This document shows, in pieces, positions 1 to 64,000 of a stretch of DNA of 64,000 nucleotides. Numbering within the stretch: position 1 is the first letter of the stretch; the number at the start of each line of letters is the position of its first letter. The notes below the pieces were generated by a model, which worked only from the letters and a program-made list of their open reading frames with translations, searched no databases and had not been told where the DNA came from. This stretch comes from Bacteroidota bacterium (lineage in GTDB: Bacteria > Bacteroidota > Bacteroidia > 2-12-FULL-35-15): positions 72,813 to 136,812 of the forward strand of contig JAFLBF010000008.1 of NCBI GenBank assembly GCA_017303895.1, written 5' to 3'. The position numbers and the translations under genes were made by a program.

Positions 1-786
1 TGGAAAAAAAACAGTATAGCTTACAGATTATTATTCTATTTCGAAAAACGACAAACCCAAAGAGCTGCTTTTCTAATTGCAGCATCAGAAGGCATGAAAC
101 AATATGCTCAAAAAAAATATGGACATACGAAAAACAATTTTTTCGTAAAACCTGCCTGTGTTGACCTTGAGCTTTTCTCAGAGAAAAATATAAAAAACAA
201 AGTATTATTAGATCAATTAGAACTTCATAACAAAATAATAGGTGTATATGCCGGTAAATTTGGTGGAATTTATCTTAAACAAGAGGTTTTTGATTTCTTT
301 AAAGTAGCACATGACTTTTGGGGTGATAGATTTAGAGTTTTACTTCTTTCTTCACACACTTCAGATGAAATAAAAGACATGACAGTGAAAGCTGACTTGA
401 ATGACAAGATCATTATTCATAAATTTGTAAAACATCAGGAGGTTCCTGATTATATGGGACTGGCAGATTTTGCTATTACTCCGGTAAAATCCGTAGAGAC
501 GAAGAAGTATTGTACCCCCATAAAAGATGGTGAATATTGGGCCTTGGGATTACCGGTCGTCATAACTCAAAATATATCTGACGACTCCGATATAATTGAG
601 AAAAACAACATTGGCTATATTCTTAAAGCTTTAAACAACACTGAATATCTAAAAGCAGTGAATGTATTAGATCAACTTATCCAGTATACTCCAAAAACAG
701 AATTATACGAAAAAATAAGAGCTATCGCCTCACAGCGTAGAAATTTTAGAATAGCCAAAGAGATCTATCAAATAGTTTATAAATAA
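1..786 (+). CDS. Glycosyltransferase family 4-like, 5'-truncated
   Basis: The reading frame is open from base 1 (it begins W-K-K-N-S-I-A-Y) through the first internal ATG at 94, so the gene enters from the left and only the last 261 residues are present. The visible part looks like the C-terminal Rossmann half of a GT-B glycosyltransferase: a strand-turn IIGVYAGKFGG opening, a middle stretch ending DYMGLADFAITPVKS, and a GLPVVIT segment near the nucleotide-sugar site. It probably transfers a sugar during surface-polysaccharide assembly. A methyltransferase gene follows after 17 bases, suggesting a glycan cluster extending left of the window. Donor and acceptor cannot be read. Confidence 0.8.
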   Translation, partial: WKKNSIAYRLLFYFEKRQTQRAAFLIAASEGMKQYAQKKYGHTKNNFFVKPACVDLELFSEKNIKNKVLLDQLELHNKIIGVYAGKFGGIYLKQEVFDFFKVAHDFWGDRFRVLLLSSHTSDEIKDMTVKADLNDKIIIHKFVKHQEVPDYMGLADFAITPVKSVETKKYCTPIKDGEYWALGLPVVITQNISDDSDIIEKNNIGYILKALNNTEYLKAVNVLDQLIQYTPKTELYEKIRAIASQRRNFRIAKEIYQIVYK

Positions 787-803
787 TCTGAAAAAATTAC
801 AAC

Positions 804-1715
804 TTGAAAACAATTTCTTACACCTTCCATACTATTGGACACTGCAATATGTGTGGCAGCAATATAAATGAACATACAATTTTGGGTAAAAGGCTAAATA
901 AATCACAAGGAGCCTTTCCTCAAAAGAAAACAGGAATAACAACAACAATTGTTAGATGCAATAATTGCCAACTTGTTTTTTCTAACCCATTACCTATTCC
1001 TGCCAATTTGCAAGATCACTATGGCGTACCTCCTGAAAATTATTGGAAACCCGAGTATTTTGAAATGGATCCCAATTATTTTAAAAATGAAATTGAAACA
1101 CTTAAAACATTAAAAAAGATTGAATTAAACACAAAGGCACTCGATATTGGAGCGGGTCTTGGGAAGTGTATGATCGCATTAAAAAATGCCGGATTTGACG
1201 CCTATGGATTGGAGCCGTCTAAACCTTTTTATCAACAAGCAATTGATAAGCTACATATTCCTGAAGGCAAATTAAAATTATGCTCAATAGAAGAAGCTGA
1301 ATATCCTGAGAATGAATTTGACTTTATAACATTTGGGGCCGTTTTGGAACATTTATACGATCCATCCGACTCAATTAAAAAAGCAATCAAATGGCTAAAA
1401 CCCGGAGGCATCGTTCATATTGAAGTACCATCATCGAAATGGTTCATCAACAAGCTAATCAATTTTGCCTACAATATCAGGGGACTTGACTATGTTGGTA
1501 ATATCAGTCCAATGCATACTCCTTTCCATTTATATGAATTTGGGATAAAAAGTTTTGAATTAAACGGCAAAGCAAATAAATATTCCATCATTCATCAACA
1601 ACATTTTGTTTGCGAAACCTATATGCCTAAAGTGATAGATGTTATAACAAAACCATATATGAAAATGACAAATACAGGAATGCAATTGGTGGTATGGTTA
1701 AAGAAAGATCAATAG
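804..1715 (+). CDS. Class I SAM-dependent methyltransferase with N-terminal zinc-ribbon-like motif
   Basis: A 303-residue protein. Two Cys pairs near the N-terminus (CNMC about residue 14, CNNC about residue 51) look like a small zinc-binding ribbon. A methyltransferase fold follows: motif I LDIGAGLGK near residue 113, an acidic strand end YGLEPS, and FGAVLEHLYDP of the Methyltransf_23 type. TTG at 804 is chosen because the next ATG, at 849, would remove the first Cys of CNMC. Proteins with this layout often methylate sugars or small metabolites, and the glycosyltransferase 17 bases upstream supports a glycan substrate. The substrate itself is unknown. It converges on the minus-strand gene ending at 1724. 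Confidence 0.8.
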   Translation: MKTISYTFHTIGHCNMCGSNINEHTILGKRLNKSQGAFPQKKTGITTTIVRCNNCQLVFSNPLPIPANLQDHYGVPPENYWKPEYFEMDPNYFKNEIETLKTLKKIELNTKALDIGAGLGKCMIALKNAGFDAYGLEPSKPFYQQAIDKLHIPEGKLKLCSIEEAEYPENEFDFITFGAVLEHLYDPSDSIKKAIKWLKPGGIVHIEVPSSKWFINKLINFAYNIRGLDYVGNISPMHTPFHLYEFGIKSFELNGKANKYSIIHQQHFVCETYMPKVIDVITKPYMKMTNTGMQLVVWLKKDQ

Positions 1716-1723
1716 AAAATGAA

Positions 1724-3094
1724 TTATCTTTCTTTCTTCTTCTTCATGATATAATCAATAATGAATAGGGTTGTAACAAAGAATGGAAGGATCGGTATTT
1801 TAAATCGAACCAATGCCCCAAAATTAGAAGTTGTTAAACCTATCATAAAAGCAAATAGTATCGTAAATATTGCACAAAATAAAAGCAAAGGGTTTTTCAG
1901 AATTATTCTAAAAGTGCCAATGATTTTAGTTTTGTATAATATGTAAAGTGTAAATATCAACAAAAATAAATTCTCTAAACCGGCAATAAAAAGTACAATA
2001 CTTCTACTTTCCCATATATATGGCCGGAACATACCAGCGTTCATTGCCGGAAAAAACAGACTCATCATTCCCCCAAAAGAGCCATCGAAGTCGCCAATAT
2101 TAAAACTGGAGCCTCCATAGTAATCTTGCTTAAGATCGTAATTTGTAATGGCTGCCGTTTCCAATGCATTATCAATTGAAAATTTCGACATATTATCCCC
2201 TAACTGAGTTAATACAAAATATGAAAGAAAAGATACTCCTAAGATCAAGATTGGGAATAGAAATATAGACAAAAACTTACTCCTCAATTTAGCCATTTTA
2301 TCGTAGAATATCCATAAAAGTCCGCCAGGGAATAGCACTAAAAATATATAAGGTTTAATACTAATAATGATCCATGCACTTATAAATAAAAATATTGCCA
2401 GCATCCATGTGCGGTCTTTTTTAACAAACAATTGATGTGCACAATAAACGAATAGGGCCGATGCGGTGTATGTAAACGTATCTTTTGACACTCCCCCTGC
2501 CCAGAATAAGGGGGAGGGAAAATACAGAACAGCAATTGCGATCTTATTTTCAATTTCTGGAACATATCCTTGAAATAATTGAAATAATTTCCATATTCCT
2601 AAGTAGGAAAAGTAGGCTAGTAAAACAGAGGTAAGAAAATAACTTTTCCCTGTTAAAACAGTCAAAATACTGGTCAATTTAACAACCATAAACGTTTTAG
2701 AATCTGCATACAAATAACTCCAGGGATAACCTGTTTTATCTGTAAACAAAGAATGTGATTCAGGAGAAGGAGGATTGAACAATACTTCAAAATATTTACT
2801 GGGACTTTGATAGCACAACTTTGCCATTGCCATGGATGATTCAAAATAAGATGTTGTATCGCCTCCTCCGTAATAATACAAATAGATCAAGCAAAAGACC
2901 AAAGAGCCAAAAAGTTTGGCTATCAATCCTTTCATGTAAAAACGATAAACCGGCTCCCGGATACTTTTTTTTTGCGAATAGATAAAAGAAAACGAAAGCA
3001 AGGCTAACAACAAAACAGCTAAAGCAACAAACTCCCATGTCTCGGGAACTATCCGCTGATCATATTCCCATATTTCGCGCTCCTGTAGACCCAC
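1724..3094 (-). CDS. Polytopic membrane protein, possibly polysaccharide polymerase or GT-C-like
   Basis: A 456-residue protein with roughly nine or ten hydrophobic segments and a conserved-looking loop YYGGGDTTSYF near residue 75. A second loop, PLFWAGGVSKDTFTY, follows about residue 200. The layout (short cytoplasmic tail, large loops between helices) recalls EpsG/Wzy-type polymerases and GT-C enzymes, but no family signature is certain. The start is GTG at 3094; no in-frame ATG lies near it. It begins 8 bases after galE stops, so it is probably co-transcribed with galE and acts on a galactose-containing glycan. Function remains inferred from context only. Confidence 0.65.
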   Translation of the reverse strand: MGLQEREIWEYDQRIVPETWEFVALAVLLLALLSFSFIYSQKKSIREPVYRFYMKGLIAKLFGSLVFCLIYLYYYGGGDTTSYFESSMAMAKLCYQSPSKYFEVLFNPPSPESHSLFTDKTGYPWSYLYADSKTFMVVKLTSILTVLTGKSYFLTSVLLAYFSYLGIWKLFQLFQGYVPEIENKIAIAVLYFPSPLFWAGGVSKDTFTYTASALFVYCAHQLFVKKDRTWMLAIFLFISAWIIISIKPYIFLVLFPGGLLWIFYDKMAKLRSKFLSIFLFPILILGVSFLSYFVLTQLGDNMSKFSIDNALETAAITNYDLKQDYYGGSSFNIGDFDGSFGGMMSLFFPAMNAGMFRPYIWESRSIVLFIAGLENLFLLIFTLYILYKTKIIGTFRIILKNPLLLFCAIFTILFAFMIGLTTSNFGALVRFKIPILPFFVTTLFIIDYIMKKKKER

Positions 3095-3102
3095 CTAGAT
3101 GC

Positions 3103-4140
3103 TTATTTACTTTGTTTAGCAATATTTTGCTCCCACTTCCAGGCACTAGCCATCATTTCATCAAGACTATACTTTGCCTTCCAACCCAATTCTTTTTCTG
3201 TAAAAGAAGTATCAGAATAGATAGCCTCCACATCACCCGGTCTGCGTGATCCTATCTTATAATTCAATTTTTGTCCGGAAACCTTTTCAAAAGAAGCGAT
3301 CGCCTCTAATACACTTACGCCATTACCTGTTCCCAAATTAAATATGCTGAAACTGGAATATTGCTTATTATCCACTAAATATTCCAGTGCATTTATATGT
3401 GCCAAAGCAATATCCGAAACATGAATATAGTCACGAATACAGGAGCCATCCCTAGTCTTGTAATCTGTTCCCCATACATTCATTTCTTTCATTCTTCCAC
3501 TTGCTGTTTGTGTAATTATAGGCACTAAGCTACTTGGCTTATTGATCGGATTTTCTCCATTTAAACCGGAAATATGCGCACCTACCGGATTAAAATAGCG
3601 AAGTGCGATCATTTGCAAATGAGGAAATGCTTTTGAATAATCCTTAAGTATTTCTTCTCCTACCTGTTTTGTAAAGGCATAAGGCGACTCTGCTTTATTT
3701 AATTTAGTTTGCTCATTAACAGGCAATGAATCAATATTTCCATACACAGAACAAGAGGACGAAAAAATGAAATTCTTTACATTAAATTTCAAACAAGCTT
3801 CTAATACATTTAATTCAGAGTTGATATTGTTATGATAATATTTATAAGGATCAGCAACCGATTCCGGAACAGCTTTATAAGCGGCAAAATGAATTACTCC
3901 AACAACATTAGGATATTGCTTAAAGACATCGAATGTCTTTTCTCGATCACACAAGTCGATTGTGTGTGCATCAATATCTTTATTGGTGATTTTTTTAATA
4001 TTTGAATATGTCTCTTTTGATGAATTAGAAAAATTATCGATGGATACAACGTGATAATTCGTCTTTTCAAGCAACTCAATTATTGTATGTGAACCTATGT
4101 AACCGGCACCACCGGTTACTATTACAGTCGGCTTATTCAT
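3103..4140 (-). CDS. galE: UDP-glucose 4-epimerase
   Basis: A 345-residue extended SDR enzyme of normal GalE length. It shows the NAD-binding motif GGAGYIGSH at residues 9-17, the active-site serine region SSSCSVYG, and the catalytic SPYAFTK (YxxxK) motif near residue 150. The late ALRYFNPVGAH segment is typical of GalE. It interconverts UDP-glucose and UDP-galactose in the cytoplasm, supplying galactose for glycan synthesis. It sits 6 bases after a small STAS-like gene and 8 bases before a polytopic membrane protein, forming a three-gene minus-strand operon. The closest alternative is a related UDP-hexose or UDP-uronate epimerase, but the motifs favour GalE strongly. Confidence 0.93.
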   Translation of the reverse strand: MNKPTVIVTGGAGYIGSHTIIELLEKTNYHVVSIDNFSNSSKETYSNIKKITNKDIDAHTIDLCDREKTFDVFKQYPNVVGVIHFAAYKAVPESVADPYKYYHNNINSELNVLEACLKFNVKNFIFSSSCSVYGNIDSLPVNEQTKLNKAESPYAFTKQVGEEILKDYSKAFPHLQMIALRYFNPVGAHISGLNGENPINKPSSLVPIITQTASGRMKEMNVWGTDYKTRDGSCIRDYIHVSDIALAHINALEYLVDNKQYSSFSIFNLGTGNGVSVLEAIASFEKVSGQKLNYKIGSRRPGDVEAIYSDTSFTEKELGWKAKYSLDEMMASAWKWEQNIAKQSK

Positions 4141-4146
4141 TAAATC

Positions 4147-4560
4147 CTATTTTTTTTGTTTCAAATACTTTTCCCCCGGTAATACATAGAAAGAGTTTAA
4201 CCATTTTAAAGCAGCACTTTTACTTGTAAACATTTTTAATGGCACATTAGGTTTGTAAATTTTCAAATACAGATTAAACATTATCCTATTCGCAACGGAA
4301 CCGGTTACATAAGCAATGGCGATCCTGTTCTTTGTAGCTTCGTCTGTTTGACCATAAGCCTTAGCATCATCTGTTACCGTATAATCTTCTGAAGCATCAA
4401 TCAATACCAAAGCTTTTTTACCCCCTAAAAGATCGTTTGATACACGATAATATTCTTTGATCTTTTCAAGCGTAACAGTTGTACCTTTAAAAAATCGAAT
4501 CTGTAAAATCCCATCATCATCAATGTGCATTTCAGCAACTGATGTACTCACTTTGTCCAT
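4147..4560 (-). CDS. Small STAS/SpoIIAA-like protein of unknown function
   Basis: A 137-residue soluble protein beginning MDKVSTSVAEMHIDDDG. It has an alternating strand/helix pattern with VLIDASEDYTVT near the middle and a final FTSKSAALKWLNSF, resembling the SpoIIAA/STAS-like small proteins common in Bacteroidota (DUF7793-type). A GTG 30 bases upstream is open, but the promoter -7 box at 4592-4599 would place transcription initiation near it, so ATG at 4560 is preferred. It is the first gene of an operon with galE, 6 bases downstream. A regulatory or scaffold role is only a guess. Confidence 0.65.
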   Translation of the reverse strand: MDKVSTSVAEMHIDDDGILQIRFFKGTTVTLEKIKEYYRVSNDLLGGKKALVLIDASEDYTVTDDAKAYGQTDEATKNRIAIAYVTGSVANRIMFNLYLKIYKPNVPLKMFTSKSAALKWLNSFYVLPGEKYLKQKK

Positions 4561-4591
4561 TCTATAAATTATTATTGCACGGGGATGCACT

Positions 4592-4623
4592 CAAAAATAA
4601 TCATTTTAATCATTCCATTTCAA
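4592..4623 (-). promoter_or_regulatory. Bacteroidota-type promoter of the STAS-like/galE operon
   Basis: On the minus strand a TATTTTTG box (4599-4592) matches the TAnnTTTG -7 consensus of Bacteroidota primary sigma factor. A TTG (4623-4621) lies 21 bases upstream as a -33 element. The box ends 31 bases before the chosen start at 4560. Confidence 0.6.
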
Positions 4624-4689
4624 GTATATTTTCTCTTACTGAATTTATTTTTAACTTTACAAGAAATTAAACAATTCTCCTTTAGATTT

Positions 4690-6921
4690 ATGCAAGAGCA
4701 ACAACCTGTTATCGACCTGGAAGCCGAGAAAAAAGAGATCCTCAATCGCTATAAAGCCCTATTAAAAGCATGTAAAAGAACTTTAGAGAAGGGCGATAAA
4801 CTTCTTATTCGAAAGGCATTTGATATATCCTTGGAAGCTCACAAGGATATGCGCAGAAAATCGGGAGAACCCTACATCTACCACCCTATTGCTGTTGCCC
4901 ATATCTGTGCGGAAGAAATCGGACTAGGTACCACTTCCGTTGTTTGTGCCTTATTGCATGACGTTGTGGAAGACACTGATCTGACACTCGAAGATATTGA
5001 AGGTTTGTTTGGTGAAAAGGTAGCAAAGATCATTGATGGGCTGACTAAAATATCAGGGGTGTTTGATCAAGGACAAGGCACCTCCATTCAAGCAGAGAAC
5101 TTCCGGAAAATGCTCCTTACACTTTCGGAAGATGTTCGCGTGATATTGATCAAATTGGCTGACAGACTTCATAACATGCGCACCTTAGACAGCATGAAAC
5201 GTGATAAGCAGCTGAAGATCGCTTCTGAAACACTTTATTTATATGCTCCTCTGGCACATCGTTTAGGACTAAATGCCATTAAAACAGAGTTAGAAGATCT
5301 GGGATTAAAATATACCGAGCCTGAAACATACAATGAAATTCAACAGAAATTACAGGAAGGGGAAGCTGATCGTAAAAAATTCATTGCTAAATTCATTGAG
5401 CCGATCAAGGAAATTCTGAATGAACAAGGATTAAAGGCCAAGATCATTGGTCGTCCCAAGTCAATCTACTCCATCAACAATAAGATCAAAACCAAAGGAG
5501 TAACCTTTGAAGAAATATTTGACCTGTTTGCTATCCGTATCATTATTGATACAACACAAGAAAAAGAAAAAGCAGATTGCTGGAGAGTATATTCTATTGT
5601 TACCGACTTTTATCATCCAAGTCCGGAAAGGCTTCGTGATTGGATTTCCACCCCAAAAGCAAATGGTTATGAAAGCTTACATACCACAGTTATGGGACCG
5701 GAAGGAAAATGGGTAGAAGTACAGATTCGTACTGTTCGAATGGATGAACTTGCAGAAAAGGGATACGCTGCTCATTGGAAATACAAGGACAGCGCGAATG
5801 AAAATCAATTGGATGACTGGATCAGAAAGATCCGTGAGATCCTAGAAAATCCACAAGAGAACGCTCTTGAATTTTTGGATGATTTCAAATTGAATTTATT
5901 TGCTGATGAGATCTTTGCTTTCACTCCAAAAGGTGAAATGAAAACCCTCCCGGTGAATGCCACCGCACTTGACTTTGCATTTGACATTCACACCAAAGTA
6001 GGTGAAAAGTGTATTGGTGCAAAAGTCAATCACAAATTAGTTCCTCTCAGCTATAAATTAAAAAGTGGTGATCAGGTAGAAGTACTTACATCGAGTAAAC
6101 AAACACCAAAAGAAGATTGGCTAGGCTATGTTGTTACTGCCCGCGCAAAAGCTAAGATCAAAAATGCCTTAAAAGAAGAAAGGAAACGAATTGCTGATGA
6201 TGGGCGTGAGATGCTGGAACGCAAATTCAATCACTTAAAGATCGATTTTACAGTTCAAAACATCAACGAATTAGCGAACTACTTCAAATTGCCAAGCAGT
6301 CAAGAGTTGTTCTATCGTATAGCAGTTGGAAATATTGACCTGAAACATTTAAAAGATTTCCGGCAGGAACACGGTAAGATCGTTCATAAATCGGGCGAGA
6401 TAAGCAAAAAGACAGAGCACCACAAATCATTGGAGCAGATCGTATCTGAAACCCGTGGAAAGTCTGACATGCTTGTTATTGGTGAAAACTTGCAAAAGAT
6501 CGATTATAAACTTTCACCTTGCTGCAATCCTATTCCCGGTGATGACGTTTTCGGTTTCATTACCATTAATGAAGGAATTAAGATCCACCGCGTTAATTGT
6601 CCGAATGCGCTTCAATTACTTGCGAACTATGCCTATAGAGTTGTAAAAGCTAAATGGACCAACCAGGAATTGATCTCCTTCTTAGCCGGAATTAGAATCA
6701 CAGGAATTGATGAATTGGGCTTAGTAAACAATATTACTAAGCTTATTTCCAACGAATTGAATGTAAATATGCGATCCATCAGTTTTGATACCAACGATGG
6801 AACCTTCGAAGGAACGATCATGGTCTTTGTTCAGGATACCAATCACCTGACAGAATTAATGAAAAAACTGAAAAAAGTTAATGGGGTATTAACGGTTACC
6901 CGTATCGATAGCAATGGATAA
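4690..6921 (+). CDS. relA: Bifunctional (p)ppGpp synthetase/hydrolase, RelA/SpoT family
   Basis: A 743-residue long RSH protein. Order of domains: an HD hydrolase domain (YHPIAVAH and LLHDVVEDTD, about residues 60-110); a synthetase domain (GRPKSIYSI and PKANGYESLHTTV, about 255-360); a TGS domain about 400-465; and a C-terminal ACT domain after residue 665. It makes and degrades the stringent-response alarmone in the cytoplasm. The intact HD motif argues that hydrolysis is retained. The open frame extends to 4585, but that extension is AT-rich, hydrophobic and lies in the divergent promoter region, so ATG 4690 (MQEQQP) is chosen. Confidence 0.95.
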   Translation: MQEQQPVIDLEAEKKEILNRYKALLKACKRTLEKGDKLLIRKAFDISLEAHKDMRRKSGEPYIYHPIAVAHICAEEIGLGTTSVVCALLHDVVEDTDLTLEDIEGLFGEKVAKIIDGLTKISGVFDQGQGTSIQAENFRKMLLTLSEDVRVILIKLADRLHNMRTLDSMKRDKQLKIASETLYLYAPLAHRLGLNAIKTELEDLGLKYTEPETYNEIQQKLQEGEADRKKFIAKFIEPIKEILNEQGLKAKIIGRPKSIYSINNKIKTKGVTFEEIFDLFAIRIIIDTTQEKEKADCWRVYSIVTDFYHPSPERLRDWISTPKANGYESLHTTVMGPEGKWVEVQIRTVRMDELAEKGYAAHWKYKDSANENQLDDWIRKIREILENPQENALEFLDDFKLNLFADEIFAFTPKGEMKTLPVNATALDFAFDIHTKVGEKCIGAKVNHKLVPLSYKLKSGDQVEVLTSSKQTPKEDWLGYVVTARAKAKIKNALKEERKRIADDGREMLERKFNHLKIDFTVQNINELANYFKLPSSQELFYRIAVGNIDLKHLKDFRQEHGKIVHKSGEISKKTEHHKSLEQIVSETRGKSDMLVIGENLQKIDYKLSPCCNPIPGDDVFGFITINEGIKIHRVNCPNALQLLANYAYRVVKAKWTNQELISFLAGIRITGIDELGLVNNITKLISNELNVNMRSISFDTNDGTFEGTIMVFVQDTNHLTELMKKLKKVNGVLTVTRIDSNG

Positions 6922-6922
6922 T

Positions 6923-6956
6923 ATTTCCGGTTTTACCATTGGGTAAAATCGGAAAT
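6923..6956. terminator. 15-bp inverted repeat between convergent genes
   Basis: Arms 6923-6937 and 6942-6956 form a 15-pair stem with one G-U pair and an ATTG loop. It lies just after the relA stop and overlaps the last codons of the minus-strand FMN reductase. There is no run of T after it, so it may be a weak terminator, an mRNA-end stabiliser, or chance. Confidence 0.4.
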
Positions 6957-7454
6957 GTGCTTTTCTAATACTTTCATAGTATTGAGATCAGTCAAATTTC
7001 CACTTTCGCTAATCAAGGATAACACGCTGGAAATCGGTAACTTATTAGGATGGACATGCATACCTAAATAATTCAAAACGCCAGTCAGATGTTCCATTCC
7101 CCGTAAATTTCCTGCCCGGCCACTGGCTACACCCACTAAGCCAACTTTCTTTCCTCTATTCAGATCAGGATGGATCGCATCAAAAAACACCTTTAAAATA
7201 CCGGGATAACTGCCATTATATTCCGGAGAAATGACCACTATTTTTTGAACACCGATGATATATTGATCCAATAATTGTTGAAATCTTGTTGAACGTTTAT
7301 TGAAAACTTCATTAAAGGCAATATCTGCAGGAACATCTTCCAAAGATAACAACTGACAAGTAACCCCTTGTTTTTCCATCAGTTGCATGTATTTTTTACT
7401 CACTTTCAAGGTGCTGCTGTTAGGCCTGTTGGTAGCGGAAATAATGGTGATCAT
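6933..7454 (-). CDS. NADPH-dependent FMN reductase-like flavoprotein
   Basis: A 173-residue flavodoxin-like protein. The phosphate-binding start IISATNRPNSSTLKVS and the SPEYNGSYPGILKVFFD segment about residue 78 are hallmarks of the NADPH-dependent FMN reductase (azoreductase/ArsH-like) family, and GLVGVASGRAGN follows about residue 107. It should be a cytoplasmic oxidoreductase using FMN and NAD(P)H; the acceptor (quinone, azo dye, chromate or flavin itself) cannot be decided. It is a single gene convergent with relA, whose end shares an inverted repeat with the last codons here. Confidence 0.88.
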   Translation of the reverse strand: MITIISATNRPNSSTLKVSKKYMQLMEKQGVTCQLLSLEDVPADIAFNEVFNKRSTRFQQLLDQYIIGVQKIVVISPEYNGSYPGILKVFFDAIHPDLNRGKKVGLVGVASGRAGNLRGMEHLTGVLNYLGMHVHPNKLPISSVLSLISESGNLTDLNTMKVLEKHISDFTQW

Positions 7455-7574
7455 AAGGCAATATTATTAACAAAAATGTGTTTAAAAATCCATAATAAGT
7501 TTTGGGGCTTAAAAACCTCAAAAAACCTTAATTTTAGTCCTCTTTAAAAACAAAAGTACGAATTAAGATCAAAT

Positions 7575-8255
7575 ATGAATATAACATATTACGGGCACTC
7601 TTGTTTTGGAATTGAGTTGAATGGAAAGAATTTACTTTTTGACCCGTTTATCAGTCCGAACGAACTTGCAAAAAATATTGATGCCACAACTGTAAAGGCT
7701 GATTACATTTTGATATCGCACGGACATGAGGATCACATAGCGGATGCAGTTAGCATTGCTCAAAGAACGGGAGCAAAAGTGATCTGCAACTGGGAAATAC
7801 ATGTTTGGCTGAACAACAAAGGAGTTACCAATACACATCCAATGAATATTGGTGGAAAGTGGAAGTTTGATTTCGGAAATGTAAAATGTGTAGCAGCAGC
7901 CCATTCCAGCAGTTTGCCGGACGGAACATATGGCGGAAACCCAATGGGTTTCATTGTTGAGTCTGATGAAGCCAATTTTTATTATGCAGGGGATACAGCT
8001 CTAACTTATGACATGAAACTCATAGGCGATTACAGAAAGATCCATTTTGCATTTTTACCAATAGGCGATAATTTTACAATGGGAATAGATAATGCGATCA
8101 TTGCTGCTGATTTTATCAAGTGTAGAAAGATCATCGGTATGCATTACGATACATTTGGATACATAAAAATTGACAAGGAAGTAGCATCCAAAAAATTTGA
8201 GAACGCAGGCAATAGTCTTGCACTTTTCAATATTGGAGAAACAAAAGAATTTTAA
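7575..8255 (+). CDS. UPF0173-type metal-dependent hydrolase (beta-lactamase fold)
   Basis: A 226-residue protein with a metallo-beta-lactamase fold: GHSCFGIEL at the N-terminus, the metal-binding HGHEDHIAD (HxHxDH) motif about residue 52, an AAHSSS His about residue 112, YAGDTA about residue 138, and a terminal MHYDTFGYI His. These match the UPF0173/UlaG-like family of predicted metal-dependent hydrolases. The substrate is unknown for most members. It lies 25 bases ahead of parA on the same strand, so the two may share a transcript, although nothing links it functionally to chromosome partitioning. Confidence 0.88.
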   Translation: MNITYYGHSCFGIELNGKNLLFDPFISPNELAKNIDATTVKADYILISHGHEDHIADAVSIAQRTGAKVICNWEIHVWLNNKGVTNTHPMNIGGKWKFDFGNVKCVAAAHSSSLPDGTYGGNPMGFIVESDEANFYYAGDTALTYDMKLIGDYRKIHFAFLPIGDNFTMGIDNAIIAADFIKCRKIIGMHYDTFGYIKIDKEVASKKFENAGNSLALFNIGETKEF

Positions 8256-8280
8256 AAACGATCATATACTAATCAAAGGG

Positions 8281-9093
8281 ATGGGAAAAATAATAGCAAT
8301 TGCGAACCAGAAAGGTGGAGTTGGAAAAACGACTACAGCAATAAATTTAGCAGCAAGTTTGGCCGTTTTAGAGTTTAAAACATTGTTGATCGATGCCGAT
8401 CCGCAGGCGAATTCAACGTCTGGTGTTGGTTTTGATCCGAAAAACATCAAAACGGGGATCTATGAATGTATCATTGATGGTGTTAATCCAAAAGACATAA
8501 TTCTACAAACCGAAACACCTAATTTATTTCTATTACCTGCTCATATCGACTTAGTGGGAGCTGAAATTGAAATGATCAACCTTCCTAACAGAGAGAAAAT
8601 GATGAAAATGGCATTAGAGCCAATCAAGAATCAATATGATTTCATCATTGTTGACTGCTCGCCTTCTTTGGGACTGATCACAGTAAATGCGCTTACTGCA
8701 GCCGATTCTGTTATTATTCCTGTACAATGCGAATATTTTGCATTGGAAGGATTGGGCAAATTATTGAACACTATCAAGATCGTTCAATCACGCTTAAATC
8801 CGGAATTAGCAATAGAAGGAATTCTACTGACCATGTACGATATGCGTCTAAGATTAAGTAATCAGGTGGTAGAAGAAGTGAAAACACACTTCCAGCAAAT
8901 GGTATTTGACACGATCATTCAACGGAATACCAAACTAGGTGAAGCACCAAGCTTCGGACAAAGTATCATCATGCACGATGCAAGCGGTAAAGCGGCTATC
9001 AATTACTTGAATCTAGCACGTGAAATCCTTCAAAAAAATGGATTAACAAGATTGAATGACTCTGAAAAGATCATTAATGTAGAAGAAAATTAA
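8281..9093 (+). CDS. parA: Chromosome partitioning ATPase ParA/Soj
   Basis: A 270-residue ParA-family ATPase. The deviant Walker A KGGVGKTTTAIN begins about residue 10, IDADPQANST follows near residue 39, and the Walker B-like FIIVDCSPSLG near residue 120. It works with ParB at parS sites near the origin to segregate chromosomes. The frame is open back to 8197 inside the preceding gene, but homologues start at MGKIIAIANQKGG, which is ATG 8281. parB follows 31 bases later. Confidence 0.95.
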   Translation: MGKIIAIANQKGGVGKTTTAINLAASLAVLEFKTLLIDADPQANSTSGVGFDPKNIKTGIYECIIDGVNPKDIILQTETPNLFLLPAHIDLVGAEIEMINLPNREKMMKMALEPIKNQYDFIIVDCSPSLGLITVNALTAADSVIIPVQCEYFALEGLGKLLNTIKIVQSRLNPELAIEGILLTMYDMRLRLSNQVVEEVKTHFQQMVFDTIIQRNTKLGEAPSFGQSIIMHDASGKAAINYLNLAREILQKNGLTRLNDSEKIINVEEN

Positions 9094-9124
9094 GTAGAAC
9101 GAATACGATAAACAAAAGGAAAAC

Positions 9125-10039
9125 ATGTCAACAAAAAGAAACGCATTAGGCAAAGGATTAAGTGCATTGTTGGAAAATGCAAACACAGATATTACAAACA
9201 CCCGTCTCGAAGGAGATGCTAAAGTTGTAGGCTCTGTATCTACCATTGAAATATCTAAAATTGAGACCAATCCTTTTCAGCCACGTACACAGTTCGATGA
9301 AGATGCTCTTAACGAATTAGCCGGTTCTATCAAAGAACATGGCATCATTCAACCTATCACTGTTCGTAAATTAGGATACGATAAATACCAGTTAATATCA
9401 GGGGAGCGAAGATTCAGAGCTTCTCAAATTGCCGGTTTAACAGCTGTTCCTGCATATATCCGTATTGCCAATGATCAGGCTATGCTTGAAATGGCATTGG
9501 TGGAAAACATCCAACGCGAAAACCTCGATGCGATCGAAGTGGCGATCAGCTACAAACGTTTGATCGATGAATGTAATTTAACACAAGAACAATTATCACA
9601 AAAAGTAAGCAAACAACGTTCTACCATTACCAATTATCTTCGATTGTTAAAGCTTCCTGTAGAAATTCAATTAGGGATCCGTGAAGGTGATATCACCATG
9701 GGACATGCAAGAGCCTTGATCAACATTGAAGATCCGGACAAGCAGCTTGCTATTTACCAACAGATCGTTTTAAACGATCTATCTGTTAGAGATGTTGAAG
9801 ACATTGCACGTGGAGTTAAAACTGAAACAAGTGGTGCGCCTGCTAAACACAAAACGGATAAAAAAGAAACAGCCAAAACAGCTTTAACATTTGAACAAAA
9901 ACAAGTATTGGATGATCTTAGAGCTGTATTCAACGCTAAAGTACAGATCAGCAAAGATGAAAAGGGAAAAGGGAAAATTGTTATTCCTTTCAAATCCGAC
10001 AACGACCTAAAACGCATTCTTGATCTATTGGATGCCTAA
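9125..10039 (+). CDS. parB: Chromosome partitioning protein ParB
   Basis: A 304-residue ParB/Spo0J protein. The N-terminus has the usual RNALGKGLSALL opener. The ParB/Srx nuclease-like domain includes NPFQPRTQFD, the CTP-binding GERRFRAS motif about residue 98, and LVENIQRENLDAIE. A helix-turn-helix follows (LTQEQLSQKVSKQRSTITNYLRLL), then a C-terminal dimerisation region after a Lys-rich linker. It binds parS and spreads as a CTP-dependent clamp. No convincing parS was found inside the window. The DUF5683 gene start overlaps its end by 8 bases. Confidence 0.95.
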   Translation: MSTKRNALGKGLSALLENANTDITNTRLEGDAKVVGSVSTIEISKIETNPFQPRTQFDEDALNELAGSIKEHGIIQPITVRKLGYDKYQLISGERRFRASQIAGLTAVPAYIRIANDQAMLEMALVENIQRENLDAIEVAISYKRLIDECNLTQEQLSQKVSKQRSTITNYLRLLKLPVEIQLGIREGDITMGHARALINIEDPDKQLAIYQQIVLNDLSVRDVEDIARGVKTETSGAPAKHKTDKKETAKTALTFEQKQVLDDLRAVFNAKVQISKDEKGKGKIVIPFKSDNDLKRILDLLDA

Positions 10040-10637
10040 GCGCTACACATACATCTGTTATTCAAACAGGTTATTTCAATTGATGATTGGAATAACCTTT
10101 TTGCTTTTTTTACCAAGCACTACAACTGCACAAGTTACAGTAATTGACACCACCAAATCAAACACTATTCCTGCAAAAAAGATCATTCCGCATTCCCCTA
10201 AAAAAGCTGCGTTATTTTCAACAGCAATGCCTGGTTTAGGACAAGCATACAATAAAAAGTACTGGAAAATTCCGGTCATATATGCCGGATTTGCAGGTTT
10301 GGCGTACTCCTACTCGATCAATCAATCAAAATTTACAACATACAGGAATGCCTACAAATACAGAATTGATAGCGACCCAAACACAACCGATGCATACGTA
10401 GGTGTTTACACCGATGAGAATTTAAATACACTACAAAAATATTATCACCGTTATCGTGATCTCTCTGTTATTGGAATGGCTGCACTCTATGTTTTAAATA
10501 TAGTGGATGCCAGTGTGGATGCACACCTTTTTAAATTTGATGTGAGCGATAACCTTACGATGAACATTCGGCCAACATTAGTAAACACAAGTGCCAATAC
10601 CTACACAAGTGGTATCGGACTAAAAATTAAATTTTAA
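10032..10637 (+). CDS. DUF5683 domain envelope protein
   Basis: A 201-residue protein with an N-terminal signal (KRYTYICYSNRLF then a hydrophobic stretch ending TTTAQ) and the DUF5683 core KKAALFSTAMPGLGQAYNKKYWK followed by two membrane-prone segments. The AMPGLGQ-N-K-YWK pattern is characteristic. ATG 10032 is chosen over ATG 10083 because it supplies the basic region of the signal peptide; it overlaps parB by 8 bases. The position between parB and dapB is a conserved Bacteroidota gene order. The molecular function is not known to me; an outer-membrane or periplasmic location is inferred. Confidence 0.8.
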   Translation: MPKRYTYICYSNRLFQLMIGITFLLFLPSTTTAQVTVIDTTKSNTIPAKKIIPHSPKKAALFSTAMPGLGQAYNKKYWKIPVIYAGFAGLAYSYSINQSKFTTYRNAYKYRIDSDPNTTDAYVGVYTDENLNTLQKYYHRYRDLSVIGMAALYVLNIVDASVDAHLFKFDVSDNLTMNIRPTLVNTSANTYTSGIGLKIKF

Positions 10638-10641
10638 CAGT

Positions 10642-11358
10642 ATGAAAATCGCCTTGATCGGATATGGTAAAATGGGAAAAGAGATCGAACAGATCGCTTT
10701 AACGCGTGGACATGAAATTTCGTTGAAAGTTGACATTAGCAATGCCAATACCTTTACTATTGAAGAATTAAAAAAAGCAGACGTTGCCATTGAATTCAGC
10801 ACACCCGAATCGGCCATCAATAATATCTACAAATGTTTTGATGCGAATGTTCCTGTTGTTGTCGGGACAACCGGATGGTTAAACAAACTTGAAGAGGTAA
10901 AACAAAAATGCACAGGTGGTGACCATGCTCTGTTTTATGCTTCCAACTATAGCATTGGAGTAAATCTATTCTTCAAAGTGAATGAATACCTGGCTAAGCT
11001 GATGAATAATTACCCCGACTATAATGTAACAATGGAAGAGATCCACCATGTACATAAACTGGATGCTCCTAGCGGAACCGCTATTTCATTAGCCAACCAG
11101 ATCATCGATCAAATTCAACACAAAGAGAAATGGATTAATGATACAACTTCCAATAAAAATGAACTATCCATTGTCTCCAAACGGATCGATGAAGTACCGG
11201 GCACACATACCGTAACTTACGGATCGGCTGTTGATGAAATAAGCATTACACACATTGCACATAACAGAAAGGGATTTGCTTTGGGTGCTGTGATAGCTGC
11301 CGAATGGGTAAAAGATAAAAAAGGAGTATTTGGCATGAATGACTTAATGAACTTCTAA
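10642..11358 (+). CDS. dapB: 4-hydroxy-tetrahydrodipicolinate reductase
   Basis: A 238-residue DapB. The nucleotide-binding IGYGKMGKEIE opens the protein, VVGTTGW lies about residue 75, and the signature EIHHVHKLDAPSGTA (catalytic His and the substrate-binding Lys/Ser/Gly/Thr) about residue 131. It reduces 4-hydroxy-tetrahydrodipicolinate in lysine and meso-diaminopimelate synthesis, feeding peptidoglycan. It is 4 bases downstream of the DUF5683 gene and 80 bases ahead of the first lepB, within a conserved run. Confidence 0.95.
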   Translation: MKIALIGYGKMGKEIEQIALTRGHEISLKVDISNANTFTIEELKKADVAIEFSTPESAINNIYKCFDANVPVVVGTTGWLNKLEEVKQKCTGGDHALFYASNYSIGVNLFFKVNEYLAKLMNNYPDYNVTMEEIHHVHKLDAPSGTAISLANQIIDQIQHKEKWINDTTSNKNELSIVSKRIDEVPGTHTVTYGSAVDEISITHIAHNRKGFALGAVIAAEWVKDKKGVFGMNDLMNF

Positions 11359-11438
11359 AGCATTCACAATTTTTAACAAGACAATTACAATAATTTATAC
11401 GAATTTCGTTTCCTGAAACTGAATCAACAAACACATTT

Positions 11439-13166
11439 ATGGATATTTCTTATATATTACTGATCATCTTTTCAATAACTACCATTGTAGGACTATACAA
11501 ACTTTTCCCTCTTGCAGGAGAAGATGGCTGGAAAGCTTTTGTACCCGTATACAATTTTATTGTATGGCTTAAGATCATCAAAAAGCCATGGTGGTGGATA
11601 TTCCTGATCATTACACCTGGAGTGAATTTCCTAATGTATGCGATCATGTGTTTGTTAACAGCCAAATCATTTAACAAACGAAGCACACAGGAGCAAGCGA
11701 TCGCATTTTTGGCAGGATACATCTATCTTCCTTACATAGCTTTTCAGACTACAACACAATATGTTGGTCCGGAAGACATGAGCAAAAAGAAACCATCCAT
11801 CATTCGCGAATGGACCGATGCCATTGTTTTTGCTGTGATCGCAGCGACCGTTATCAGAACTTTCTTTTTAGAGGCTTTCACTATCCCTACTTCTTCATTG
11901 GAAAAATCAATGATGGTAGGTGATTATCTTTTTGTAAGTAAAATGAGTTATGGTGCAAAAGTACCCAACACACCACTCTCCTTCCCTTTCGCACATCATA
12001 CGTTACCATTAACAAAAAGCACCAAATCATACCTGGAGTGGTTTAAGATCCCCTACTTCCGTTTACCTGGATTTGGAAGTGTAAAGAACAATGACATTGT
12101 TGTTTTCAACTACCCGGATGGAGATACGGTAGCACTTGGGGCACAAGACCAAAGCTATTATCAATTATGCAGAGATTTTGGTTGGAATGTAGTGAACAAT
12201 CCTAATGCTGTAAATCAATATTCTGGATTACCATTTGGTGAAGTGGTTGCCCGTCCTGCCGACAAGCGAGAAAACTATGTAAAACGATGTATTGGAATTG
12301 CAGGTGATACACTTCAGATAAAAGATCAAAATTTATTTGTCAATGGCAAGCCTGCTTACAAAGCAGAAACCATGCAGTATCATTATATGGTAAAAACAGA
12401 TGGCACCATACCTCCTGCAAAACTATTGGACAACATGGACATTACGGATTACCCTTCAGGTTTCAGAGTACTTGGTAACGACAGTACAGGAGCTGCATAT
12501 ATTCAAATGAACCTGCCATTCAACAAAGTAGAAGAGATCAAAAAATTAAGTTTTGTAAGATCGGTTGAGCCAATGATCGATTCTGCCGGACGATATGCAC
12601 CTGAAATTTTCCCTCACTCCCCAAAATACAAATGGAATAACGACAACTTTGGACCACTATATATTCCAAAAGCAGGCGTAACGATCAACATAGATACCAC
12701 TAACATCGTATTATATGACCGCATCATTAAAAACTATGAAGGAAATGATCTGGAAATAAAAGGAGATAAGATCTTTATTAATGGTGTAGAAAGTAAGACC
12801 TATACTTTCAAATTGGATTATTACTTCATGATGGGTGATAATAGACATAACTCGGCCGATTCACGTGCATGGGGCATGGTACCTGAAGATCATATTGTTG
12901 GAAAGCCGGTGTTTATCTGGATGAGCATCAAAGAAGACAATCGAAATACAACCCGCAACCCGAATGTACAGAGTGGATTCATCAAAAAACTAAAAACATC
13001 ATTGTTTGATGACAAAGAAAGAAGAGCCCGTTTCTTCACTTTTGTTAGCAATGATGGTATTTCTAAATCATATCTGATTCCATTCTTGATCGGAATTGCA
13101 GCTATTTATGGATTCTTCTATTTCAGAAACAAACGCAAAGGCAAAAACGTAAAAGAGAAAAAATAG
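11439..13166 (+). CDS. lepB: Signal peptidase I with extra N-terminal membrane domain
   Basis: A 575-residue type I signal peptidase, long for the family. The first 110 residues hold two or three hydrophobic segments around GEDGWKAFVPVYNF (DUF5684-like). The peptidase follows: IPTSSLEKSMMVGDY with the nucleophile Ser, the general base in YVKRCIGIAGDT, and GDNRHNSADSRAWG near residue 465. A long insertion separates the last two boxes. A C-terminal helix (SYLIPFLIGIAAIYGFFYF) and a Lys-rich tail close it. It cleaves Sec signal peptides at the inner membrane. A second signal peptidase follows 15 bases later. Confidence 0.93.
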   Translation: MDISYILLIIFSITTIVGLYKLFPLAGEDGWKAFVPVYNFIVWLKIIKKPWWWIFLIITPGVNFLMYAIMCLLTAKSFNKRSTQEQAIAFLAGYIYLPYIAFQTTTQYVGPEDMSKKKPSIIREWTDAIVFAVIAATVIRTFFLEAFTIPTSSLEKSMMVGDYLFVSKMSYGAKVPNTPLSFPFAHHTLPLTKSTKSYLEWFKIPYFRLPGFGSVKNNDIVVFNYPDGDTVALGAQDQSYYQLCRDFGWNVVNNPNAVNQYSGLPFGEVVARPADKRENYVKRCIGIAGDTLQIKDQNLFVNGKPAYKAETMQYHYMVKTDGTIPPAKLLDNMDITDYPSGFRVLGNDSTGAAYIQMNLPFNKVEEIKKLSFVRSVEPMIDSAGRYAPEIFPHSPKYKWNNDNFGPLYIPKAGVTINIDTTNIVLYDRIIKNYEGNDLEIKGDKIFINGVESKTYTFKLDYYFMMGDNRHNSADSRAWGMVPEDHIVGKPVFIWMSIKEDNRNTTRNPNVQSGFIKKLKTSLFDDKERRARFFTFVSNDGISKSYLIPFLIGIAAIYGFFYFRNKRKGKNVKEKK

Positions 13167-13181
13167 AGCTATAAACCCGAT

Positions 13182-14237
13182 TTGAAACACAGGAAAGCCA
13201 TATTGGACTGGATCAAGGCAATACTATTTGCCTTGATCGTAATAGTTGTGATCAGGGTATTTGGCTTTGAAGCATTCACCATTCCATCGGCTTCCATGGA
13301 AAAATCACTATTAACAGGTGATTACATCATTGTAAACAAATTAAGTTACGGACCAAGAATTCCGAATACTCCACTTTCTTTTCCATTCGTTCACCAATCC
13401 TTTGGTGAGAATACAAAATCGTATCTCGATTGGATCAATATTCCATATACCCGTCTATTCGGTGCACCCGATGTAGAAAGAAATGATGTGTTGGTTTTTA
13501 ACTATCCTATGGAATCGGAAGAACATCCAATCGATCAAAGAACATATTATATAAAACGCTGTGTTGCGCTGGCTGGTGACACAATGGAAGTTAAAAATGG
13601 TCTTGTATATATTAATGGAGTACTTTCTGATCAAAAAGAAAAATTACAATTCAATTATAAGGTGATCTTTAATACAGATTCTGTCAACTCCGATTCTCTC
13701 TACGCCTTGGGAATAAACGAAGGAGGAAAAATGAATAATAAAGGAGAATATTGGTTTACGATGGATGAAAATAACATTCAAGACATCCGAACCATAAAAA
13801 GTGTAGTTAGTATTGAGCCTCTGATGGAAAAAAAAGGGAATTACAATGATTATATGTTTCCTGAAGATGAGCATTTCCTTTGGAACCTCGATAATTTCGG
13901 TCCACTTTACATCCCCAAAGCTGGCGATTCTGTAAAACTTTCAATCGATTCACTTGCATTATTTCAACGAATAATTGAAACCTATGAAGGCAACGAGCTA
14001 AAAACAAGTAATGATTCTATATTTATAAATGGGGCATACGCCACACATTATACATTTAAAATGAATTATTATTTTATGATGGGTGATAACCGCCACAATT
14101 CTGCCGATTCCAGATTTTGGGGATTCTTACCCGAAGATCATATCGTAGGGAAAACCGTACTTGTTCTTATGTCAATCAATAAATCTGAAAAAGGGAATAC
14201 CATCCGCTGGGACAGATGGTTCAAATCCGTTAACTAA
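13182..14237 (+). CDS. lepB: Second signal peptidase I
   Basis: A 351-residue type I signal peptidase lacking the N-terminal extension of its neighbour. One membrane anchor (WIKAILFALIVIVVIRVFG) leads to IPSASMEKSLLTGDY with the nucleophile Ser; YYIKRCVALAGDT carries the general base Lys; GDNRHNSADSRFWG completes the site near residue 300. It shares the same long insertion before the last box, so the two genes look like a duplication. Start is TTG 13182 (no ATG precedes the membrane anchor). WbqC begins 2 bases after the stop. Confidence 0.92.
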   Translation: MKHRKAILDWIKAILFALIVIVVIRVFGFEAFTIPSASMEKSLLTGDYIIVNKLSYGPRIPNTPLSFPFVHQSFGENTKSYLDWINIPYTRLFGAPDVERNDVLVFNYPMESEEHPIDQRTYYIKRCVALAGDTMEVKNGLVYINGVLSDQKEKLQFNYKVIFNTDSVNSDSLYALGINEGGKMNNKGEYWFTMDENNIQDIRTIKSVVSIEPLMEKKGNYNDYMFPEDEHFLWNLDNFGPLYIPKAGDSVKLSIDSLALFQRIIETYEGNELKTSNDSIFINGAYATHYTFKMNYYFMMGDNRHNSADSRFWGFLPEDHIVGKTVLVLMSINKSEKGNTIRWDRWFKSVN

Positions 14238-14239
14238 TT

Positions 14240-14854
14240 ATGAGTATAGCTATTTTACCATCCGTATATCTTGGTCCGGTTCAATATTATCAAAAACTGA
14301 AAAATTATGATAATTGTTTAATCGAACATTACGAACATCTTACCAAACAAACGTATCGCTCACGATGTGATATCTACTCACCAAATGGAAAGTTAACACT
14401 TAGTATTCCAATTGTTCATCGCAACAAAAGGCAAATCATGAAGGATGTTCGAATTTCTTATGAATACAATTGGCAGACACTACATTGGAGATCATTGGAA
14501 TCGAGCTACAGAAGATCTCCATTTTTTGAATATTATGAAGATGATTTCAGACCGTATTACCATGATAAAAAATTTGAATTCCTCATCGACCTAAATGAAG
14601 CTTTACAACAAGAGATAGTTGGACTTATAAAACTGAAGTGTAATTACCAATTCACAAAAGAATATCAGAAAGACTATTCAGAAGCAACTGACTATCGTAC
14701 ACTTATTAGTCCGAAAGAACCATTGCAAAACGATACTCATTTCGAATTAAAGCCCTACTACCAGGTTTTCGAGCCTCGACATGGCTTTATAGAAAACCTG
14801 AGTATACTCGATCTATTATTTAATCAAGGCAGTAAGACCGCTGAATACCTTTAA
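14240..14854 (+). CDS. WbqC family protein
   Basis: A 204-residue protein with the WbqC-like opener ILPSVYLGPVQYYQKL, the YRSRCDIYSPNGKLTLSIPI segment and YEYNWQTLHWRSLESSYRRSPFF. WbqC proteins are linked to O-antigen sugar synthesis in some bacteria, although their enzymatic role is not settled. Here it is the last gene of the parA-to-lepB run, coupled to lepB by a 2-base gap, an order conserved in Bacteroidota. It converges with a minus-strand gene, overlapping its stop by 4 bases. Confidence 0.88.
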   Translation: MSIAILPSVYLGPVQYYQKLKNYDNCLIEHYEHLTKQTYRSRCDIYSPNGKLTLSIPIVHRNKRQIMKDVRISYEYNWQTLHWRSLESSYRRSPFFEYYEDDFRPYYHDKKFEFLIDLNEALQQEIVGLIKLKCNYQFTKEYQKDYSEATDYRTLISPKEPLQNDTHFELKPYYQVFEPRHGFIENLSILDLLFNQGSKTAEYL

Positions 14855-17800
14855 TATTTAACGATCTTTTGGGTAATTGAACCTTTATCATTTTGTAAGG
14901 TCAATAAGTACATCCCTTTTTCATAATTGGACAACTCAAACACATCCTCGATTCTCGTTATGTTTTGATATTCCTTTCTCATCAATAATTTCCCGCTGAC
15001 ATCTGTCAATTCAACACGCATATCAACATTATCAACAGCATACAATACAAGATGGAATTGATCCGATGCCGGATTAGGATACACGCTATAACGGACTCCG
15101 ATAGAAGTACTCTCTTCTACTCCAACAAAGTTGGAAGAAGTAGAGGAGCAACCGCTGATCGCATCTGTTACCTGAACACTGTATGTAGCTGAAAAATCTG
15201 TAATGATCAAAATACTATCTGTGGCACCATTGATCAATGATCCATTCATATACCACTGATTGCCTTGAATTGAAGAAGAAAACAAAGTATCATTACTCAT
15301 GCTGATAACCGGTGTAGCGGGAAGAGGAAATACAGTTATCCTAACGGTGTCGGATACTGATGAACAACCAAATATATCGGTAACCGTAACTGCATAATTA
15401 TTGGTTGAGTTGCTATTAATGGTCTGTAAAGGCTGACCAGTAGGATACCAATTGTACAAATTGCCAAAAGAGGAAGTCAGTTGAACAACTTGTCCGGCAC
15501 ACAAAGAATCATTATTATTCAAACTTACTTGAGGCTGTGTTTGAGGACTAATTGCAATGTAACTGTACTTCATTACTGAATCTACCCCATTAGCATTTGT
15601 AACAACCAATTTTACATCATTATATGTTCCGGGAGTATTATAAACAACAACCGGATTTTGCAAAGTGGATGAGGAAGGTGTTCCTCCCGGGAAAGACCAT
15701 AACCATGCAGTCGGATTATTTAATGTACTATCAGAGAACTGAACAGTTAAACCTGGACAACCGGCCAATGTATCGGCCGAAAAATTAGCAAATGGTAATG
15801 GTGATGAAGGATTATAAATAGATGTTTCCCATAATCCACGACCATAGGTTGCTGCACGCAATTTGCTTGAACCATAATGGATCTCCAGTTCATTAATAAT
15901 GGTGTTGGGCAAACCATTGCTAAATGGCATCCAAGAATTCATCGTATTATCTTTGTAATACACACCCACATCGGTTCCAACATACAAACCATCATTTGTT
16001 CCATTTTGATAGACAATGCAATTTGCAGGAATATTAGGCAAATTACCTGAAACATTGGTCCATGTTTGACCGGCATCACTCGATTTAAATACTTTATTAT
16101 TGGCAATATATCCCGATCTGGTAATCCAAAGAGTAGAAGGATCTGTTGTACTAACAGCTATGTAAGTGATGGCGCCACCTCCTAAGCTTAAAGGACTAAC
16201 ATTCGTCCAAGCCCCACCTCCATTGCTTGTAACATATAAAGCTGAACCATCAGAAGCATAAATGTATTGTGGATTAGAAGGAGCTACTGCAAGTGATGTT
16301 AATCCGTTTGAATTAAAACTCGATATCTTAGTCCATGAATTTCCCCGGTTGGTCGTTTTCCAGACATTATCATAACCTGCATACAGAGTTTGTGGATTAA
16401 TTGGATCTTGAAGCCATGGTGTTACCCACTCCCCTTCTTCTGAAATATTATTTTTAATATTATTAAACGAAGCACCGCCATTACTTGACCTTTCAATATC
16501 TCCGTAATAAAGCTCACCATACATATAATTGGCATTACTCCAATCCACAAAACATTCCATTCCATCGCCTCCAATCACTCGCTCCCAATTTGTTCCTGTT
16601 TGAAGATTCGTACCATTGTCCTGCCAACCCTGAATGGTAATATTCGCATTGGTTGCAGCAGCCCCCATTCGATACATTTGAGCAATTTGTAAACCATCAC
16701 TTAGATCATCAAATGAACTTCCTCCATCCAATGTTCTGAAAATACCACCATCACATCCAACATACAACTCAGGTGTTCCGGGTCTATAGTTTAGATCATG
16801 AATATCGGCATGCACATAGGGAGCGCCACCACCACCATACCAATGAGCCATAATTTGCCAACTCAATCCTCCATCGTATGAACGCCAAACATTTACACCT
16901 CCAACAACCACTTCATCTTTATCACTTGGAGAGGCTGCAATTGCTAAATCGTACCAACCTTGTCCACCGCTATCCATACCATCAGAATCCCAACCCATTA
17001 AATTGGGAAAATTCGCTTGCTGCATGAATGTTTGCCCCTGATTGGTAGAACGATAAAAGCCATAAAAACCATTACTATTGATCTCTGTAGCGATCAAATA
17101 AACGTAATTCGGATCGGCAGGAGTAACTGCAATAGCTAATCGACCGACATTAGAAGCCGCAGGTAAACCGTTGGTAGTTGAAACGATTGTAAATGTTGCA
17201 CCACTATTTGTAGACCTGTAAAAACTTTTTGAGGTAGTTGCGTATACCACAGATGGATCACCGGGTTTAAACTCCATATCCTTTACAGGATTCGCATTGT
17301 GTACTTTTGTCCATGTGAGTCCTGCATTGGTTGAGCGATAAATCCCTGCCGTAGTTCCTGCAAATACAATATTGGGATCATTCGGATTAACCAATACTCT
17401 GCTAATTTTTCGCGACTGTATCGTTGCAAAATTTAATCCGGTCATTTGCCATGTTACTCCACCATCAACAGACTTTAGAACACCAACGGAATAGGTATCA
17501 CCTCCATCATCATCACCTGTAGCTATATAAATCGTATTAGGATTTTGTGGATCAATTGCAACATCATTCACACCAATTGAAGGTAATTTATCTGTTGTTG
17601 TACTCCAGCTGCTTCCTCCATCATTTGATCGCCATAATCCACCGGCAGGTGCACCAACAAATATCACATTCGGATCAGTCGGATGAAATTCAACACAATT
17701 TAACCGGCCTGCTCCGCCTCCACTTGCCGGAACATTGGTTGCTCCGATCAAATGCCAATTCCCACCTGCTTGCATGGCACTTCGATAAGTAGGATCATTG

Positions 17801-18114
17801 ATCAGTCTTTCTAATTCCAGACTTCCTTGTTGTATCAAACTTCTATCTCCCGAAGGGAATACACGCTGTTCAACAAAATGTTCCCAACGCTTATAGATCA
17901 CAAAACCTTCATTCTCTTCTTCCGTTTCCTTAGAGAATTGAAATATTTTCTTTAACTTTTCTTTACGCTCTTCCTTTTTCCAATACGTATTAAAGGATGA
18001 TTGAACATCATAAAAATTGACAGAAGGATCGTTCATTTTCTTTGCCCAATCTTGCGATTGAACAGAATTCACAATGAGAATCGCTAACAGCGATACAGAT
18101 AATTTTTGTAGCAT
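14851..18114 (-). CDS. Secreted BNR-repeat/PKD protein with T9SS sorting domain
   Basis: A 1087-residue exported protein. A signal peptide (hydrophobic, ending VNSVQSQ) leads to a region about residues 120-760 of repeated BNR/sortilin-like blades (GGLWRSNDGGSSWS, SVDGGVTWQ, RSTNAGLTWTKV and many more), which should fold as one or two beta propellers. A PKD-like domain follows about 785-870 (PTAWLWSFPGGTPSS), then an Ig-like segment, and a C-terminal type A T9SS domain from VYPNPASDQFH to the end. It should cross the outer membrane by type IX secretion and be surface-attached or released. Ligand or substrate is unknown; carbohydrate binding is possible. Confidence 0.9.
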   Translation of the reverse strand: MLQKLSVSLLAILIVNSVQSQDWAKKMNDPSVNFYDVQSSFNTYWKKEERKEKLKKIFQFSKETEEENEGFVIYKRWEHFVEQRVFPSGDRSLIQQGSLELERLINDPTYRSAMQAGGNWHLIGATNVPASGGGAGRLNCVEFHPTDPNVIFVGAPAGGLWRSNDGGSSWSTTTDKLPSIGVNDVAIDPQNPNTIYIATGDDDGGDTYSVGVLKSVDGGVTWQMTGLNFATIQSRKISRVLVNPNDPNIVFAGTTAGIYRSTNAGLTWTKVHNANPVKDMEFKPGDPSVVYATTSKSFYRSTNSGATFTIVSTTNGLPAASNVGRLAIAVTPADPNYVYLIATEINSNGFYGFYRSTNQGQTFMQQANFPNLMGWDSDGMDSGGQGWYDLAIAASPSDKDEVVVGGVNVWRSYDGGLSWQIMAHWYGGGGAPYVHADIHDLNYRPGTPELYVGCDGGIFRTLDGGSSFDDLSDGLQIAQMYRMGAAATNANITIQGWQDNGTNLQTGTNWERVIGGDGMECFVDWSNANYMYGELYYGDIERSSNGGASFNNIKNNISEEGEWVTPWLQDPINPQTLYAGYDNVWKTTNRGNSWTKISSFNSNGLTSLAVAPSNPQYIYASDGSALYVTSNGGGAWTNVSPLSLGGGAITYIAVSTTDPSTLWITRSGYIANNKVFKSSDAGQTWTNVSGNLPNIPANCIVYQNGTNDGLYVGTDVGVYYKDNTMNSWMPFSNGLPNTIINELEIHYGSSKLRAATYGRGLWETSIYNPSSPLPFANFSADTLAGCPGLTVQFSDSTLNNPTAWLWSFPGGTPSSSTLQNPVVVYNTPGTYNDVKLVVTNANGVDSVMKYSYIAISPQTQPQVSLNNNDSLCAGQVVQLTSSFGNLYNWYPTGQPLQTINSNSTNNYAVTVTDIFGCSSVSDTVRITVFPLPATPVISMSNDTLFSSSIQGNQWYMNGSLINGATDSILIITDFSATYSVQVTDAISGCSSTSSNFVGVEESTSIGVRYSVYPNPASDQFHLVLYAVDNVDMRVELTDVSGKLLMRKEYQNITRIEDVFELSNYEKGMYLLTLQNDKGSITQKIVKY

Positions 18115-18195
18115 TTAATAAAAATTTACCTAAATATACCGCTTAATTAGCAAATTAGTAAACCTTTTATAAGAGAATTATTAGGAATTGAAACC

Positions 18196-18705
18196 TTATT
18201 TCAAGTGCTTGATCATTATAAAATCATTCATAAAATACCCATTACCTATATCAAAATCTGCTACTTCTTTAATTCTAAAGCCGTTTTTAAAATAAAAGTT
18301 GATCGCTTTGTAGTTTTGTCGATTAACGGTCAATTCGATTGTTTCAGCTGATTGAATACCCGACAGGACATGTTCGAACAACTTGCTACCCACCCCTTCT
18401 CTTTGCAAGTCCGTATCCACATAAAATTTATGTAAAAAATAGTTTTTGCTATCCGCTGAACTAGTAGAAATATAAGCGACAGGCAAACTATTTTTATAAG
18501 CTATTATAAATTGATGCCCATTATCCATTTGTTGAGTCAAACTTTCTGTCGAATACATCTTCTTCAGCATATATTCAATTTGCTCTATGGATATAATATC
18601 TATGTAATATTTTCTCCAGATCTTATCTGCTAAGTTTGCGATAATGACTGCATCTGCTTTCGATGCCTTTTTAAATTCCAATTCCATTTTCAATGATTTA
18701 TCCAA
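18196..18705 (-). CDS. GNAT family N-acetyltransferase
   Basis: A 169-residue GNAT. The acetyl-CoA loop region reads LQREGVGSKLFEHVL about residue 113, preceded by the strand KNYFLHKFYVD and followed by IELTVNRQNYKAINFYFKNGF (motif B). The substrate is unknown. The start at 18705 overlaps the TrpG/PabA gene by 16 bases; a second ATG at 18687 (MELEFKK) would give a 2-base gap and cannot be excluded. It is the last gene of the glycosyltransferase/amidotransferase run. Confidence 0.85.
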   Translation of the reverse strand: MDKSLKMELEFKKASKADAVIIANLADKIWRKYYIDIISIEQIEYMLKKMYSTESLTQQMDNGHQFIIAYKNSLPVAYISTSSADSKNYFLHKFYVDTDLQREGVGSKLFEHVLSGIQSAETIELTVNRQNYKAINFYFKNGFRIKEVADFDIGNGYFMNDFIMIKHLK

Positions 18706-19253
18706 TTTGAAATGATCTGTAAGCCATGCTCCGTGAGAACACTCTCCGGGTGAAACTGAATTCCCCGGACATCATATGTATCATGTTTTAATGACATGAT
18801 ATTACCTTTTTCATCCTTAGAAGTGGATATCAGACAAGATGGAAGATCTGTAACTACCCAGGAATGATACCTTCCTACATTGAACGATGTTGGCAAGTTT
18901 TCAAAAACATAATCCTCTTTGGTGATATCGATCAAAGAAGTCACACCATGATAAACATGATCTAGGTTTTTCAAACGAGCACCAAATGCTTCTGCAATTG
19001 CCTGATGTCCCAAACAGATGCCTAGTATCGGCTTTAAACCGGCATATCTTTTTATTAGCTCCATCATGATACCTGCCTGAGAAGGTAAGCCCGGACCGGG
19101 AGATAAGACAATCTTATCGTAAAAAGCGATTTGATCCAGGTGAATTTGATCGTTCCGGAAAACATCAATAGAGGATACTGCATCTACTTTTTCCAGGTAG
19201 TGAACCAGATTATAGGTAAAACTATCATAGTTATCCAGAACCAGGATCTTCAT
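18690..19253 (-). CDS. pabA: Anthranilate/aminodeoxychorismate synthase glutamine amidotransferase subunit
   Basis: A 187-residue class I glutamine amidotransferase. The start LDNYDSFTYNLVHYLE, the oxyanion segment SPGPGLPSQAG, the nucleophile region GICLGHQAIAEAFGA (Cys about residue 79) and GIQFHPESVLTEHG (His, Glu) are all present. It would supply ammonia to TrpE or PabB for tryptophan or folate synthesis; neither partner is in the window, so the choice between TrpG and PabA is open and the symbol is provisional. Its ATG overlaps the upstream glycosyltransferase stop by one base (TAATG), implying translational coupling. Confidence 0.9.
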   Translation of the reverse strand: MKILVLDNYDSFTYNLVHYLEKVDAVSSIDVFRNDQIHLDQIAFYDKIVLSPGPGLPSQAGIMMELIKRYAGLKPILGICLGHQAIAEAFGARLKNLDHVYHGVTSLIDITKEDYVFENLPTSFNVGRYHSWVVTDLPSCLISTSKDEKGNIMSLKHDTYDVRGIQFHPESVLTEHGLQIISNWINH

Positions 19254-20419
19254 TATTTACCTTTTTTAAAAAGTTGTTCCAGACTGATGGCAGATGATTT
19301 CCAATTAAACGTGCTCAAAACATAATCATGCCCATTTTTTGCGATCGAATTTCTCAATTCGTTATCAGACAGCATTAATAATATAGCATGTGCATATTGC
19401 TCTGGCGTATCGGCAACAATGATCTGTTCGCCATTCTTTGCTTTTAATGCATTATTAGCCATGGATGAAGTAATGCAAGGAATTTCCATCGCCATAGCTT
19501 CCAGAAGTTTGTTTTGTAAACCGATACTGATCTGCATAGGTGCAACCAAAAGAACAGATTTTGCATAGTTATCTCTCACATCATTGACCCATCCACTCAC
19601 AACTACGCGCTCAGAGGCCAAAGCAAGAACCTTATCACTTGGTGATGTTCCTGATATTAACAACCGTACATCAGGTCGTTTAAGCCAAACAATAGGAAGG
19701 ATCTTATTGACTAAAAATTCTGCACTCTCAATATTAGGGGGATAATTCATGTTCCCGTTGAACAAAAGCTCAAACTCCTTTTCTTTTTTTATTGGTTTAA
19801 AGTAGTTAGAGTCAATACCATTTGAAATAACTGATATTTTATCCCTTTCAGGATGAGGGATCAAGGCTCTGTCTTGTTCCGAAATTATGATCTTATTATC
19901 AAAGTAAGCAAATACTTCGTGCTCATACTTCAACAATCGTTTATATTCCATTTTCAGTAATGGGCGCATATAAAAATGATCTTTCTCTATCCTCCTCTCT
20001 ATGCCTTTCGAAAAAACATCCATATAATCCAAGGTCTTGGAGATCTTGCTATTCTTTGCATATTCAGAAGTCCGGATCAATTGACAAAATAGATGATCAG
20101 GAGAATGTTTCTTTACAAATTCATCAAAACTCTTTTGTGCCTTTTTAGAATAAAAATAACCTACCTGAAAAGGTAAGCCGGAGAAAAAAGCACGAAACAA
20201 ATTCCCGATTATTCTCAATTTAGAGAGTGGGAAAACATGGATCGCTACACAATATTTTTTTAGTTCATCTAATGCTGATTGTTCAAGACTTGAATCGTTT
20301 AAACAAAAGAGAGTAATCTGGTTATTTTTCGATAATTCCTTTATCTGATTGTACGCACGTAATTTATCCCCTTTTTCAAGAGGGAAAGGAACGCGTGACA
20401 ATACGATCAGTATCTTCAT
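19253..20419 (-). CDS. Glycosyltransferase family 4 (Stp1-like)
   Basis: A 388-residue GT-B protein. It opens MKILIVLSRVPFPLEKGDKL, a pattern shared with the TIGR03087/Stp1 sugar transferases, and ends with the GT4 nucleotide-sugar segment (LLEAMAMEIPCITSSMANNAL about residue 320). The middle strand FNGNMNYPPNIES marks the domain boundary. It probably adds a sugar to a surface glycan or lipid. It overlaps the next upstream glycosyltransferase by 4 bases (ATGA) and the downstream amidotransferase by one base. No exosortase, the usual partner of Stp1, is visible. Confidence 0.87.
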   Translation of the reverse strand: MKILIVLSRVPFPLEKGDKLRAYNQIKELSKNNQITLFCLNDSSLEQSALDELKKYCVAIHVFPLSKLRIIGNLFRAFFSGLPFQVGYFYSKKAQKSFDEFVKKHSPDHLFCQLIRTSEYAKNSKISKTLDYMDVFSKGIERRIEKDHFYMRPLLKMEYKRLLKYEHEVFAYFDNKIIISEQDRALIPHPERDKISVISNGIDSNYFKPIKKEKEFELLFNGNMNYPPNIESAEFLVNKILPIVWLKRPDVRLLISGTSPSDKVLALASERVVVSGWVNDVRDNYAKSVLLVAPMQISIGLQNKLLEAMAMEIPCITSSMANNALKAKNGEQIIVADTPEQYAHAILLMLSDNELRNSIAKNGHDYVLSTFNWKSSAISLEQLFKKGK

Positions 20420-21615
20420 TTAGCTAGATCTTTATAGAATTGAGACAAGCCCTCACAAATAATTTTGTTATCATACTTTCTTTCAATAAGCTGACGGGCA
20501 TTTAAACCGATCCGGTCCGAAAAATTTTTATCGGACACACATTGAATGATCTTATCAACGAATTCATTTTCAGAATTTGCAATGAGCAAATCTTCTCCTT
20601 CCTTATAATCAATACCTTCGGCTCCAATAGAAGTAGAAATGATCGTTTTGCCCAATGCCATTCCTTCTATGATCTTTACTCGCATCCCTCCACCCGAAAA
20701 TAAAGGAACAAGCATAATTGATTTCGAATTGATAAATTTATGAGAATCGGGCACTTCTCCTACTACTTGAATATTTTTAGCTTTTAGATCCATTAACCAT
20801 TGTGGCATATTTCTTCCTGCCAAAAACAGATTTAGCTCCGGAACTCGCTCTATCACTTTGGGCCATACTGTTTCAACGATCCACTTTATGCCTTCCGCAT
20901 TGGGCATCCAATCCATTGCACCAATATGAAATACAGCAGGGAATTCAGTTGTTGAAGTATCTACATGATAATTCTTGAGGTCAATTCCAAAAGGAATATT
21001 GATCAATGGCAGGCGGCATCCGTCTGCTTTAAATGCTTTTAGATCGATCTCGGTTATCGTTGCAACTCCATCGTACCTATTGATCATACCAAGTTCGTAC
21101 TTTTTTAAGCGGTTCGCCAATAAGTTCAAGTACCATTTTTTTATTGGATTAGCTGTATTATTCGCCAATCGCTGCCAAATTGCATATTCTACATTTTGAG
21201 ATCTTAATACAATTTTTGCTTTCGAATATTTCCTGATCACCTCAACATAAGGAGCCACCCAAAGCGTCTCAAGATGAACAACATCAAATTGTTCCTGCTT
21301 CAAAATACTGGTAAGTCTTTCTTCAAATTCTTTGGAATAAAAACGGACAATATTGTAGGACTCTGAACTAAATAAATTGAGAAATGCATCCAGTGGTTTG
21401 ATAGATGTATCAATAAAAACGGACTCATAACGTGTTCTTCTTCTATAATCCGCATCGATGTCATTTGAATCAATAAAATGTTTTGGCGTGTTTACTGCTA
21501 ATACCTTCACTTGGTTACCAGCCTCCAACAATCCTGTAGTAAGTATGTTCATAGCAACACTTCCACCATCTTTAGGCGGAAAAGGAGGCTTGCTACATAT
21601 TTGTAAAATATTCAT
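20416..21615 (-). CDS. Glycosyltransferase family 4
   Basis: A 399-residue GT-B enzyme starting MNILQICSKPPFPPKDGGS. The C-terminal half shows VFHIGAMDWMPNAEGI, LFLAGRNMP, and the donor-site VPLFSGGGMRVKIIEGMALGKTIIST. The open frame reaches back to 21717, but that part overlaps the divergent gene start and both promoters, so ATG 21615 is chosen. It is the first gene of a four-gene minus operon and is a close relative in layout of the second gene, perhaps by duplication. The glycan product is unknown. Confidence 0.88.
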   Translation of the reverse strand: MNILQICSKPPFPPKDGGSVAMNILTTGLLEAGNQVKVLAVNTPKHFIDSNDIDADYRRRTRYESVFIDTSIKPLDAFLNLFSSESYNIVRFYSKEFEERLTSILKQEQFDVVHLETLWVAPYVEVIRKYSKAKIVLRSQNVEYAIWQRLANNTANPIKKWYLNLLANRLKKYELGMINRYDGVATITEIDLKAFKADGCRLPLINIPFGIDLKNYHVDTSTTEFPAVFHIGAMDWMPNAEGIKWIVETVWPKVIERVPELNLFLAGRNMPQWLMDLKAKNIQVVGEVPDSHKFINSKSIMLVPLFSGGGMRVKIIEGMALGKTIISTSIGAEGIDYKEGEDLLIANSENEFVDKIIQCVSDKNFSDRIGLNARQLIERKYDNKIICEGLSQFYKDLAK

Positions 21616-21639
21616 AATGTATTGTTGGTAATCTAAGGA

Positions 21640-21647
21640 CAAATATA
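21640..21647 (-). promoter_or_regulatory. -7 box of the glycosyltransferase operon
   Basis: On the minus strand this reads TATATTTG, an exact match to TAnnTTTG, 24 bases before the start at 21615. No clear TTTG -33 element is seen at the usual spacing. Confidence 0.5.
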
Positions 21648-21664
21648 ACAAATGCAGCTTACTC

Positions 21665-21694
21665 TTTGTTATTAATAATGAATGCTTATTTTTG
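21665..21694 (+). promoter_or_regulatory. Promoter of the SDR epimerase gene
   Basis: TTTG at 21665-21668 and TATTTTTG at 21687-21694 are separated by 18 bases, fitting the Bacteroidota -33/-7 consensus. The ATG at 21711 follows 16 bases after the -7 box, so the leader is short. Confidence 0.6.
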
Positions 21695-21710
21695 TCTAAA
21701 TTATTCAAAA

Positions 21711-22676
21711 ATGGCAATAAAGGACAAATATCTAATTACCGGTTTCTCAGGTTTTGTGAGCAAGCACTTTTTAGAATATTTGGAACAAAATAATATTGAA
21801 GCGGAGATAATTGGAATAGATGTTCACATGCCCGAATTTAATTATTCAAATTACCGTTCCTTAAATTGTAGCTTTGAAACAATTGACTTACTCAATAAAG
21901 AGGAAGTTGAACGGATCATCAATACATTTAAACCCAATTACATTTTACACTTAGCATCCTATAGCAGTGTGGCATATAGCTGGAAAAATCCGGTAAATAG
22001 TTTCACCAATAACACCAACATATTCTTAAATCTTATTGAGTCGGTAAGAACAACCGGATGTCAATGCAGGATCCTATCTATAGGATCATCTGAAGAATAT
22101 GGAAATGTGTCGGAGAAGGATCTTCCTTTAAAAGAAGATCAAGTATTACATCCTATCAGTCCGTATGCCGTAGCCCGTGTGTCACAAGAGATGCTTTCAA
22201 AAGTATATTGCACAAGCTACGGATTAGACATTGTTATGACACGTTCTTTTAATCATATTGGTGCCGGCCAAAAGGATGTTTTTGTTGTTCCCTCATTTGC
22301 GAAACAACTTATTAATCTTAAAAAAGATCATACATCAAAAAAAGAGTTATTTACTGGCGATACTACCATTGTGCGTGACTTCATAGACGTAAAAGATGTT
22401 GTAAATGCCTATTACCTGCTTTTTCAAAAGGGCAAAAAAGGAGAGATCTACAACATCTGTTCGGGAAAAGGAACATCACTCAATGAAGTTATTTCTATTC
22501 TGACAGAGCTTTTGAATATTGATATTACACATACGATCAATCCCGATCTGGTTCGACCAAATGACAATAAGATCATTATTGGATGTAATCAAAAAATAAT
22601 GAATGATACCGGCTGGAGCTGTAAAATACCTTTAAACCAAAGTCTTCAAGAGATCATTGCCGATCTCAACAAATAA
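21711..22676 (+). CDS. NAD-dependent epimerase/dehydratase (GDP-mannose dehydratase/reductase-like SDR)
   Basis: A 321-residue extended SDR. The dinucleotide motif is TGFSGFVSKHF, with Ser in place of the third Gly. The active site reads SPYAVARVSQEM, that is YxxxR rather than YxxxK, followed by TRSFNHIGAGQ as in GDP-mannose 4,6-dehydratase and GDP-6-deoxy-4-keto-mannose reductase relatives. It probably makes or reduces a nucleotide-linked deoxysugar. ATG 21711 is chosen because the longer frame would start inside the promoter. It is divergent from the glycosyltransferase operon, which fits a shared glycan role. Confidence 0.82.
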   Translation: MAIKDKYLITGFSGFVSKHFLEYLEQNNIEAEIIGIDVHMPEFNYSNYRSLNCSFETIDLLNKEEVERIINTFKPNYILHLASYSSVAYSWKNPVNSFTNNTNIFLNLIESVRTTGCQCRILSIGSSEEYGNVSEKDLPLKEDQVLHPISPYAVARVSQEMLSKVYCTSYGLDIVMTRSFNHIGAGQKDVFVVPSFAKQLINLKKDHTSKKELFTGDTTIVRDFIDVKDVVNAYYLLFQKGKKGEIYNICSGKGTSLNEVISILTELLNIDITHTINPDLVRPNDNKIIIGCNQKIMNDTGWSCKIPLNQSLQEIIADLNK

Positions 22677-22679
22677 CGA

Positions 22680-24092
22680 TTATTTATTTTTTTTAGAAAA
22701 AATATTTTTGATCGGGCTTAAATACGCATCGATATTGAATAGATTGCTATCGGAAGTTGCCTTATAGGTCAAGAAAATTCCAACAGGCAACAATATAATG
22801 GTTGCCAACCACATGCCCTGATAAGCAGGAATTGTGCCTTCCTTGGCGAGTTTCTCTCCTGTAATTGATAGGATATGAAATACTAAAAAGAAGATGATCG
22901 AAACAACCATCGGCATACCTAAGCCGCCCTTTCTAATAATTGCTCCTAGAGGCGCTCCAATAAAAAACAAAACTACACAGGCAATGGATAAAGTGAATTT
23001 CCGGTGCCATTCAATGTTGAACCGATCCACTGAAAATGCATCATTATCGGTATCGTTATATACCGATTCGGTGTATGCTTTTGCACTTCTGGCAATATTG
23101 GATGCGATCTCAATAGCATTTAATTTTTGCTGTTTGGACAGATCTTCAAATGTTAATTCATTCGCTGCTTCCTTGCTTCCATTTTCAGCTAGTTTATATT
23201 TTGAATAATAGGTTTGAATAAGTTGCTTCCCAAATTCTCTTTTCCTTACATCAATTTTTATCTTCAAAGAATCAACGGCAGTATTTAATTGCGACAAATT
23301 CATCATCTGCGCATTATTCTTAAACAAGGCTTCGTCTGTTCTCGACATTTTGAATTCGGAAAGATCGAAGCGGATCACTCTTTCTTCAAATTTATCTCTG
23401 ATCAGCGGATGCGTCTCTGCATCTTTTGGATTATCGGCCATCTCTTTATAACTCACACCATTTTTAAGGGTAAGTACCAAAAACATTTTATCAGCCGTTT
23501 GCTCCATTACCCCGCTTTCAGCAGACAGGATAATATTATTACCCTGCATAGCCCGGTGATCATAGATCATAATATCATTCAGTGTTTTACCATCCTTCCC
23601 CTTTTTCCCTACACGTATGCTAAAACCTTCCAAGCCATTATTAAAGACACCATCCTTAAATAATAATGCCGGCTTCGATTCTCTTACATCATACAATAAT
23701 GAACCGGCCTTTAGATTGGTATAAGGAAGAATATTATTGGAGAAATAGAATGCAGCTACAGATATCAAGGTGGTAAAAACCAGCAAGGGCATCATGATCT
23801 TTTGCAAAGAAAGCCCGGAACTTTTCATGGCCGTAAGCTCAAAATGTTCTCCCAGGTTACCGAAAGTCATTAAAGAAGACAATAAGATCGCCAGTGGTAA
23901 TGCCGTGGGAATTGTAGTTAAGGAAAAATAAAAGAAAAGTTCTGATAAAACACCAGCTCCTAATCCCTTGCCGACAAAATCATCTATATACTTGAAAATA
24001 AACATCATAAAGAACACAAACATGGCAATGAAAAAGGTCATTACAAATGGTCCTAAATATGACTTTAAAATAAACTTATGAAGTGTTTTCAT
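22680..24092 (-). CDS. LptF/LptG family permease
   Basis: A 470-residue YjgP/YjgQ family inner-membrane protein. Three N-terminal helices (KSYLGPFVMTFFIAMFVFF, then two more), a periplasmic beta-jellyroll-like middle (about residues 130-340) and three C-terminal helices (FFIGAPLGAIIRKGGLG) match LptF/LptG, which with LptB extracts lipopolysaccharide from the inner membrane. Which paralogue it is cannot be told alone. ATG 24092 (MKTLHKF) is chosen; the frame upstream runs into the -7 box. It converges with the SDR gene (3 bases apart) and diverges from the ArnT-like gene. Confidence 0.9.
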   Translation of the reverse strand: MKTLHKFILKSYLGPFVMTFFIAMFVFFMMFIFKYIDDFVGKGLGAGVLSELFFYFSLTTIPTALPLAILLSSLMTFGNLGEHFELTAMKSSGLSLQKIMMPLLVFTTLISVAAFYFSNNILPYTNLKAGSLLYDVRESKPALLFKDGVFNNGLEGFSIRVGKKGKDGKTLNDIMIYDHRAMQGNNIILSAESGVMEQTADKMFLVLTLKNGVSYKEMADNPKDAETHPLIRDKFEERVIRFDLSEFKMSRTDEALFKNNAQMMNLSQLNTAVDSLKIKIDVRKREFGKQLIQTYYSKYKLAENGSKEAANELTFEDLSKQQKLNAIEIASNIARSAKAYTESVYNDTDNDAFSVDRFNIEWHRKFTLSIACVVLFFIGAPLGAIIRKGGLGMPMVVSIIFFLVFHILSITGEKLAKEGTIPAYQGMWLATIILLPVGIFLTYKATSDSNLFNIDAYLSPIKNIFSKKNK

Positions 24093-24113
24093 TCTTATCT
24101 CCACGGGGGCTGA

Positions 24114-24142
24114 CAAATATAGCAAATACTATGCTATATTTG
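24114..24142. promoter_or_regulatory. Perfect inverted repeat carrying two divergent -7 boxes
   Basis: Arms 24114-24124 and 24132-24142 are perfect 11-base reverse complements around a 7-base spacer. The right arm ends in TATATTTG (24135-24142, plus) and the left arm in TATATTTG on the minus strand (24121-24114). They would serve the ArnT-like gene and the lptF/G gene. Neither side has a good TTTG -33 box, so an operator function is also possible. Confidence 0.6.
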
Positions 24143-24168
24143 TGGGAGTAAAAAAGCATAAATACAGC

Positions 24169-25623
24169 ATGCCATCTATCTTCTCATCAAAAACAATCCC
24201 CTTTTGGTTGTTTACCATTGCATCTATTTTTATCCTGACGATATCTCAACTCATTCAGGATGGCGTATTTATGGATGGAATGTTATACATCAGCGTAAGT
24301 AAAAATTTGGCGGATGGCATGGGTAACTTTTGGGAGCCGCATTTTAGTAAAACAGTTATGCCTGTATTTAGAGAACAACCTCCCCTCTATTTTGGAATGT
24401 TAGCGGTCTTATTCAAGATCTTTGGCTCGAGCATGTATGTGGAACGTCTCTACTGCTTTCTATGTTTTGTGATCACACTTTTCTACATCCACAAAATATG
24501 GCGTTCTGTGTATGCAAGCAATAAATCCATTGCCGCTAACAGCTGGCTTCCAATTTTGTTCTTTTCATCTATCCCTGTTGCTTTTTGGGCTTATGCCAAT
24601 CATGTGGAAGAAACGGTAATGACCATGTTCGCTACCATGTCGGTTTACTATCTAAGTAAAGCGCTTTTTGAGAGAGAAAAAGTGATATTAAATATTATCA
24701 TTGCCGGGATCTGTGTTTTCCTATCCAGCCTTACCAAAGGAATACAAGGAATGTTTCCGATCGCAGGCGTATTCTTTTATTGGATCGCTAAAAAAGATTT
24801 TACGTTCAAACAAAATGTCATTTATTCCTCTCTTCTTGTTCTTACTCCATTTGCTATTTATGGCATATTATTCCTGATCGATCCACATATTTACGAAGTG
24901 CTAAAAATGTATCTCGAGAACCGCTTGGGAATAGCCTTTAAAGGAACCATGCACAACACGACTGATAATCGTTTTGAGATCATGATACGATTATTTACCG
25001 AGCTTATACCCATGCTTGCACTAATGCTGATCTTCTTTATATGGAATAAAAAATGGAAAAACAATGGTGCCTCTTCCACATTTCATAAAACAGAAGTTCT
25101 TTGGTTCCTATTGATCGGATTCTCCGGCTCAGTTCCATTAATGTCAACATTAGAGCAAAGAGGATTTTATTTACTCACTTCATTACCCATGTTTGCCTTA
25201 ACCGGTGCCTGTGCTATTGCAAACAACGTAACAGAAATTACAGAGAAGATCAACATAAGCAGCTCAAGCTTAAAAATGGTCAGATGGGCGATGCTTGTTG
25301 TTCTTACCGGATCTATTATTTATACAGCTACTTGTGTTGGCAAAACAAAACGTGATAAAGAAATGCTAAGCGATATTTACACCTTAGGAACGATCATTCC
25401 TAGAGGAGAAATAATCGGTATTCCGCTTGATATGTGGGAAAAATGGAATTTTCAAACGTATATGGTTCGATTCAATTATATAAGTTTAGATGGAACAGGT
25501 CAAAAAAACAAATACTTTGCTATTGCCAAAGAATTGCCTAAAACACTAGTCCCTGAAGGATATGAATTATACCCGCTAAAAACGGAGTATCTCGATCTGT
25601 ATATCTTAAAGACGGATCAATAA
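24169..25623 (+). CDS. ArnT/PMT-like membrane glycosyltransferase (GT-C)
   Basis: A 484-residue polytopic protein. The first large loop has DGMLYISVSKNLADG and FREQPPLYFGMLAVLF, the acidic and PPLY motifs of the dolichyl-phosphate-mannose/ArnT (GT39/GT83) family; about ten hydrophobic segments follow. Such enzymes use a polyprenyl-phosphate sugar on the periplasmic side to modify lipid A, glycans or proteins. The GTG at 24142 lies in the -7 box, so ATG 24169 is used. A DPM1-like synthase that could make its donor is next, 36 bases downstream. Confidence 0.85.
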   Translation: MPSIFSSKTIPFWLFTIASIFILTISQLIQDGVFMDGMLYISVSKNLADGMGNFWEPHFSKTVMPVFREQPPLYFGMLAVLFKIFGSSMYVERLYCFLCFVITLFYIHKIWRSVYASNKSIAANSWLPILFFSSIPVAFWAYANHVEETVMTMFATMSVYYLSKALFEREKVILNIIIAGICVFLSSLTKGIQGMFPIAGVFFYWIAKKDFTFKQNVIYSSLLVLTPFAIYGILFLIDPHIYEVLKMYLENRLGIAFKGTMHNTTDNRFEIMIRLFTELIPMLALMLIFFIWNKKWKNNGASSTFHKTEVLWFLLIGFSGSVPLMSTLEQRGFYLLTSLPMFALTGACAIANNVTEITEKINISSSSLKMVRWAMLVVLTGSIIYTATCVGKTKRDKEMLSDIYTLGTIIPRGEIIGIPLDMWEKWNFQTYMVRFNYISLDGTGQKNKYFAIAKELPKTLVPEGYELYPLKTEYLDLYILKTDQ

Positions 25624-25635
25624 ACATTATTTTAT

Positions 25636-25643
25636 TACTTTTG
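25636..25643 (+). promoter_or_regulatory. -7 box before the DPM1-like gene
   Basis: TACTTTTG matches TAnnTTTG exactly and is followed by C, as in many Bacteroidota promoters; it ends 16 bases before the ATG at 25660. No clear -33 element is visible, so the gene may be read both from here and from the upstream gene. Confidence 0.45.
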
Positions 25644-25659
25644 CAACAAATACAAAAAA

Positions 25660-26409
25660 ATGATCAAGAATAAAAAAGTAGTTGTCGTATTACCGGCCTA
25701 CAATGCAGCCCTTACTCTGGAAAAAACATATAACGAGATCCCTTTTGATATTGTGGATGAAGTGGTGCTTGTAGATGATGTAAGTAAAGACAATACTGTT
25801 GAAGTTGCCAAACGAATTGGGATCAAACACATTGTTCAGCATCAGAAAAATCGCGGATATGGCGGTAATCAAAAGTCATGCTACGACAAAGCCTTGGAAT
25901 TAGGTGGCGATATTGTGATCATGCTGCACCCTGACTATCAATATACACCACTATTAATTCAATCAATGGCACATATCATTGCCAATGATCTTTATCCTGC
26001 GGTGTTTGGCTCCCGTATTTTAGGGAAAGGAGCTTTAAAAGGTGGAATGCCTTTGTATAAATACTTTTTCAATCGCTGCTTAACACTTACACAAAACATA
26101 CTGATCAATCAAAAATTATCGGAATACCATACCGGTTACCGTGCATTTTCCAGAGAGATCCTGGAGACAGTAGATTACCACGCGAATGACGATGATTTTG
26201 TATTTGACAATGAAATGATCTCTCAGGTATTTATGGCCGGTTTCGAGATCGCGGAGATCACTTGCCCGACCAAATATTTTGAAGAAGCTTCCTCGATCAA
26301 CTTCTCCCGTAGTATGAAATATGGATTAGGCGTATTAAGGGTTTCATTTACACATTTCTTCTATAAAATGGGCTTGAATAAATCCAAGATCTACAACAGA
26401 AAAAAATAA
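25660..26409 (+). CDS. GT2 glycosyltransferase, polyprenyl-phosphate sugar synthase-like
   Basis: A 249-residue GT-A protein of the DPM1/ArnC type: VVVVLPAYNAALTLEKTY at the start, VDEVVLVDDVSKDNT (first Asp site) about residue 30, and GDIVIMLHPDYQY, where HPDYQ replaces the more usual DAD/DxD, about residue 85. It lacks the C-terminal membrane helices of ArnC, so it is probably a peripheral enzyme making a lipid-phosphate sugar. The ArnT/PMT-like gene directly upstream is its likely user. A strong terminator follows. Confidence 0.87.
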   Translation: MIKNKKVVVVLPAYNAALTLEKTYNEIPFDIVDEVVLVDDVSKDNTVEVAKRIGIKHIVQHQKNRGYGGNQKSCYDKALELGGDIVIMLHPDYQYTPLLIQSMAHIIANDLYPAVFGSRILGKGALKGGMPLYKYFFNRCLTLTQNILINQKLSEYHTGYRAFSREILETVDYHANDDDFVFDNEMISQVFMAGFEIAEITCPTKYFEEASSINFSRSMKYGLGVLRVSFTHFFYKMGLNKSKIYNRKK

Positions 26410-26417
26410 CACAGATC

Positions 26418-26448
26418 TCCCCCGTTTAAAATAAGCGGGGGATTTTTT
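26418..26448 (+). terminator. Rho-independent terminator after the DPM1-like gene
   Basis: The stem TCCCCCG (26418-26424) pairs with CGGGGGA (26436-26442); a run of six T follows at 26443-26448. Confidence 0.85.
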
Positions 26449-26495
26449 ATGGAATCTATTTCAACCCGGCATCTTCATATAAAATCCTATTTACT

Positions 26496-27020
26496 ATGAA
26501 GACCGAATCCCAACCAAAGATCACCATCCCGAAACCCTGTCATGAGAACTGGGATGAAATGACTCCTAACGAAAAAGGTGCATTTTGTGCTAAATGTTGT
26601 AAAACCGTGGTTGATTTTACTAAAAAATCAATTGAAGAAATTGTTCAACACATAGAAGAACGTAAAAATGAAAAAGTATGTGGCCGCTTCGAAAACGAAC
26701 AAGTAAGTAGCCCCGCTGTGATCAATTTTAAGATCCCAATTTCCTTATTACCAACCAATATCTCTATCCGTAAGGCATTTGCGATAGCTGCTTTTTTAGT
26801 GTTTGGAGTTGGCTTATTCAGCTGTTCTACTCATACAGGACGAACGATGGGTGAAATAAGTGTAATTGACACACCAACAGTTGGCACCACGCCTAGCATT
26901 GCAACAGAAAAATTAATGGGAGATACGGTAATTGTAGTGGAACCTATGACAAAAGGAGAAGTACAGATTGACACTACCCCAATAGCCCATCCGAAAATGG
27001 GAAAGGTCAAAATTGAGTAA
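26496..27020 (+). CDS. Membrane-anchored protein with N-terminal Cys-rich Bacteroidota motif
   Basis: A 174-residue protein of unknown function. Residues 10-41 contain PKPCHENWDEM and GAFCAKCCKTVVDFT, giving a C-x3-W-x2-M then FC-x2-CC-K-x-V-x-DF pattern that I associate with an N-terminal module found on several Bacteroidota envelope proteins; it might bind a metal. One hydrophobic segment follows (AFAIAAFLVFGVGLFSC about residues 90-108), then a Thr/Pro-rich tail of about 65 residues. It is probably an inner-membrane protein with a cytoplasmic Cys module and a periplasmic tail. Flanked by strong terminators on both sides, it is a monocistronic unit. Confidence 0.7.
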   Translation: MKTESQPKITIPKPCHENWDEMTPNEKGAFCAKCCKTVVDFTKKSIEEIVQHIEERKNEKVCGRFENEQVSSPAVINFKIPISLLPTNISIRKAFAIAAFLVFGVGLFSCSTHTGRTMGEISVIDTPTVGTTPSIATEKLMGDTVIVVEPMTKGEVQIDTTPIAHPKMGKVKIE

Positions 27021-27054
27021 AAAAAATCCCCCACATAAGCGTGGGGGATTTTTT
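27021..27054. terminator. Bidirectional rho-independent terminator
   Basis: The stem AATCCCCCAC (27025-27034) pairs with GTGGGGGATT (27041-27050), loop ATAAGC, flanked by A and T tracts that work in both directions between two convergent genes. Confidence 0.88.
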
Positions 27055-27550
27055 ATTCTGCTTTAGGAGCTTCTGTTTGAGTTGAATCAGTTGCCGGTTT
27101 TGCCGGAGCAGGTTTAGGCTGCGGCTTTACCTTTTTCTTATTCTTTTGAGTCCCTGAAAAATCATAGGTATGAATTACTTTTCCTTTTTTACGATGTGTC
27201 AATGTTCCTGTGATCTTATCATCGTCAACAGAACCCTCCCATGAAAAACGTTCTTGTGATTCATCATTTTTAGCTTCCACAGTATACTTCACAATTGATT
27301 TTCCGGAAGTGGAATCCACCTCATACTCATAATCTACTTGTGATGGAAACCCGGCTAGGCCCATGAATGAAGACTTGTATTTACCGGTCATAAAACTTAC
27401 TTCATCCTTTTGAGGTTCAGCTTTCTTCTTTTCTTGCTCAGTAAGGGTTATGGAGAAGATCTTTCCGTCAACCGGACTTTTCTTTTTTGCCTGAGCAAAA
27501 CCTGCATTTGATATCAATGCAAGAAAACAAATAATGATCGCTTTTTTCAT
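27053..27550 (-). CDS. Secreted protein of unknown function
   Basis: A 165-residue protein with a clear signal peptide (MKKAIIICFLALISNAGFAQA). The body, about residues 28-130, looks like a small beta-sheet domain (SFMTGKYKSSFMGLAGFPSQVDYEYEV, GTLTHRKKGKVIHTYDFSG), and a low-complexity tail rich in Pro, Lys and Ala ends it. No family was recognised. It begins one base after the stop of the 42-residue lipoprotein gene upstream, so both should be co-transcribed. A periplasmic location is inferred. Confidence 0.7.
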   Translation of the reverse strand: MKKAIIICFLALISNAGFAQAKKKSPVDGKIFSITLTEQEKKKAEPQKDEVSFMTGKYKSSFMGLAGFPSQVDYEYEVDSTSGKSIVKYTVEAKNDESQERFSWEGSVDDDKITGTLTHRKKGKVIHTYDFSGTQKNKKKVKPQPKPAPAKPATDSTQTEAPKAE

Positions 27551-27551
27551 A

Positions 27552-27680
27552 TTATAAGAAACCTCCCATTTCTGTTTTTACACGATGTCTGTTGCCTTGG
27601 CAATCTTTACGTCCACCACATGAACTCAAGATGATGATCGTTGCCACAACGAACAAGCTTATTCCAATTGTTTTTTTCAT
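27552..27680 (-). CDS. 42-residue predicted lipoprotein
   Basis: A short gene read on the minus strand from ATG at 27680 to TAA at 27554-27552. The product starts MKKTIGISLFVVATIIIL and has a lipobox-like LSSC at residues 18-21, leaving a mature peptide of only 22 residues that begins CGGRKDCQG and ends EMGGFL. The charged n-region, hydrophobic core and lipobox Cys are a complete lipoprotein signal. The stop is one base from the next start, arguing that it is translated. Function is unknown; it may be an outer-membrane anchored micro-lipoprotein. Confidence 0.62.
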   Translation of the reverse strand: MKKTIGISLFVVATIIILSSCGGRKDCQGNRHRVKTEMGGFL

Positions 27681-27706
27681 TTCAGTAGTTTTTGTTTAAA
27701 AAAAAA

Positions 27707-28951
27707 TTAGAACGCAGCAATCTTATCTGACATATACTGTCCGGACTTCAATTTGCCAACGATCTTATTGAAGCAATCAATGGTGTAATTTACATCTTCC
27801 ATTGTATGAGCTGCAGTAGGGATCAAACGTAAAATGATCATTCCTTTTGGCACAACCGGATAAACGACCATTGAACAGAAAATATTGTAATTTTCACGTA
27901 AGTCAAGGATCAAATTAGTAGCTTCCGGAATAGAACCATTCATATACACAGGTGTTACACAAGAGTTGGTATCCCCGATCTCAAATCCGGCTTTTTTCAA
28001 ACCTGATTGTAATGCATTGGTGATCTCCCACAATTTATTTTTCAACTCCGGCTGAGTTCTCATTAATTCAATTCGCTTTAAAGCACCTACTACCAATGGC
28101 ATAGGCAATGCTTTAGCAAATATTTGAGAACGCATGTTGTAACGTAAGTACTCAACAATATTTTCTTCGCTGGAAATGAATCCACCGATCAAAGCAAATG
28201 ATTTCGCAAATGTTCCAAAATAAATATCGATTCCATCCTGGCAACCTTGCTCTTGGCCTGTACCACCACCGGTAGCACCTAATGTGCCGATACCATGTGC
28301 ATCATCCACGAACAAACGGAATTTGAATTTTTTCTTTAACTCAACGATCTCTTTTAATTTTCCTTGATCGCCACGCATACCAAAAACGCCTTCCGTGATC
28401 ACTAAAATAGATCCGTTTTGTGCTTCCGCTAATTTTGTAGCACGCTCTAATTGTTTTTCACAATCAGCAATATCATTGTGTTTAAACACATAACGTTTCC
28501 CCATGTGTAAACGAACACCATCTAAAATACAAGCATGTGATTCAGCATCATACACGATCACATCGTGACGATCCACCAAACAATCAATAGCCGAAACCAT
28601 TGCCTGATATCCGAAATTACAAAGGATCGTATCTTCTTTTTGAACGAATGCCGATAATTCAGACTCTAATTGCTCATGAAAATTAGAATTACCGCTCATC
28701 ATACGTGCTCCCATTGGCATTGCAAAACCATATTTCGCAGCAGCATCCGCATCGGCTTTACGTACTTCAGGGTGATTCGCTAATCCTAAATAGTTATTTA
28801 AACTCCAATTCAAACGCTCTTTTCCTCTAAAGATCATTTTTGGACCGATCTCCCCTTCTAATTTAGGGAAAGTAAAGTATCCATGTGACTCTTTTGCGTG
28901 CATTCCAATTGGACCACGATTTGCTTTGATCTTTTCAAATAAATCTTTCAT
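27707..28951 (-). CDS. Alpha-oxoamine synthase (serine palmitoyltransferase / KBL / BioF family)
   Basis: A 414-residue PLP enzyme. WSLNNYLGLANHP and GARMMSGN about residues 48-85, the substrate loop ILCNFGYQAMVSAIDCL, ESHACI, VDDAHGIGTLG (PLP-binding Asp/His about 215-220) and GTFAKSFALIGGF (Schiff-base Lys about 248) are all intact. The family condenses an amino acid with an acyl-CoA. The N-terminal GPIGMHAKESHGYFTFPKLEG block resembles Bacteroidota enzymes assigned to sphingolipid synthesis (serine palmitoyltransferase), but glycine C-acetyltransferase or BioF activity cannot be ruled out. It is a single gene with its own promoter. Confidence 0.85.
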   Translation of the reverse strand: MKDLFEKIKANRGPIGMHAKESHGYFTFPKLEGEIGPKMIFRGKERLNWSLNNYLGLANHPEVRKADADAAAKYGFAMPMGARMMSGNSNFHEQLESELSAFVQKEDTILCNFGYQAMVSAIDCLVDRHDVIVYDAESHACILDGVRLHMGKRYVFKHNDIADCEKQLERATKLAEAQNGSILVITEGVFGMRGDQGKLKEIVELKKKFKFRLFVDDAHGIGTLGATGGGTGQEQGCQDGIDIYFGTFAKSFALIGGFISSEENIVEYLRYNMRSQIFAKALPMPLVVGALKRIELMRTQPELKNKLWEITNALQSGLKKAGFEIGDTNSCVTPVYMNGSIPEATNLILDLRENYNIFCSMVVYPVVPKGMIILRLIPTAAHTMEDVNYTIDCFNKIVGKLKSGQYMSDKIAAF

Positions 28952-28989
28952 TTTATCGTTAAGTTTTGTGATTTCTAAAAATTAAAGGG

Positions 28990-29021
28990 CAAATTTACTG
29001 TTTTTTGCCCCTATTTTCAAA
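28990..29021 (-). promoter_or_regulatory. Promoter of the alpha-oxoamine synthase gene
   Basis: On the minus strand TTTG (29021-29018) and TAAATTTG (28997-28990) are 20 bases apart, an exact fit to the Bacteroidota consensus. The start at 28951 is 38 bases downstream of the -7 box. Confidence 0.7.
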
Positions 29022-29052
29022 GGTTTTTTAATTAACAGGGGTCGAAAAAATA

Positions 29053-29086
29053 ATTGTAATTATTCCGCTTAAAAATACTATATTTG
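29053..29086 (+). promoter_or_regulatory. Promoter of bamD
   Basis: TATATTTG (29079-29086) followed by C is an exact -7 box; TTG (29054-29056) lies 22 bases upstream. The ATG at 29098 is only 11 bases past the box, so the transcript leader would be very short. Confidence 0.6.
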
Positions 29087-29097
29087 CTGTCCTTTTT

Positions 29098-29976
29098 ATG
29101 ACAAGAATCTATTCTTACATATTAACAATTTTTGCACTGCTATTGCTTTTGGGTGCTTGTAACACCGAAAAAGTGTATGAATCCACTAATAGCAACAAGA
29201 AAAAACGCTTCGACCCAACCATCGGTAAGTTCAATAAATTGGTTAAAAGTGGCGATATGGATGCTAAATATGCAGCAGCCATTAAATATTTTGAGCAAGA
29301 AGACTACACCCGTGCTCTGACTCTTTTGGAGGAATTGATGAGTGTTTTTAGAGGGACTGCCAAAGCTGAAGAGATCCACTACTACTATGCGTATTGCAAT
29401 TACAACATAGGCGATTATATCATTGCAGGCTATCATTTCCGCAACTATGTGCGTATTTTCCCGATGGGCAAACATGCCGAGGAATGTGCTTACATGAACG
29501 CTTATTGTTTTTACCTGAATTCACCTGAGTACAGCTTGGAACAAATTGATACAAAGCTAGCTATCAAGGAATTCCAAAAATTTGTTAACCAATATCCTAA
29601 AAGCGAGAAGATCCCTGAATGCAACAAACTATTGGATCAGTTAAGAGCAAAATTGGAGCGTAAATCCTATGAAAATGCCATGCTTTACTTCAATATGAGC
29701 GACTACAAGGCTTCCATTGTGGCATTTGGTAATCATCTAAACGACTTCCCGGATACGCCACACCGTGAAGAGATCAACTATTTGACCATAAAATCGCACT
29801 ATTTATTGGCTTTGAACAGTATTGACGCAAAAAAACCGGAGCGATTTAAGGCTGCTGTCGATTCTTATATTAAATTTGCAGAATCTTTTCCAAAATCGGA
29901 TTATTTAAAACAAGCGGAAACGATCTACAATAGTGCATTAAAAAATTTAGAAAAGTATAATAAACAAACATCATAA
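29098..29976 (+). CDS. bamD: Outer membrane assembly lipoprotein BamD
   Basis: A 292-residue lipoprotein: signal peptide with lipobox LLGAC (Cys about residue 21), then a TPR-like helical array. The regions DMDAKYAAAIKYFEQEDYTRAL, YYYAYCNYNIGDYIIAGYHFRNYVRIFP and EFQKFVNQYPKSEKIPECNKL match BamD/YfiO helices. It acts at the inner face of the outer membrane with BamA in folding beta-barrel proteins. rpoZ, coaBC, a porD-like gene and recN follow on the same strand, a conserved Bacteroidota order. Confidence 0.92.
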   Translation: MTRIYSYILTIFALLLLLGACNTEKVYESTNSNKKKRFDPTIGKFNKLVKSGDMDAKYAAAIKYFEQEDYTRALTLLEELMSVFRGTAKAEEIHYYYAYCNYNIGDYIIAGYHFRNYVRIFPMGKHAEECAYMNAYCFYLNSPEYSLEQIDTKLAIKEFQKFVNQYPKSEKIPECNKLLDQLRAKLERKSYENAMLYFNMSDYKASIVAFGNHLNDFPDTPHREEINYLTIKSHYLLALNSIDAKKPERFKAAVDSYIKFAESFPKSDYLKQAETIYNSALKNLEKYNKQTS

Positions 29977-29981
29977 ATAAA

Positions 29982-30311
29982 ATGGACTACAAAAAAACAA
30001 ACGCTGATCTTACAACTACAACTCGCGATTTAAGAGACTTAGACGGAAAAACAGGTAACCTTTACGAAAGTATTGCTATTATCTCTAAACGTGCTAACCA
30101 GATCAGTGCGGAAATGAAAGAAGAGCTTACCAATAAATTGGCAGAGTTCGCATCTCATACCGACAATTTGGAGGAGATCTTCGAAAACAGAGAGCAAATT
30201 GAGATCTCTAAATATTATGAGCGTTTACCGAAGCCTTCATTGATCGCTATCAACGAGTTTATGGAAAATAAGATCTATTTCCGTAATCCACAGGCTGATT
30301 CACAAAAGTAA
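29982..30311 (+). CDS. rpoZ: RNA polymerase omega subunit (Bacteroidota type)
   Basis: A 109-residue protein 5 bases after bamD. The core GNLYESIAIISKRANQIS is the RpoZ-like motif (normally near the N-terminus, here after an about 30-residue leader), then a helix EMKEELTNKLAEFASHTD and the C-terminal KYYERLPKPSLIAINEFMENKIYFR typical of the Bacteroidota version. It stabilises beta' and the polymerase core. The gene order bamD-rpoZ-coaBC supports the call. Confidence 0.88.
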   Translation: MDYKKTNADLTTTTRDLRDLDGKTGNLYESIAIISKRANQISAEMKEELTNKLAEFASHTDNLEEIFENREQIEISKYYERLPKPSLIAINEFMENKIYFRNPQADSQK

Positions 30312-30328
30312 TCACAACATTTTTAAAG

Positions 30329-30398
30329 GTTGGCAGTAGGCAATTTTTCAGTAAGCGTTGAGCGACTGTAAACTTGGAACTGCCAACTTTTTGTTTTT
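30329..30398 (+). terminator. Long-loop inverted repeat with T-rich tail between rpoZ and coaBC
   Basis: GTTGGCAGT (30329-30337) pairs perfectly with ACTGCCAAC (30379-30387), enclosing a 41-base loop; TTTTTTGTTTTT-like sequence follows. The loop is longer than in a usual terminator. It may attenuate transcription into coaBC or be an intergenic repeat. Confidence 0.45.
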
Positions 30399-30400
30399 AG

Positions 30401-31600
30401 ATGTTAAAAAACAAGAACATACTCATCGGTGTAACGGGCAGCATTGCGGCCTACAAAATTGCGCATCTGACAAGGCTTTTTGTAAAAGAAGGAGCTCATG
30501 TAAAGATCGTGATGAGCAAAGCTGCCACCGAATTCATTACTCCGCTAACCTTATCTACACTTTCCAAACATCCTGTTTTGATCGATTTTAAGAATGGGGA
30601 TTCAGGGGAATGGAACAACCATGTGGACTTGGGATTATGGGCTGATGTGATGATCATTGCGCCTGCATCAGCCAACACCATTGCAAAAATGGCAAATGGC
30701 ATTTGTGATAATCTGTTGCTAGCCACCTACCTTTCGGCCCGCTGCAAGGTTTATTTTGCTCCTGCCATGGATCTGGACATGTATCAACACCCATCCACAA
30801 AAGCCAACATTCAGAAATTACTTCAATTTGGTAATACGATCATCAAGCCTGAAAATGGTGAATTAGCCAGCGGCTTGATAGGTGAAGGAAGAATGGCAGA
30901 ACCGGAAACCATTCTGTCGTTCATAAAGCAGGAATTTTCAAAAACTCAGCCTCTTAAAGGGAAAAAAGTACTTGTGACTGCCGGTCCGACTTATGAAGCC
31001 ATTGACCCAGTGCGTTTTATAGGCAATCATTCCAGTGGAAAAATGGGATTTGCTTTAGCTGAAACATTAGCAGAACAAGGTGCAGAGGTTACTTTGGTAT
31101 GCGGTCCCACTGCCCTATCCACTACAAATAAGAAAATAAAACGCATAGATATTACCAGTGCTGAAGAGCTTTATAATGCAAGCACCAAAGCATTTCAGCA
31201 AGCAGATATTGCTATTTTAGCAGCTGCTGTTGCTGATTTCAAACCGGCAAAAGTAGCGTCACAAAAGATCAAAAAAAGCAATAATTCCAAAACAATAGAA
31301 CTTGAACCCACCAAAGACACCTTGGCTGAATTGGGTAAACGTAAGAAAAAAGGACAGTTGCTGATCGGATTTGCTTTAGAAACAAACAATGAAATAGAAC
31401 ATGCGAAATTAAAGATCAAGAATAAAAACCTGGATCTGATCGTATTGAATTCATTAAAAGACAAAGGTGCGGGATTCAAGACCGATACCAACAAGATCAC
31501 GCTTATTGACAAATACAATAAAACAACTAAATTTGAGTTAAAAAGCAAGCTTGATACTGCCAAAGACATCATTGCTGCTATTTTAAAATTAAAAAAATAA
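30401..31600 (+). CDS. coaBC: Bifunctional phosphopantothenoylcysteine decarboxylase/synthase
   Basis: A 399-residue CoaBC (Dfp). The N-terminal flavoprotein half shows ILIGVTGSIAAYKIAHL, the catalytic-His region NHVDLG about residue 70, PASANTIAKMANGICDNLL, and PAMDLDMYQHP. The C-terminal synthetase half begins KVLVTAGPTYEAIDPVRFIGNHSSGKMGFALAE. Both steps (cysteine ligation, then decarboxylation) of coenzyme A synthesis are therefore encoded in one chain. It is 89 bases after rpoZ and 2 bases before the porD-like gene. Confidence 0.95.
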   Translation: MLKNKNILIGVTGSIAAYKIAHLTRLFVKEGAHVKIVMSKAATEFITPLTLSTLSKHPVLIDFKNGDSGEWNNHVDLGLWADVMIIAPASANTIAKMANGICDNLLLATYLSARCKVYFAPAMDLDMYQHPSTKANIQKLLQFGNTIIKPENGELASGLIGEGRMAEPETILSFIKQEFSKTQPLKGKKVLVTAGPTYEAIDPVRFIGNHSSGKMGFALAETLAEQGAEVTLVCGPTALSTTNKKIKRIDITSAEELYNASTKAFQQADIAILAAAVADFKPAKVASQKIKKSNNSKTIELEPTKDTLAELGKRKKKGQLLIGFALETNNEIEHAKLKIKNKNLDLIVLNSLKDKGAGFKTDTNKITLIDKYNKTTKFELKSKLDTAKDIIAAILKLKK

Positions 31601-31602
31601 AC

Positions 31603-32499
31603 GTGCGTAAAACGATACTATATTTTCTACTTCTGATCACCTCCTTCAGTTTTGCTCAAGAGCTGAACTGTAAAGTACAAGTTTTATCTCAGCAAATTCA
31701 AGGAACTGATAAGCGTGTGTTTACGACTTTGCAAACAGCCATATTTGAGTTCATGAACAATAAAAAATGGACCAATGATCAGTTTAAACTAGACGAACGA
31801 ATTGACTGCAGTATATTGATCAATGTTACCGAGCGTCCATCTACCGATCAGTTTATTGCAACAATCCAGGTTCAGTCACGCAGACCCGTTTACAAATCAT
31901 CCTACAACTCTGTTTTATTGAATTACAACGATAATGATTTCCAATTTACCTATTTAGAAAATCAACCCTTGGAGTTCAATGAGAATCAATTCACAACTAA
32001 CCTTACTTCTGTTTTAGGCTTTTATGCCTATTTGATCATCGGGATGGATTACGATACATTCGCTATGAATGGCGGAACCACCTATTTACAAAAAGCACAG
32101 AACATTGTAAATCAGGCACAGAACACTTCAGAAACGGGCTGGAGAGCATTTGAAAGTAATAAGAACAGATACTGGTTGATCAACAATATGCTGGATGCAC
32201 CATTTATCAATATCAGAGAGTGTATGTACAATTATCACCGTAAAGGATTGGATGAAATGGTTTCCAATAAAGAAGGTGGCCGTGCCAATATTTTAGAAGC
32301 ATTGGAATCATTAAGAAAAGTCCACCAAGCCCGTCCGCTTTCTTTTGCTATGCAAGTATTTTTCAATGCGAAGTCAGACGAGATAATCAACATCTTTTCA
32401 GGTGCATTTTCTGATGAAAAATCAAAAGTGATCACATTGCTTAACGATATCGATCCTACCAATAGTAACAAGTACCAAAAGATCATGGCGAATCAGTAA
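31603..32499 (+). CDS. porD: PorD-like protein (DUF4835)
   Basis: A 298-residue exported protein with signal peptide MRKTILYFLLLITSFSFAQ. The mature part has LNCKVQVLSQQIQGTDKRVFTTLQTAIFEFMNNKKWT and a C-terminal block around GGRANILEALESLRKVHQARPLS, matching the DUF4835/PorD family, reported to be needed for type IX secretion in Porphyromonas gingivalis. The start is GTG 31603, 2 bases after coaBC. Its presence fits the T9SS-sorted protein in this window. The exact biochemical role is unresolved. Confidence 0.87.
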   Translation: MRKTILYFLLLITSFSFAQELNCKVQVLSQQIQGTDKRVFTTLQTAIFEFMNNKKWTNDQFKLDERIDCSILINVTERPSTDQFIATIQVQSRRPVYKSSYNSVLLNYNDNDFQFTYLENQPLEFNENQFTTNLTSVLGFYAYLIIGMDYDTFAMNGGTTYLQKAQNIVNQAQNTSETGWRAFESNKNRYWLINNMLDAPFINIRECMYNYHRKGLDEMVSNKEGGRANILEALESLRKVHQARPLSFAMQVFFNAKSDEIINIFSGAFSDEKSKVITLLNDIDPTNSNKYQKIMANQ

Positions 32500-32505
32500 G
32501 TCGGA

Positions 32506-32553
32506 GTTAAAAGGTTGGAAGGTTAAAAAGTTGGAGAGTTGAAGATGTTGGAG
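32506..32553. repeat. Intergenic tandem repeat, 16-bp period, three copies
   Basis: Units begin at 32506 (GTTAAAAGGTTGGAAG), 32522 (GTTAAAAAGTTGGAGA) and 32538 (GTTGAAGATGTTGGAG). Units 1 and 2 match at 13 of 16 bases; unit 3 is more diverged. It lies just after the porD-like stop. The gap 32500-32787 (288 bases) up to recN also holds the hairpin-like element at 32629-32667. Confidence 0.65.
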
Positions 32554-32628
32554 TAAACAATTCATCAAACATCCGCTATCAATCATCAATCGCTATTTAT
32601 CAATCTCTAAACTTCCATGTTCACAAGC

Positions 32629-32667
32629 GTTCTCGATACAGCTCGTTCCTCGCCACTCGAACTGACG
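32629..32667. repeat. REP-like intergenic element
   Basis: This 39-base segment begins GTTCTCGATACAGCTCG and ends CCACTCGAACTGACG. On the minus strand it opens CGTCAGTTCGAG and ends TCGAGAAC. That style resembles the dispersed intergenic elements I have seen in Flavobacteria and relatives. Only one copy is present here, so the call rests on resemblance. Confidence 0.4.
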
Positions 32668-32787
32668 TTTCATCTTAAAATCCTAGATTCACAATCATCC
32701 ATCAACAATCCCCTTTCCCCACACTGTTAATTTCTTTTGAATTTTTCCTCTAAAGAAAGCCTATTAAAATCCTAACTTAGCATCACT

Positions 32788-34443
32788 ATGCTAAAACATC
32801 TGTCTGTTCAGAATTATGCTTTGATCGACCAGCTTGAGGTTGAATTTGCTGATGGATTAACCATTATTACTGGCGAAACCGGAGCAGGAAAATCGATCTT
32901 GTTAGGTGCATTAGGACTCATTGCCGGTTCGCGTGCCGATATACAATCATTACAGGACAAATCAAAAAAATGCATCATTGAAGCGGCATTCAATATCAAA
33001 GGATATGCATTGAACGATTTTTTCAATGAGCATGAATTAGATTACGAAGCCATAACAACGATCAGAAGAGAGATCAATCCTGAAGGAAAATCAAGAGCCT
33101 TCATCAATGACACTCCTGTTACACTCAATCAATTAAAAGATTTAGGTGAACGATTGATCGATATCCATTCACAACATCAAACATTATCCTTAAATGGAGC
33201 CGATTTTCAGCTGTCGGTGGTAGATGCTTTTGCGAAGCACGAGTCGCTTTTAAATGAATATAAAACTGAATACAAAAACTTCCGTTCACTCGAAAAACAA
33301 CTGAACGAACTGATAGAAAAAGAAGCACAGGCGAAAAAAGACATGGACTATTTTCAGTTTCAATTCAATGAACTGGAAGATGCCAATCTAAAAGCAGGAG
33401 AACAAGCCGCATTAGAGCAGGAATTAGAAACATTGAACAATGCGGAGGATATAAAATTAAATTTATCAAAAGCTGCATTTGGCTTAAGCGGTGGAGAACA
33501 AAATTTACTCTCCTCACTCAATGAGGTCAAAAATATTCTGAATGGATTGAGCAAATTCAAACCGGAAATTGCCGAACTGAATACCCGTATCAATAGCTCC
33601 TACATTGAATTAAAAGATATTTCTAATGAATTGGAAGCCTTAGAACAGGAAATTTTATACGATCCGAAAAGAATTGAGATCTTGAATGATCAGTTGGATG
33701 CTATTTACCGCTTGCAACAAAAACATCAGGTAAAAACTATTGAAGAATTGATCGCTATAAAAGATGAGTTGAGCAACAAACTCCTTGATTTTAGTTCGCT
33801 CGAATCAGAGATCGAAAAAGTTAAAGCATTATTGGAGCGATCAGATAAAACACTTTCAGAAAAAGCAAAAACGATCTCTGAAAATCGCAAAAAAGTGATC
33901 CCGAAGATCGAAAAAGAGATCGGCTCTCTCCTATCTTCCTTATCGATGCCCAATGCTCAGTTAAAGATCGAACAAAAAGCAATGGAGACGTATAGTGCCA
34001 ATGGTATCGACAAGATCAACTTTCTATTCTCTGCAAACAAAGGAAGCGAGTTTAAAGAGCTAAACAAAGTAGCATCCGGAGGTGAATTATCGCGCTTGAT
34101 GCTAAGCATCAAATCATTAATTGCACAACTTACAGCATTACCGACCATTATTTTTGATGAGATCGACACCGGAGTTTCGGGCGATGTAGCCGATAAAGTG
34201 GGAAGTATCATGAATACCATGTCGGGAAAAATGCAAGTGATCACGATCACGCATTTACCTCAAATAGCCAGCAAGGGAGGTTCGCATTTATTTGTGTATA
34301 AAGAAGATAAAAACAACAAAACCTATAGCAATATCAGAAAATTAAGTGCGGATGAACGGGTACAAGAAATTGCTAAAATGCTGAGCACAGGCAATCCTTC
34401 TGCAGCGGCAATAAGCAATGCCAAGGAATTGCTCAAAAACTAA
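32788..34443 (+). CDS. recN: DNA repair protein RecN
   Basis: A 551-residue SMC-like ATPase. Walker A ITGETGAGKSILLGALGL at residues 28-45, a Q-loop-like DIHSQHQTLSL, two coiled-coil arms about 160-370, then the signature LNKVASGGELSRLMLSIK about residue 424 and Walker B PTIIFDEIDTGVSGDVADKVG. RecN helps hold broken DNA ends during double-strand break repair. It closes the bamD-rpoZ-coaBC-porD run. Confidence 0.95.
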   Translation: MLKHLSVQNYALIDQLEVEFADGLTIITGETGAGKSILLGALGLIAGSRADIQSLQDKSKKCIIEAAFNIKGYALNDFFNEHELDYEAITTIRREINPEGKSRAFINDTPVTLNQLKDLGERLIDIHSQHQTLSLNGADFQLSVVDAFAKHESLLNEYKTEYKNFRSLEKQLNELIEKEAQAKKDMDYFQFQFNELEDANLKAGEQAALEQELETLNNAEDIKLNLSKAAFGLSGGEQNLLSSLNEVKNILNGLSKFKPEIAELNTRINSSYIELKDISNELEALEQEILYDPKRIEILNDQLDAIYRLQQKHQVKTIEELIAIKDELSNKLLDFSSLESEIEKVKALLERSDKTLSEKAKTISENRKKVIPKIEKEIGSLLSSLSMPNAQLKIEQKAMETYSANGIDKINFLFSANKGSEFKELNKVASGGELSRLMLSIKSLIAQLTALPTIIFDEIDTGVSGDVADKVGSIMNTMSGKMQVITITHLPQIASKGGSHLFVYKEDKNNKTYSNIRKLSADERVQEIAKMLSTGNPSAAAISNAKELLKN

Positions 34444-34460
34444 AGGATTTGCTATATTTG
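34429..34460 (+). promoter_or_regulatory. Promoter of fabI
   Basis: TTG (34429-34431) and TATATTTG (34453-34460) are 21 bases apart, an exact -7 match. The -33 element lies inside the last codons of recN. The leader to fabI is about 110 bases and contains the 14-bp tandem repeat at 34466-34507. Confidence 0.65.
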
Positions 34461-34465
34461 TAAAA

Positions 34466-34507
34466 GATGTCGGACGGTAGATGATGGACGATTGATGTTG
34501 GATGTTA
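34466..34507. repeat. Tandem repeat, 14-bp period, in the fabI leader
   Basis: Three units start at 34466 (GATGTCGGACGGTA), 34480 (GATGATGGACGATT) and 34494 (GATGTTGGATGTTA), followed by a partial GACG. All begin GATG and share G-G-A in the middle. They fall just after the predicted transcription start. Confidence 0.6.
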
Positions 34508-34574
34508 GACGTTTTTAAATAAATAACATAATAAATCAATAATTAATTAACTCAACAATTCTAAACTAAACAAT

Positions 34575-35390
34575 ATGTCATACAATTTATTAAAAGGAAA
34601 ACGCGGGATCATTACAGGAGCATTGGACGAAAATTCTATTGCCTGGAAAGTAGCTGAGAAAGCACATGAGCAAGGTGCTACATTTGTATTAACGAATGCA
34701 CCGATAGCCATGCGTATGGGTGAGATCAACAAATTGGCGGAAAAAACCAATTCGAAAATTATTCCGGCAGATGCTACCAATGTGGAAGACCTGACAAAAC
34801 TATTTACCGAATCACAAGAAGTATTAGGTGGAAAGATCGACTTTGTATTGCATTCTATTGGTATGAGTGTGAACATCCGTAAGAACATTCCTTACACAGA
34901 GTCTAATTATGATTATTTCATGAAAGGGATCGATGTATCTGCCATGTCATTTCACAAGATGTTAGCAGTAGCTAAAAAGCTGGATGCGATCAATGAATGG
35001 GGAAGTGTGGTAGCATTAACCCATATGGCTGCTCAGCGTACCTATCCATTCTATACGGATATGGCTGATATCAAAGCAATGTTAGAATCAATTGCACGTA
35101 GCTTTGGATACCATTACGGTCTAGAGAAAAAAGTACGTATCAACACGGTTTCTCAATCACCAACAAAAACAACTGCTGGAACCGGTATTAAAGGCTTTGG
35201 CGATTTCTATGACTATGCTGATTCTATTGCACCATTAGGAAATGCAAGTGCTGAAGACTGTGCGAACTATTGTATCACTTTATTCTCTGATTTAACACGC
35301 ATGGTAACGATGCAAAATCTTTTCCATGATGGTGGTTATTCTACAACAGGTGTGAGTATGGAAGTAATGAGTAAGTTGGGAATTCAGTAA
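34575..35390 (+). CDS. fabI: Enoyl-[acyl-carrier-protein] reductase (NADH)
   Basis: A 271-residue FabI-type SDR. The atypical nucleotide loop GALDENSIAWKVAEKAHEQGA is FabI-specific, DFVLHSIGMS lies about residue 95, and the active site YTDMADIKA (Y-x6-K) about residue 155. The final TMQNLFHDGGYSTTGV is conserved. It reduces trans-2-enoyl-ACP in the last step of fatty acid elongation. Bacteroidota versions share this NAPIAMRMGEI segment. Isolated gene with its own promoter and a strong terminator. Confidence 0.94.
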   Translation: MSYNLLKGKRGIITGALDENSIAWKVAEKAHEQGATFVLTNAPIAMRMGEINKLAEKTNSKIIPADATNVEDLTKLFTESQEVLGGKIDFVLHSIGMSVNIRKNIPYTESNYDYFMKGIDVSAMSFHKMLAVAKKLDAINEWGSVVALTHMAAQRTYPFYTDMADIKAMLESIARSFGYHYGLEKKVRINTVSQSPTKTTAGTGIKGFGDFYDYADSIAPLGNASAEDCANYCITLFSDLTRMVTMQNLFHDGGYSTTGVSMEVMSKLGIQ

Positions 35391-35391
35391 G

Positions 35392-35429
35392 AAGTATAAA
35401 GTAGTAAGTATAAGGTATAAAGTATATTA
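35392..35429. repeat. Tandem repeat, 14-bp period, after fabI
   Basis: Units begin at 35392 (AAGTATAAAGTAGT), 35406 (AAGTATAAGGTATA) and 35420 (AAGTATATTA, partial). It sits between the fabI stop and the terminator, in transcribed but untranslated sequence. Confidence 0.6.
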
Positions 35430-35436
35430 CCTCTAA

Positions 35437-35466
35437 TAAAAAAGGACTCAAATGAGTCCTTTTTTA
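35437..35466. terminator. Bidirectional rho-independent terminator
   Basis: GGACTC (35444-35449) pairs with GAGTCC (35454-35459) around AAAT, with flanking A and T tracts extending the stem. It serves fabI on plus and the TonB receptor on minus. Confidence 0.88.
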
Positions 35467-35467
35467 T

Positions 35468-37849
35468 TTAGAATTCAATAATGATCCCCAGCGTTTGTAA
35501 AGAAACTGTTGAATAGTTATCTACGAATTTTGTTTTGTAAGCGACCGGATTGGAAGGGTCTGTTTGCGGATCGCCATTCGCATCTCTATCCAATAACAAC
35601 AAAGGAGGCTGCTCCGATTTGGAACGATATACATTTTGTATGTCCAGATAAATGTTCAAGGACCATTTTTTGAAAAAGAACTTTTTATCCACCCTCATAT
35701 CCAATTGATGGTATGGCGCTAAACGCTCTGTATTCAAACGGTCGTAATCGGCCAATCCTCTCCCATTGATATCCCAAACTGTTTTAATAGAAGAAGCTTG
35801 TGCATCAACAGGTGTGTAAGGGCTACCGCCCAGATAACGCCACTTGGCGCCCAATTCCCAATTACGTTTGAATTTTTTACCAAAAGTTAGTGACACAATA
35901 TTTCCATTGTCCCAAGCCGATGCAATGTAATCGCCTTTTTTATCCTGAAACTGACTTGTAACTAATGTATAGGCAATGATACCATAGAATCCTTTGTATA
36001 ACTTCTGCTGGATCATAAACTCCAATCCATATGATCTTCCTTTAGTGATGGATGTAACAGGCTCATTCCCTATCACTCCAAAATCACCACCTAAATTCGC
36101 TAAGGAGATCGAATCTCTCAAAGAAAATGGATAACGGTCATACACCTTATAAAATCCTTCTACCGTAAACTTTGTATTTACTTTTGTATTGTATTCGAAT
36201 CCTGCAACGATATGATCATTCGTAATATAGCTTACACTGTTCTGCTTATTGATGAGTGTATTGGTTGAATCGCGATAGCCCAAAACGGTATAAGCAGGCA
36301 ATTGATAGTATCTTCCTACATTAAAATTAAAGCTCAAAGCATCGGTAATGTTCAATGCCAAGGAGAATCGTGGTGACAGCTGTTCCAATGGATTCAACAT
36401 TTGAGCAGAATAATCAGCCATATCAGTACGAACACCTAAGGACAGGATCAGTCGCTCATTGAACAAGCCTTTACTCACTTGTCCGAACAATGAGAATTTA
36501 TTAAAATTCAATTTGGAATCGAAGTCGATCAACACCTGCCCTGCCGGTGTGGTGATCTTGTTAAAAGTAGAATTGGTATAGGTTACATTTTCAAAACCGG
36601 CACCCACATTCACTTTAAAGCCTTTATTGCGGTAAGTATCTTCTATACGAAATTTATTTTCGATCTCTTGAGAGATATAATCCAATATTTTATTGTTGGG
36701 ATCGGACTCATCATTGTTTCTGTACTTATAGGCACGGTTATTCAAATGGTTACGACTTACGACAACCGTCAAATAACTCTTTTCGAAGAAATGCTTATAG
36801 TTAGCACCCACAGTGTAATTCCATTGGGTGGTCACCGGCAAATAACCTAATATATATTTCTGCTCTTCGGTTTTGTTGGCATCCAGATTCAGTTTAAAAT
36901 CATCAATAGCGCCTAATCCAATGAAGGATATCTCGTTTTTATCGTTGAAACGGATCTTGGCTTTGAACTGTGCATCGTTGTAGATAGGCAAGAATGGAAG
37001 TTCCAACAATTTAAATAACCATCCTAAATACGATCTGCGGGCAGATGCAATGAATGTTGCTTTTTTTCCGATCGGGCCATCCAATGTTAAACCAAGATCA
37101 GAGGAACCGAGTGTAGCTGTGGTAACCAATTTTTCGGAGTTTCCATCCTTTTGTTTGAAGTCGAAAACAGAGCTGAGTGTATTTCCTCTGTTGGCTGGAA
37201 AGGCACCGGAATAAAAATCGACTTCACGGATAAAGTTCACGTTGATAAGACCAACGGGACCACCGGAAGCACCTTGCGTAGCAAAATGGTTGATGTTCGG
37301 CACTTCTATTCCATCCAGATAAAAACGGTTCTCGTTAGGAGCACCACCACGAATGATGATATCATTCCTGAAAGAGGCTGTGGAAGAAACACCAGGTAAA
37401 GATTGGATCACCTTGGATATATCGCGATTTCCGCCCGGATTACGGTCAATTTCAGAAGAACCGATGGTACGCATAGACACAGGACTTTCCTCTGTTTTGT
37501 TAAACGGAGATGCCGTTACTTCGATCACCTGAAGACTATCGATCTGTTCTTCCAGAGGGATATTTAAAACGGTTGGTGTAAAATTATTAACCTGTATCTC
37601 AAAGATATTCTTCTTTCTAAAGCCTACATAGGAAACACTTAAGTTGTATAAACCGGGCTCTAAATTTTTTAATTCATATTTACCATCCAGATCAGTCGTT
37701 GCTGCCACATTGATAGACGTGATGCCCACAGAAGCGAATGGGATAGGATCGTTATTAATGGAATTGTACACTTTTCCTTTGATAACGCCTGTTTGAGCGA
37801 AACTTAAAATTGGAGCAAAAGCAATGATTAAAGCAAATATTTTCTTCAT
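35468..37849 (-). CDS. TonB-dependent receptor with carboxypeptidase-regulatory-like domain
   Basis: A 793-residue outer-membrane receptor. Signal peptide MKKIFALIIAFAPILSFAQ, then a CarboxypepD_reg-like domain (GVIKGKVYNSINNDPIPFASV to about residue 100), a plug domain with SKVIQSLPGVSS and IIIRGGAPNENRFYLDGIEVP, then a beta barrel ending in a Phe (final IIIEF). It imports an unknown ligand using TonB energy. The longer open frame adds eight residues before MKKIF, so ATG 37849 is used. No SusD partner is adjacent, so a siderophore, vitamin or metal role is as likely as glycan uptake. Confidence 0.9.
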   Translation of the reverse strand: MKKIFALIIAFAPILSFAQTGVIKGKVYNSINNDPIPFASVGITSINVAATTDLDGKYELKNLEPGLYNLSVSYVGFRKKNIFEIQVNNFTPTVLNIPLEEQIDSLQVIEVTASPFNKTEESPVSMRTIGSSEIDRNPGGNRDISKVIQSLPGVSSTASFRNDIIIRGGAPNENRFYLDGIEVPNINHFATQGASGGPVGLINVNFIREVDFYSGAFPANRGNTLSSVFDFKQKDGNSEKLVTTATLGSSDLGLTLDGPIGKKATFIASARRSYLGWLFKLLELPFLPIYNDAQFKAKIRFNDKNEISFIGLGAIDDFKLNLDANKTEEQKYILGYLPVTTQWNYTVGANYKHFFEKSYLTVVVSRNHLNNRAYKYRNNDESDPNNKILDYISQEIENKFRIEDTYRNKGFKVNVGAGFENVTYTNSTFNKITTPAGQVLIDFDSKLNFNKFSLFGQVSKGLFNERLILSLGVRTDMADYSAQMLNPLEQLSPRFSLALNITDALSFNFNVGRYYQLPAYTVLGYRDSTNTLINKQNSVSYITNDHIVAGFEYNTKVNTKFTVEGFYKVYDRYPFSLRDSISLANLGGDFGVIGNEPVTSITKGRSYGLEFMIQQKLYKGFYGIIAYTLVTSQFQDKKGDYIASAWDNGNIVSLTFGKKFKRNWELGAKWRYLGGSPYTPVDAQASSIKTVWDINGRGLADYDRLNTERLAPYHQLDMRVDKKFFFKKWSLNIYLDIQNVYRSKSEQPPLLLLDRDANGDPQTDPSNPVAYKTKFVDNYSTVSLQTLGIIIEF

Positions 37850-37893
37850 AATGTAAATCAACAAATAAGGCAATTAAAGGTTCAAAACTGCAT

Positions 37894-37922
37894 AAAAAAA
37901 ACGCTTTATTTCTAAAGCGTTT
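37894..37922 (-). terminator. Terminator after the phosphohexomutase gene
   Basis: AAACGCTTTA (37899-37908) pairs with TAAAGCGTTT (37913-37922), loop TTTC. Read on the minus strand it is followed by a T run (complement of 37894-37901). Confidence 0.8.
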
Positions 37923-37943
37923 CTTGAGTAATATCAGATTGAA

Positions 37944-39350
37944 TTATCCTAACAATGTTTTTTCTGCAGCTTTTAAAATAGCAAACGCTTTTTCAGTAGT
38001 AGCTGATTCTGCATAGTTACGTAATACCGGCTCGGTACCCGAAGCACGGATCATCAACCATTCATCATTGTCAAAGAAATATTTCCATCCATCGATCGTT
38101 TCGAGGCGGGTCACTTTGTAGGGACCGAAAGCATCGTATTTATTGTTTTTACAATTCTCAACAATGGTATTCTTTACTTCTTCTTTTAGATGAAGATCGC
38201 TACGTTCAAATTTGAATTCACCAACGATCTTGTAGATCTCTTGTGTTAACTCATCCAATGTTTTACCTGATTTTACCATGTACTCCCAAATGGTCAAGCC
38301 CATCCAAATACCGTCACGTTCAGGAATATGACCTTTGATGGCAATTCCACCACTCTCTTCTCCACCCAACAAAACATCTTCTGAGATCATGATACCGGCA
38401 ATGTGTTTAAATCCGATCTGTACTACCTGATATTCCAAGCCATAGTGTTCGCACATTTTCTTAACACGAGGTGTTACAGAAAAAGCATTTACTACTTTTC
38501 CAGTATATTTCTTTTGTGTCACCAAATAATTGATCAACAACAAGATAATGTGATGTGAATCCACAAAGTTTCCTTTGCTATCATATAAACCAATACGGTC
38601 AGCATCGCCATCAGTTGCCAAACCGCAATCAATATCTCCGCTTTCTTTTATCAAGTTAGAGAACGGCATCAAATTTTTATGAATAGGCTCAGGTGCTTGT
38701 CCTTCAAATCCCGGATTATAATCACAATGCATGAAGGTGATATCCGGCAATAATCTGCGCATTACATTTTGTCCGGCACCATACATGGCATCGTATGCAA
38801 AATTCATCTTCGAATTACGGATGGCATTCATATCGAAATTTTTCTCCACATGCTCCACATACATGGTTTCCAGATCAAGGTATTCTACCAATCCAGTCTT
38901 TTGAAATTCTGCAATAGATAGTTTATCCAGATCAATGTTATTTTTCTCAGGGATAATATCTTCTACTTCCTGAATTTGAGCAGGCAATAAAGGACCACCA
39001 AAATGTCCTTTTAGTTTGTATCCATTATAAGAAGGAGGGTTGTGAGAAGCAGTAAGGATTATACCTAAAGAAGCCCCTTTATTTTTTGTCCCCAATGAAA
39101 CCATTGGAGTAGAAACAAAATCTTTTGCTAAAAACACTTTAATACCTGCATTCGCTAATACTTTCGTTACAGTTTCTGCAAACAACTCACCGGCAAAGCG
39201 GCAATCGTGTCCAACCACAACACTGGGTTTATCAAAGTTTTTCTTCAACCATTCAGCTGTAGCTATTGTAACGCGGGCAACATTATCAACGGTAAAATCT
39301 TTCGCGATAATGGCTCTCCAGCCATCAGTTCCAAATTTAATTTTTGTCAT
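37944..39350 (-). CDS. Phosphoglucomutase/phosphomannomutase
   Basis: A 468-residue alpha-D-phosphohexomutase. Substrate start FGTDGWRAI, the phosphoserine loop ILTASHNPPSYNGYK about residue 103, metal-binding DGDADRIGLYD about residue 243, sugar-specificity GGEESGGIAIKGH about residue 335, and the phosphate-binding RASGTEPVLRNYAES near the end. It supplies glucose-1-P or mannose-1-P for nucleotide sugars, fitting the glycan genes upstream. The substrate preference (PGM, PMM or PNGM) cannot be decided. Confidence 0.9.
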   Translation of the reverse strand: MTKIKFGTDGWRAIIAKDFTVDNVARVTIATAEWLKKNFDKPSVVVGHDCRFAGELFAETVTKVLANAGIKVFLAKDFVSTPMVSLGTKNKGASLGIILTASHNPPSYNGYKLKGHFGGPLLPAQIQEVEDIIPEKNNIDLDKLSIAEFQKTGLVEYLDLETMYVEHVEKNFDMNAIRNSKMNFAYDAMYGAGQNVMRRLLPDITFMHCDYNPGFEGQAPEPIHKNLMPFSNLIKESGDIDCGLATDGDADRIGLYDSKGNFVDSHHIILLLINYLVTQKKYTGKVVNAFSVTPRVKKMCEHYGLEYQVVQIGFKHIAGIMISEDVLLGGEESGGIAIKGHIPERDGIWMGLTIWEYMVKSGKTLDELTQEIYKIVGEFKFERSDLHLKEEVKNTIVENCKNNKYDAFGPYKVTRLETIDGWKYFFDNDEWLMIRASGTEPVLRNYAESATTEKAFAILKAAEKTLLG

Positions 39351-39369
39351 AGTTCTAAAAATTAGAGTG

Positions 39370-39377
39370 CAAAGATA
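39370..39377 (-). promoter_or_regulatory. -7 box of the phosphohexomutase gene
   Basis: On the minus strand it reads TATCTTTG, an exact TAnnTTTG match ending 19 bases before the start at 39350. No clear -33 element is seen. Confidence 0.5.
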
Positions 39378-39429
39378 AGAATTTCAGTCGAATTGGGGAT
39401 GTGTTGACCGCCAATTAACCAGCTGACAA

Positions 39430-40647
39430 TCAATCTCTTTTCAAGTATTTGCTGACCACAAATAGAATCCCGAAAGAAATGGCAACATAGAAAACCGGCA
39501 AAAATGCCAGATAATGCCTTAGTGCCATCCAATGGATACGGGCAACATACCGGTTCAAAAGAAAAGTGGTAAGGAAGAAGACAAATAAAGCAAATGCGAA
39601 ACAAAACGCCCATTTATAATTTCTCCACACAGTTTTAATGAATATTACTCCAACTATCATGGAAACGAAACAAAAGGCTAACAGAACTATTGTAACATCA
39701 ATATTTTCAGACAGAAAAGCAATGCGGAATGCATCCTCCGAGAACAAACGCAAAAAGGTTGAATAATCAACAAGTCCGGCAGGAATATACATTTCCAATA
39801 TCATTTGAAAATTAGTATTGATAGTAGCATCAGGCTGTGTGATGTATTTCCATTGCCAGAATAAAATTGTGAACAACAAGACCAATAGTGCAGAGCTCAG
39901 TAATATTTTCAAAGAGAAATTTTTCCAAAAGTGAAAAGCAAAAACAAGAAATAATATGGGCAGAATAAAAACATTACCAATAGCAACAAATACGGACAAA
40001 GAACCTGCTAATACAAATAGTATAGCATTTTTAAAAGAAGGAAGATTCAAATACTTCATTAATAAGATCGCTGTAGCATTGATGGCCAAAGGTGACATCA
40101 TATTATTTCCCAGTCCATATCGATGATTACTGGCCACAAACAAACAGAAAAACACACCTAAATAACCATACCAGTCAGGAATGTTGTTAAACAAATGAGA
40201 TAGAGATCTAAAAAATGGGATCAATAAAAAAACACCAAGTACAAAGATCAAATAGGAACAAAGGCGGAGTATTTTTACACGTTGAAAGATCGGCACCTCC
40301 ATTTTTTTTAAAAGAAGATCAACCGGTAAAAGAGTTAAATAATAAACAGGGGGATGAATGGCTTCGTAAGAATAGTTTCCTATGCCTAAATGCTCACGTG
40401 TAGTGATGTTCCCATTTAAACTTCTTCCAGGATTATTTTTTACATCCAGAAAAAGTTCTTCACTTACTTGATCGGATAATCGTGGTAATCTGCCCTCTGT
40501 GAGCTTTTCGATATAATCCATATGCGCATACTCATCAATCGGGCTGTAGCTATTTTTCTGATGAATAAAACGAACAGAAAGAGCTATCACTGCTACAATA
40601 AACAGTAAAATGATCTTAGAAACTATATCTTTGGGAAAAAGCTTCAT
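39430..40647 (-). CDS. DUF2142/GT-C-like polytopic membrane protein
   Basis: A 405-residue protein with an N-terminal helix, then a periplasmic loop with SPIDEYAHMDYIEKL (acidic/His motif) and EAIHPPVYYLTLLP, the PPxYY motif of GT39-like and DUF2142 membrane proteins, and about nine further helices. Such proteins are probable polyprenyl-phosphate-sugar-dependent transferases. It is the last gene of the minus-strand polysaccharide operon; its ATG immediately follows the stop of the AlgJ-like gene (zero gap). Confidence 0.7.
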   Translation of the reverse strand: MKLFPKDIVSKIILLFIVAVIALSVRFIHQKNSYSPIDEYAHMDYIEKLTEGRLPRLSDQVSEELFLDVKNNPGRSLNGNITTREHLGIGNYSYEAIHPPVYYLTLLPVDLLLKKMEVPIFQRVKILRLCSYLIFVLGVFLLIPFFRSLSHLFNNIPDWYGYLGVFFCLFVASNHRYGLGNNMMSPLAINATAILLMKYLNLPSFKNAILFVLAGSLSVFVAIGNVFILPILFLVFAFHFWKNFSLKILLSSALLVLLFTILFWQWKYITQPDATINTNFQMILEMYIPAGLVDYSTFLRLFSEDAFRIAFLSENIDVTIVLLAFCFVSMIVGVIFIKTVWRNYKWAFCFAFALFVFFLTTFLLNRYVARIHWMALRHYLAFLPVFYVAISFGILFVVSKYLKRD

Positions 40648-42384
40648 TTATTTTTTTCTGATACCGCTTGGATTATCTTCCAATAATTTATCAATTCCTG
40701 ATTCTAAAAATTCATAAACCACATAACCCGGTGTTTCTTTATCAATAACCTCTACCGACATTTCTTTCGACCAGATATAAATACAATCGCTGAAGTTTTC
40801 AGAAAAATAAGGCATGATCAAATTAAAGAAAGAATCGCGATAAACAACAGCTTTCGGAAGTTTGCTATTTTTGATCTGTGTTCGAACGGTAGGTTGAAGA
40901 ATAGAAGCCGTTTCATAAACAGGAGGATCAACTGTTTCGTATGCCACCTCTTTCTTTTTCTCCAAATGCCATTCATCGTTCAACAATACATGTTCCAATG
41001 AAAGCTGACGACTCAAGTCGGCATTATGAATATGTTTTAATACTTTTTCATAATCACTCTCGGGAACAGCTTTTAAATCAGGGTTTACTTCATTTATAGC
41101 TTTCATCAGTCTTTTATAAGCGATGAATCCACCTTGAAAATTCATATGTATATCATGCTGATAATAAACTTCTGCTGCCGGTTTAGCATTTATTAAGTCG
41201 AGTGAAGCATCAATGATCTTTACATGGCTGTTCTTTTCCATAAATCCGGCCAACTGCTGTAATTTAGAACTATCTTTTTCCCTCTTGATCATATCGGGCA
41301 AATATTCCGGATAAATATTGGACTTGACCGGCATGATCATCACAAAAAAATGAATCCCTCTTGCTTTGTACCAATCATAAGCTTCTTCCAGGTTGTATTG
41401 AATTGTTTGTAGCTCCCCTAATGAAAACAATTTTCTATTTTGGTAATCTCCAACAACCGACTGATCAGTGGAAAACAACCAACTATTCTTTCCAACTGCC
41501 ACCAATTCGGGCTTAGATGATGCATTAAACAATTTAAGTTTATAATAACTGTTCAAAGTAGATAACTCCTTTCTGAATCCAAAATTATCTTCAAAATAGG
41601 AGTTAAATCGTTTTGGATATTTTACAATTTCAGATATACTGAATACGGGTTTTTCTTGTAGTGATCTATTTTCACCAGAATTAGCGGTTTGTGGAAAAAA
41701 GCTTTTCCAGATCAAAGGCAAGGTCAACAAACCAAGAAATAAGATCACAAAATAATGGTCGGTTGTGATCTCTTTATCTACAAATGCACCTAAACGCTTG
41801 TTCAAAAAGTAGAAAACAAAAAAGGCTAACGATAAACTTAATAGTAAAGGGAAATAATAGATACGAGGTTTGGTATTTAAAAAAATAAAGAAAGGAGCAT
41901 AAGAAAATTTACTGATAATAAATGGATCGTGTCCATTCGATTCAACTAACAATCCTTCTCCCGGTATTAATTGAAATGTTTTAATATCATTTTCCGGTTT
42001 AAATTTCTCATACAGCTCTTCAGGAGAATAAGAAATATCTCCTGCCAATCCTTTAAAAACTAACTTTTTAACAAGCCACTTACCTCTTGTTAAACCTGGA
42101 TCGAGTCGTATCCTACCGGGATTATATACAAAAGGGATCTCGTATAACAAACGAATATTTTTTGCCGGAGCATCAATCTTCATGGAACGCATATTCTCTA
42201 CTTTGAACTGCTTATTATCCTCCATAAAAAATTGCACATCTGAAGCCTGGTCCGCATCCAGGATCAATTCCATCTTCACTTCTTTTCGAACCAGATCGGT
42301 CTGAATAAAAGAACAATACAAAAAATATCCTACAAGCACGGATGCTATAAAAGGCAAGATATATTTTAACAATAGGCTCTTCAT
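40648..42384 (-). CDS. AlgJ/AlgX-like SGNH-fold O-acetyltransferase partner
   Basis: A 578-residue membrane protein. A first helix, an about 150-residue loop, and two or three central helices (about 165-235) precede a periplasmic SGNH-type domain of the AlgX/AlgJ/DHHW kind: ENRSLQEKPVFS about residue 250, the catalytic-type YYQHDIHMNFQGGFIAYK (D-x-H) near residue 420, and VVYRDSFFNLIMPYFSENF holding the putative Ser nucleophile near residue 520. It would accept acetyl groups passed through the MBOAT protein and place them on the polysaccharide. Its start overlaps the MBOAT stop (TGATG). Confidence 0.8.
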   Translation of the reverse strand: MKSLLLKYILPFIASVLVGYFLYCSFIQTDLVRKEVKMELILDADQASDVQFFMEDNKQFKVENMRSMKIDAPAKNIRLLYEIPFVYNPGRIRLDPGLTRGKWLVKKLVFKGLAGDISYSPEELYEKFKPENDIKTFQLIPGEGLLVESNGHDPFIISKFSYAPFFIFLNTKPRIYYFPLLLSLSLAFFVFYFLNKRLGAFVDKEITTDHYFVILFLGLLTLPLIWKSFFPQTANSGENRSLQEKPVFSISEIVKYPKRFNSYFEDNFGFRKELSTLNSYYKLKLFNASSKPELVAVGKNSWLFSTDQSVVGDYQNRKLFSLGELQTIQYNLEEAYDWYKARGIHFFVMIMPVKSNIYPEYLPDMIKREKDSSKLQQLAGFMEKNSHVKIIDASLDLINAKPAAEVYYQHDIHMNFQGGFIAYKRLMKAINEVNPDLKAVPESDYEKVLKHIHNADLSRQLSLEHVLLNDEWHLEKKKEVAYETVDPPVYETASILQPTVRTQIKNSKLPKAVVYRDSFFNLIMPYFSENFSDCIYIWSKEMSVEVIDKETPGYVVYEFLESGIDKLLEDNPSGIRKK

Positions 42385-43793
42385 CAGAATCTGAAATAAA
42401 TAAATGGGTTATAACTTGTATTCGCCAATTCGCTCACCGATAATACAAACAATAAAAGAATGATACACGTCTCAAGTAGTTGCTTCCGTTTTATGTTTTG
42501 AATTTGTGAGAACAAAAATTCAGCAGAAGGAATAGATAAAATCAATCCCAGGATCAGTGTAAAATACCATTCACTTGTCAGATACAAATGGATCCTGTGA
42601 AAAGGATCTGGTGCCGAAAAATCAAACAAGGAGCAATAATAGGCATAAGCATGATGAATATCTTCAATAGAAAATAACACATCGCCCAAGGCGAATACAA
42701 TGAATACATAAATACTCCTGAACACGCGTGGAATAAAATTCAAGACCCTATCAAAACCGATTCTTTCAAAAGTTAGCAGAGAACCATGATAGATCCCAAA
42801 TATCACGAATGACCAATTGGCGCCATGCCAGATACCATTTAATAAAAAGATCGTCCACAAATTTAAATGCATTCTGAACTTCCCCTTTTTATTTCCACCC
42901 AAGGGATAGTAAACATAATCTCTGAACCAATTGGATAATGAAATATGCCAACGGGTCCAAAACTCTTTCATGGACTGTGAAATGTAGGGATAATTAAAAT
43001 TTTCGAGGAAGCGGAAGCCAAACATGCGTGCAAGCCCTATAGCCATATCGGAATACCCTGAAAAATCGAAATAGAGTTGAACTGCAACAGCGATTACACC
43101 TAACCAGGACCAATAGGCATTCAGTTCAGATTCAGGCATTTTAAATACCATTTCAGGAATTCGACCAACAATATTGGCTATCAATATCTTTTTAGCCAAA
43201 CCAATTACAAAGCGTTTGATACCGGAAGCAAATAAAGGGATATCAATTCTCCGGTCATCAATTTGATCCTGTACATCTTTGTAACGGATAATGGGCCCGG
43301 CTATCAACTGTGGAAAGAAAGAAATATACAAGGCCAACTTAAAAGGATCACGTTGAGCAGAGGTATGTTTTCTATAAACATCAATAATATAGCTGATCCC
43401 ATGAAAAGTATAAAAAGAAATACCCAGCGGCAATATCACTTTCTCCCAGGTAACTGTTTCAATTCCTAAATGAGAAGCTGCAAAATTGTAATTGTCAACA
43501 AAGAAATTAGCATATTTATAATAAAGCAAAAGACTGAGGTTTGCACTTACGCCTAAGAACAAGATCCATTTTGAGCGGGATGCAACGGTCGCATTTTGAA
43601 TCTGAATTCCAAAGACATAATTGAGAAGTGTAGAAACCAACATTAAGGTGAGCATCTCCCCTTCTCCCCAGCCGTAGAAAAGTAAGCTAAAGAACAACAA
43701 CACTCCATTGCGGTATTTCCGGTCTACTAAATAGTAGCAGAACAATACCAGAGGTAAAAACCAAAATAAGAATATGGGAGAGCTGAAAACCAT
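42384..43793 (-). CDS. MBOAT family O-acyltransferase (AlgI-like)
   Basis: A 469-residue polytopic protein. WGEGEMLTLMLVSTLLNYVFG, FSGYSDMAIGLARMFGF, FWTRWHISLSNWFRDYVYYPLGGNKKG and LNGIWHGANWSFVIFG, which carries the invariant His, are the AlgI/DltB-type MBOAT signatures. It should move acyl groups across the inner membrane for polysaccharide O-acetylation, with the adjacent AlgJ-like protein. Start is ATG 43793, 14 bases after the double GT2 gene. Confidence 0.93.
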   Translation of the reverse strand: MVFSSPIFLFWFLPLVLFCYYLVDRKYRNGVLLFFSLLFYGWGEGEMLTLMLVSTLLNYVFGIQIQNATVASRSKWILFLGVSANLSLLLYYKYANFFVDNYNFAASHLGIETVTWEKVILPLGISFYTFHGISYIIDVYRKHTSAQRDPFKLALYISFFPQLIAGPIIRYKDVQDQIDDRRIDIPLFASGIKRFVIGLAKKILIANIVGRIPEMVFKMPESELNAYWSWLGVIAVAVQLYFDFSGYSDMAIGLARMFGFRFLENFNYPYISQSMKEFWTRWHISLSNWFRDYVYYPLGGNKKGKFRMHLNLWTIFLLNGIWHGANWSFVIFGIYHGSLLTFERIGFDRVLNFIPRVFRSIYVFIVFALGDVLFSIEDIHHAYAYYCSLFDFSAPDPFHRIHLYLTSEWYFTLILGLILSIPSAEFLFSQIQNIKRKQLLETCIILLLFVLSVSELANTSYNPFIYFRF

Positions 43794-43807
43794 TGTTCTA
43801 AATTACA

Positions 43808-45958
43808 TCAAATCTTAATACCAAAGTTTTCGGATCCAACAGTAAGATTCGGATTATAGCATGGATCATGATCTACATATTTCATCCATTTCTTACGGAA
43901 TTTATTTACTTCTATCACATGGCGTTTATACGACTCGCTGGTAGAATGCGGATGGCCTCTGGAAATAGATTCATAATGATACAATTCAATGTGTGGGATA
44001 TAGACATTCCTGTATCCTGCCTCCAGCACCTTCAAGCAAAAATCAACATCGTTATATTCCACAACAAACTCTTCGCTAAACCCTTTTACCTTGTCAAATA
44101 CCTCCATGCGCATCATGATGCAAGCGGCTGTGAGAGCGGAATAATTGTTCAATAAGTTAATGTAGTTAAAATATCCGGGACCGTATCGATCCTCTCTCAC
44201 TAGTCCATGTCCTGCTACGCCACCTAATCCAACAACAACACCGGCATGTTGAATGCTTTCATCTTCATACAATAATTTACAACCGGCTACACCGATCTCC
44301 GGACGTTGAACATGCTCCATAAATGCTTCCAACCAGTCAGGAGTAATTACTTCCGTATCATTGTTCAACAATAACAGATAATCGCCTTTTGCATTCTTTC
44401 GTCCTAAATTCATCAAACGAGCAAAGTTGAACGAGTGTTCATCGCGAACATATTTGAACTTGAATTTAGTTTGTTTTTTATACTGATTAACGAGATTAAA
44501 AAACTTCTTATCATCGCTATTATTATCAATCAGGATGATCTCAAAATTACGGTAAGTCGATTTATTAACGATTGAGTCGATACACTTTCTTACGTATGTA
44601 TGCTTATTCTTGGTTGGAATAACAATACTAATGAGTTTATCCGGCTCTTTGATCTTCAAACGTACCTGATAGCCTCTAAAACCATCCAAAAAATCAAACT
44701 CCCCTTCATAGCCTCTACGCTCCATCGCTTCTGTAAGAGCTAGTTGAGCCGCACGATAAGCATATGGCTTGGCAGTTTCACCCGATGCTGCACTTTCACG
44801 ATGGATCCTCCAATGATATAATACTTCCGGAATATGATAAATGTTTGTAAATTTCTCGGTATAGCGTAATACAAGATCGTAATCCTGGCTGCCTTCAAAC
44901 CCCACTCCCCAGCCTCCAATTGCTTTTAATTGCTCTGTTTTAAAAGCGCAGACATGTCCTAAGTAGTTGCGGGACAATAAACTATCCGGACTCCAATCGG
45001 GTTTAAAGTGAGGAACAGAGTGCAGGCCATTCTCATCGATCTTATCTTCATCCGAGTAGATCATATCCACTGCTTTTTTCTGATTGATCAACTTTGCCAT
45101 TTCATACAAAGCATCTTCACGCAAAAGGTCATCCTGATCCATCAACACCACAAAATCACCTGTAGCTAATTCCAACGCTGAATTGGAGGCGCGTGATATA
45201 TGACCATTTTCAGTGCGGTAAACGACTTTAATCTGCTCGTATTTTTTTACATATTCTTCGATCAGTTCTTTTACTTCGGGATCTTTCGAACAATCATCCG
45301 CTAAACAAACTTCCCAATGAGGGTATAACTGATTGACGATAGAATCAAGTGCCTGTGTAAAGAAATCGATCGGTGGATCATAAACAGGAATGACAATGCT
45401 GAACACCGGCTTTTGTTTGAAATTTTTGATCTGGCCAAGTATAAATTTCCGTTTGCTTTTATTGATTTGCTTTCTATAGAGATACTGTGAGTAATCGGCC
45501 GTAGTCGCTAACATTTCTGAGAACACTTCTACGATCACCACTTTCTTAACTTCCACCAATAAGTAAATATGCTTCAATATTTTAGCTGCAATGATACGTC
45601 CCACTTTAACTCCCCGCTTAAAAACGTAATTATATAAAATGGAGAATATATTTTTTCGGTCGCCTTTCCTGAAATTATTGCTTAATCGTCTGGTAAAAAA
45701 GGAAATAAATTTCTTTAATTTATAGTAGCGGCTACTCTCTAATTCAGCAACACGTTTGATCAATTGATCGATACTTTTAAAGGCACTCGCCAATTGCTGA
45801 TGTAAATGATTGACCTCCGCTTTCGACTTTTTAAGTTCAGTCTTGTAGCGGTCGATCTCTTTCTCTTCATCGATGACATAGGTTCCCTCCTGCTGCTTCT
45901 TTTTTATAAGCAAGTTTTGATTCCTATCCATTCGTTCTTTATCTCTTCTGGTCAGCAT
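43808..45958 (-). CDS. Double-domain GT2 glycosyltransferase with N-terminal coiled coil
   Basis: A 716-residue protein. The first about 80 residues are charged and predicted helical (KKKQQEGTYVIDEEKEIDRY, ELKKSKAEVNHLHQQL), then about 100 linking residues. Two GT-A domains follow: FSIVIPVYDPPIDFFTQALDS with VLMDQDDLL about residues 184-280, and ISIVIPTKNKHTYVRKCIDS with LLLNNDTEVITPDWLEAF about 445-560. Fused GT2 pairs often make a rhamnan or repeat unit in O-antigen assembly. It lies between the ABC exporter and the acetylation genes, so it probably elongates the exported chain. Confidence 0.9.
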   Translation of the reverse strand: MLTRRDKERMDRNQNLLIKKKQQEGTYVIDEEKEIDRYKTELKKSKAEVNHLHQQLASAFKSIDQLIKRVAELESSRYYKLKKFISFFTRRLSNNFRKGDRKNIFSILYNYVFKRGVKVGRIIAAKILKHIYLLVEVKKVVIVEVFSEMLATTADYSQYLYRKQINKSKRKFILGQIKNFKQKPVFSIVIPVYDPPIDFFTQALDSIVNQLYPHWEVCLADDCSKDPEVKELIEEYVKKYEQIKVVYRTENGHISRASNSALELATGDFVVLMDQDDLLREDALYEMAKLINQKKAVDMIYSDEDKIDENGLHSVPHFKPDWSPDSLLSRNYLGHVCAFKTEQLKAIGGWGVGFEGSQDYDLVLRYTEKFTNIYHIPEVLYHWRIHRESAASGETAKPYAYRAAQLALTEAMERRGYEGEFDFLDGFRGYQVRLKIKEPDKLISIVIPTKNKHTYVRKCIDSIVNKSTYRNFEIILIDNNSDDKKFFNLVNQYKKQTKFKFKYVRDEHSFNFARLMNLGRKNAKGDYLLLLNNDTEVITPDWLEAFMEHVQRPEIGVAGCKLLYEDESIQHAGVVVGLGGVAGHGLVREDRYGPGYFNYINLLNNYSALTAACIMMRMEVFDKVKGFSEEFVVEYNDVDFCLKVLEAGYRNVYIPHIELYHYESISRGHPHSTSESYKRHVIEVNKFRKKWMKYVDHDPCYNPNLTVGSENFGIKI

Positions 45959-45960
45959 AA

Positions 45961-46704
45961 CTACACAAACAACTTATTATATTCATCAACGGCCTGTTGT
46001 GCAGACCCATCACAAACGATCCTCCCCTCTTTCAAACAAATACCACGTTCGCAGATCTCCAGCACTTCATCCGGATTATGAGAAACAAACAAAATGGTTA
46101 CTCCGCATTGTTTCATTTCATGAATTTTCTTTTTACATTTTTCCTGAAAACCTTTATCCCCAACAGCCAACACTTCATCGATCATTAATAACTTGGGCTC
46201 AGTTGCCATCACCGTGCTAAATGCTAACCGTGATAACATACCGGTAGAATACATTTTGATCGGCAATTTTAACTGTTCCAAAGAAAGTTCTGAAAAAGCT
46301 GCGATCTCATCGATCTTGCTTTTAATAGTAGCAGATGAATAACAATTACTTAAGGCCAGATAGATCTTAATATTCTCTATGCCTGTTAATTCTAACTCCA
46401 AACCAACTCCTAAAGCCAACAGAGGAGATATCTCCACATGCACCTCACATATGCCTTTATCAGGCTTCATGATTCCGGCTATGGTACGTAACAATGTACT
46501 TTTCCCCTCTCCGTTTCTCCCCAATATTCCCATGGACTGTCCTTCAAACACACGCAAATTCACATCTTCCAAAACTACTTTTTTCTCAAAAGGAGAAATC
46601 AAATCACCTTTGGTAAAAAAGTCTTTGAGCGAATGAATCCCCTTTTTATTATGCAGGTAGCTCACCGAAACATCTTTTAATTCTATGGCTAAACGATCTT
46701 TCAT
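45961..46704 (-). CDS. Polysaccharide ABC exporter ATPase
   Basis: A 247-residue ABC ATPase of the TagH/Wzt/KpsT type. Walker A GILGRNGEGKSTLLR about residue 57, signature MYSTGMLSRLAFS (in place of LSGGQ, normal for this subfamily) about residue 150, Walker B PKLLMIDEVLAVGD about residue 170 and the H-loop FVSHNPDEV. It drives export of a lipid-linked polysaccharide with the permease next to it, sharing a 4-base ATGA overlap. It lacks a C-terminal chain-length-sensing domain. Confidence 0.93.
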   Translation of the reverse strand: MKDRLAIELKDVSVSYLHNKKGIHSLKDFFTKGDLISPFEKKVVLEDVNLRVFEGQSMGILGRNGEGKSTLLRTIAGIMKPDKGICEVHVEISPLLALGVGLELELTGIENIKIYLALSNCYSSATIKSKIDEIAAFSELSLEQLKLPIKMYSTGMLSRLAFSTVMATEPKLLMIDEVLAVGDKGFQEKCKKKIHEMKQCGVTILFVSHNPDEVLEICERGICLKEGRIVCDGSAQQAVDEYNKLFV

Positions 46705-47465
46705 AAATTGGATATAAAGCCATTATTCGTTTTACGATAGATCAAGACCCCAAGTAATAAAGTTATTGTAGTAATAACTGTACAATACACCAAATGAATA
46801 AAAGAGGGTGAGATTCCTTCATACAATACATTCCGGATAACAAACAAAAAATGATAAATAGGATTTAACTTGAAATATAGCCGGTATTCCAAAGGAATAA
46901 TATCAATAGAGTACGCAATAGGCGAAAGATAGAACAAGGCTGGATTCAATGTATTCCATAAAATGCCAATATCCCTAAAAAAAACATTTAAGGAAGCAAG
47001 GATCAAACCCAATGCAAGACAAAAAATAGAGAATAAGAGTATGATAGGAATGATCCAGAGAATGTTCCATTGCAAAGGCATTCCTAAATAGATCATCAGG
47101 ATCAAAAAAAGTATAAATCCGGATAAAAACCCAAACAGTTCAGCACCTTGCTCCGACAGGGCATACAGAATCTTGTTGACATTTAATGATTTGATCAGCT
47201 GGGCATTCCTGATGAAGGTCTGACTCAAAGAATTACAACTGCCGGAGAAATACACCCAAAAGATCAGACCACTAATTACAAAAAGTGAATAATGCTCAAT
47301 TTGAGAGAATGCTTTTGAAAAAACAAAATTAAAAATGAGTAAATAGAAAAAAGGATGTAAAAAACTCCACATAAAACCGAGCATAGAATGCTTGTATTTT
47401 AGTTGAAGGTTTTTGTAAACTAAAAAATATATTAATTGACGGTTTGGCAGTGTCATGTTATGCAT
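46701..47465 (-). CDS. Polysaccharide ABC exporter permease
   Basis: A 254-residue ABC-2 permease (TagG/Wzm/KpsM type) with an amphipathic start (NRQLIYFLVYKNLQLKYKHSMLGFMWSFLHPFFYLL) and six hydrophobic segments. The conserved late ALFYLSPIAYSIDIIPLEYRLYFKLNPIYHFL block is typical. The open frame reaches 47537 by TTG; ATG 47465 (MHNMTL) is preferred since it starts at the family motif and leaves room for a promoter, though the longer form cannot be excluded. It pairs with the ATPase downstream and heads the polysaccharide operon. Confidence 0.88.
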   Translation of the reverse strand: MHNMTLPNRQLIYFLVYKNLQLKYKHSMLGFMWSFLHPFFYLLIFNFVFSKAFSQIEHYSLFVISGLIFWVYFSGSCNSLSQTFIRNAQLIKSLNVNKILYALSEQGAELFGFLSGFILFLILMIYLGMPLQWNILWIIPIILLFSIFCLALGLILASLNVFFRDIGILWNTLNPALFYLSPIAYSIDIIPLEYRLYFKLNPIYHFLFVIRNVLYEGISPSFIHLVYCTVITTITLLLGVLIYRKTNNGFISNL

Positions 47466-47613
47466 GCTAAAATAAGGCTTTTTTAGCTTTCCGTCCGACA
47501 ATTTTTCACTTGTCTTTTTAAGGAAAATCACATACAAAAGCAGTCTAAAAAATGGCTGTATTTTCCCTGCTCATGCAAATATTAGTATATTTATGAAATA
47601 GTTGCCTATCCGG

Positions 47614-48636
47614 ATGAAAGTATACATAAACGGCCGATTCTTAAGTCAGGAACGATCAGGAGTTCAGTATTTTGCCTCCGGTATTGTTCCTGAATTGATG
47701 AATTTATATCCGGAAGCCGTATTGTTAAGCCCTAAAAAAATCGCCCATGATTCCAGGCTTAACCATCAAAAAATTGGCTTTTTAAATGGTGTTCTATGGG
47801 AGCAAATTTCCCTCCCCTTCTTCTTGTTGGGAAAAAAGGATCATCTTTTGATCAATTTATGTAATTCAGCTCCACTCTTTCTAACAAATAATATTGTAAC
47901 GATACACGATCTGGCTTTTGAACAAAAAGGGAAAAACTGGTTCAAAGGAGATTTTAAGAAATGGTATCAGTTCCTTATTCCTAGAATTTGTAAAAGTGCC
48001 AGACTGATCTTTACGGTTTCATCGTTCTCTAAAAAGGAGATTGAAAAGCACTATATGATCAATGCAGAAAGAATAAAGGTGATACCCAATGGGATATTGG
48101 ATATAAAAACACCTGAAACAAAAAATGTGGAGCCCGCCTATTTGCTCATTACAAGCATCAATGACCCTCGAAAGAATGCAAATTGGATCCTTAAAAACAT
48201 GGATATCATTTCCGCCAATGGCTACAAACTGGTCATGATCAAAAATAATTCGAAGGTGTTTAGGGATATCAATATTGAAGAAAATGCTAACATTCAAATA
48301 AAAAAATACCTATCCGATGAGGCTTATATTGAATTACTGAAGAATGCTTCGGCCTTGTTATATCCTTCGGAATATGAGGGTTTCGGGATACCAATTTTAG
48401 AAAGTTTAATAGTAGGAACACCTGTCATTGCCTCTAACCTGGGAGTATTTCAGGAATCATTTGGCACATTACCTATTTATTTCGAACAAGGGAATAAAAC
48501 TAGTTTTGAGAAAGCCATACAAAAAATAAAAGACAGCAAGATATCCGTTGAAGATCAACAACAATTAAAAGAGCGATTTAATTTTAAAAGATCCGTTCAA
48601 GAAATGGTCAAACAGATTGATGCATTGAAAATATGA
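47614..48636 (+). CDS. Glycosyltransferase family 4
   Basis: A 340-residue GT-B enzyme starting MKVYINGRFLSQERSGVQYF, the pattern of mannosyltransferase-like GT4 proteins. HDLAFEQKGKNWF near residue 100 and ALLYPSEYEGFGIPILESLIVGTPVIAS about residue 245 (E-x7-E donor motif) are clear. A TTG 12 bases upstream is ignored in favour of ATG 47614. It overlaps the next glycosyltransferase by 4 bases and diverges from the exporter permease, so it is part of the same surface-polysaccharide locus. Confidence 0.9.
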   Translation: MKVYINGRFLSQERSGVQYFASGIVPELMNLYPEAVLLSPKKIAHDSRLNHQKIGFLNGVLWEQISLPFFLLGKKDHLLINLCNSAPLFLTNNIVTIHDLAFEQKGKNWFKGDFKKWYQFLIPRICKSARLIFTVSSFSKKEIEKHYMINAERIKVIPNGILDIKTPETKNVEPAYLLITSINDPRKNANWILKNMDIISANGYKLVMIKNNSKVFRDINIEENANIQIKKYLSDEAYIELLKNASALLYPSEYEGFGIPILESLIVGTPVIASNLGVFQESFGTLPIYFEQGNKTSFEKAIQKIKDSKISVEDQQQLKERFNFKRSVQEMVKQIDALKI

Positions 48637-49742
48637 AAGTAGCTATTGTACACGATTGGTTCAATGAGATCGGTGGAGCAGAAAAAGTAGTAAAGGAACT
48701 GCTTGTATGCTACCCTGATGCTGATCTGTATTGTTTGTTTGATTTTTTCAATGATCAAAAAAGAAGCAAATACCTTTCTAACAAACAAACAAAGCGAACA
48801 TTCATTCAGCATATTCCATTTGCAAAAAAATTCTATCGATTTTTGTTCCCTTTGTTTCCAAAAGCAATCGAACAATTGGATTTAAGCGGATACGACCTCA
48901 TTATTTCTTCTTCATATTGTGTTGCTAAAGGAGTGAAAAAGGATAAAAATCAGTTGCACATCTGCTACTGCCACAGTCCGGTAAGATATGCATGGGATCT
49001 GAAAGAAGACTATTTGAATGAAGTAAAGGAACCTCTAACCCGTAAATTGTTCTCATTTTTATTGGAACGTTTAAAGAAATGGGATAAAGAAAGTTGTTAT
49101 CGTGTTGATCATTTTATAGCCAACTCACAAAACGTTGCATCAAGAATACAGCAAAATTATAACAGAACAGCAACGGTGATCTACCCACCCGTTGATATTG
49201 ATAAATTTGAGCCGGAGCATCATAAATCTAATTACTACATCACGGTATCTCGTTTAGTGAGTTATAAAAAGACGGAAATGCTGATTAAAGCATTTAAAGA
49301 ATTACCGTATTCAAGATTATTGGTTGCCGGTGCCGGACCAAACAAAGAACGACTAAAAAGGATGGCTCCTGAAAATGTAGAGTTATTAGGCTATATAGAA
49401 AGCAATAAACTGACTCAATTGATCAAAGGCGCCAAAGCATTTGTAGCCGCTGCTAATGAAGACTTTGGAATCACCATTGTGGAAGCACAAGCATGTGGAA
49501 CACCAGTTATTGTTCCTTATTTGGGTGGTTACAAAGAATCGGTGACCAATAGAACAGGATTGTTTTTTAAAGATCAAACCGTTGAGTCAATAAAAAATGC
49601 GCTAGAAGAATTTGAAACCGGCCGGATCATTTTTGATCCTAATGCCTTCTCAGAAAACATTCAACAGTTTAGAAAAGAACGGTTTCATAAGGAGATAAAA
49701 CGATTTATAGAAACAAAATACAAGGAATTTAAAAATGCGTAA
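48633..49742 (+). CDS. Glycosyltransferase family 4 (WbaZ-like mannosyltransferase type)
   Basis: A 369-residue GT-B enzyme. The opener MKVAIVHDWFNEIGGAEKV and the HICYCHSPVRYAWDL block about residue 110 match the WbaZ-like mannosyltransferase group; AFVAAANEDFGITIVEAQACGTPVIVP about residue 265 is the donor-sugar site. It should add a hexose to a lipid-linked repeat unit. Its end overlaps the O-antigen ligase-like gene by 8 bases, implying translational coupling. Confidence 0.9.
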   Translation: MKVAIVHDWFNEIGGAEKVVKELLVCYPDADLYCLFDFFNDQKRSKYLSNKQTKRTFIQHIPFAKKFYRFLFPLFPKAIEQLDLSGYDLIISSSYCVAKGVKKDKNQLHICYCHSPVRYAWDLKEDYLNEVKEPLTRKLFSFLLERLKKWDKESCYRVDHFIANSQNVASRIQQNYNRTATVIYPPVDIDKFEPEHHKSNYYITVSRLVSYKKTEMLIKAFKELPYSRLLVAGAGPNKERLKRMAPENVELLGYIESNKLTQLIKGAKAFVAAANEDFGITIVEAQACGTPVIVPYLGGYKESVTNRTGLFFKDQTVESIKNALEEFETGRIIFDPNAFSENIQQFRKERFHKEIKRFIETKYKEFKNA

Positions 49743-50958
49743 TTACTTTAAAATAGACATTATCGCTGTCTCCATGAAGTGGTTACTCATGGCATTGTTC
49801 CTTTTCCCGATACTTCCCTTGAACATTACCAACATTCTTTTTATTGTATTTTGTGTTATTAGTTTATTAGCAGGCGCAGCATCATATAAATACATCAACT
49901 GGAAAGTAGTAGGCATAAGCTATCTGATCAGTATTGCCTTTATTCCTTATATGATCGAGTATCTTATAAACACTAACGATCAGTTGATGCAAATTGAATT
50001 TTTAAAGAAATTGCCCTTTCTTTTTGCACCTATCGCTTTTGCTTTTTATTTCACAATGAGCAAAGCTCCTAAACTAAGCATCCTATTTTCTATTTTCTCA
50101 TATACCATAAGTTTGATCTCAATGGTAGGCATTGTCAGGCTATTTATCAATATTGACAAAATAGACCAACAACTCTTCGAGAACGGGGCGTTCCTTATCC
50201 GTCAACAGTTTGAAGAATATACAAAACTGCATCCAACCTACTTTGGACTATTCGCTGCATTGGGTATTTTTTGGTTACTGATCGAATTGTTCAAAAAACA
50301 AGGCTGGAACTTTTATGTGAATGTATTTTTGATCTGCATTCTCCTATTCAACCTGATTCTATTGGCTACGAAGACGCCATTTTTTATTGTGATCGTAGGA
50401 TCGATATGGATCGTTTACAAAAAGAAAAGATCGATCCGGCAATTCAGTATCCTTGCTATTTCTATTATCATGGGAGCATTCATTCTTTCCATTAGTACTC
50501 CATCTCTAAAAAACAGAATAACAGAAGTGGAAGATGTTTTTATAGATACAGGTTCAGAAAATAATACCATCAACCAGCGTCAAACCATACTTTCTTGTAA
50601 CACAGAACTATTCATTCAACATTTTTGGACGGGATGTTTTACAAAAAACACACAATTGTTATTGGATGGTTGTTATATCTCAAAAAGTAGATCTATCACC
50701 GAAAAAGGAAAGTTTAATTCCCACAATCAATTCTTTACACTGGGTATCAGCTACGGGATTTTGGTCCTGTGTCTTTTTATTTACAGCTTGTACAGGTTAT
50801 TCCGAAAAGCAAAAGGGAATTTATATTTAACAATTTCCACTTGGACTTTTGTACTTATTATGCTAACAGAATCTATTCTGGAGCGTCAAATGGGAGTATA
50901 TGCATTTGTTTTCTTTAGTTTGTTGATCCTTAACAGCAACAAAAAACTGAGTAATTAA
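49735..50958 (+). CDS. O-antigen ligase/polymerase-like membrane protein
   Basis: A 407-residue polytopic protein with about ten or eleven helices. A long loop (SENNTINQRQTILSCNTELFIQHFWTG to FNSHNQFFTLGISYG) carries the HNQ-F motif of the Wzy_C/O-antigen ligase superfamily (WaaL, Wzy). It either polymerises repeats or joins the glycan to lipid A. With an ABC exporter nearby (Wzy-independent type of pathway), ligase is slightly preferred. It ends in a 4-base convergent overlap with mltG. Confidence 0.8.
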   Translation: MRNYFKIDIIAVSMKWLLMALFLFPILPLNITNILFIVFCVISLLAGAASYKYINWKVVGISYLISIAFIPYMIEYLINTNDQLMQIEFLKKLPFLFAPIAFAFYFTMSKAPKLSILFSIFSYTISLISMVGIVRLFINIDKIDQQLFENGAFLIRQQFEEYTKLHPTYFGLFAALGIFWLLIELFKKQGWNFYVNVFLICILLFNLILLATKTPFFIVIVGSIWIVYKKKRSIRQFSILAISIIMGAFILSISTPSLKNRITEVEDVFIDTGSENNTINQRQTILSCNTELFIQHFWTGCFTKNTQLLLDGCYISKSRSITEKGKFNSHNQFFTLGISYGILVLCLFIYSLYRLFRKAKGNLYLTISTWTFVLIMLTESILERQMGVYAFVFFSLLILNSNKKLSN

Positions 50959-52010
50959 TGGATGTTTCGGGCATTCAATGCCTCCCGGTATAATTTAGCA
51001 TATACTTGATGCTGCTCGTAGGTCTTTGCAAAATTATGCTTCCCTGAAAGATCCTCTTTGGCGCACATATAGATATACTCATTCTTATCATGATCGAGTA
51101 CTGCATCCATAGCACCTGTTTGTACAAAGCCAATTGGTGCAGGAGGCAAACCTTTATGTAAATATGTATTGAATGGTGAATTGTAACGCAACTGTTCAAA
51201 GGATACCCGTTGGATCGAAAAATCACCAATAGCAAATATCACTGTAGGATCGGATTGTAAGAGCATATCTTTTTCTAAGCGATTGAGATATAATCCGGCA
51301 ATTACTTTCTGTTCTTCCTGATCGCAGCATTGCTCTGCTTGAACAATAGAGGCTAATACAGCCACTTCTGTTTGCGAAAAATTCATTTCCGCTGCTTTCT
51401 TTTTGCGTTCAGCTGTCCAGTATTTTTTATACTCTTCTGCCATCCGATCAAAAAATTGTTCAACAGAAGTATTCCAGTAAAACTCATAGGTATTAGGAAT
51501 AAACAAAGCTTGAATGGTTCGTACATCAAAACCATATTTGCTCAAAAATCCATTATCATTAAAAGCATAATAAAGGTCCAGAGAATCCGCTTCAATCCGC
51601 TTACTCACTCTAGAAATAAGTTGATCAGTTGTTTTTAATCCATTGAAATTGATCTCAACAGGCTCCTGAATACCCGCTCTCAGCAAATTGATCAAAGCAT
51701 TGTTATTCATTTTTGCCAGGATCCTGTATTTACCGGGCTTGATCGCATTCTTATAATTCTTTTTCTCAGAAAGCCATTCAAAGGTTGAGCGATTTTCCAG
51801 AATATTACTTTCAGACAATATCCTAACCACATCTTCAAACGAAGAGCCTGTAGGGATATAGATGATCTGTGATTTTTTATCACCCAAATTCACATTCGAC
51901 TGGTAAATGGTCTTATATGCCAAATAACCACCTACTCCACCTATCAATGCTACTGCAACAATGATGGAGATCACTACCTTTCTAAAAAAACTACTTTTCC
52001 CTTTTGCCAT
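50955..52010 (-). CDS. mltG: Endolytic transglycosylase MltG
   Basis: A 351-residue YceG/MltG protein. An N-terminal membrane anchor (VVISIIVAVALIGGVGGYLAY), a LysM-like IPTGSSFEDVVRILSE region, then the catalytic domain: VLASIVQAEQCCDQEEQKVIAGLYLNRL with the Glu of QAEQ as the likely acid, LLQSDPTVIFA, and YNTYLHKGLPPAPI-like PFNTYLHKGLPPAPI. It cuts nascent glycan strands in the periplasm. QCCDQEEQ is a little unusual after the catalytic Glu. Its ATG overlaps the cytochrome gene stop (TAATG). Confidence 0.93.
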   Translation of the reverse strand: MAKGKSSFFRKVVISIIVAVALIGGVGGYLAYKTIYQSNVNLGDKKSQIIYIPTGSSFEDVVRILSESNILENRSTFEWLSEKKNYKNAIKPGKYRILAKMNNNALINLLRAGIQEPVEINFNGLKTTDQLISRVSKRIEADSLDLYYAFNDNGFLSKYGFDVRTIQALFIPNTYEFYWNTSVEQFFDRMAEEYKKYWTAERKKKAAEMNFSQTEVAVLASIVQAEQCCDQEEQKVIAGLYLNRLEKDMLLQSDPTVIFAIGDFSIQRVSFEQLRYNSPFNTYLHKGLPPAPIGFVQTGAMDAVLDHDKNEYIYMCAKEDLSGKHNFAKTYEQHQVYAKLYREALNARNIH

Positions 52011-54037
52011 TATTTTTGAACTTTCAACTGCTTTAATATATCTTTTGCCTGCTGGTTCTCCGGATATTTTTTGATCACCTTTTTTAAATAGAGTTCTGCC
52101 TGTTTCAAATGTTTTTTGTAAATATATAAACCTGCCACATTCATTAATAACATTTCATAATCAGGATCCAAAGCCAAGCCTTTATTATATAGTTGCTCTG
52201 CTTTTAATACATTGCCCGAAACCAATGAAGCATACCCCAAATTGGTGATGGCAGGAACAAATTTAGGATTCTCAGCTAAAGTAGATTCAAAAATAGTGAT
52301 CGCCTCTTTTACCTTATTCTGCGCCAATAAGCTAACACCTAGTTTATTATTGAACTCGGGATTAAATGGCGCTAATTCAGTTGCCTTTTTAAAATAACTG
52401 TAGGCATTTTTGATATCCCCATTCTTATAATACGATTCTCCTATGCGGTAAAGCGTCCATGCATGCTGATTATCCCATGAACTTTTTACTAATACAGTAT
52501 TAAGCAGTTTCTCATTCCCTATTTTAGAACTTAAGTCAATGACCTTTGAAAAATTTTGCTTCGTAAAATAAATATGAATTAACAGTTCGAAGTTTTTCTC
52601 AATTGAACTAAGATCCTTTTCCGGCAAATACTTCATGGCAGAATCGAGATACTCTACCATGTATTCAAATTTATCATACTGCTGTATATAAGCTTTTGCT
52701 TTTGTGGAATTGTCAGGATTCTTTTCATTCACGGCATACAAGCCTATGAACTTTTTCACTTTCGCTATCTCCTCTTTCTTCACCGGCTTTCGGATATAAT
52801 GATCATGAACGGTTACATGCGGAATATCTATAGAACCGGAACGGGGCATGTGACAGGAAACACAATTATTCTCTTTCTTTAACAACACTTCTTTTTTCTC
52901 AGAACATGCGATCTGATCTTTACCTCCATGACATTTGTTGCAAGCATTATTGAATACATTCGTTTCAGTGTTTTTTACACTCACATGCGGATTATGGCAA
53001 GTAACACAGGTTAGCGCATTTTTGTAGGGACGCAAAGATGTTTTGTCGGTTTCCTCCTTAAAACTATTGATAAAACATTTGCTTTGTTTCAAACGATCGG
53101 CATGCGAAGCCATTATAAATTCATCATCCGCTCCTTCATAGCGAGGAAGAAAAGTGGTCATATAATCAGACAATTTCATGCCCGGACGAAAATCATAGAA
53201 TGACTTGCCGGGTTTCAATACGGCATTGCCTTGCAAATGACAACGCTGACAAACATCAAACTGCAAATCAACAGGCAATTTACCTGGATTCACAATTGAA
53301 TAATCGATGTATTTGGAGGTATCTACTTTTGATCCGGTAGAACGCTGTTGGATGTGGATACTACCCGGACCATGACAACGTTCGCAAGTGATCCCATTTG
53401 GTACAGATGAATATTTATTTTCAGAACCTTCCACAAAATTTGGCAATGAATTATGGCAACTCATACACTCCAAACCGATCTTTCTTGAAAAACGGGTATT
53501 AAAGCCATTCTCAAATCCCGGTGGAAGATCCCATTTGCCTTGTTGTGTGTAATAGGTCATCGGCATTTGATTAAAATAGCCGTTCACACTTTGCATGTGT
53601 GAATTAGTATGCTGTCCGGAGCCGATTATATAATCTACCCTTTCAATTCGTTTGTAAACGGTATCCTTCCCTTCCAGCCTGAATTCCATGATCATCATGC
53701 TATCATTCTTCCAAAAAGGCTGATAATAGAAATCGGAAAATTTATCATAGATCACGGTGTGTTGATCAAATTTTGCGGAGCTTTTCTTTTTAGAAGCTAC
53801 ATCAAAACTCTTCCCCATTCCGGTTTCAATAAAGGAATTATAAATGTCCTGGTGACAGAGTTTACATTGATCCATCCCCACATACCTGGCTGTATCCGAA
53901 TGATTCAGGTAAGTATTCGCCAGGGTATCAGTAGTTCTGCTGGATGATGTATGCTCATCATTTCCGCAATAGCTCATCAGTAGCAATACAGCTACAAAAA
54001 AAGAAACAGAGATAATATTGCGGAGTTTAAAAGACAT
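52010..54037 (-). CDS. Seven-haem c-type cytochrome with C-terminal TPR domain
   Basis: A 675-residue exported protein. An N-terminal hydrophobic segment ends LLLMSYCGND, a weak lipobox (Tyr before Cys). Seven CxxCH haem sites lie near residues 58, 191, 218, 263, 344, 366 and 392 (CKLCH, CMSCH, CERCH, CQRCH, CVTCH, CNKCH, CVSCH). From about residue 480 to the end there are TPR repeats (YYKNGDIKNAYSYFKKATELAP, ITNLGYASLVSGNVLKAEQLYNKGLALDP). The longer frame starts at TTG 54049 inside the -7 box, so ATG 54037 is used. A periplasmic or outer-membrane electron carrier with a protein-binding tail is inferred; donor and acceptor are unknown. Confidence 0.85.
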   Translation of the reverse strand: MSFKLRNIISVSFFVAVLLLMSYCGNDEHTSSSRTTDTLANTYLNHSDTARYVGMDQCKLCHQDIYNSFIETGMGKSFDVASKKKSSAKFDQHTVIYDKFSDFYYQPFWKNDSMMIMEFRLEGKDTVYKRIERVDYIIGSGQHTNSHMQSVNGYFNQMPMTYYTQQGKWDLPPGFENGFNTRFSRKIGLECMSCHNSLPNFVEGSENKYSSVPNGITCERCHGPGSIHIQQRSTGSKVDTSKYIDYSIVNPGKLPVDLQFDVCQRCHLQGNAVLKPGKSFYDFRPGMKLSDYMTTFLPRYEGADDEFIMASHADRLKQSKCFINSFKEETDKTSLRPYKNALTCVTCHNPHVSVKNTETNVFNNACNKCHGGKDQIACSEKKEVLLKKENNCVSCHMPRSGSIDIPHVTVHDHYIRKPVKKEEIAKVKKFIGLYAVNEKNPDNSTKAKAYIQQYDKFEYMVEYLDSAMKYLPEKDLSSIEKNFELLIHIYFTKQNFSKVIDLSSKIGNEKLLNTVLVKSSWDNQHAWTLYRIGESYYKNGDIKNAYSYFKKATELAPFNPEFNNKLGVSLLAQNKVKEAITIFESTLAENPKFVPAITNLGYASLVSGNVLKAEQLYNKGLALDPDYEMLLMNVAGLYIYKKHLKQAELYLKKVIKKYPENQQAKDILKQLKVQK

Positions 54038-54046
54038 TTGTTTGAA

Positions 54047-54054
54047 CAAAAATA
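54047..54054 (-). promoter_or_regulatory. -7 box of the cytochrome-mltG operon
   Basis: On the minus strand it reads TATTTTTG, exact TAnnTTTG, ending 10 bases before the ATG at 54037. The leader would be under 10 bases. Confidence 0.45.
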
Positions 54055-54057
54055 AGA

Positions 54058-54765
54058 CTATTCCTCCACTTTATGATGAAGCGATTCCTCAGCAGCATGC
54101 TTTAAAACAGCTTGTGCCTGTTCATCACCAAAATATTTATCGATGGCGGCATGTCCTGCATAGATCAAAGGAGTAAGAGCAATAGCGATGATCAATTTAA
54201 AGGTATATCCCGTAAGTGCGGCATTGATGAAGGTAGCGGTATTCATTCTCCCAGGCAACCAGAAAGCAATCCCTAAAACAACAAACGTGTCTATCAATTG
54301 AGAAATGATCGTTGAGCCGGTGCTTCTCAACCAGATCATTTTTCCACCTGTTTTATCGCGAAGCAACCAAAAGATGGAAACATCGATCAATTGTGATAAT
54401 AAAAAGGCAATGATGCTGGCAACAATGATCCACATACTTTGACCAAATACAGCTGTAAATTGCTCGTCAGTAACGGCTGATATCCCCTGCGCGGCTGGAA
54501 CGACCATTGCAAAAAACAGAACCACAAAAGCATAAGCGATCAAACTGGCAGTGATCAAGGAAAGTTTTTTTACTCCGGATCGACCATAATATTCATTGAT
54601 CAAATCGGTAGTCAGAAAAACGACAGGCCAAGGAATAATACCAATACTCATCACAAAAGGTCCGATCTGTATCAACTTCCCTCCTATCAACTCAGCCACA
54701 ATAGCATTGGTAATAAAGATCCCGGCTAATATGATAAATACAAACTCTCTTTTTGATTTAAACAT
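54058..54765 (-). CDS. yhhQ: Queuosine precursor transporter
   Basis: A 235-residue membrane protein of the VUT/YhhQ family. Six hydrophobic segments; FITNAIVAELIGGKLIQIGPF, the WPVVFLTTDLINEYYGRSGVKKL motif about residues 47-67, and SQLIDVSIFWLLRDKTGGKMIWLRSTGSTIISQLIDT are family hallmarks. It imports preQ0 or preQ1 for tRNA queuosine synthesis. It is 38 bases after bioA and 20 bases ahead of the cytochrome gene; one TACGAAT-rich repeat lies just 5' of its start. Confidence 0.9.
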   Translation of the reverse strand: MFKSKREFVFIILAGIFITNAIVAELIGGKLIQIGPFVMSIGIIPWPVVFLTTDLINEYYGRSGVKKLSLITASLIAYAFVVLFFAMVVPAAQGISAVTDEQFTAVFGQSMWIIVASIIAFLLSQLIDVSIFWLLRDKTGGKMIWLRSTGSTIISQLIDTFVVLGIAFWLPGRMNTATFINAALTGYTFKLIIAIALTPLIYAGHAAIDKYFGDEQAQAVLKHAAEESLHHKVEE

Positions 54766-54767
54766 AA

Positions 54768-54795
54768 CTACGAATTACGAATTTATACGAATTAC
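54768..54795. repeat. TACGAAT-rich repeat, copy 1 (5' of yhhQ)
   Basis: A 28-base segment with ACGAAT at three places. Copy 2 at 56126-56153 is nearly identical in the same orientation; it differs by a one-base deletion, a one-base insertion and one substitution. Confidence 0.6.
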
Positions 54796-54803
54796 AAAAG
54801 CTA

Positions 54804-56087
54804 CTATTTACGATTTGACAACTCCTCCAAAAACAACTCGATCGCATTATAAATATAATCTAAATCCTCATCCTGTATACAATACGGAGGCAATACATAT
54901 ACGATATTTCCTAGTGGACGTAAGATAATGCCTTTGGCAATAAAAAAGGAAGAGATCCGCTCCGACAATGAATTCAGGTAATTGGTCTGCTCCTCGTTCT
55001 TGATCTCAAATGCGATGATCGTACCCAACTGACGCACATCGATCAATGCAGGGTGTCCTTTTATTTTTTGAAAGAACTGCTCATGTTTTTTTGTAATCCT
55101 ATCAATATTCGATTGTGCTTCCGGTTGATCAAACAGGTCTAAACTTGCTAAAGCCGCTGAACAGGCAGTAGTATTCGCAGTGTAAGAATGACCATGAAAA
55201 AAGGTTTTCATTTTATCATCGCTAATAAAAGCATCATAGATAAACTCCGCACAAGCTGTAACTCCCAAAGGCATTACACCACCCGTCAAACCTTTACTCA
55301 AACAAACAATATCCGCTTTTTGTTTTAAATGATCCGATGCGAAGAACTTTCCCGTTCTTCCAAAGCCTGTCATTACTTCATCTGCAATGGTGATCACATT
55401 TTTTTCTTTACACATAGCGATCATTTCATCTAACACTGTAGCTGCATACATCACCATTCCACCTGCACCTTGCACCAAGGGTTCAAAAATAAAAGCAGAC
55501 ACCTCATTCTCTGAAATTGCTTTTTTTAAAGCCTGCTTTGCCTCATCTTCTTTTCCTTTAACAGGAACAGGGATATGAATGACGTCAAACAATAATTTAG
55601 AAAAAGGCATATTGAACGCATTTCTTGCTCCTACACTCATTCCTCCAAAGGTATCGCCATGATAGGCATTTTCAAATGCGATCACTTTTGTTCTTACCTG
55701 CTCTTTATTACTCCAATATTGAAAAGCCATTTTCAGTGCCACTTCCACCGCAGTAGAACCATTATCAGAATAAAAGATCCGGGATAAATTACCGGGTAAT
55801 CGTTTTAATAATCGCTCTGCCAATTCAATAGCGGGTTCATGTGTAAAGCCCGAGAAGATCGCATGTTCCAATGTAAACAATTGCTCAGAGATCTTTTTTG
55901 CCAAATAAGGATGCGCATGCCCGTGTACATTCACCCACCAGCTAGCCATCCCATCAATGTAACGGTTTCCCTTATCATCGAACAGATAAGCGCCTTCCCC
56001 ACGCACAATAGGAATTGGCAAGGGAGCAGCTTTGATCTGCGTAAATGGATGCCAGATCACTTTTTTATCTCTTTCTTCTAAACTCAT
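54804..56087 (-). CDS. bioA: Adenosylmethionine-8-amino-7-oxononanoate aminotransferase
   Basis: A 427-residue class III aminotransferase. [11 protein letters not shown] near the start, [62 protein letters not shown] (PLP Asp about residue 237) and [14 protein letters not shown] (Schiff-base Lys about 265) fit BioA rather than other class III enzymes. It makes 7,8-diaminopelargonate for biotin. The open frame extends 27 codons upstream, but [17 protein letters not shown] at ATG 56087 is the family start. No other bio genes are adjacent. Confidence 0.93.
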
Positions 56088-56125
56088 GCGATTGTAAATA
56101 TCTGAATTTTCTATCAATATCTTAT

Positions 56126-56153
56126 CTACGAATACGAATTCATACGAATATAC
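56126..56153. repeat. TACGAAT-rich repeat, copy 2 (5' of bioA)
   Basis: The second copy of the 28-base repeat described at 54768, about 39 bases 5' of the bioA start and in the same orientation. Confidence 0.6.
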
Positions 56154-56215
56154 AAATGCTGAATTCATTCAGAATCTCTGTGTTCTTCCTAATCATCAAA
56201 TTTGAAATTTTCCCT

Positions 56216-56223
56216 TACCTTTG
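56216..56223 (+). promoter_or_regulatory. -7 box of trmD
   Basis: TACCTTTG followed by C is an exact TAnnTTTG match, ending only 4 bases before the ATG at 56228. If used, the transcript would start at or next to the start codon. A TTTG at 56201-56204 is too close (11 bases) to be a good -33 box. Confidence 0.45.
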
Positions 56224-56227
56224 CAGC

Positions 56228-56902
56228 ATGCGTATCGATATCATTACTGTTTTACCACAATTGTTAGAAAGTCCTTTTCAGCATAGCATTCTTAAACGAG
56301 CTATCGATAAAGGCTTGGTGGAAGTGAACCTGATCAACCTGAGAGATTATTCTACCGACAAGCATAAAAATGTGGACGACTATGCTTTTGGTGGCGGAGC
56401 CGGAATGGTAATGGGAATTGAACCGATTGCTAATTGCATCAATGCGCTAAAGGCCGAACGCCAATACGATGAGATCATTTATACATCACCCGATGGTGAA
56501 ACATTGAATCAAAAGATCAGCAATCAACTTTCTACACTTAATAATATTATGATCTTATGCGGTCACTACAAAGGTGTGGATCAGCGGGTACGCGATCATT
56601 TTATTACAAAAGAGATCTCTATCGGTGATTATGTTTTGTCGGGAGGAGAATTGGCAGCAGCTGTTATTTGCGACAGTGTGATCCGTATCATTCCGGGAGC
56701 CATTTCCGATGAAACATCGGCACTGACCGATTCATTTCAGGATAATTTATTGGCACCACCTGTTTATACGCGTCCTGCGGATTATAACGGATGGAAAGTC
56801 CCTGAAATATTACTTTCTGGTCATGCAGAAAAGATCGACAACTGGAGACATGAACAAAGTTTGGAGCGTACTAAACAAAGAAGACCTGATCTGCTTAAGT
56901 AA
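56228..56902 (+). CDS. trmD: tRNA (guanine-N1)-methyltransferase
   Basis: A 224-residue SPOUT-class Trm[21 protein letters not shown] opens it, [27 protein letters not shown] about residue 38, [34 protein letters not shown] is the knotted SAM site about residue 112, and [34 protein letters not shown] closes it. It methylates G37 of tRNA. The frame is open 61 codons further upstream over bioA, but the family starts at this ATG. No rpsP/rimM/rplS operon is attached here. Confidence 0.94.
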
Positions 56903-56903
56903 G

Positions 56904-56932
56904 TTTAACCGCGAAGACGCAGAGACGCGAAG
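56904..56932. repeat. Left imperfect inverted repeat of the GxxExxY cassette
   Basis: The segment begins TTTAACCGCGAAGACGC directly after the trmD stop. Its first 25 bases match the reverse complement of 57429-57453 at 19 of 25 positions, framing the GxxExxY gene. Confidence 0.65.
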
Positions 56933-56933
56933 T

Positions 56934-56955
56934 TTTCATCGCTAAAGCGATGAAA
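56934..56955. terminator. Hairpin between trmD and the GxxExxY gene
   Basis: TTTCATCGC (56934-56942) pairs with GCGATGAAA (56947-56955), loop TAAA. It could end either of the two convergent genes. The flanking T or A tracts are weak. Confidence 0.5.
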
Positions 56956-56972
56956 CTGTAAATTTTAAAAAA

Positions 56973-57359
56973 TCAATAATTATTTACAAAACGTTTAATT
57001 CCATTCTTCACTAAAGGAACGTTGAAATTAACTAGAAAGCCAAGACGCTTATCAGTCAGTCGCAAATAGGATATCAGCTGAGCTTCAAAAACAGGTAAAA
57101 TAACTTCTGCCGATTTTAATTCAATAATGATCTCACTTTCTACGAGGATATCAATTTTGAATTCCTTTGACAATTCAAAGCCTTTGTATATTAAGGGGAT
57201 AACAACTTGATTTTGAGCTTTTACACCGCGCAGTTCAAACTCTTTCATCATGCATAACTCATAAACAGACTCCAACAAACCTGGCCCCATCTCGCGATGT
57301 ACACAAATACAAACATCCACTATTTGTTTAGAAATCTTATCAAATTCTTCTCTCGTCAT
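56973..57359 (-). CDS. GxxExxY family protein (PD-(D/E)xK nuclease fold)
   Basis: A 128-residue protein of the GxxExxY family (PDDEXK_3-type). The naming motif appears as GPGLLESVYE near residue 24. The putative nuclease core is KIDILVESEIIIELKSAE (Asp, then E-x-K) near residue 75, with ISYLRLTDKRLGFLVNFN after it. Whether it is an active nuclease is not known. ATG 57359 (MTREEF) is chosen over TTG 57377, which lies in a hairpin. The gene is enclosed by imperfect inverted repeats and inserted between trmD and hisS, suggesting a mobile or dispersed cassette. Confidence 0.85.
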   Translation of the reverse strand: MTREEFDKISKQIVDVCICVHREMGPGLLESVYELCMMKEFELRGVKAQNQVVIPLIYKGFELSKEFKIDILVESEIIIELKSAEVILPVFEAQLISYLRLTDKRLGFLVNFNVPLVKNGIKRFVNNY

Positions 57360-57367
57360 ACATTTTA

Positions 57368-57386
57368 AATTGTCCAAGGGACAATT
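57368..57386. repeat. Perfect 8-bp hairpin 5' of the GxxExxY start
   Basis: AATTGTCC (57368-57375) and GGACAATT (57379-57386) around AAG form a perfect short stem, 8 bases before the ATG at 57359 on the minus strand. It could influence translation. Confidence 0.5.
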
Positions 57387-57428
57387 CTAATTCGCGTCAA
57401 TTTTATACGTCTTGCTATGATTAGCTTG

Positions 57429-57455
57429 GTGCCTCTCCGCCTTTGCGGTGAAAAA
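57429..57455. repeat. Right imperfect inverted repeat of the GxxExxY cassette
   Basis: The segment ends TTTGCGGTGAAAAA directly against the hisS stop codon. Its reverse complement begins TTTTTCACCGCAAAGGCGG and aligns with the left copy at 56904. Confidence 0.65.
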
Positions 57456-58886
57456 TTACTTCAATCGTTCAATGATCTGATCGATCGTTAATTTTTCCTG
57501 TTCACCGGATGTCATGTTTTTGAAAGCTAATTGTCCGCTTTGCATTTCATCACCACCAACGATCACTACAAAAGGAACCTTTTTATCATCGGCATAACCC
57601 ATTTGCTTTTTCATTTTGGCATTGGCATCAGGATATACTTCGGCATTGATACCAGCTTTACGAACTCTTGATAACAGTGGCAAACAATAGGCTTGCTCTG
57701 CTTCCCCAAACGTTACGAATAATAATTTGGTGCTGGCTGTAACCGATTCAGGAAATAAATTCAATTCCAATAACACATCATAGATACGGTCGGCTCCAAA
57801 AGAGATACCGACTCCGCTCATATTCGGCAAACCAAAAATACCGGTAAGGTCATCATAGCGACCACCACCGGTGATACTGCTGGTAAATTCAGAACGGGAA
57901 TCGTTTACTTTCACTTCAAAGATAGCTCCGGTGTAATAGTTGAGACCGCGAGCAAGTGTAATATCCAATTCAACGTTTGCAGTTGATAGACCTGATGCTT
58001 CTACCGTTTTAAAAACATATTCCAGCTCTTCTATTCCTTTTAAACCAATTTCAGAACTCGCTAATAGGGATCTTAAGAAATTTAATTTTTCAGCGGTAGA
58101 ACCTGTAAATTCGATCAATGGCTGCAACTTCTGAATAGCTGCATCACTTACCCCATTCTCCTGCAATTCTTTGTTTACGCCATCTTTACCAATCTTATCC
58201 AATTTATCAATGGCAACAGTAATGGTAACGATCTTTTCTTTTTCTCCGATCACTTCTGCTATTCCACTCAAGATCTTCCTATTATTGATCTTGATCAGAA
58301 CACCTAATCCCAAAGCAGTGAATACATCATCCATCATTTGCACCAATTCCACTTCATTCAACAAGGAATTACTCCCGATCACATCGGCATCACATTGGTA
58401 AAATTCGCGGTAACGACCTTTTTGTGGCCTATCAGCACGCCATACCGGTTGGATCTGATAACGTTTGAATGGAAAAGAGATCTCATTCTGGTGTTGTACC
58501 ACATAACGCGCAAATGGAACGGTAAGGTCGTATCGAAGAGCTTTTTCAGAGATGATTTTCAATAAGGATTTCGATACGCTTTCTGTATCAAAGACATCTA
58601 TTCCATTTTCATTTCTCTTAGGGTAATTACCATTAAAAAGTTCTGATCCAGAAGAAATAGAATTCATAAAATCCCCACTATTCAAGATCTTAAATATCAA
58701 TTTATCTCCTTCATCCCCATACTTACCCATTAAGGTTGAAAGGTTCTCCATAGCAGGTGTTTCAATAGGCAAATAGCCATAACGTTGAAACGTTTTTTTG
58801 ATGGTATCAAATATATAGTTACGTCTCACCATTTCCTGTGGTGAAAAATCGCGGGTTCCTTTTGGTATGCTTGGTTTTTGTGCCAT
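57456..58886 (-). CDS. hisS: Histidyl-tRNA synthetase
   Basis: A 476-residue class II synthetase. [22 protein letters not shown] opens it; motif 2 is [31 protein letters not shown] about residues 140-172; the His-specific [16 protein letters not shown] and motif 3 [22 protein letters not shown] are present; an anticodon-binding domain covers the last about 100 residues. It charges tRNA-His. The TTG two codons upstream is ignored in favour of ATG 58886 ([10 protein letters not shown]). Length is normal. Confidence 0.95.
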
Positions 58887-59063
58887 GATCAATATTTCCT
58901 TTTCAGATTGCGAATATCGTGATTTTTTTCATCCATTCTCATGGCTGTTCATCTATCTAATTTAGCCACTCGTCACATTATAACCCAAATTCCTATAAAA
59001 ACAGGCTCAAAATGTGCTTTAGATTGTTAAATTCGTGGCTGAATTTTTTGAAACACCAACTTT

Positions 59064-61214
59064 ATGAAAAAAATAATTACACTTATTGCTTCAGCTTTTG
59101 TTTTTACTTCTACAATTGCTGATGAAGGAATGTGGTTACCAATGCTTTTGAAAAATAACTATGAGCAAATGGTAAAACAAGGCTTAAAGCTTACTCCTGA
59201 ACAATTATATGACATCAACAACTCCAGTTTAAAAGATGCAATTGCCTGGTTCAATGGCGGCTGTACATCAGAAATCATATCTGATCAAGGGTTATTGTTA
59301 ACTAATCACCACTGCGGATACGATGCTATTGCAACACATAGTACCACGGCCGATAATATTCTTGACAATGGATTCTGGGCAAAGTCATTTGCTGAAGAAA
59401 AACCAAATCAGGGAATGTGGGTTTCTATTCTACATCATATGGAAGATGTGTCGGACAGAGTAAACAAGGCTTTAGAAGGAATTACTGATGCGAAAGCATT
59501 AGAAGCAAAAAAGGCTGAAATATTCAAAGCCATTCAAGAGGAAGCAGGCAAAAATGGAGAGTACATGACCAGTGTCAAATCTATGTTCAAAGACAATGCG
59601 TTCTATTTGTTTGTTTTTGAAAAATTTACAGACATCCGCTTGGTAGCTGCACCACCTCAATCGGTAGGTAAATTTGGTGGCGATACGGACAACTGGATGT
59701 GGCCTCGTCATACAGGTGATTTCTCCATGTTCCGTATCTATGCCAACAAAGACAATAAACCGGCAAACTATTCAAAAGACAATGTGCCTTACAAACCAAA
59801 GAAATTTTTACCTGTATCTATCAAAGGATTAAAAGAAGACGATTACACCATGGTGTATGGTTTCCCGGGAAGAACTAACCGTTACGAAACATCTTTTGGT
59901 GTTCAATTGGCGATCGATAAAGTAAACCCTACTATTGTTAAATTACGTGATGCACGTTTAAGCTCATGGAAAGAGGAAATGGTAAAAAGCGACAGTGTTC
60001 GTTTATTGCTTTCTGCTGATTATGCAAGCATCGCTAACTACTGGAAATTCTTTATCGGTCAAACCGAGCAATTAAAAAGAATGAAAGTGGTGGATGAAAA
60101 ATTAGCTACTGAAAAACAATTTGCAGCTTGGGCAAAAGGGAAACCTGAATACGAAAATGTATTGAGCAATTTTGAAAATGCCTATAAAGGTTATCAAAAC
60201 TATGCTTTACACAACACCTTCATGCGTGAAGGAGTAAGTGGTTCTTCTTTGATAGCATACGCTTCATCGTATATGGCTTTGGAAAAACTATTAAAAGCGG
60301 AAAAGCCTGACCAAGCAGAGATCGACAAAGCAATTGCTCGTATCAAAGCAAATGGTGCGGAGTTTTACAAACAGTTCAATCTTGTTTCTGAGCAAAAGAT
60401 CTTAGCAAAACTGACACAGTATTTCTATGAAATGATCCCTGCAGATCAACATCCGCAATACTTAACAGACCTTGTAAAAAAGAACAAAGGCAAAACAAAT
60501 ACTGAAACATTCGAAAAATATGCGAAGAAAGTATTTGAAAAGTCGTTCTTAACAACAGCAGCAAAACAAGACAAATATTTAACAAAGCCTGATCTAAAGA
60601 AATTGCAAGCAGATCCTGCTTTTGCACATTTCAAAGCCTTCTATGATAATTTCATGACGAATATCAAACCGCATGTGGATGCATTTAACGCAGTGAACAA
60701 TGCAGAAGGTAGGAAATACATGAAAGGATTAATGGCAATGAATCCGGGCAAATTATTCTATCCGGATGCGAACGGAACATTGCGTTTAACCTATGGTAAT
60801 GTAAGATCATACGCTCCGAAAGATGGAGTACAATTTGGATACTACACCACCTTAGAAGGAGTAATGGAAAAAGAGAATCCAAAAGATTTTGAATTCATTG
60901 TTCCTGCTAGATTAAAGGAGCTTTACAAGGCAAAAGATTACGGTCAGTATGCCAACGAAAAAGGCGAATTACCGGTAGCGATCATCAGTAACAATGATAT
61001 CACAGGAGGTAATTCAGGAAGTCCGGTGATCAATGGCAATGGCGAATTGGTTGGTTTGGCATTTGATGGTAACTGGGAAGCTATGAGTGGTGATATTTAT
61101 TTCGACAGCAAATACAAACGTACGATCAGTAATGACATCCGTTACATCTTATTTATGATCGATAAATTTGGTGGAGCAACCAATTTGATCAATGAAATGA
61201 AGATCGTGAAGTAA
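59064..61214 (+). CDS. dpp7: S46 family dipeptidyl-peptidase, DPP7-like
   Basis: A 716-residue exported peptidase. Signal peptide MKKIITLIASAFVFTSTIA, then LLLTNHHCGYDAI with the catalytic His about residue 83, GGDTDNWMWPRHTGDFSMFR with the Asp about residue 225, and ITGGNSGSPVINGNGELVGLAFDGN with the nucleophile Ser near residue 650. The Gly in LAFDGNWEAMSGD matches DPP7 (hydrophobic P1) rather than the Arg of DPP11 (Asp/Glu P1). It releases dipeptides from peptide N-termini in the periplasm. A strong terminator follows. Confidence 0.93.
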   Translation: MKKIITLIASAFVFTSTIADEGMWLPMLLKNNYEQMVKQGLKLTPEQLYDINNSSLKDAIAWFNGGCTSEIISDQGLLLTNHHCGYDAIATHSTTADNILDNGFWAKSFAEEKPNQGMWVSILHHMEDVSDRVNKALEGITDAKALEAKKAEIFKAIQEEAGKNGEYMTSVKSMFKDNAFYLFVFEKFTDIRLVAAPPQSVGKFGGDTDNWMWPRHTGDFSMFRIYANKDNKPANYSKDNVPYKPKKFLPVSIKGLKEDDYTMVYGFPGRTNRYETSFGVQLAIDKVNPTIVKLRDARLSSWKEEMVKSDSVRLLLSADYASIANYWKFFIGQTEQLKRMKVVDEKLATEKQFAAWAKGKPEYENVLSNFENAYKGYQNYALHNTFMREGVSGSSLIAYASSYMALEKLLKAEKPDQAEIDKAIARIKANGAEFYKQFNLVSEQKILAKLTQYFYEMIPADQHPQYLTDLVKKNKGKTNTETFEKYAKKVFEKSFLTTAAKQDKYLTKPDLKKLQADPAFAHFKAFYDNFMTNIKPHVDAFNAVNNAEGRKYMKGLMAMNPGKLFYPDANGTLRLTYGNVRSYAPKDGVQFGYYTTLEGVMEKENPKDFEFIVPARLKELYKAKDYGQYANEKGELPVAIISNNDITGGNSGSPVINGNGELVGLAFDGNWEAMSGDIYFDSKYKRTISNDIRYILFMIDKFGGATNLINEMKIVK

Positions 61215-61230
61215 TAGATCAACAAATAAA

Positions 61231-61258
61231 AAAGCCCAAGCAAATGCTTGGGCTTTTT
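61231..61258. terminator. Bidirectional rho-independent terminator
   Basis: AAAGCCCAAGC (61231-61241) pairs with GCTTGGGCTTT (61246-61256), loop AAAT, with A and T tracts on both sides, between two convergent genes. Confidence 0.9.
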
Positions 61259-62068
61259 TTATTTTATCTTCTTCAAAATCTTTTTGATCTCATTCTTTAT
61301 TTCCGATCCGATAATAGCTTTACCGATGGTTGGATCACTGATGGATGTTTTCAGGATCTCCATTTCATCGTTAAAATCAAATTTGTGATCCTTATTCGAA
61401 TCCATTCTTACTTTCATTAGAACGGTATTTGTTGGAGCATCAATGAACCAATCCACCAACTGTGTATTATCAGGCGTAACAGGTGTCATTACCTTACCTG
61501 AAAGATCCGTAAGATATACTTTCTCCGCATCATCTGCATTGATATAACCATCCAGATTGGAATCGTATTCATGAATAGCCATCAAAATGAACCAATACTT
61601 ATCACCATCATACTCTTTATCGTAATAAGGAAAATAAAACTGGGAAATAATGGCAGGTTTATTCAATAACAAATGTGTTTCTTCTAACTTTTTATTGTAA
61701 AAAATGATGTTATTACAATTGCCAAATTCAAGCGCATAGAAGTTATACTTATAACTTCTCCATCCGCTAAATGAGGTTTCATATTCATCAGAGGATTTAC
61801 TTCTTAAACCACCATCCATCACATTATCAAGCGTTTTCATACCCAATGGCACCAACAAATAATCAGTACTATCCAAACTAACATAATCGCCATACACGAG
61901 GATCTGTTGCTTTTTATTATCCTCTGCTTTGGTAGAATCGGTGTTCACCAGTTGAATACCGGTCGTATTACGGTTGCTTTTACCATCCACAAATACTAAA
62001 AAGATCAGTACCAGCAAAGCACCTACTACTCCACCTACAATAATTCCTAAAATTAATTTTCCTCTCAT
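61259..62068 (-). CDS. Membrane-anchored protein of unknown function
   Basis: A 269-residue protein with one N-terminal helix (LILGIIVGGVVGALLVLIFLVF) and a soluble, probably periplasmic, domain. It contains two Asp-rich segments, YDSNLDGYINADDAEKVYL about residues 180-195 and MDSNKDHKFDFNDE near residue 240, that look like EF-hand (dockerin-like) calcium loops. No family is recognised. The open frame extends to 62101, but that part is the terminator of the upstream gene, so ATG 62068 is chosen. Calcium binding is an inference. Confidence 0.65.
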   Translation of the reverse strand: MRGKLILGIIVGGVVGALLVLIFLVFVDGKSNRNTTGIQLVNTDSTKAEDNKKQQILVYGDYVSLDSTDYLLVPLGMKTLDNVMDGGLRSKSSDEYETSFSGWRSYKYNFYALEFGNCNNIIFYNKKLEETHLLLNKPAIISQFYFPYYDKEYDGDKYWFILMAIHEYDSNLDGYINADDAEKVYLTDLSGKVMTPVTPDNTQLVDWFIDAPTNTVLMKVRMDSNKDHKFDFNDEMEILKTSISDPTIGKAIIGSEIKNEIKKILKKIK

Positions 62069-62087
62069 GATGTTTATTTTAAAATAA

Positions 62088-62118
62088 AATGAGGAATTCA
62101 TGTTTTGAATTCCTCATT
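62088..62118 (-). terminator. Perfect 13-bp hairpin terminator after ettA
   Basis: Arms 62088-62100 and 62106-62118 are perfect 13-base complements with a 5-base loop. On the minus strand TTTTATTTT follows, so it fits the ettA transcript end, 33 bases past the stop codon. Confidence 0.75.
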
Positions 62119-62150
62119 AAAATTAGATCAAATAATAAGGCTATAAATAA

Positions 62151-63836
62151 TTAAACTGTTAATTTTTTATAACGCACACGCTTCGGCTCTACATTTCCTA
62201 AACGTTTTTTCTTGTTCTCCTCGTATTCGGAGTAACCACCTTCGAAGTAATATACTTGTGAATCACCCTCAAATGCAAGAATGTGTGTACACACACGATC
62301 CAGGAACCAACGGTCATGGGAAATGATCACCGCACAGCCTGCAAAATTCTCCAAACCTTCTTCCAATGCACGCAGTGTATTTACATCCAAATCGTTGGTA
62401 GGCTCATCCAGCAACAATACGTTACCTTCTTCTTTTAATGCCATGGCTAAGTGTAAACGGTTACGCTCACCACCGGAGAGGATACCGCATTTTTTACCTT
62501 GATCGGAACCCGCAAAGTTAAAACGTGAAATATATGCACGTGAATTCATTTGTCGGCCACCCATAATAATGTTATCAGCACCTCCGCTTAATACATCATA
62601 GATCGTTTTATCAGGATCAATGTCTTTGTGCGACTGATCCACATAAGAAATCTTCACTGTTGGTCCCACCTTAAATTCGCCTTTATCAGGTGTTTCCTGT
62701 CCCATGATCATACGGAACAAGGTAGTTTTACCGGCACCGTTCGGACCAATGATTCCAACGATACCTGCAGGAGGCAATTTGAAACTCAAATTTTCATACA
62801 ATAATTTATCGCCATAAGCTTTTGAAATGCCAATCGCCTCGATCACTTCATTACCTAAACGTGGTCCGTTCGGAATAAAGATCTCCAGTTTTTCTTCTTT
62901 CTCTTTTACATCTTCACCCAACATTTTTTCATAGTTCTGTAAACGGGCTTTCGATTTTGCCTGACGACCTTTAGCTCCCTGACGCACCCAATCCAACTCG
63001 CGCTGTAAGGTTTTCTGACGCTTACTCTCCGTTTTCTCTTCCTGTGCTAAACGTTTTTGTTTTTGATCCAACCATTCTGAATAGTTTCCTTTCCAAGGAA
63101 TACCTTCACCTCTATCCAACTCCAGGATCCAACCGGCAACATTATCAAGGAAATATCTATCGTGGGTAACCGCAATAACAGTTCCTTTGTAATGCTGTAA
63201 ATGTTGCTCTAACCAATCAACCGACTCAGCATCCAAGTGGTTGGTAGGCTCATCCAGCAATAGAATTTCAGGCTCCTGGATCAACAAACGGCACAAAGCC
63301 ACTCGTCTGCGCTCACCACCCGACAAATGTTTGATCGGTGTATCACTTTCCGGACAACGCAATGCTTCCATAGCCTGCTCCAAACGATTATCTAAATTCC
63401 ATAGATCCAACTGATCGATCTGATCTTGCAGATATGCCTGACGATTGATCAACTTATCCATTTTATCAGGATCATTCAAATATTCTTCTTCAGCGAACTT
63501 ATTGTTCACCTCATCGTATTCCTTCAATATGTTCACATGCTCCTGTGCACCTTCACGAACCACTTCCAAAACAGTTTTGTTATCATCCAGCTGCGGTTCC
63601 TGCTCTAAATATCCTACACGGTAACCCGGTGAAAAATGGATCTCTCCCTGATAATTCTTTTCAATACCGGCAATGATCTTCATTAAGGTTGATTTACCCG
63701 ATCCGTTCAAACCGAGGATACCGATCTTTGCTCCGTAATAGAAAGATAAATAAATGTCTTTTAAGATTGTTTTGCCTGTTGGTAACGTACGACTAACGTT
63801 TACCATCGAAAAAATGATTTGTCTGCCTTCTGACAT
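62151..63836 (-). CDS. ettA: Energy-dependent translational throttle protein EttA
   Basis: A 561-residue ABC-F ATPase with two nucleotide-binding domains. Walker A GLNGSGKSTLMKIIAG about residue 41, signature IKHLSGGERRRVALCR about residue 168, Walker B EILLLDEPTNHLDAESV; then a P-site tRNA-interacting linker about 245-320 (DWVRQGAKGRQAKSKARLQ), and a second set GPNGAGKTTLFRM, GILSGGERNRLHLAMAL, LLLDEPTNDLDV. The opener RQIIFSMVNVSRTLPTGKTIL is EttA-like. It binds the ribosomal E site and gates elongation by ATP/ADP state. Confidence 0.92.
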   Translation of the reverse strand: MSEGRQIIFSMVNVSRTLPTGKTILKDIYLSFYYGAKIGILGLNGSGKSTLMKIIAGIEKNYQGEIHFSPGYRVGYLEQEPQLDDNKTVLEVVREGAQEHVNILKEYDEVNNKFAEEEYLNDPDKMDKLINRQAYLQDQIDQLDLWNLDNRLEQAMEALRCPESDTPIKHLSGGERRRVALCRLLIQEPEILLLDEPTNHLDAESVDWLEQHLQHYKGTVIAVTHDRYFLDNVAGWILELDRGEGIPWKGNYSEWLDQKQKRLAQEEKTESKRQKTLQRELDWVRQGAKGRQAKSKARLQNYEKMLGEDVKEKEEKLEIFIPNGPRLGNEVIEAIGISKAYGDKLLYENLSFKLPPAGIVGIIGPNGAGKTTLFRMIMGQETPDKGEFKVGPTVKISYVDQSHKDIDPDKTIYDVLSGGADNIIMGGRQMNSRAYISRFNFAGSDQGKKCGILSGGERNRLHLAMALKEEGNVLLLDEPTNDLDVNTLRALEEGLENFAGCAVIISHDRWFLDRVCTHILAFEGDSQVYYFEGGYSEYEENKKKRLGNVEPKRVRYKKLTV

Positions 63837-63917
63837 GCTTTAGAAATTATAAATGAAAAATGATGAATTATAAATTTTTGAGCTGCAAATATCGTAAAAA
63901 TCGGCAATAAAAGCAGA

Positions 63918-64000
63918 CTAATTTTTAGAGAGGTACAAGGGATGCTTTTCGTTGTATTTGCGTAGATAGATAAAAATGGAATCGGCCTTTTGTTTTTTCT
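63918..64000 (-). CDS. C-terminal tail of an unidentified gene running off the right edge
   Basis: On the minus strand one frame is open from the window end to a TAG at 63920-63918, giving 26 residues that end YLRKYNEKHPLYLSKN. The charged, aromatic composition looks like real coding sequence, more than the other two frames do. It is too short to name. It would be the upstream neighbour of ettA, 81 bases away. Confidence 0.45.
   Translation of the reverse strand, partial: KKQKADSIFIYLRKYNEKHPLYLSKN

Follow-up and report, generated by a model that had tools for sequence, protein, structure and literature searches.

The trmD–hisS intergenic region of this Bacteroidota genome holds a small GxxExxY nuclease gene between inverted arms, and the whole unit appears to belong to a family of palindromic repeats as its gene-bearing form. 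By analogy with REPINs and their RAYT transposases, we propose a pairing of one constrained nuclease with its palindromes, built on a non-homologous enzyme that would cut the repeats and so help them to be copied; we give this reading a probability of about one half. GxxExxY loci combine inverted arms of a common grammar, arm words that match the nuclease lineage, populations of gene-less repeats that accompany the cognate nuclease, purifying selection on the protein, a bias towards sense orientation within operons, and empty sites in relatives.

In the window (the whole 64,000-nucleotide stretch of DNA that was analysed), the arms span the space from the trmD stop codon (TAA, 56900–56902) to that of hisS (57456–57458). 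The left arm (56904–56932, plus strand) starts 1 bp past the trmD stop, and the right arm (57425–57455, minus strand) abuts the hisS stop. Both are tandem arrays of 7–8-bp words with opposite reading on the two sides: CCGCGAAG ACGCAGAG ACGCGAAG on the left or, as three CGCRRAG words, TTTAACCGCGAAG ACGCAGAG ACGCGAAG, and on the right, in the minus-strand reading, TTTTTCACCGCAAAG GCGGAGAG GCACCAAG. A preliminary description of this DNA had reported imperfect inverted repeats framing the gene between trmD and hisS, and we recovered the match of 19 out of 25 bases between 56904–56928 and the reverse complement of 57429–57453; an equally good match arose in 1 of 400 random placements of the same span in the window. 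The nuclease gene (56973–57359, minus strand) encodes 128 amino acids from what is probably its start, the ATG at 57359, which we prefer because the longer mechanical open reading frame (ORF; TTG at 57377) would cross the hairpin 5′ of the gene. That 8-bp hairpin (AATTGTCC-AAG-GGACAATT, 57368–57386) lies directly 5′ of the start codon, and a perfect 10-bp hairpin (56934–56955) lies 3′ of the gene, immediately inside the left arm. Both hairpins, and the compactness of the arm-framed unit between the two stops, are as first described.

The protein had been assigned from its letters to a GxxExxY nuclease fold. Profile searches agree, placing it well over the curated cut-offs of TIGR04256 (135.5 bits against 35; E-value 1e-39) and PF13366, PDDEXK_3 (130.3 against 22; 6e-38). 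Among 38 divergent relatives, G21, Y27 and the PD-(D/E)xK residues D64, E74 and K76, the D...ExK set already recognized in the preliminary description, are invariant, and E24 is nearly so. An AlphaFold2 model (pLDDT 95.9) has a restriction-endonuclease-like fold. Among solved structures it comes closest to Cas4 SSO0001 (Z 9.6), with archaeal Hjc (Z 7.1) among the further matches, a likeness of a predicted fold that does not show function. A profile search of the sequences of solved structures found no relative of GxxExxY. The family was found in 36 of 36 genomes of the genus and in about half of the sampled genomes of the phylum. Its dN/dS (median 0.064, maximum 0.108) points to strong purifying selection and, at about 0.06, indicates a protein in use.

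Matched arms recur at GxxExxY loci far beyond the window. The 200 bp upstream of each gene were aligned locally to the reverse-complemented 200 bp on its downstream side, and among the 108 genes of the genus with enough flank (36 genomes), 91% scored at least 24 and 75% at least 32; L060 and L088 are the same element, a duplication removed only later, and both remain in this 108-gene test. Random control positions of the same span in the same loci reached these scores in 2% and 0%, and arms cross-paired from different elements in 12% and 4%. The matched proportion was 86% both in the phylum (n = 29) and in a scan of all phyla (n = 72), with controls at 1–2%; this bacterial-genome scan used an alignment of eight closer proteins, the 38 divergent ones being too variable. 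The common arm grammar is approximately C-R-C-N-R-A-G, and the spacing is 8 to 10. The window genome (G000) carries four GxxExxY genes, at all of which inverted arms are seen by eye, with four different words; one copy (L001) scores 23, marginally below the threshold of 24, and another (L004) has an internal stop and lies outside the scored set. Arms agree within an element and not between elements of this genome. Because a single genome holds several words, the 25-base ends of the preliminary description are not a fixed terminal repeat but word arrays, and we reject one universal end.

Each nuclease clade bears its own words. At loci without shared neighbours, protein identity correlated with arm similarity (Mantel r = 0.56, P = 0.001): strong arms were common to 60% of 95 pairs at 65–80% protein identity and to 0.5% of 2,225 pairs at 25–35%. 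Between non-syntenic elements, likeness was greatest in the arms (0.36), lower in the inner spacer (0.27) and lowest in the outer flanks (0.16). Arm sequence tracks nuclease phylogeny, even at unrelated loci.

These words also make up palindromes that contain no gene. Four word patterns matched 526 arms in the 36 genus genomes, and a reversed control pattern gave 0 matches in every genome. Only 37 of the 526 match exactly in the arms of sampled gene-bearing elements; this count covers the GxxExxY genes that were fetched, a part of the total, and a few further arms may belong to genes. Among 74 gene-less loci inspected, 48 are solo arms and 26 are complete hairpins with a median length of 130 bp. 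Scanning about 0.86 Mb for hairpins under stringent settings yielded few candidates, and gene-less elements were detected through the word patterns instead. One gene-less hairpin of the window's word family lies between two genes of the window genome (G000:C23:222113–222165, L006), and at locus L005 (about 1540–1610) a CAACCAACAA tandem repeat comes after a solo right arm.

Where the cognate nuclease is present, gene-less arms were commoner (P = 2e-4, 2e-3 and 5e-3; 9e-4 for the window's clade), and genomes with more GxxExxY genes had more arms (36 genomes; rho = 0.62, P = 5e-5). These are correlations between species of a single genus, uncorrected for phylogeny. G012 (L434–L445) is a clear exception: it has more than 100 gene-less arms, built from three words, and the fetched sequences include no nuclease cognate to them. 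G013 and G034 also have arms without a cognate gene. According to the preliminary description, repeats at unrelated places without any GxxExxY gene would refute a cassette. Such repeats do occur; since they are enriched alongside the cognate nuclease, it is the model that is altered, and the feature itself stands.

We suggest that GxxExxY most likely recognizes the word arrays cognate to it, whether they are present as duplex, cruciform or single-strand hairpin DNA, and would cut them, helping gene-less palindromes of the same words to copy or move at a low rate, a role akin to that of the RAYT transposase in the service of REPINs. The nuclease gene would stay at low copy under strong purifying selection, mostly where an upstream gene reads through, and its palindromes would spread over intergenic DNA. 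It is direct binding and cutting of the words by the nuclease, and the copying and movement that these would cause, that we infer. If nuclease and palindromes are a cognate pair, a single account covers a large uncharacterized gene family and abundant intergenic repeats, and the DNA specificity of each nuclease can be predicted, in a directly testable way, from its arm words. Matched GxxExxY loci occur in many other phyla beyond this one.

Gene-bearing and gene-less copies differ in their placement, according to counts that are approximate because ORFs came from a simple script. About 73–86% of gene-bearing units lie between tandem genes, with median gaps of 5–8 bp to the adjoining ORFs, and the gene there is in sense in all but 1 of 80 and all but 1 of 59 cases (137:2 in all), whereas gene-less palindromes are divided between 38 tandem and 33 non-tandem sites, accompanied by some 105 bp of further intergenic DNA. 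The 38:33 division is near the tandem share of intergenic base pairs in sampled chunks (58%), which speaks against the initial suggestion that the element targets gene ends; gene-less palindromes occupy intergenic DNA generally. Because the two kinds of copy contrast in this way, their placement argues that gene-bearing copies are held in operons by read-through expression, and it looks like selection for expression.

The main rival to a nuclease–palindrome pair is RNA processing like that of the intervening sequences (IVSs) of 23S rRNA, in which the arms would pair in the operon transcript with the gene in the loop, and the stem would be cut by an RNase or by GxxExxY. This reading, which we consider unlikely, would account for the sense orientation of GxxExxY genes inside operons. 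It also draws on the genes for S23, the four-helix-bundle protein of 23S IVSs: of 24 tested in this genus, 92% carry matched arms, and S23 genes are co-directional 21:0; their arm words (TTAGATTTGAGATGTGAGA and similar) differ from those of GxxExxY. Moreover, RNase III excises the Coxiella IVS, which has a terminal stem of 28 bp and carries tandem GACAGAT heptamers ahead of its S23 ORF (PMC4990558), an arrangement reminiscent of the word arrays of GxxExxY arms. However, mismatches between the arms show no sense-strand excess of G·U (64 versus 81, 82 versus 84 and 12 versus 20), and with this test null in all three sets we reject RNA pairing as the conserved property. The operon preference is absent from gene-less palindromes, and the arms retain clade-specific words, more than pairing alone needs. 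Separately, S23 (TIGR02436; L174–L203) is as common as GxxExxY in the 36-genome genus, with 19 genes in G026 and a different arm grammar, and many S23 genes lie at one shared junction ahead of an MNAYIVAGF start.

The preliminary description had read the unit as a mobile or parasitic cassette and had proposed a search for empty sites in relatives. In the window genome hisS adjoins trmD; in most relatives read, hisS is followed by hutH, and that junction is empty (0–15 bp) in some of them, occupied by a GxxExxY unit in five and by a gene-less hairpin in others. Gene-bearing sites are scattered over the HisS tree, three of them with a sister that has a gene-less hairpin, and other single junctions carry different GxxExxY clades in different species. 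In L041 and L061 the hisS–hutH junction holds GTCATTGCGAG-type palindromes instead, and it is therefore a general palindrome hotspot.

A selfish cassette, in which the gene-bearing unit would transpose or home into junctions and gene-less hairpins would be its deletion products, fits the scatter of empty and filled hisS junctions, the reuse of one junction by different clades, and the existence of same-clade elements at unrelated loci with common arms and non-matching outer flanks. We nevertheless regard it as rather improbable. Same-clade gene-bearing copies seldom duplicate in a genome: few close paralogues exist inside any one genome, and same-genome pairs make up 1.5% of pairs more than 60% identical versus 3.4% of all pairs. 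No target duplication was found at filled sites (direct-repeat score 10.78 for own and 10.83 for cross comparisons), although some insertion-sequence families make none. Constraint is strong at old shared sites, and gene-bearing units are far outnumbered by gene-less palindromes. With so few paralogues and so low a dN/dS, we find no support for a gene-bearing unit that spreads like an ordinary transposon, and the cassette reading of the preliminary description is only partly supported.

Low dN/dS, together with presence in every genome of the genus and about half of the phylum sample, would also suit a nuclease that serves its host in chromosome upkeep, gene regulation or defence, its arms being binding sites spread by ordinary duplication. 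Such a role seems doubtful as the main explanation, in that GxxExxY has no match among the known defence or phage families of PADLOC and PHROGs, is patchy by clade and by site, and is accompanied by very different words inside one genome. Finally, although Y1 genes occur in 29 of the 36 genomes, it is very improbable that resident Y1/RAYT transposases move the palindromes as ordinary REPs, GxxExxY being a passenger. We reject this reading because arm number does not track Y1 number (rho = 0.21, P = 0.22), 29 arms occur in G006 without any Y1 match there, and a GxxExxY-type word pair lies near the centre of 0 of 30 Y1 loci. The window genome also contains a Y1/RAYT-like gene (weak match; L490, G000:C23:86933–88137) among GCAGGTGATAACACCTGC inverted repeats, likely an ordinary RAYT/REP set with other words.

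Several known systems resemble the proposed nuclease–palindrome pair in part. With the 23S rRNA IVSs that encode S23 it shares a small sense ORF between inverted arms, a frame that the S23 genes of the genus have too. It differs in lying between trmD and hisS and not in rRNA (a check of GxxExxY loci for rRNA motifs gave one short match only), in its protein fold, and in having arms without a sign of conserved RNA pairing. More tentatively, and at less than even odds, PD-(D/E)xK GxxExxY and, separately, four-helix-bundle S23 may each recognize word arrays particular to their clades and act in trans to spread palindromes that have no gene; rRNA IVSs would then be a special case within a broader class of bacterial systems.

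Free-standing homing endonuclease genes are likewise small nuclease genes between host genes, with empty sites in relatives, but here gene-less palindromes coexist unconverted and the arms are repeated genome-wide. TnsA of Tn7 is also a PD-(D/E)xK nuclease, and ends such as those of Tn7 are inverted with tandem protein-binding words, as the putative binding words are here; the GxxExxY unit has no DDE transposase, no target duplication that we could find and no proliferation of its gene. From a classical insertion sequence it differs in lacking a target-site duplication or fixed terminal repeat. MITEs, as short gene-less palindromes that possibly need an enzyme in trans, match the gene-less copies, for which there is no parent DDE element.

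The closest parallel is with RAYT and REPINs, in which the enzyme gene is low-copy and constrained and many gene-less palindromes and solo arms exist, more of them where the enzyme is present (PMC8049555). GxxExxY shares a low-copy, constrained gene framed by the repeats that it would serve, and many gene-less cognate palindromes and solo arms that are more numerous where the enzyme occurs, with G012 as the exception. The open-access literature that was searched names the family and gives no account of GxxExxY function or its repeats; its one match to PF13366 is a paper on algal genomics. The unit is not a member of RAYT/REPIN, because its enzyme is unrelated, being PD-(D/E)xK by profile and model and not HUH/Y1; its arms are arrays of three to four words with several clades per genome, and its gene-bearing copies lie in sense within operons. 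It looks like an undescribed counterpart of REPIN/RAYT built on an unrelated enzyme.
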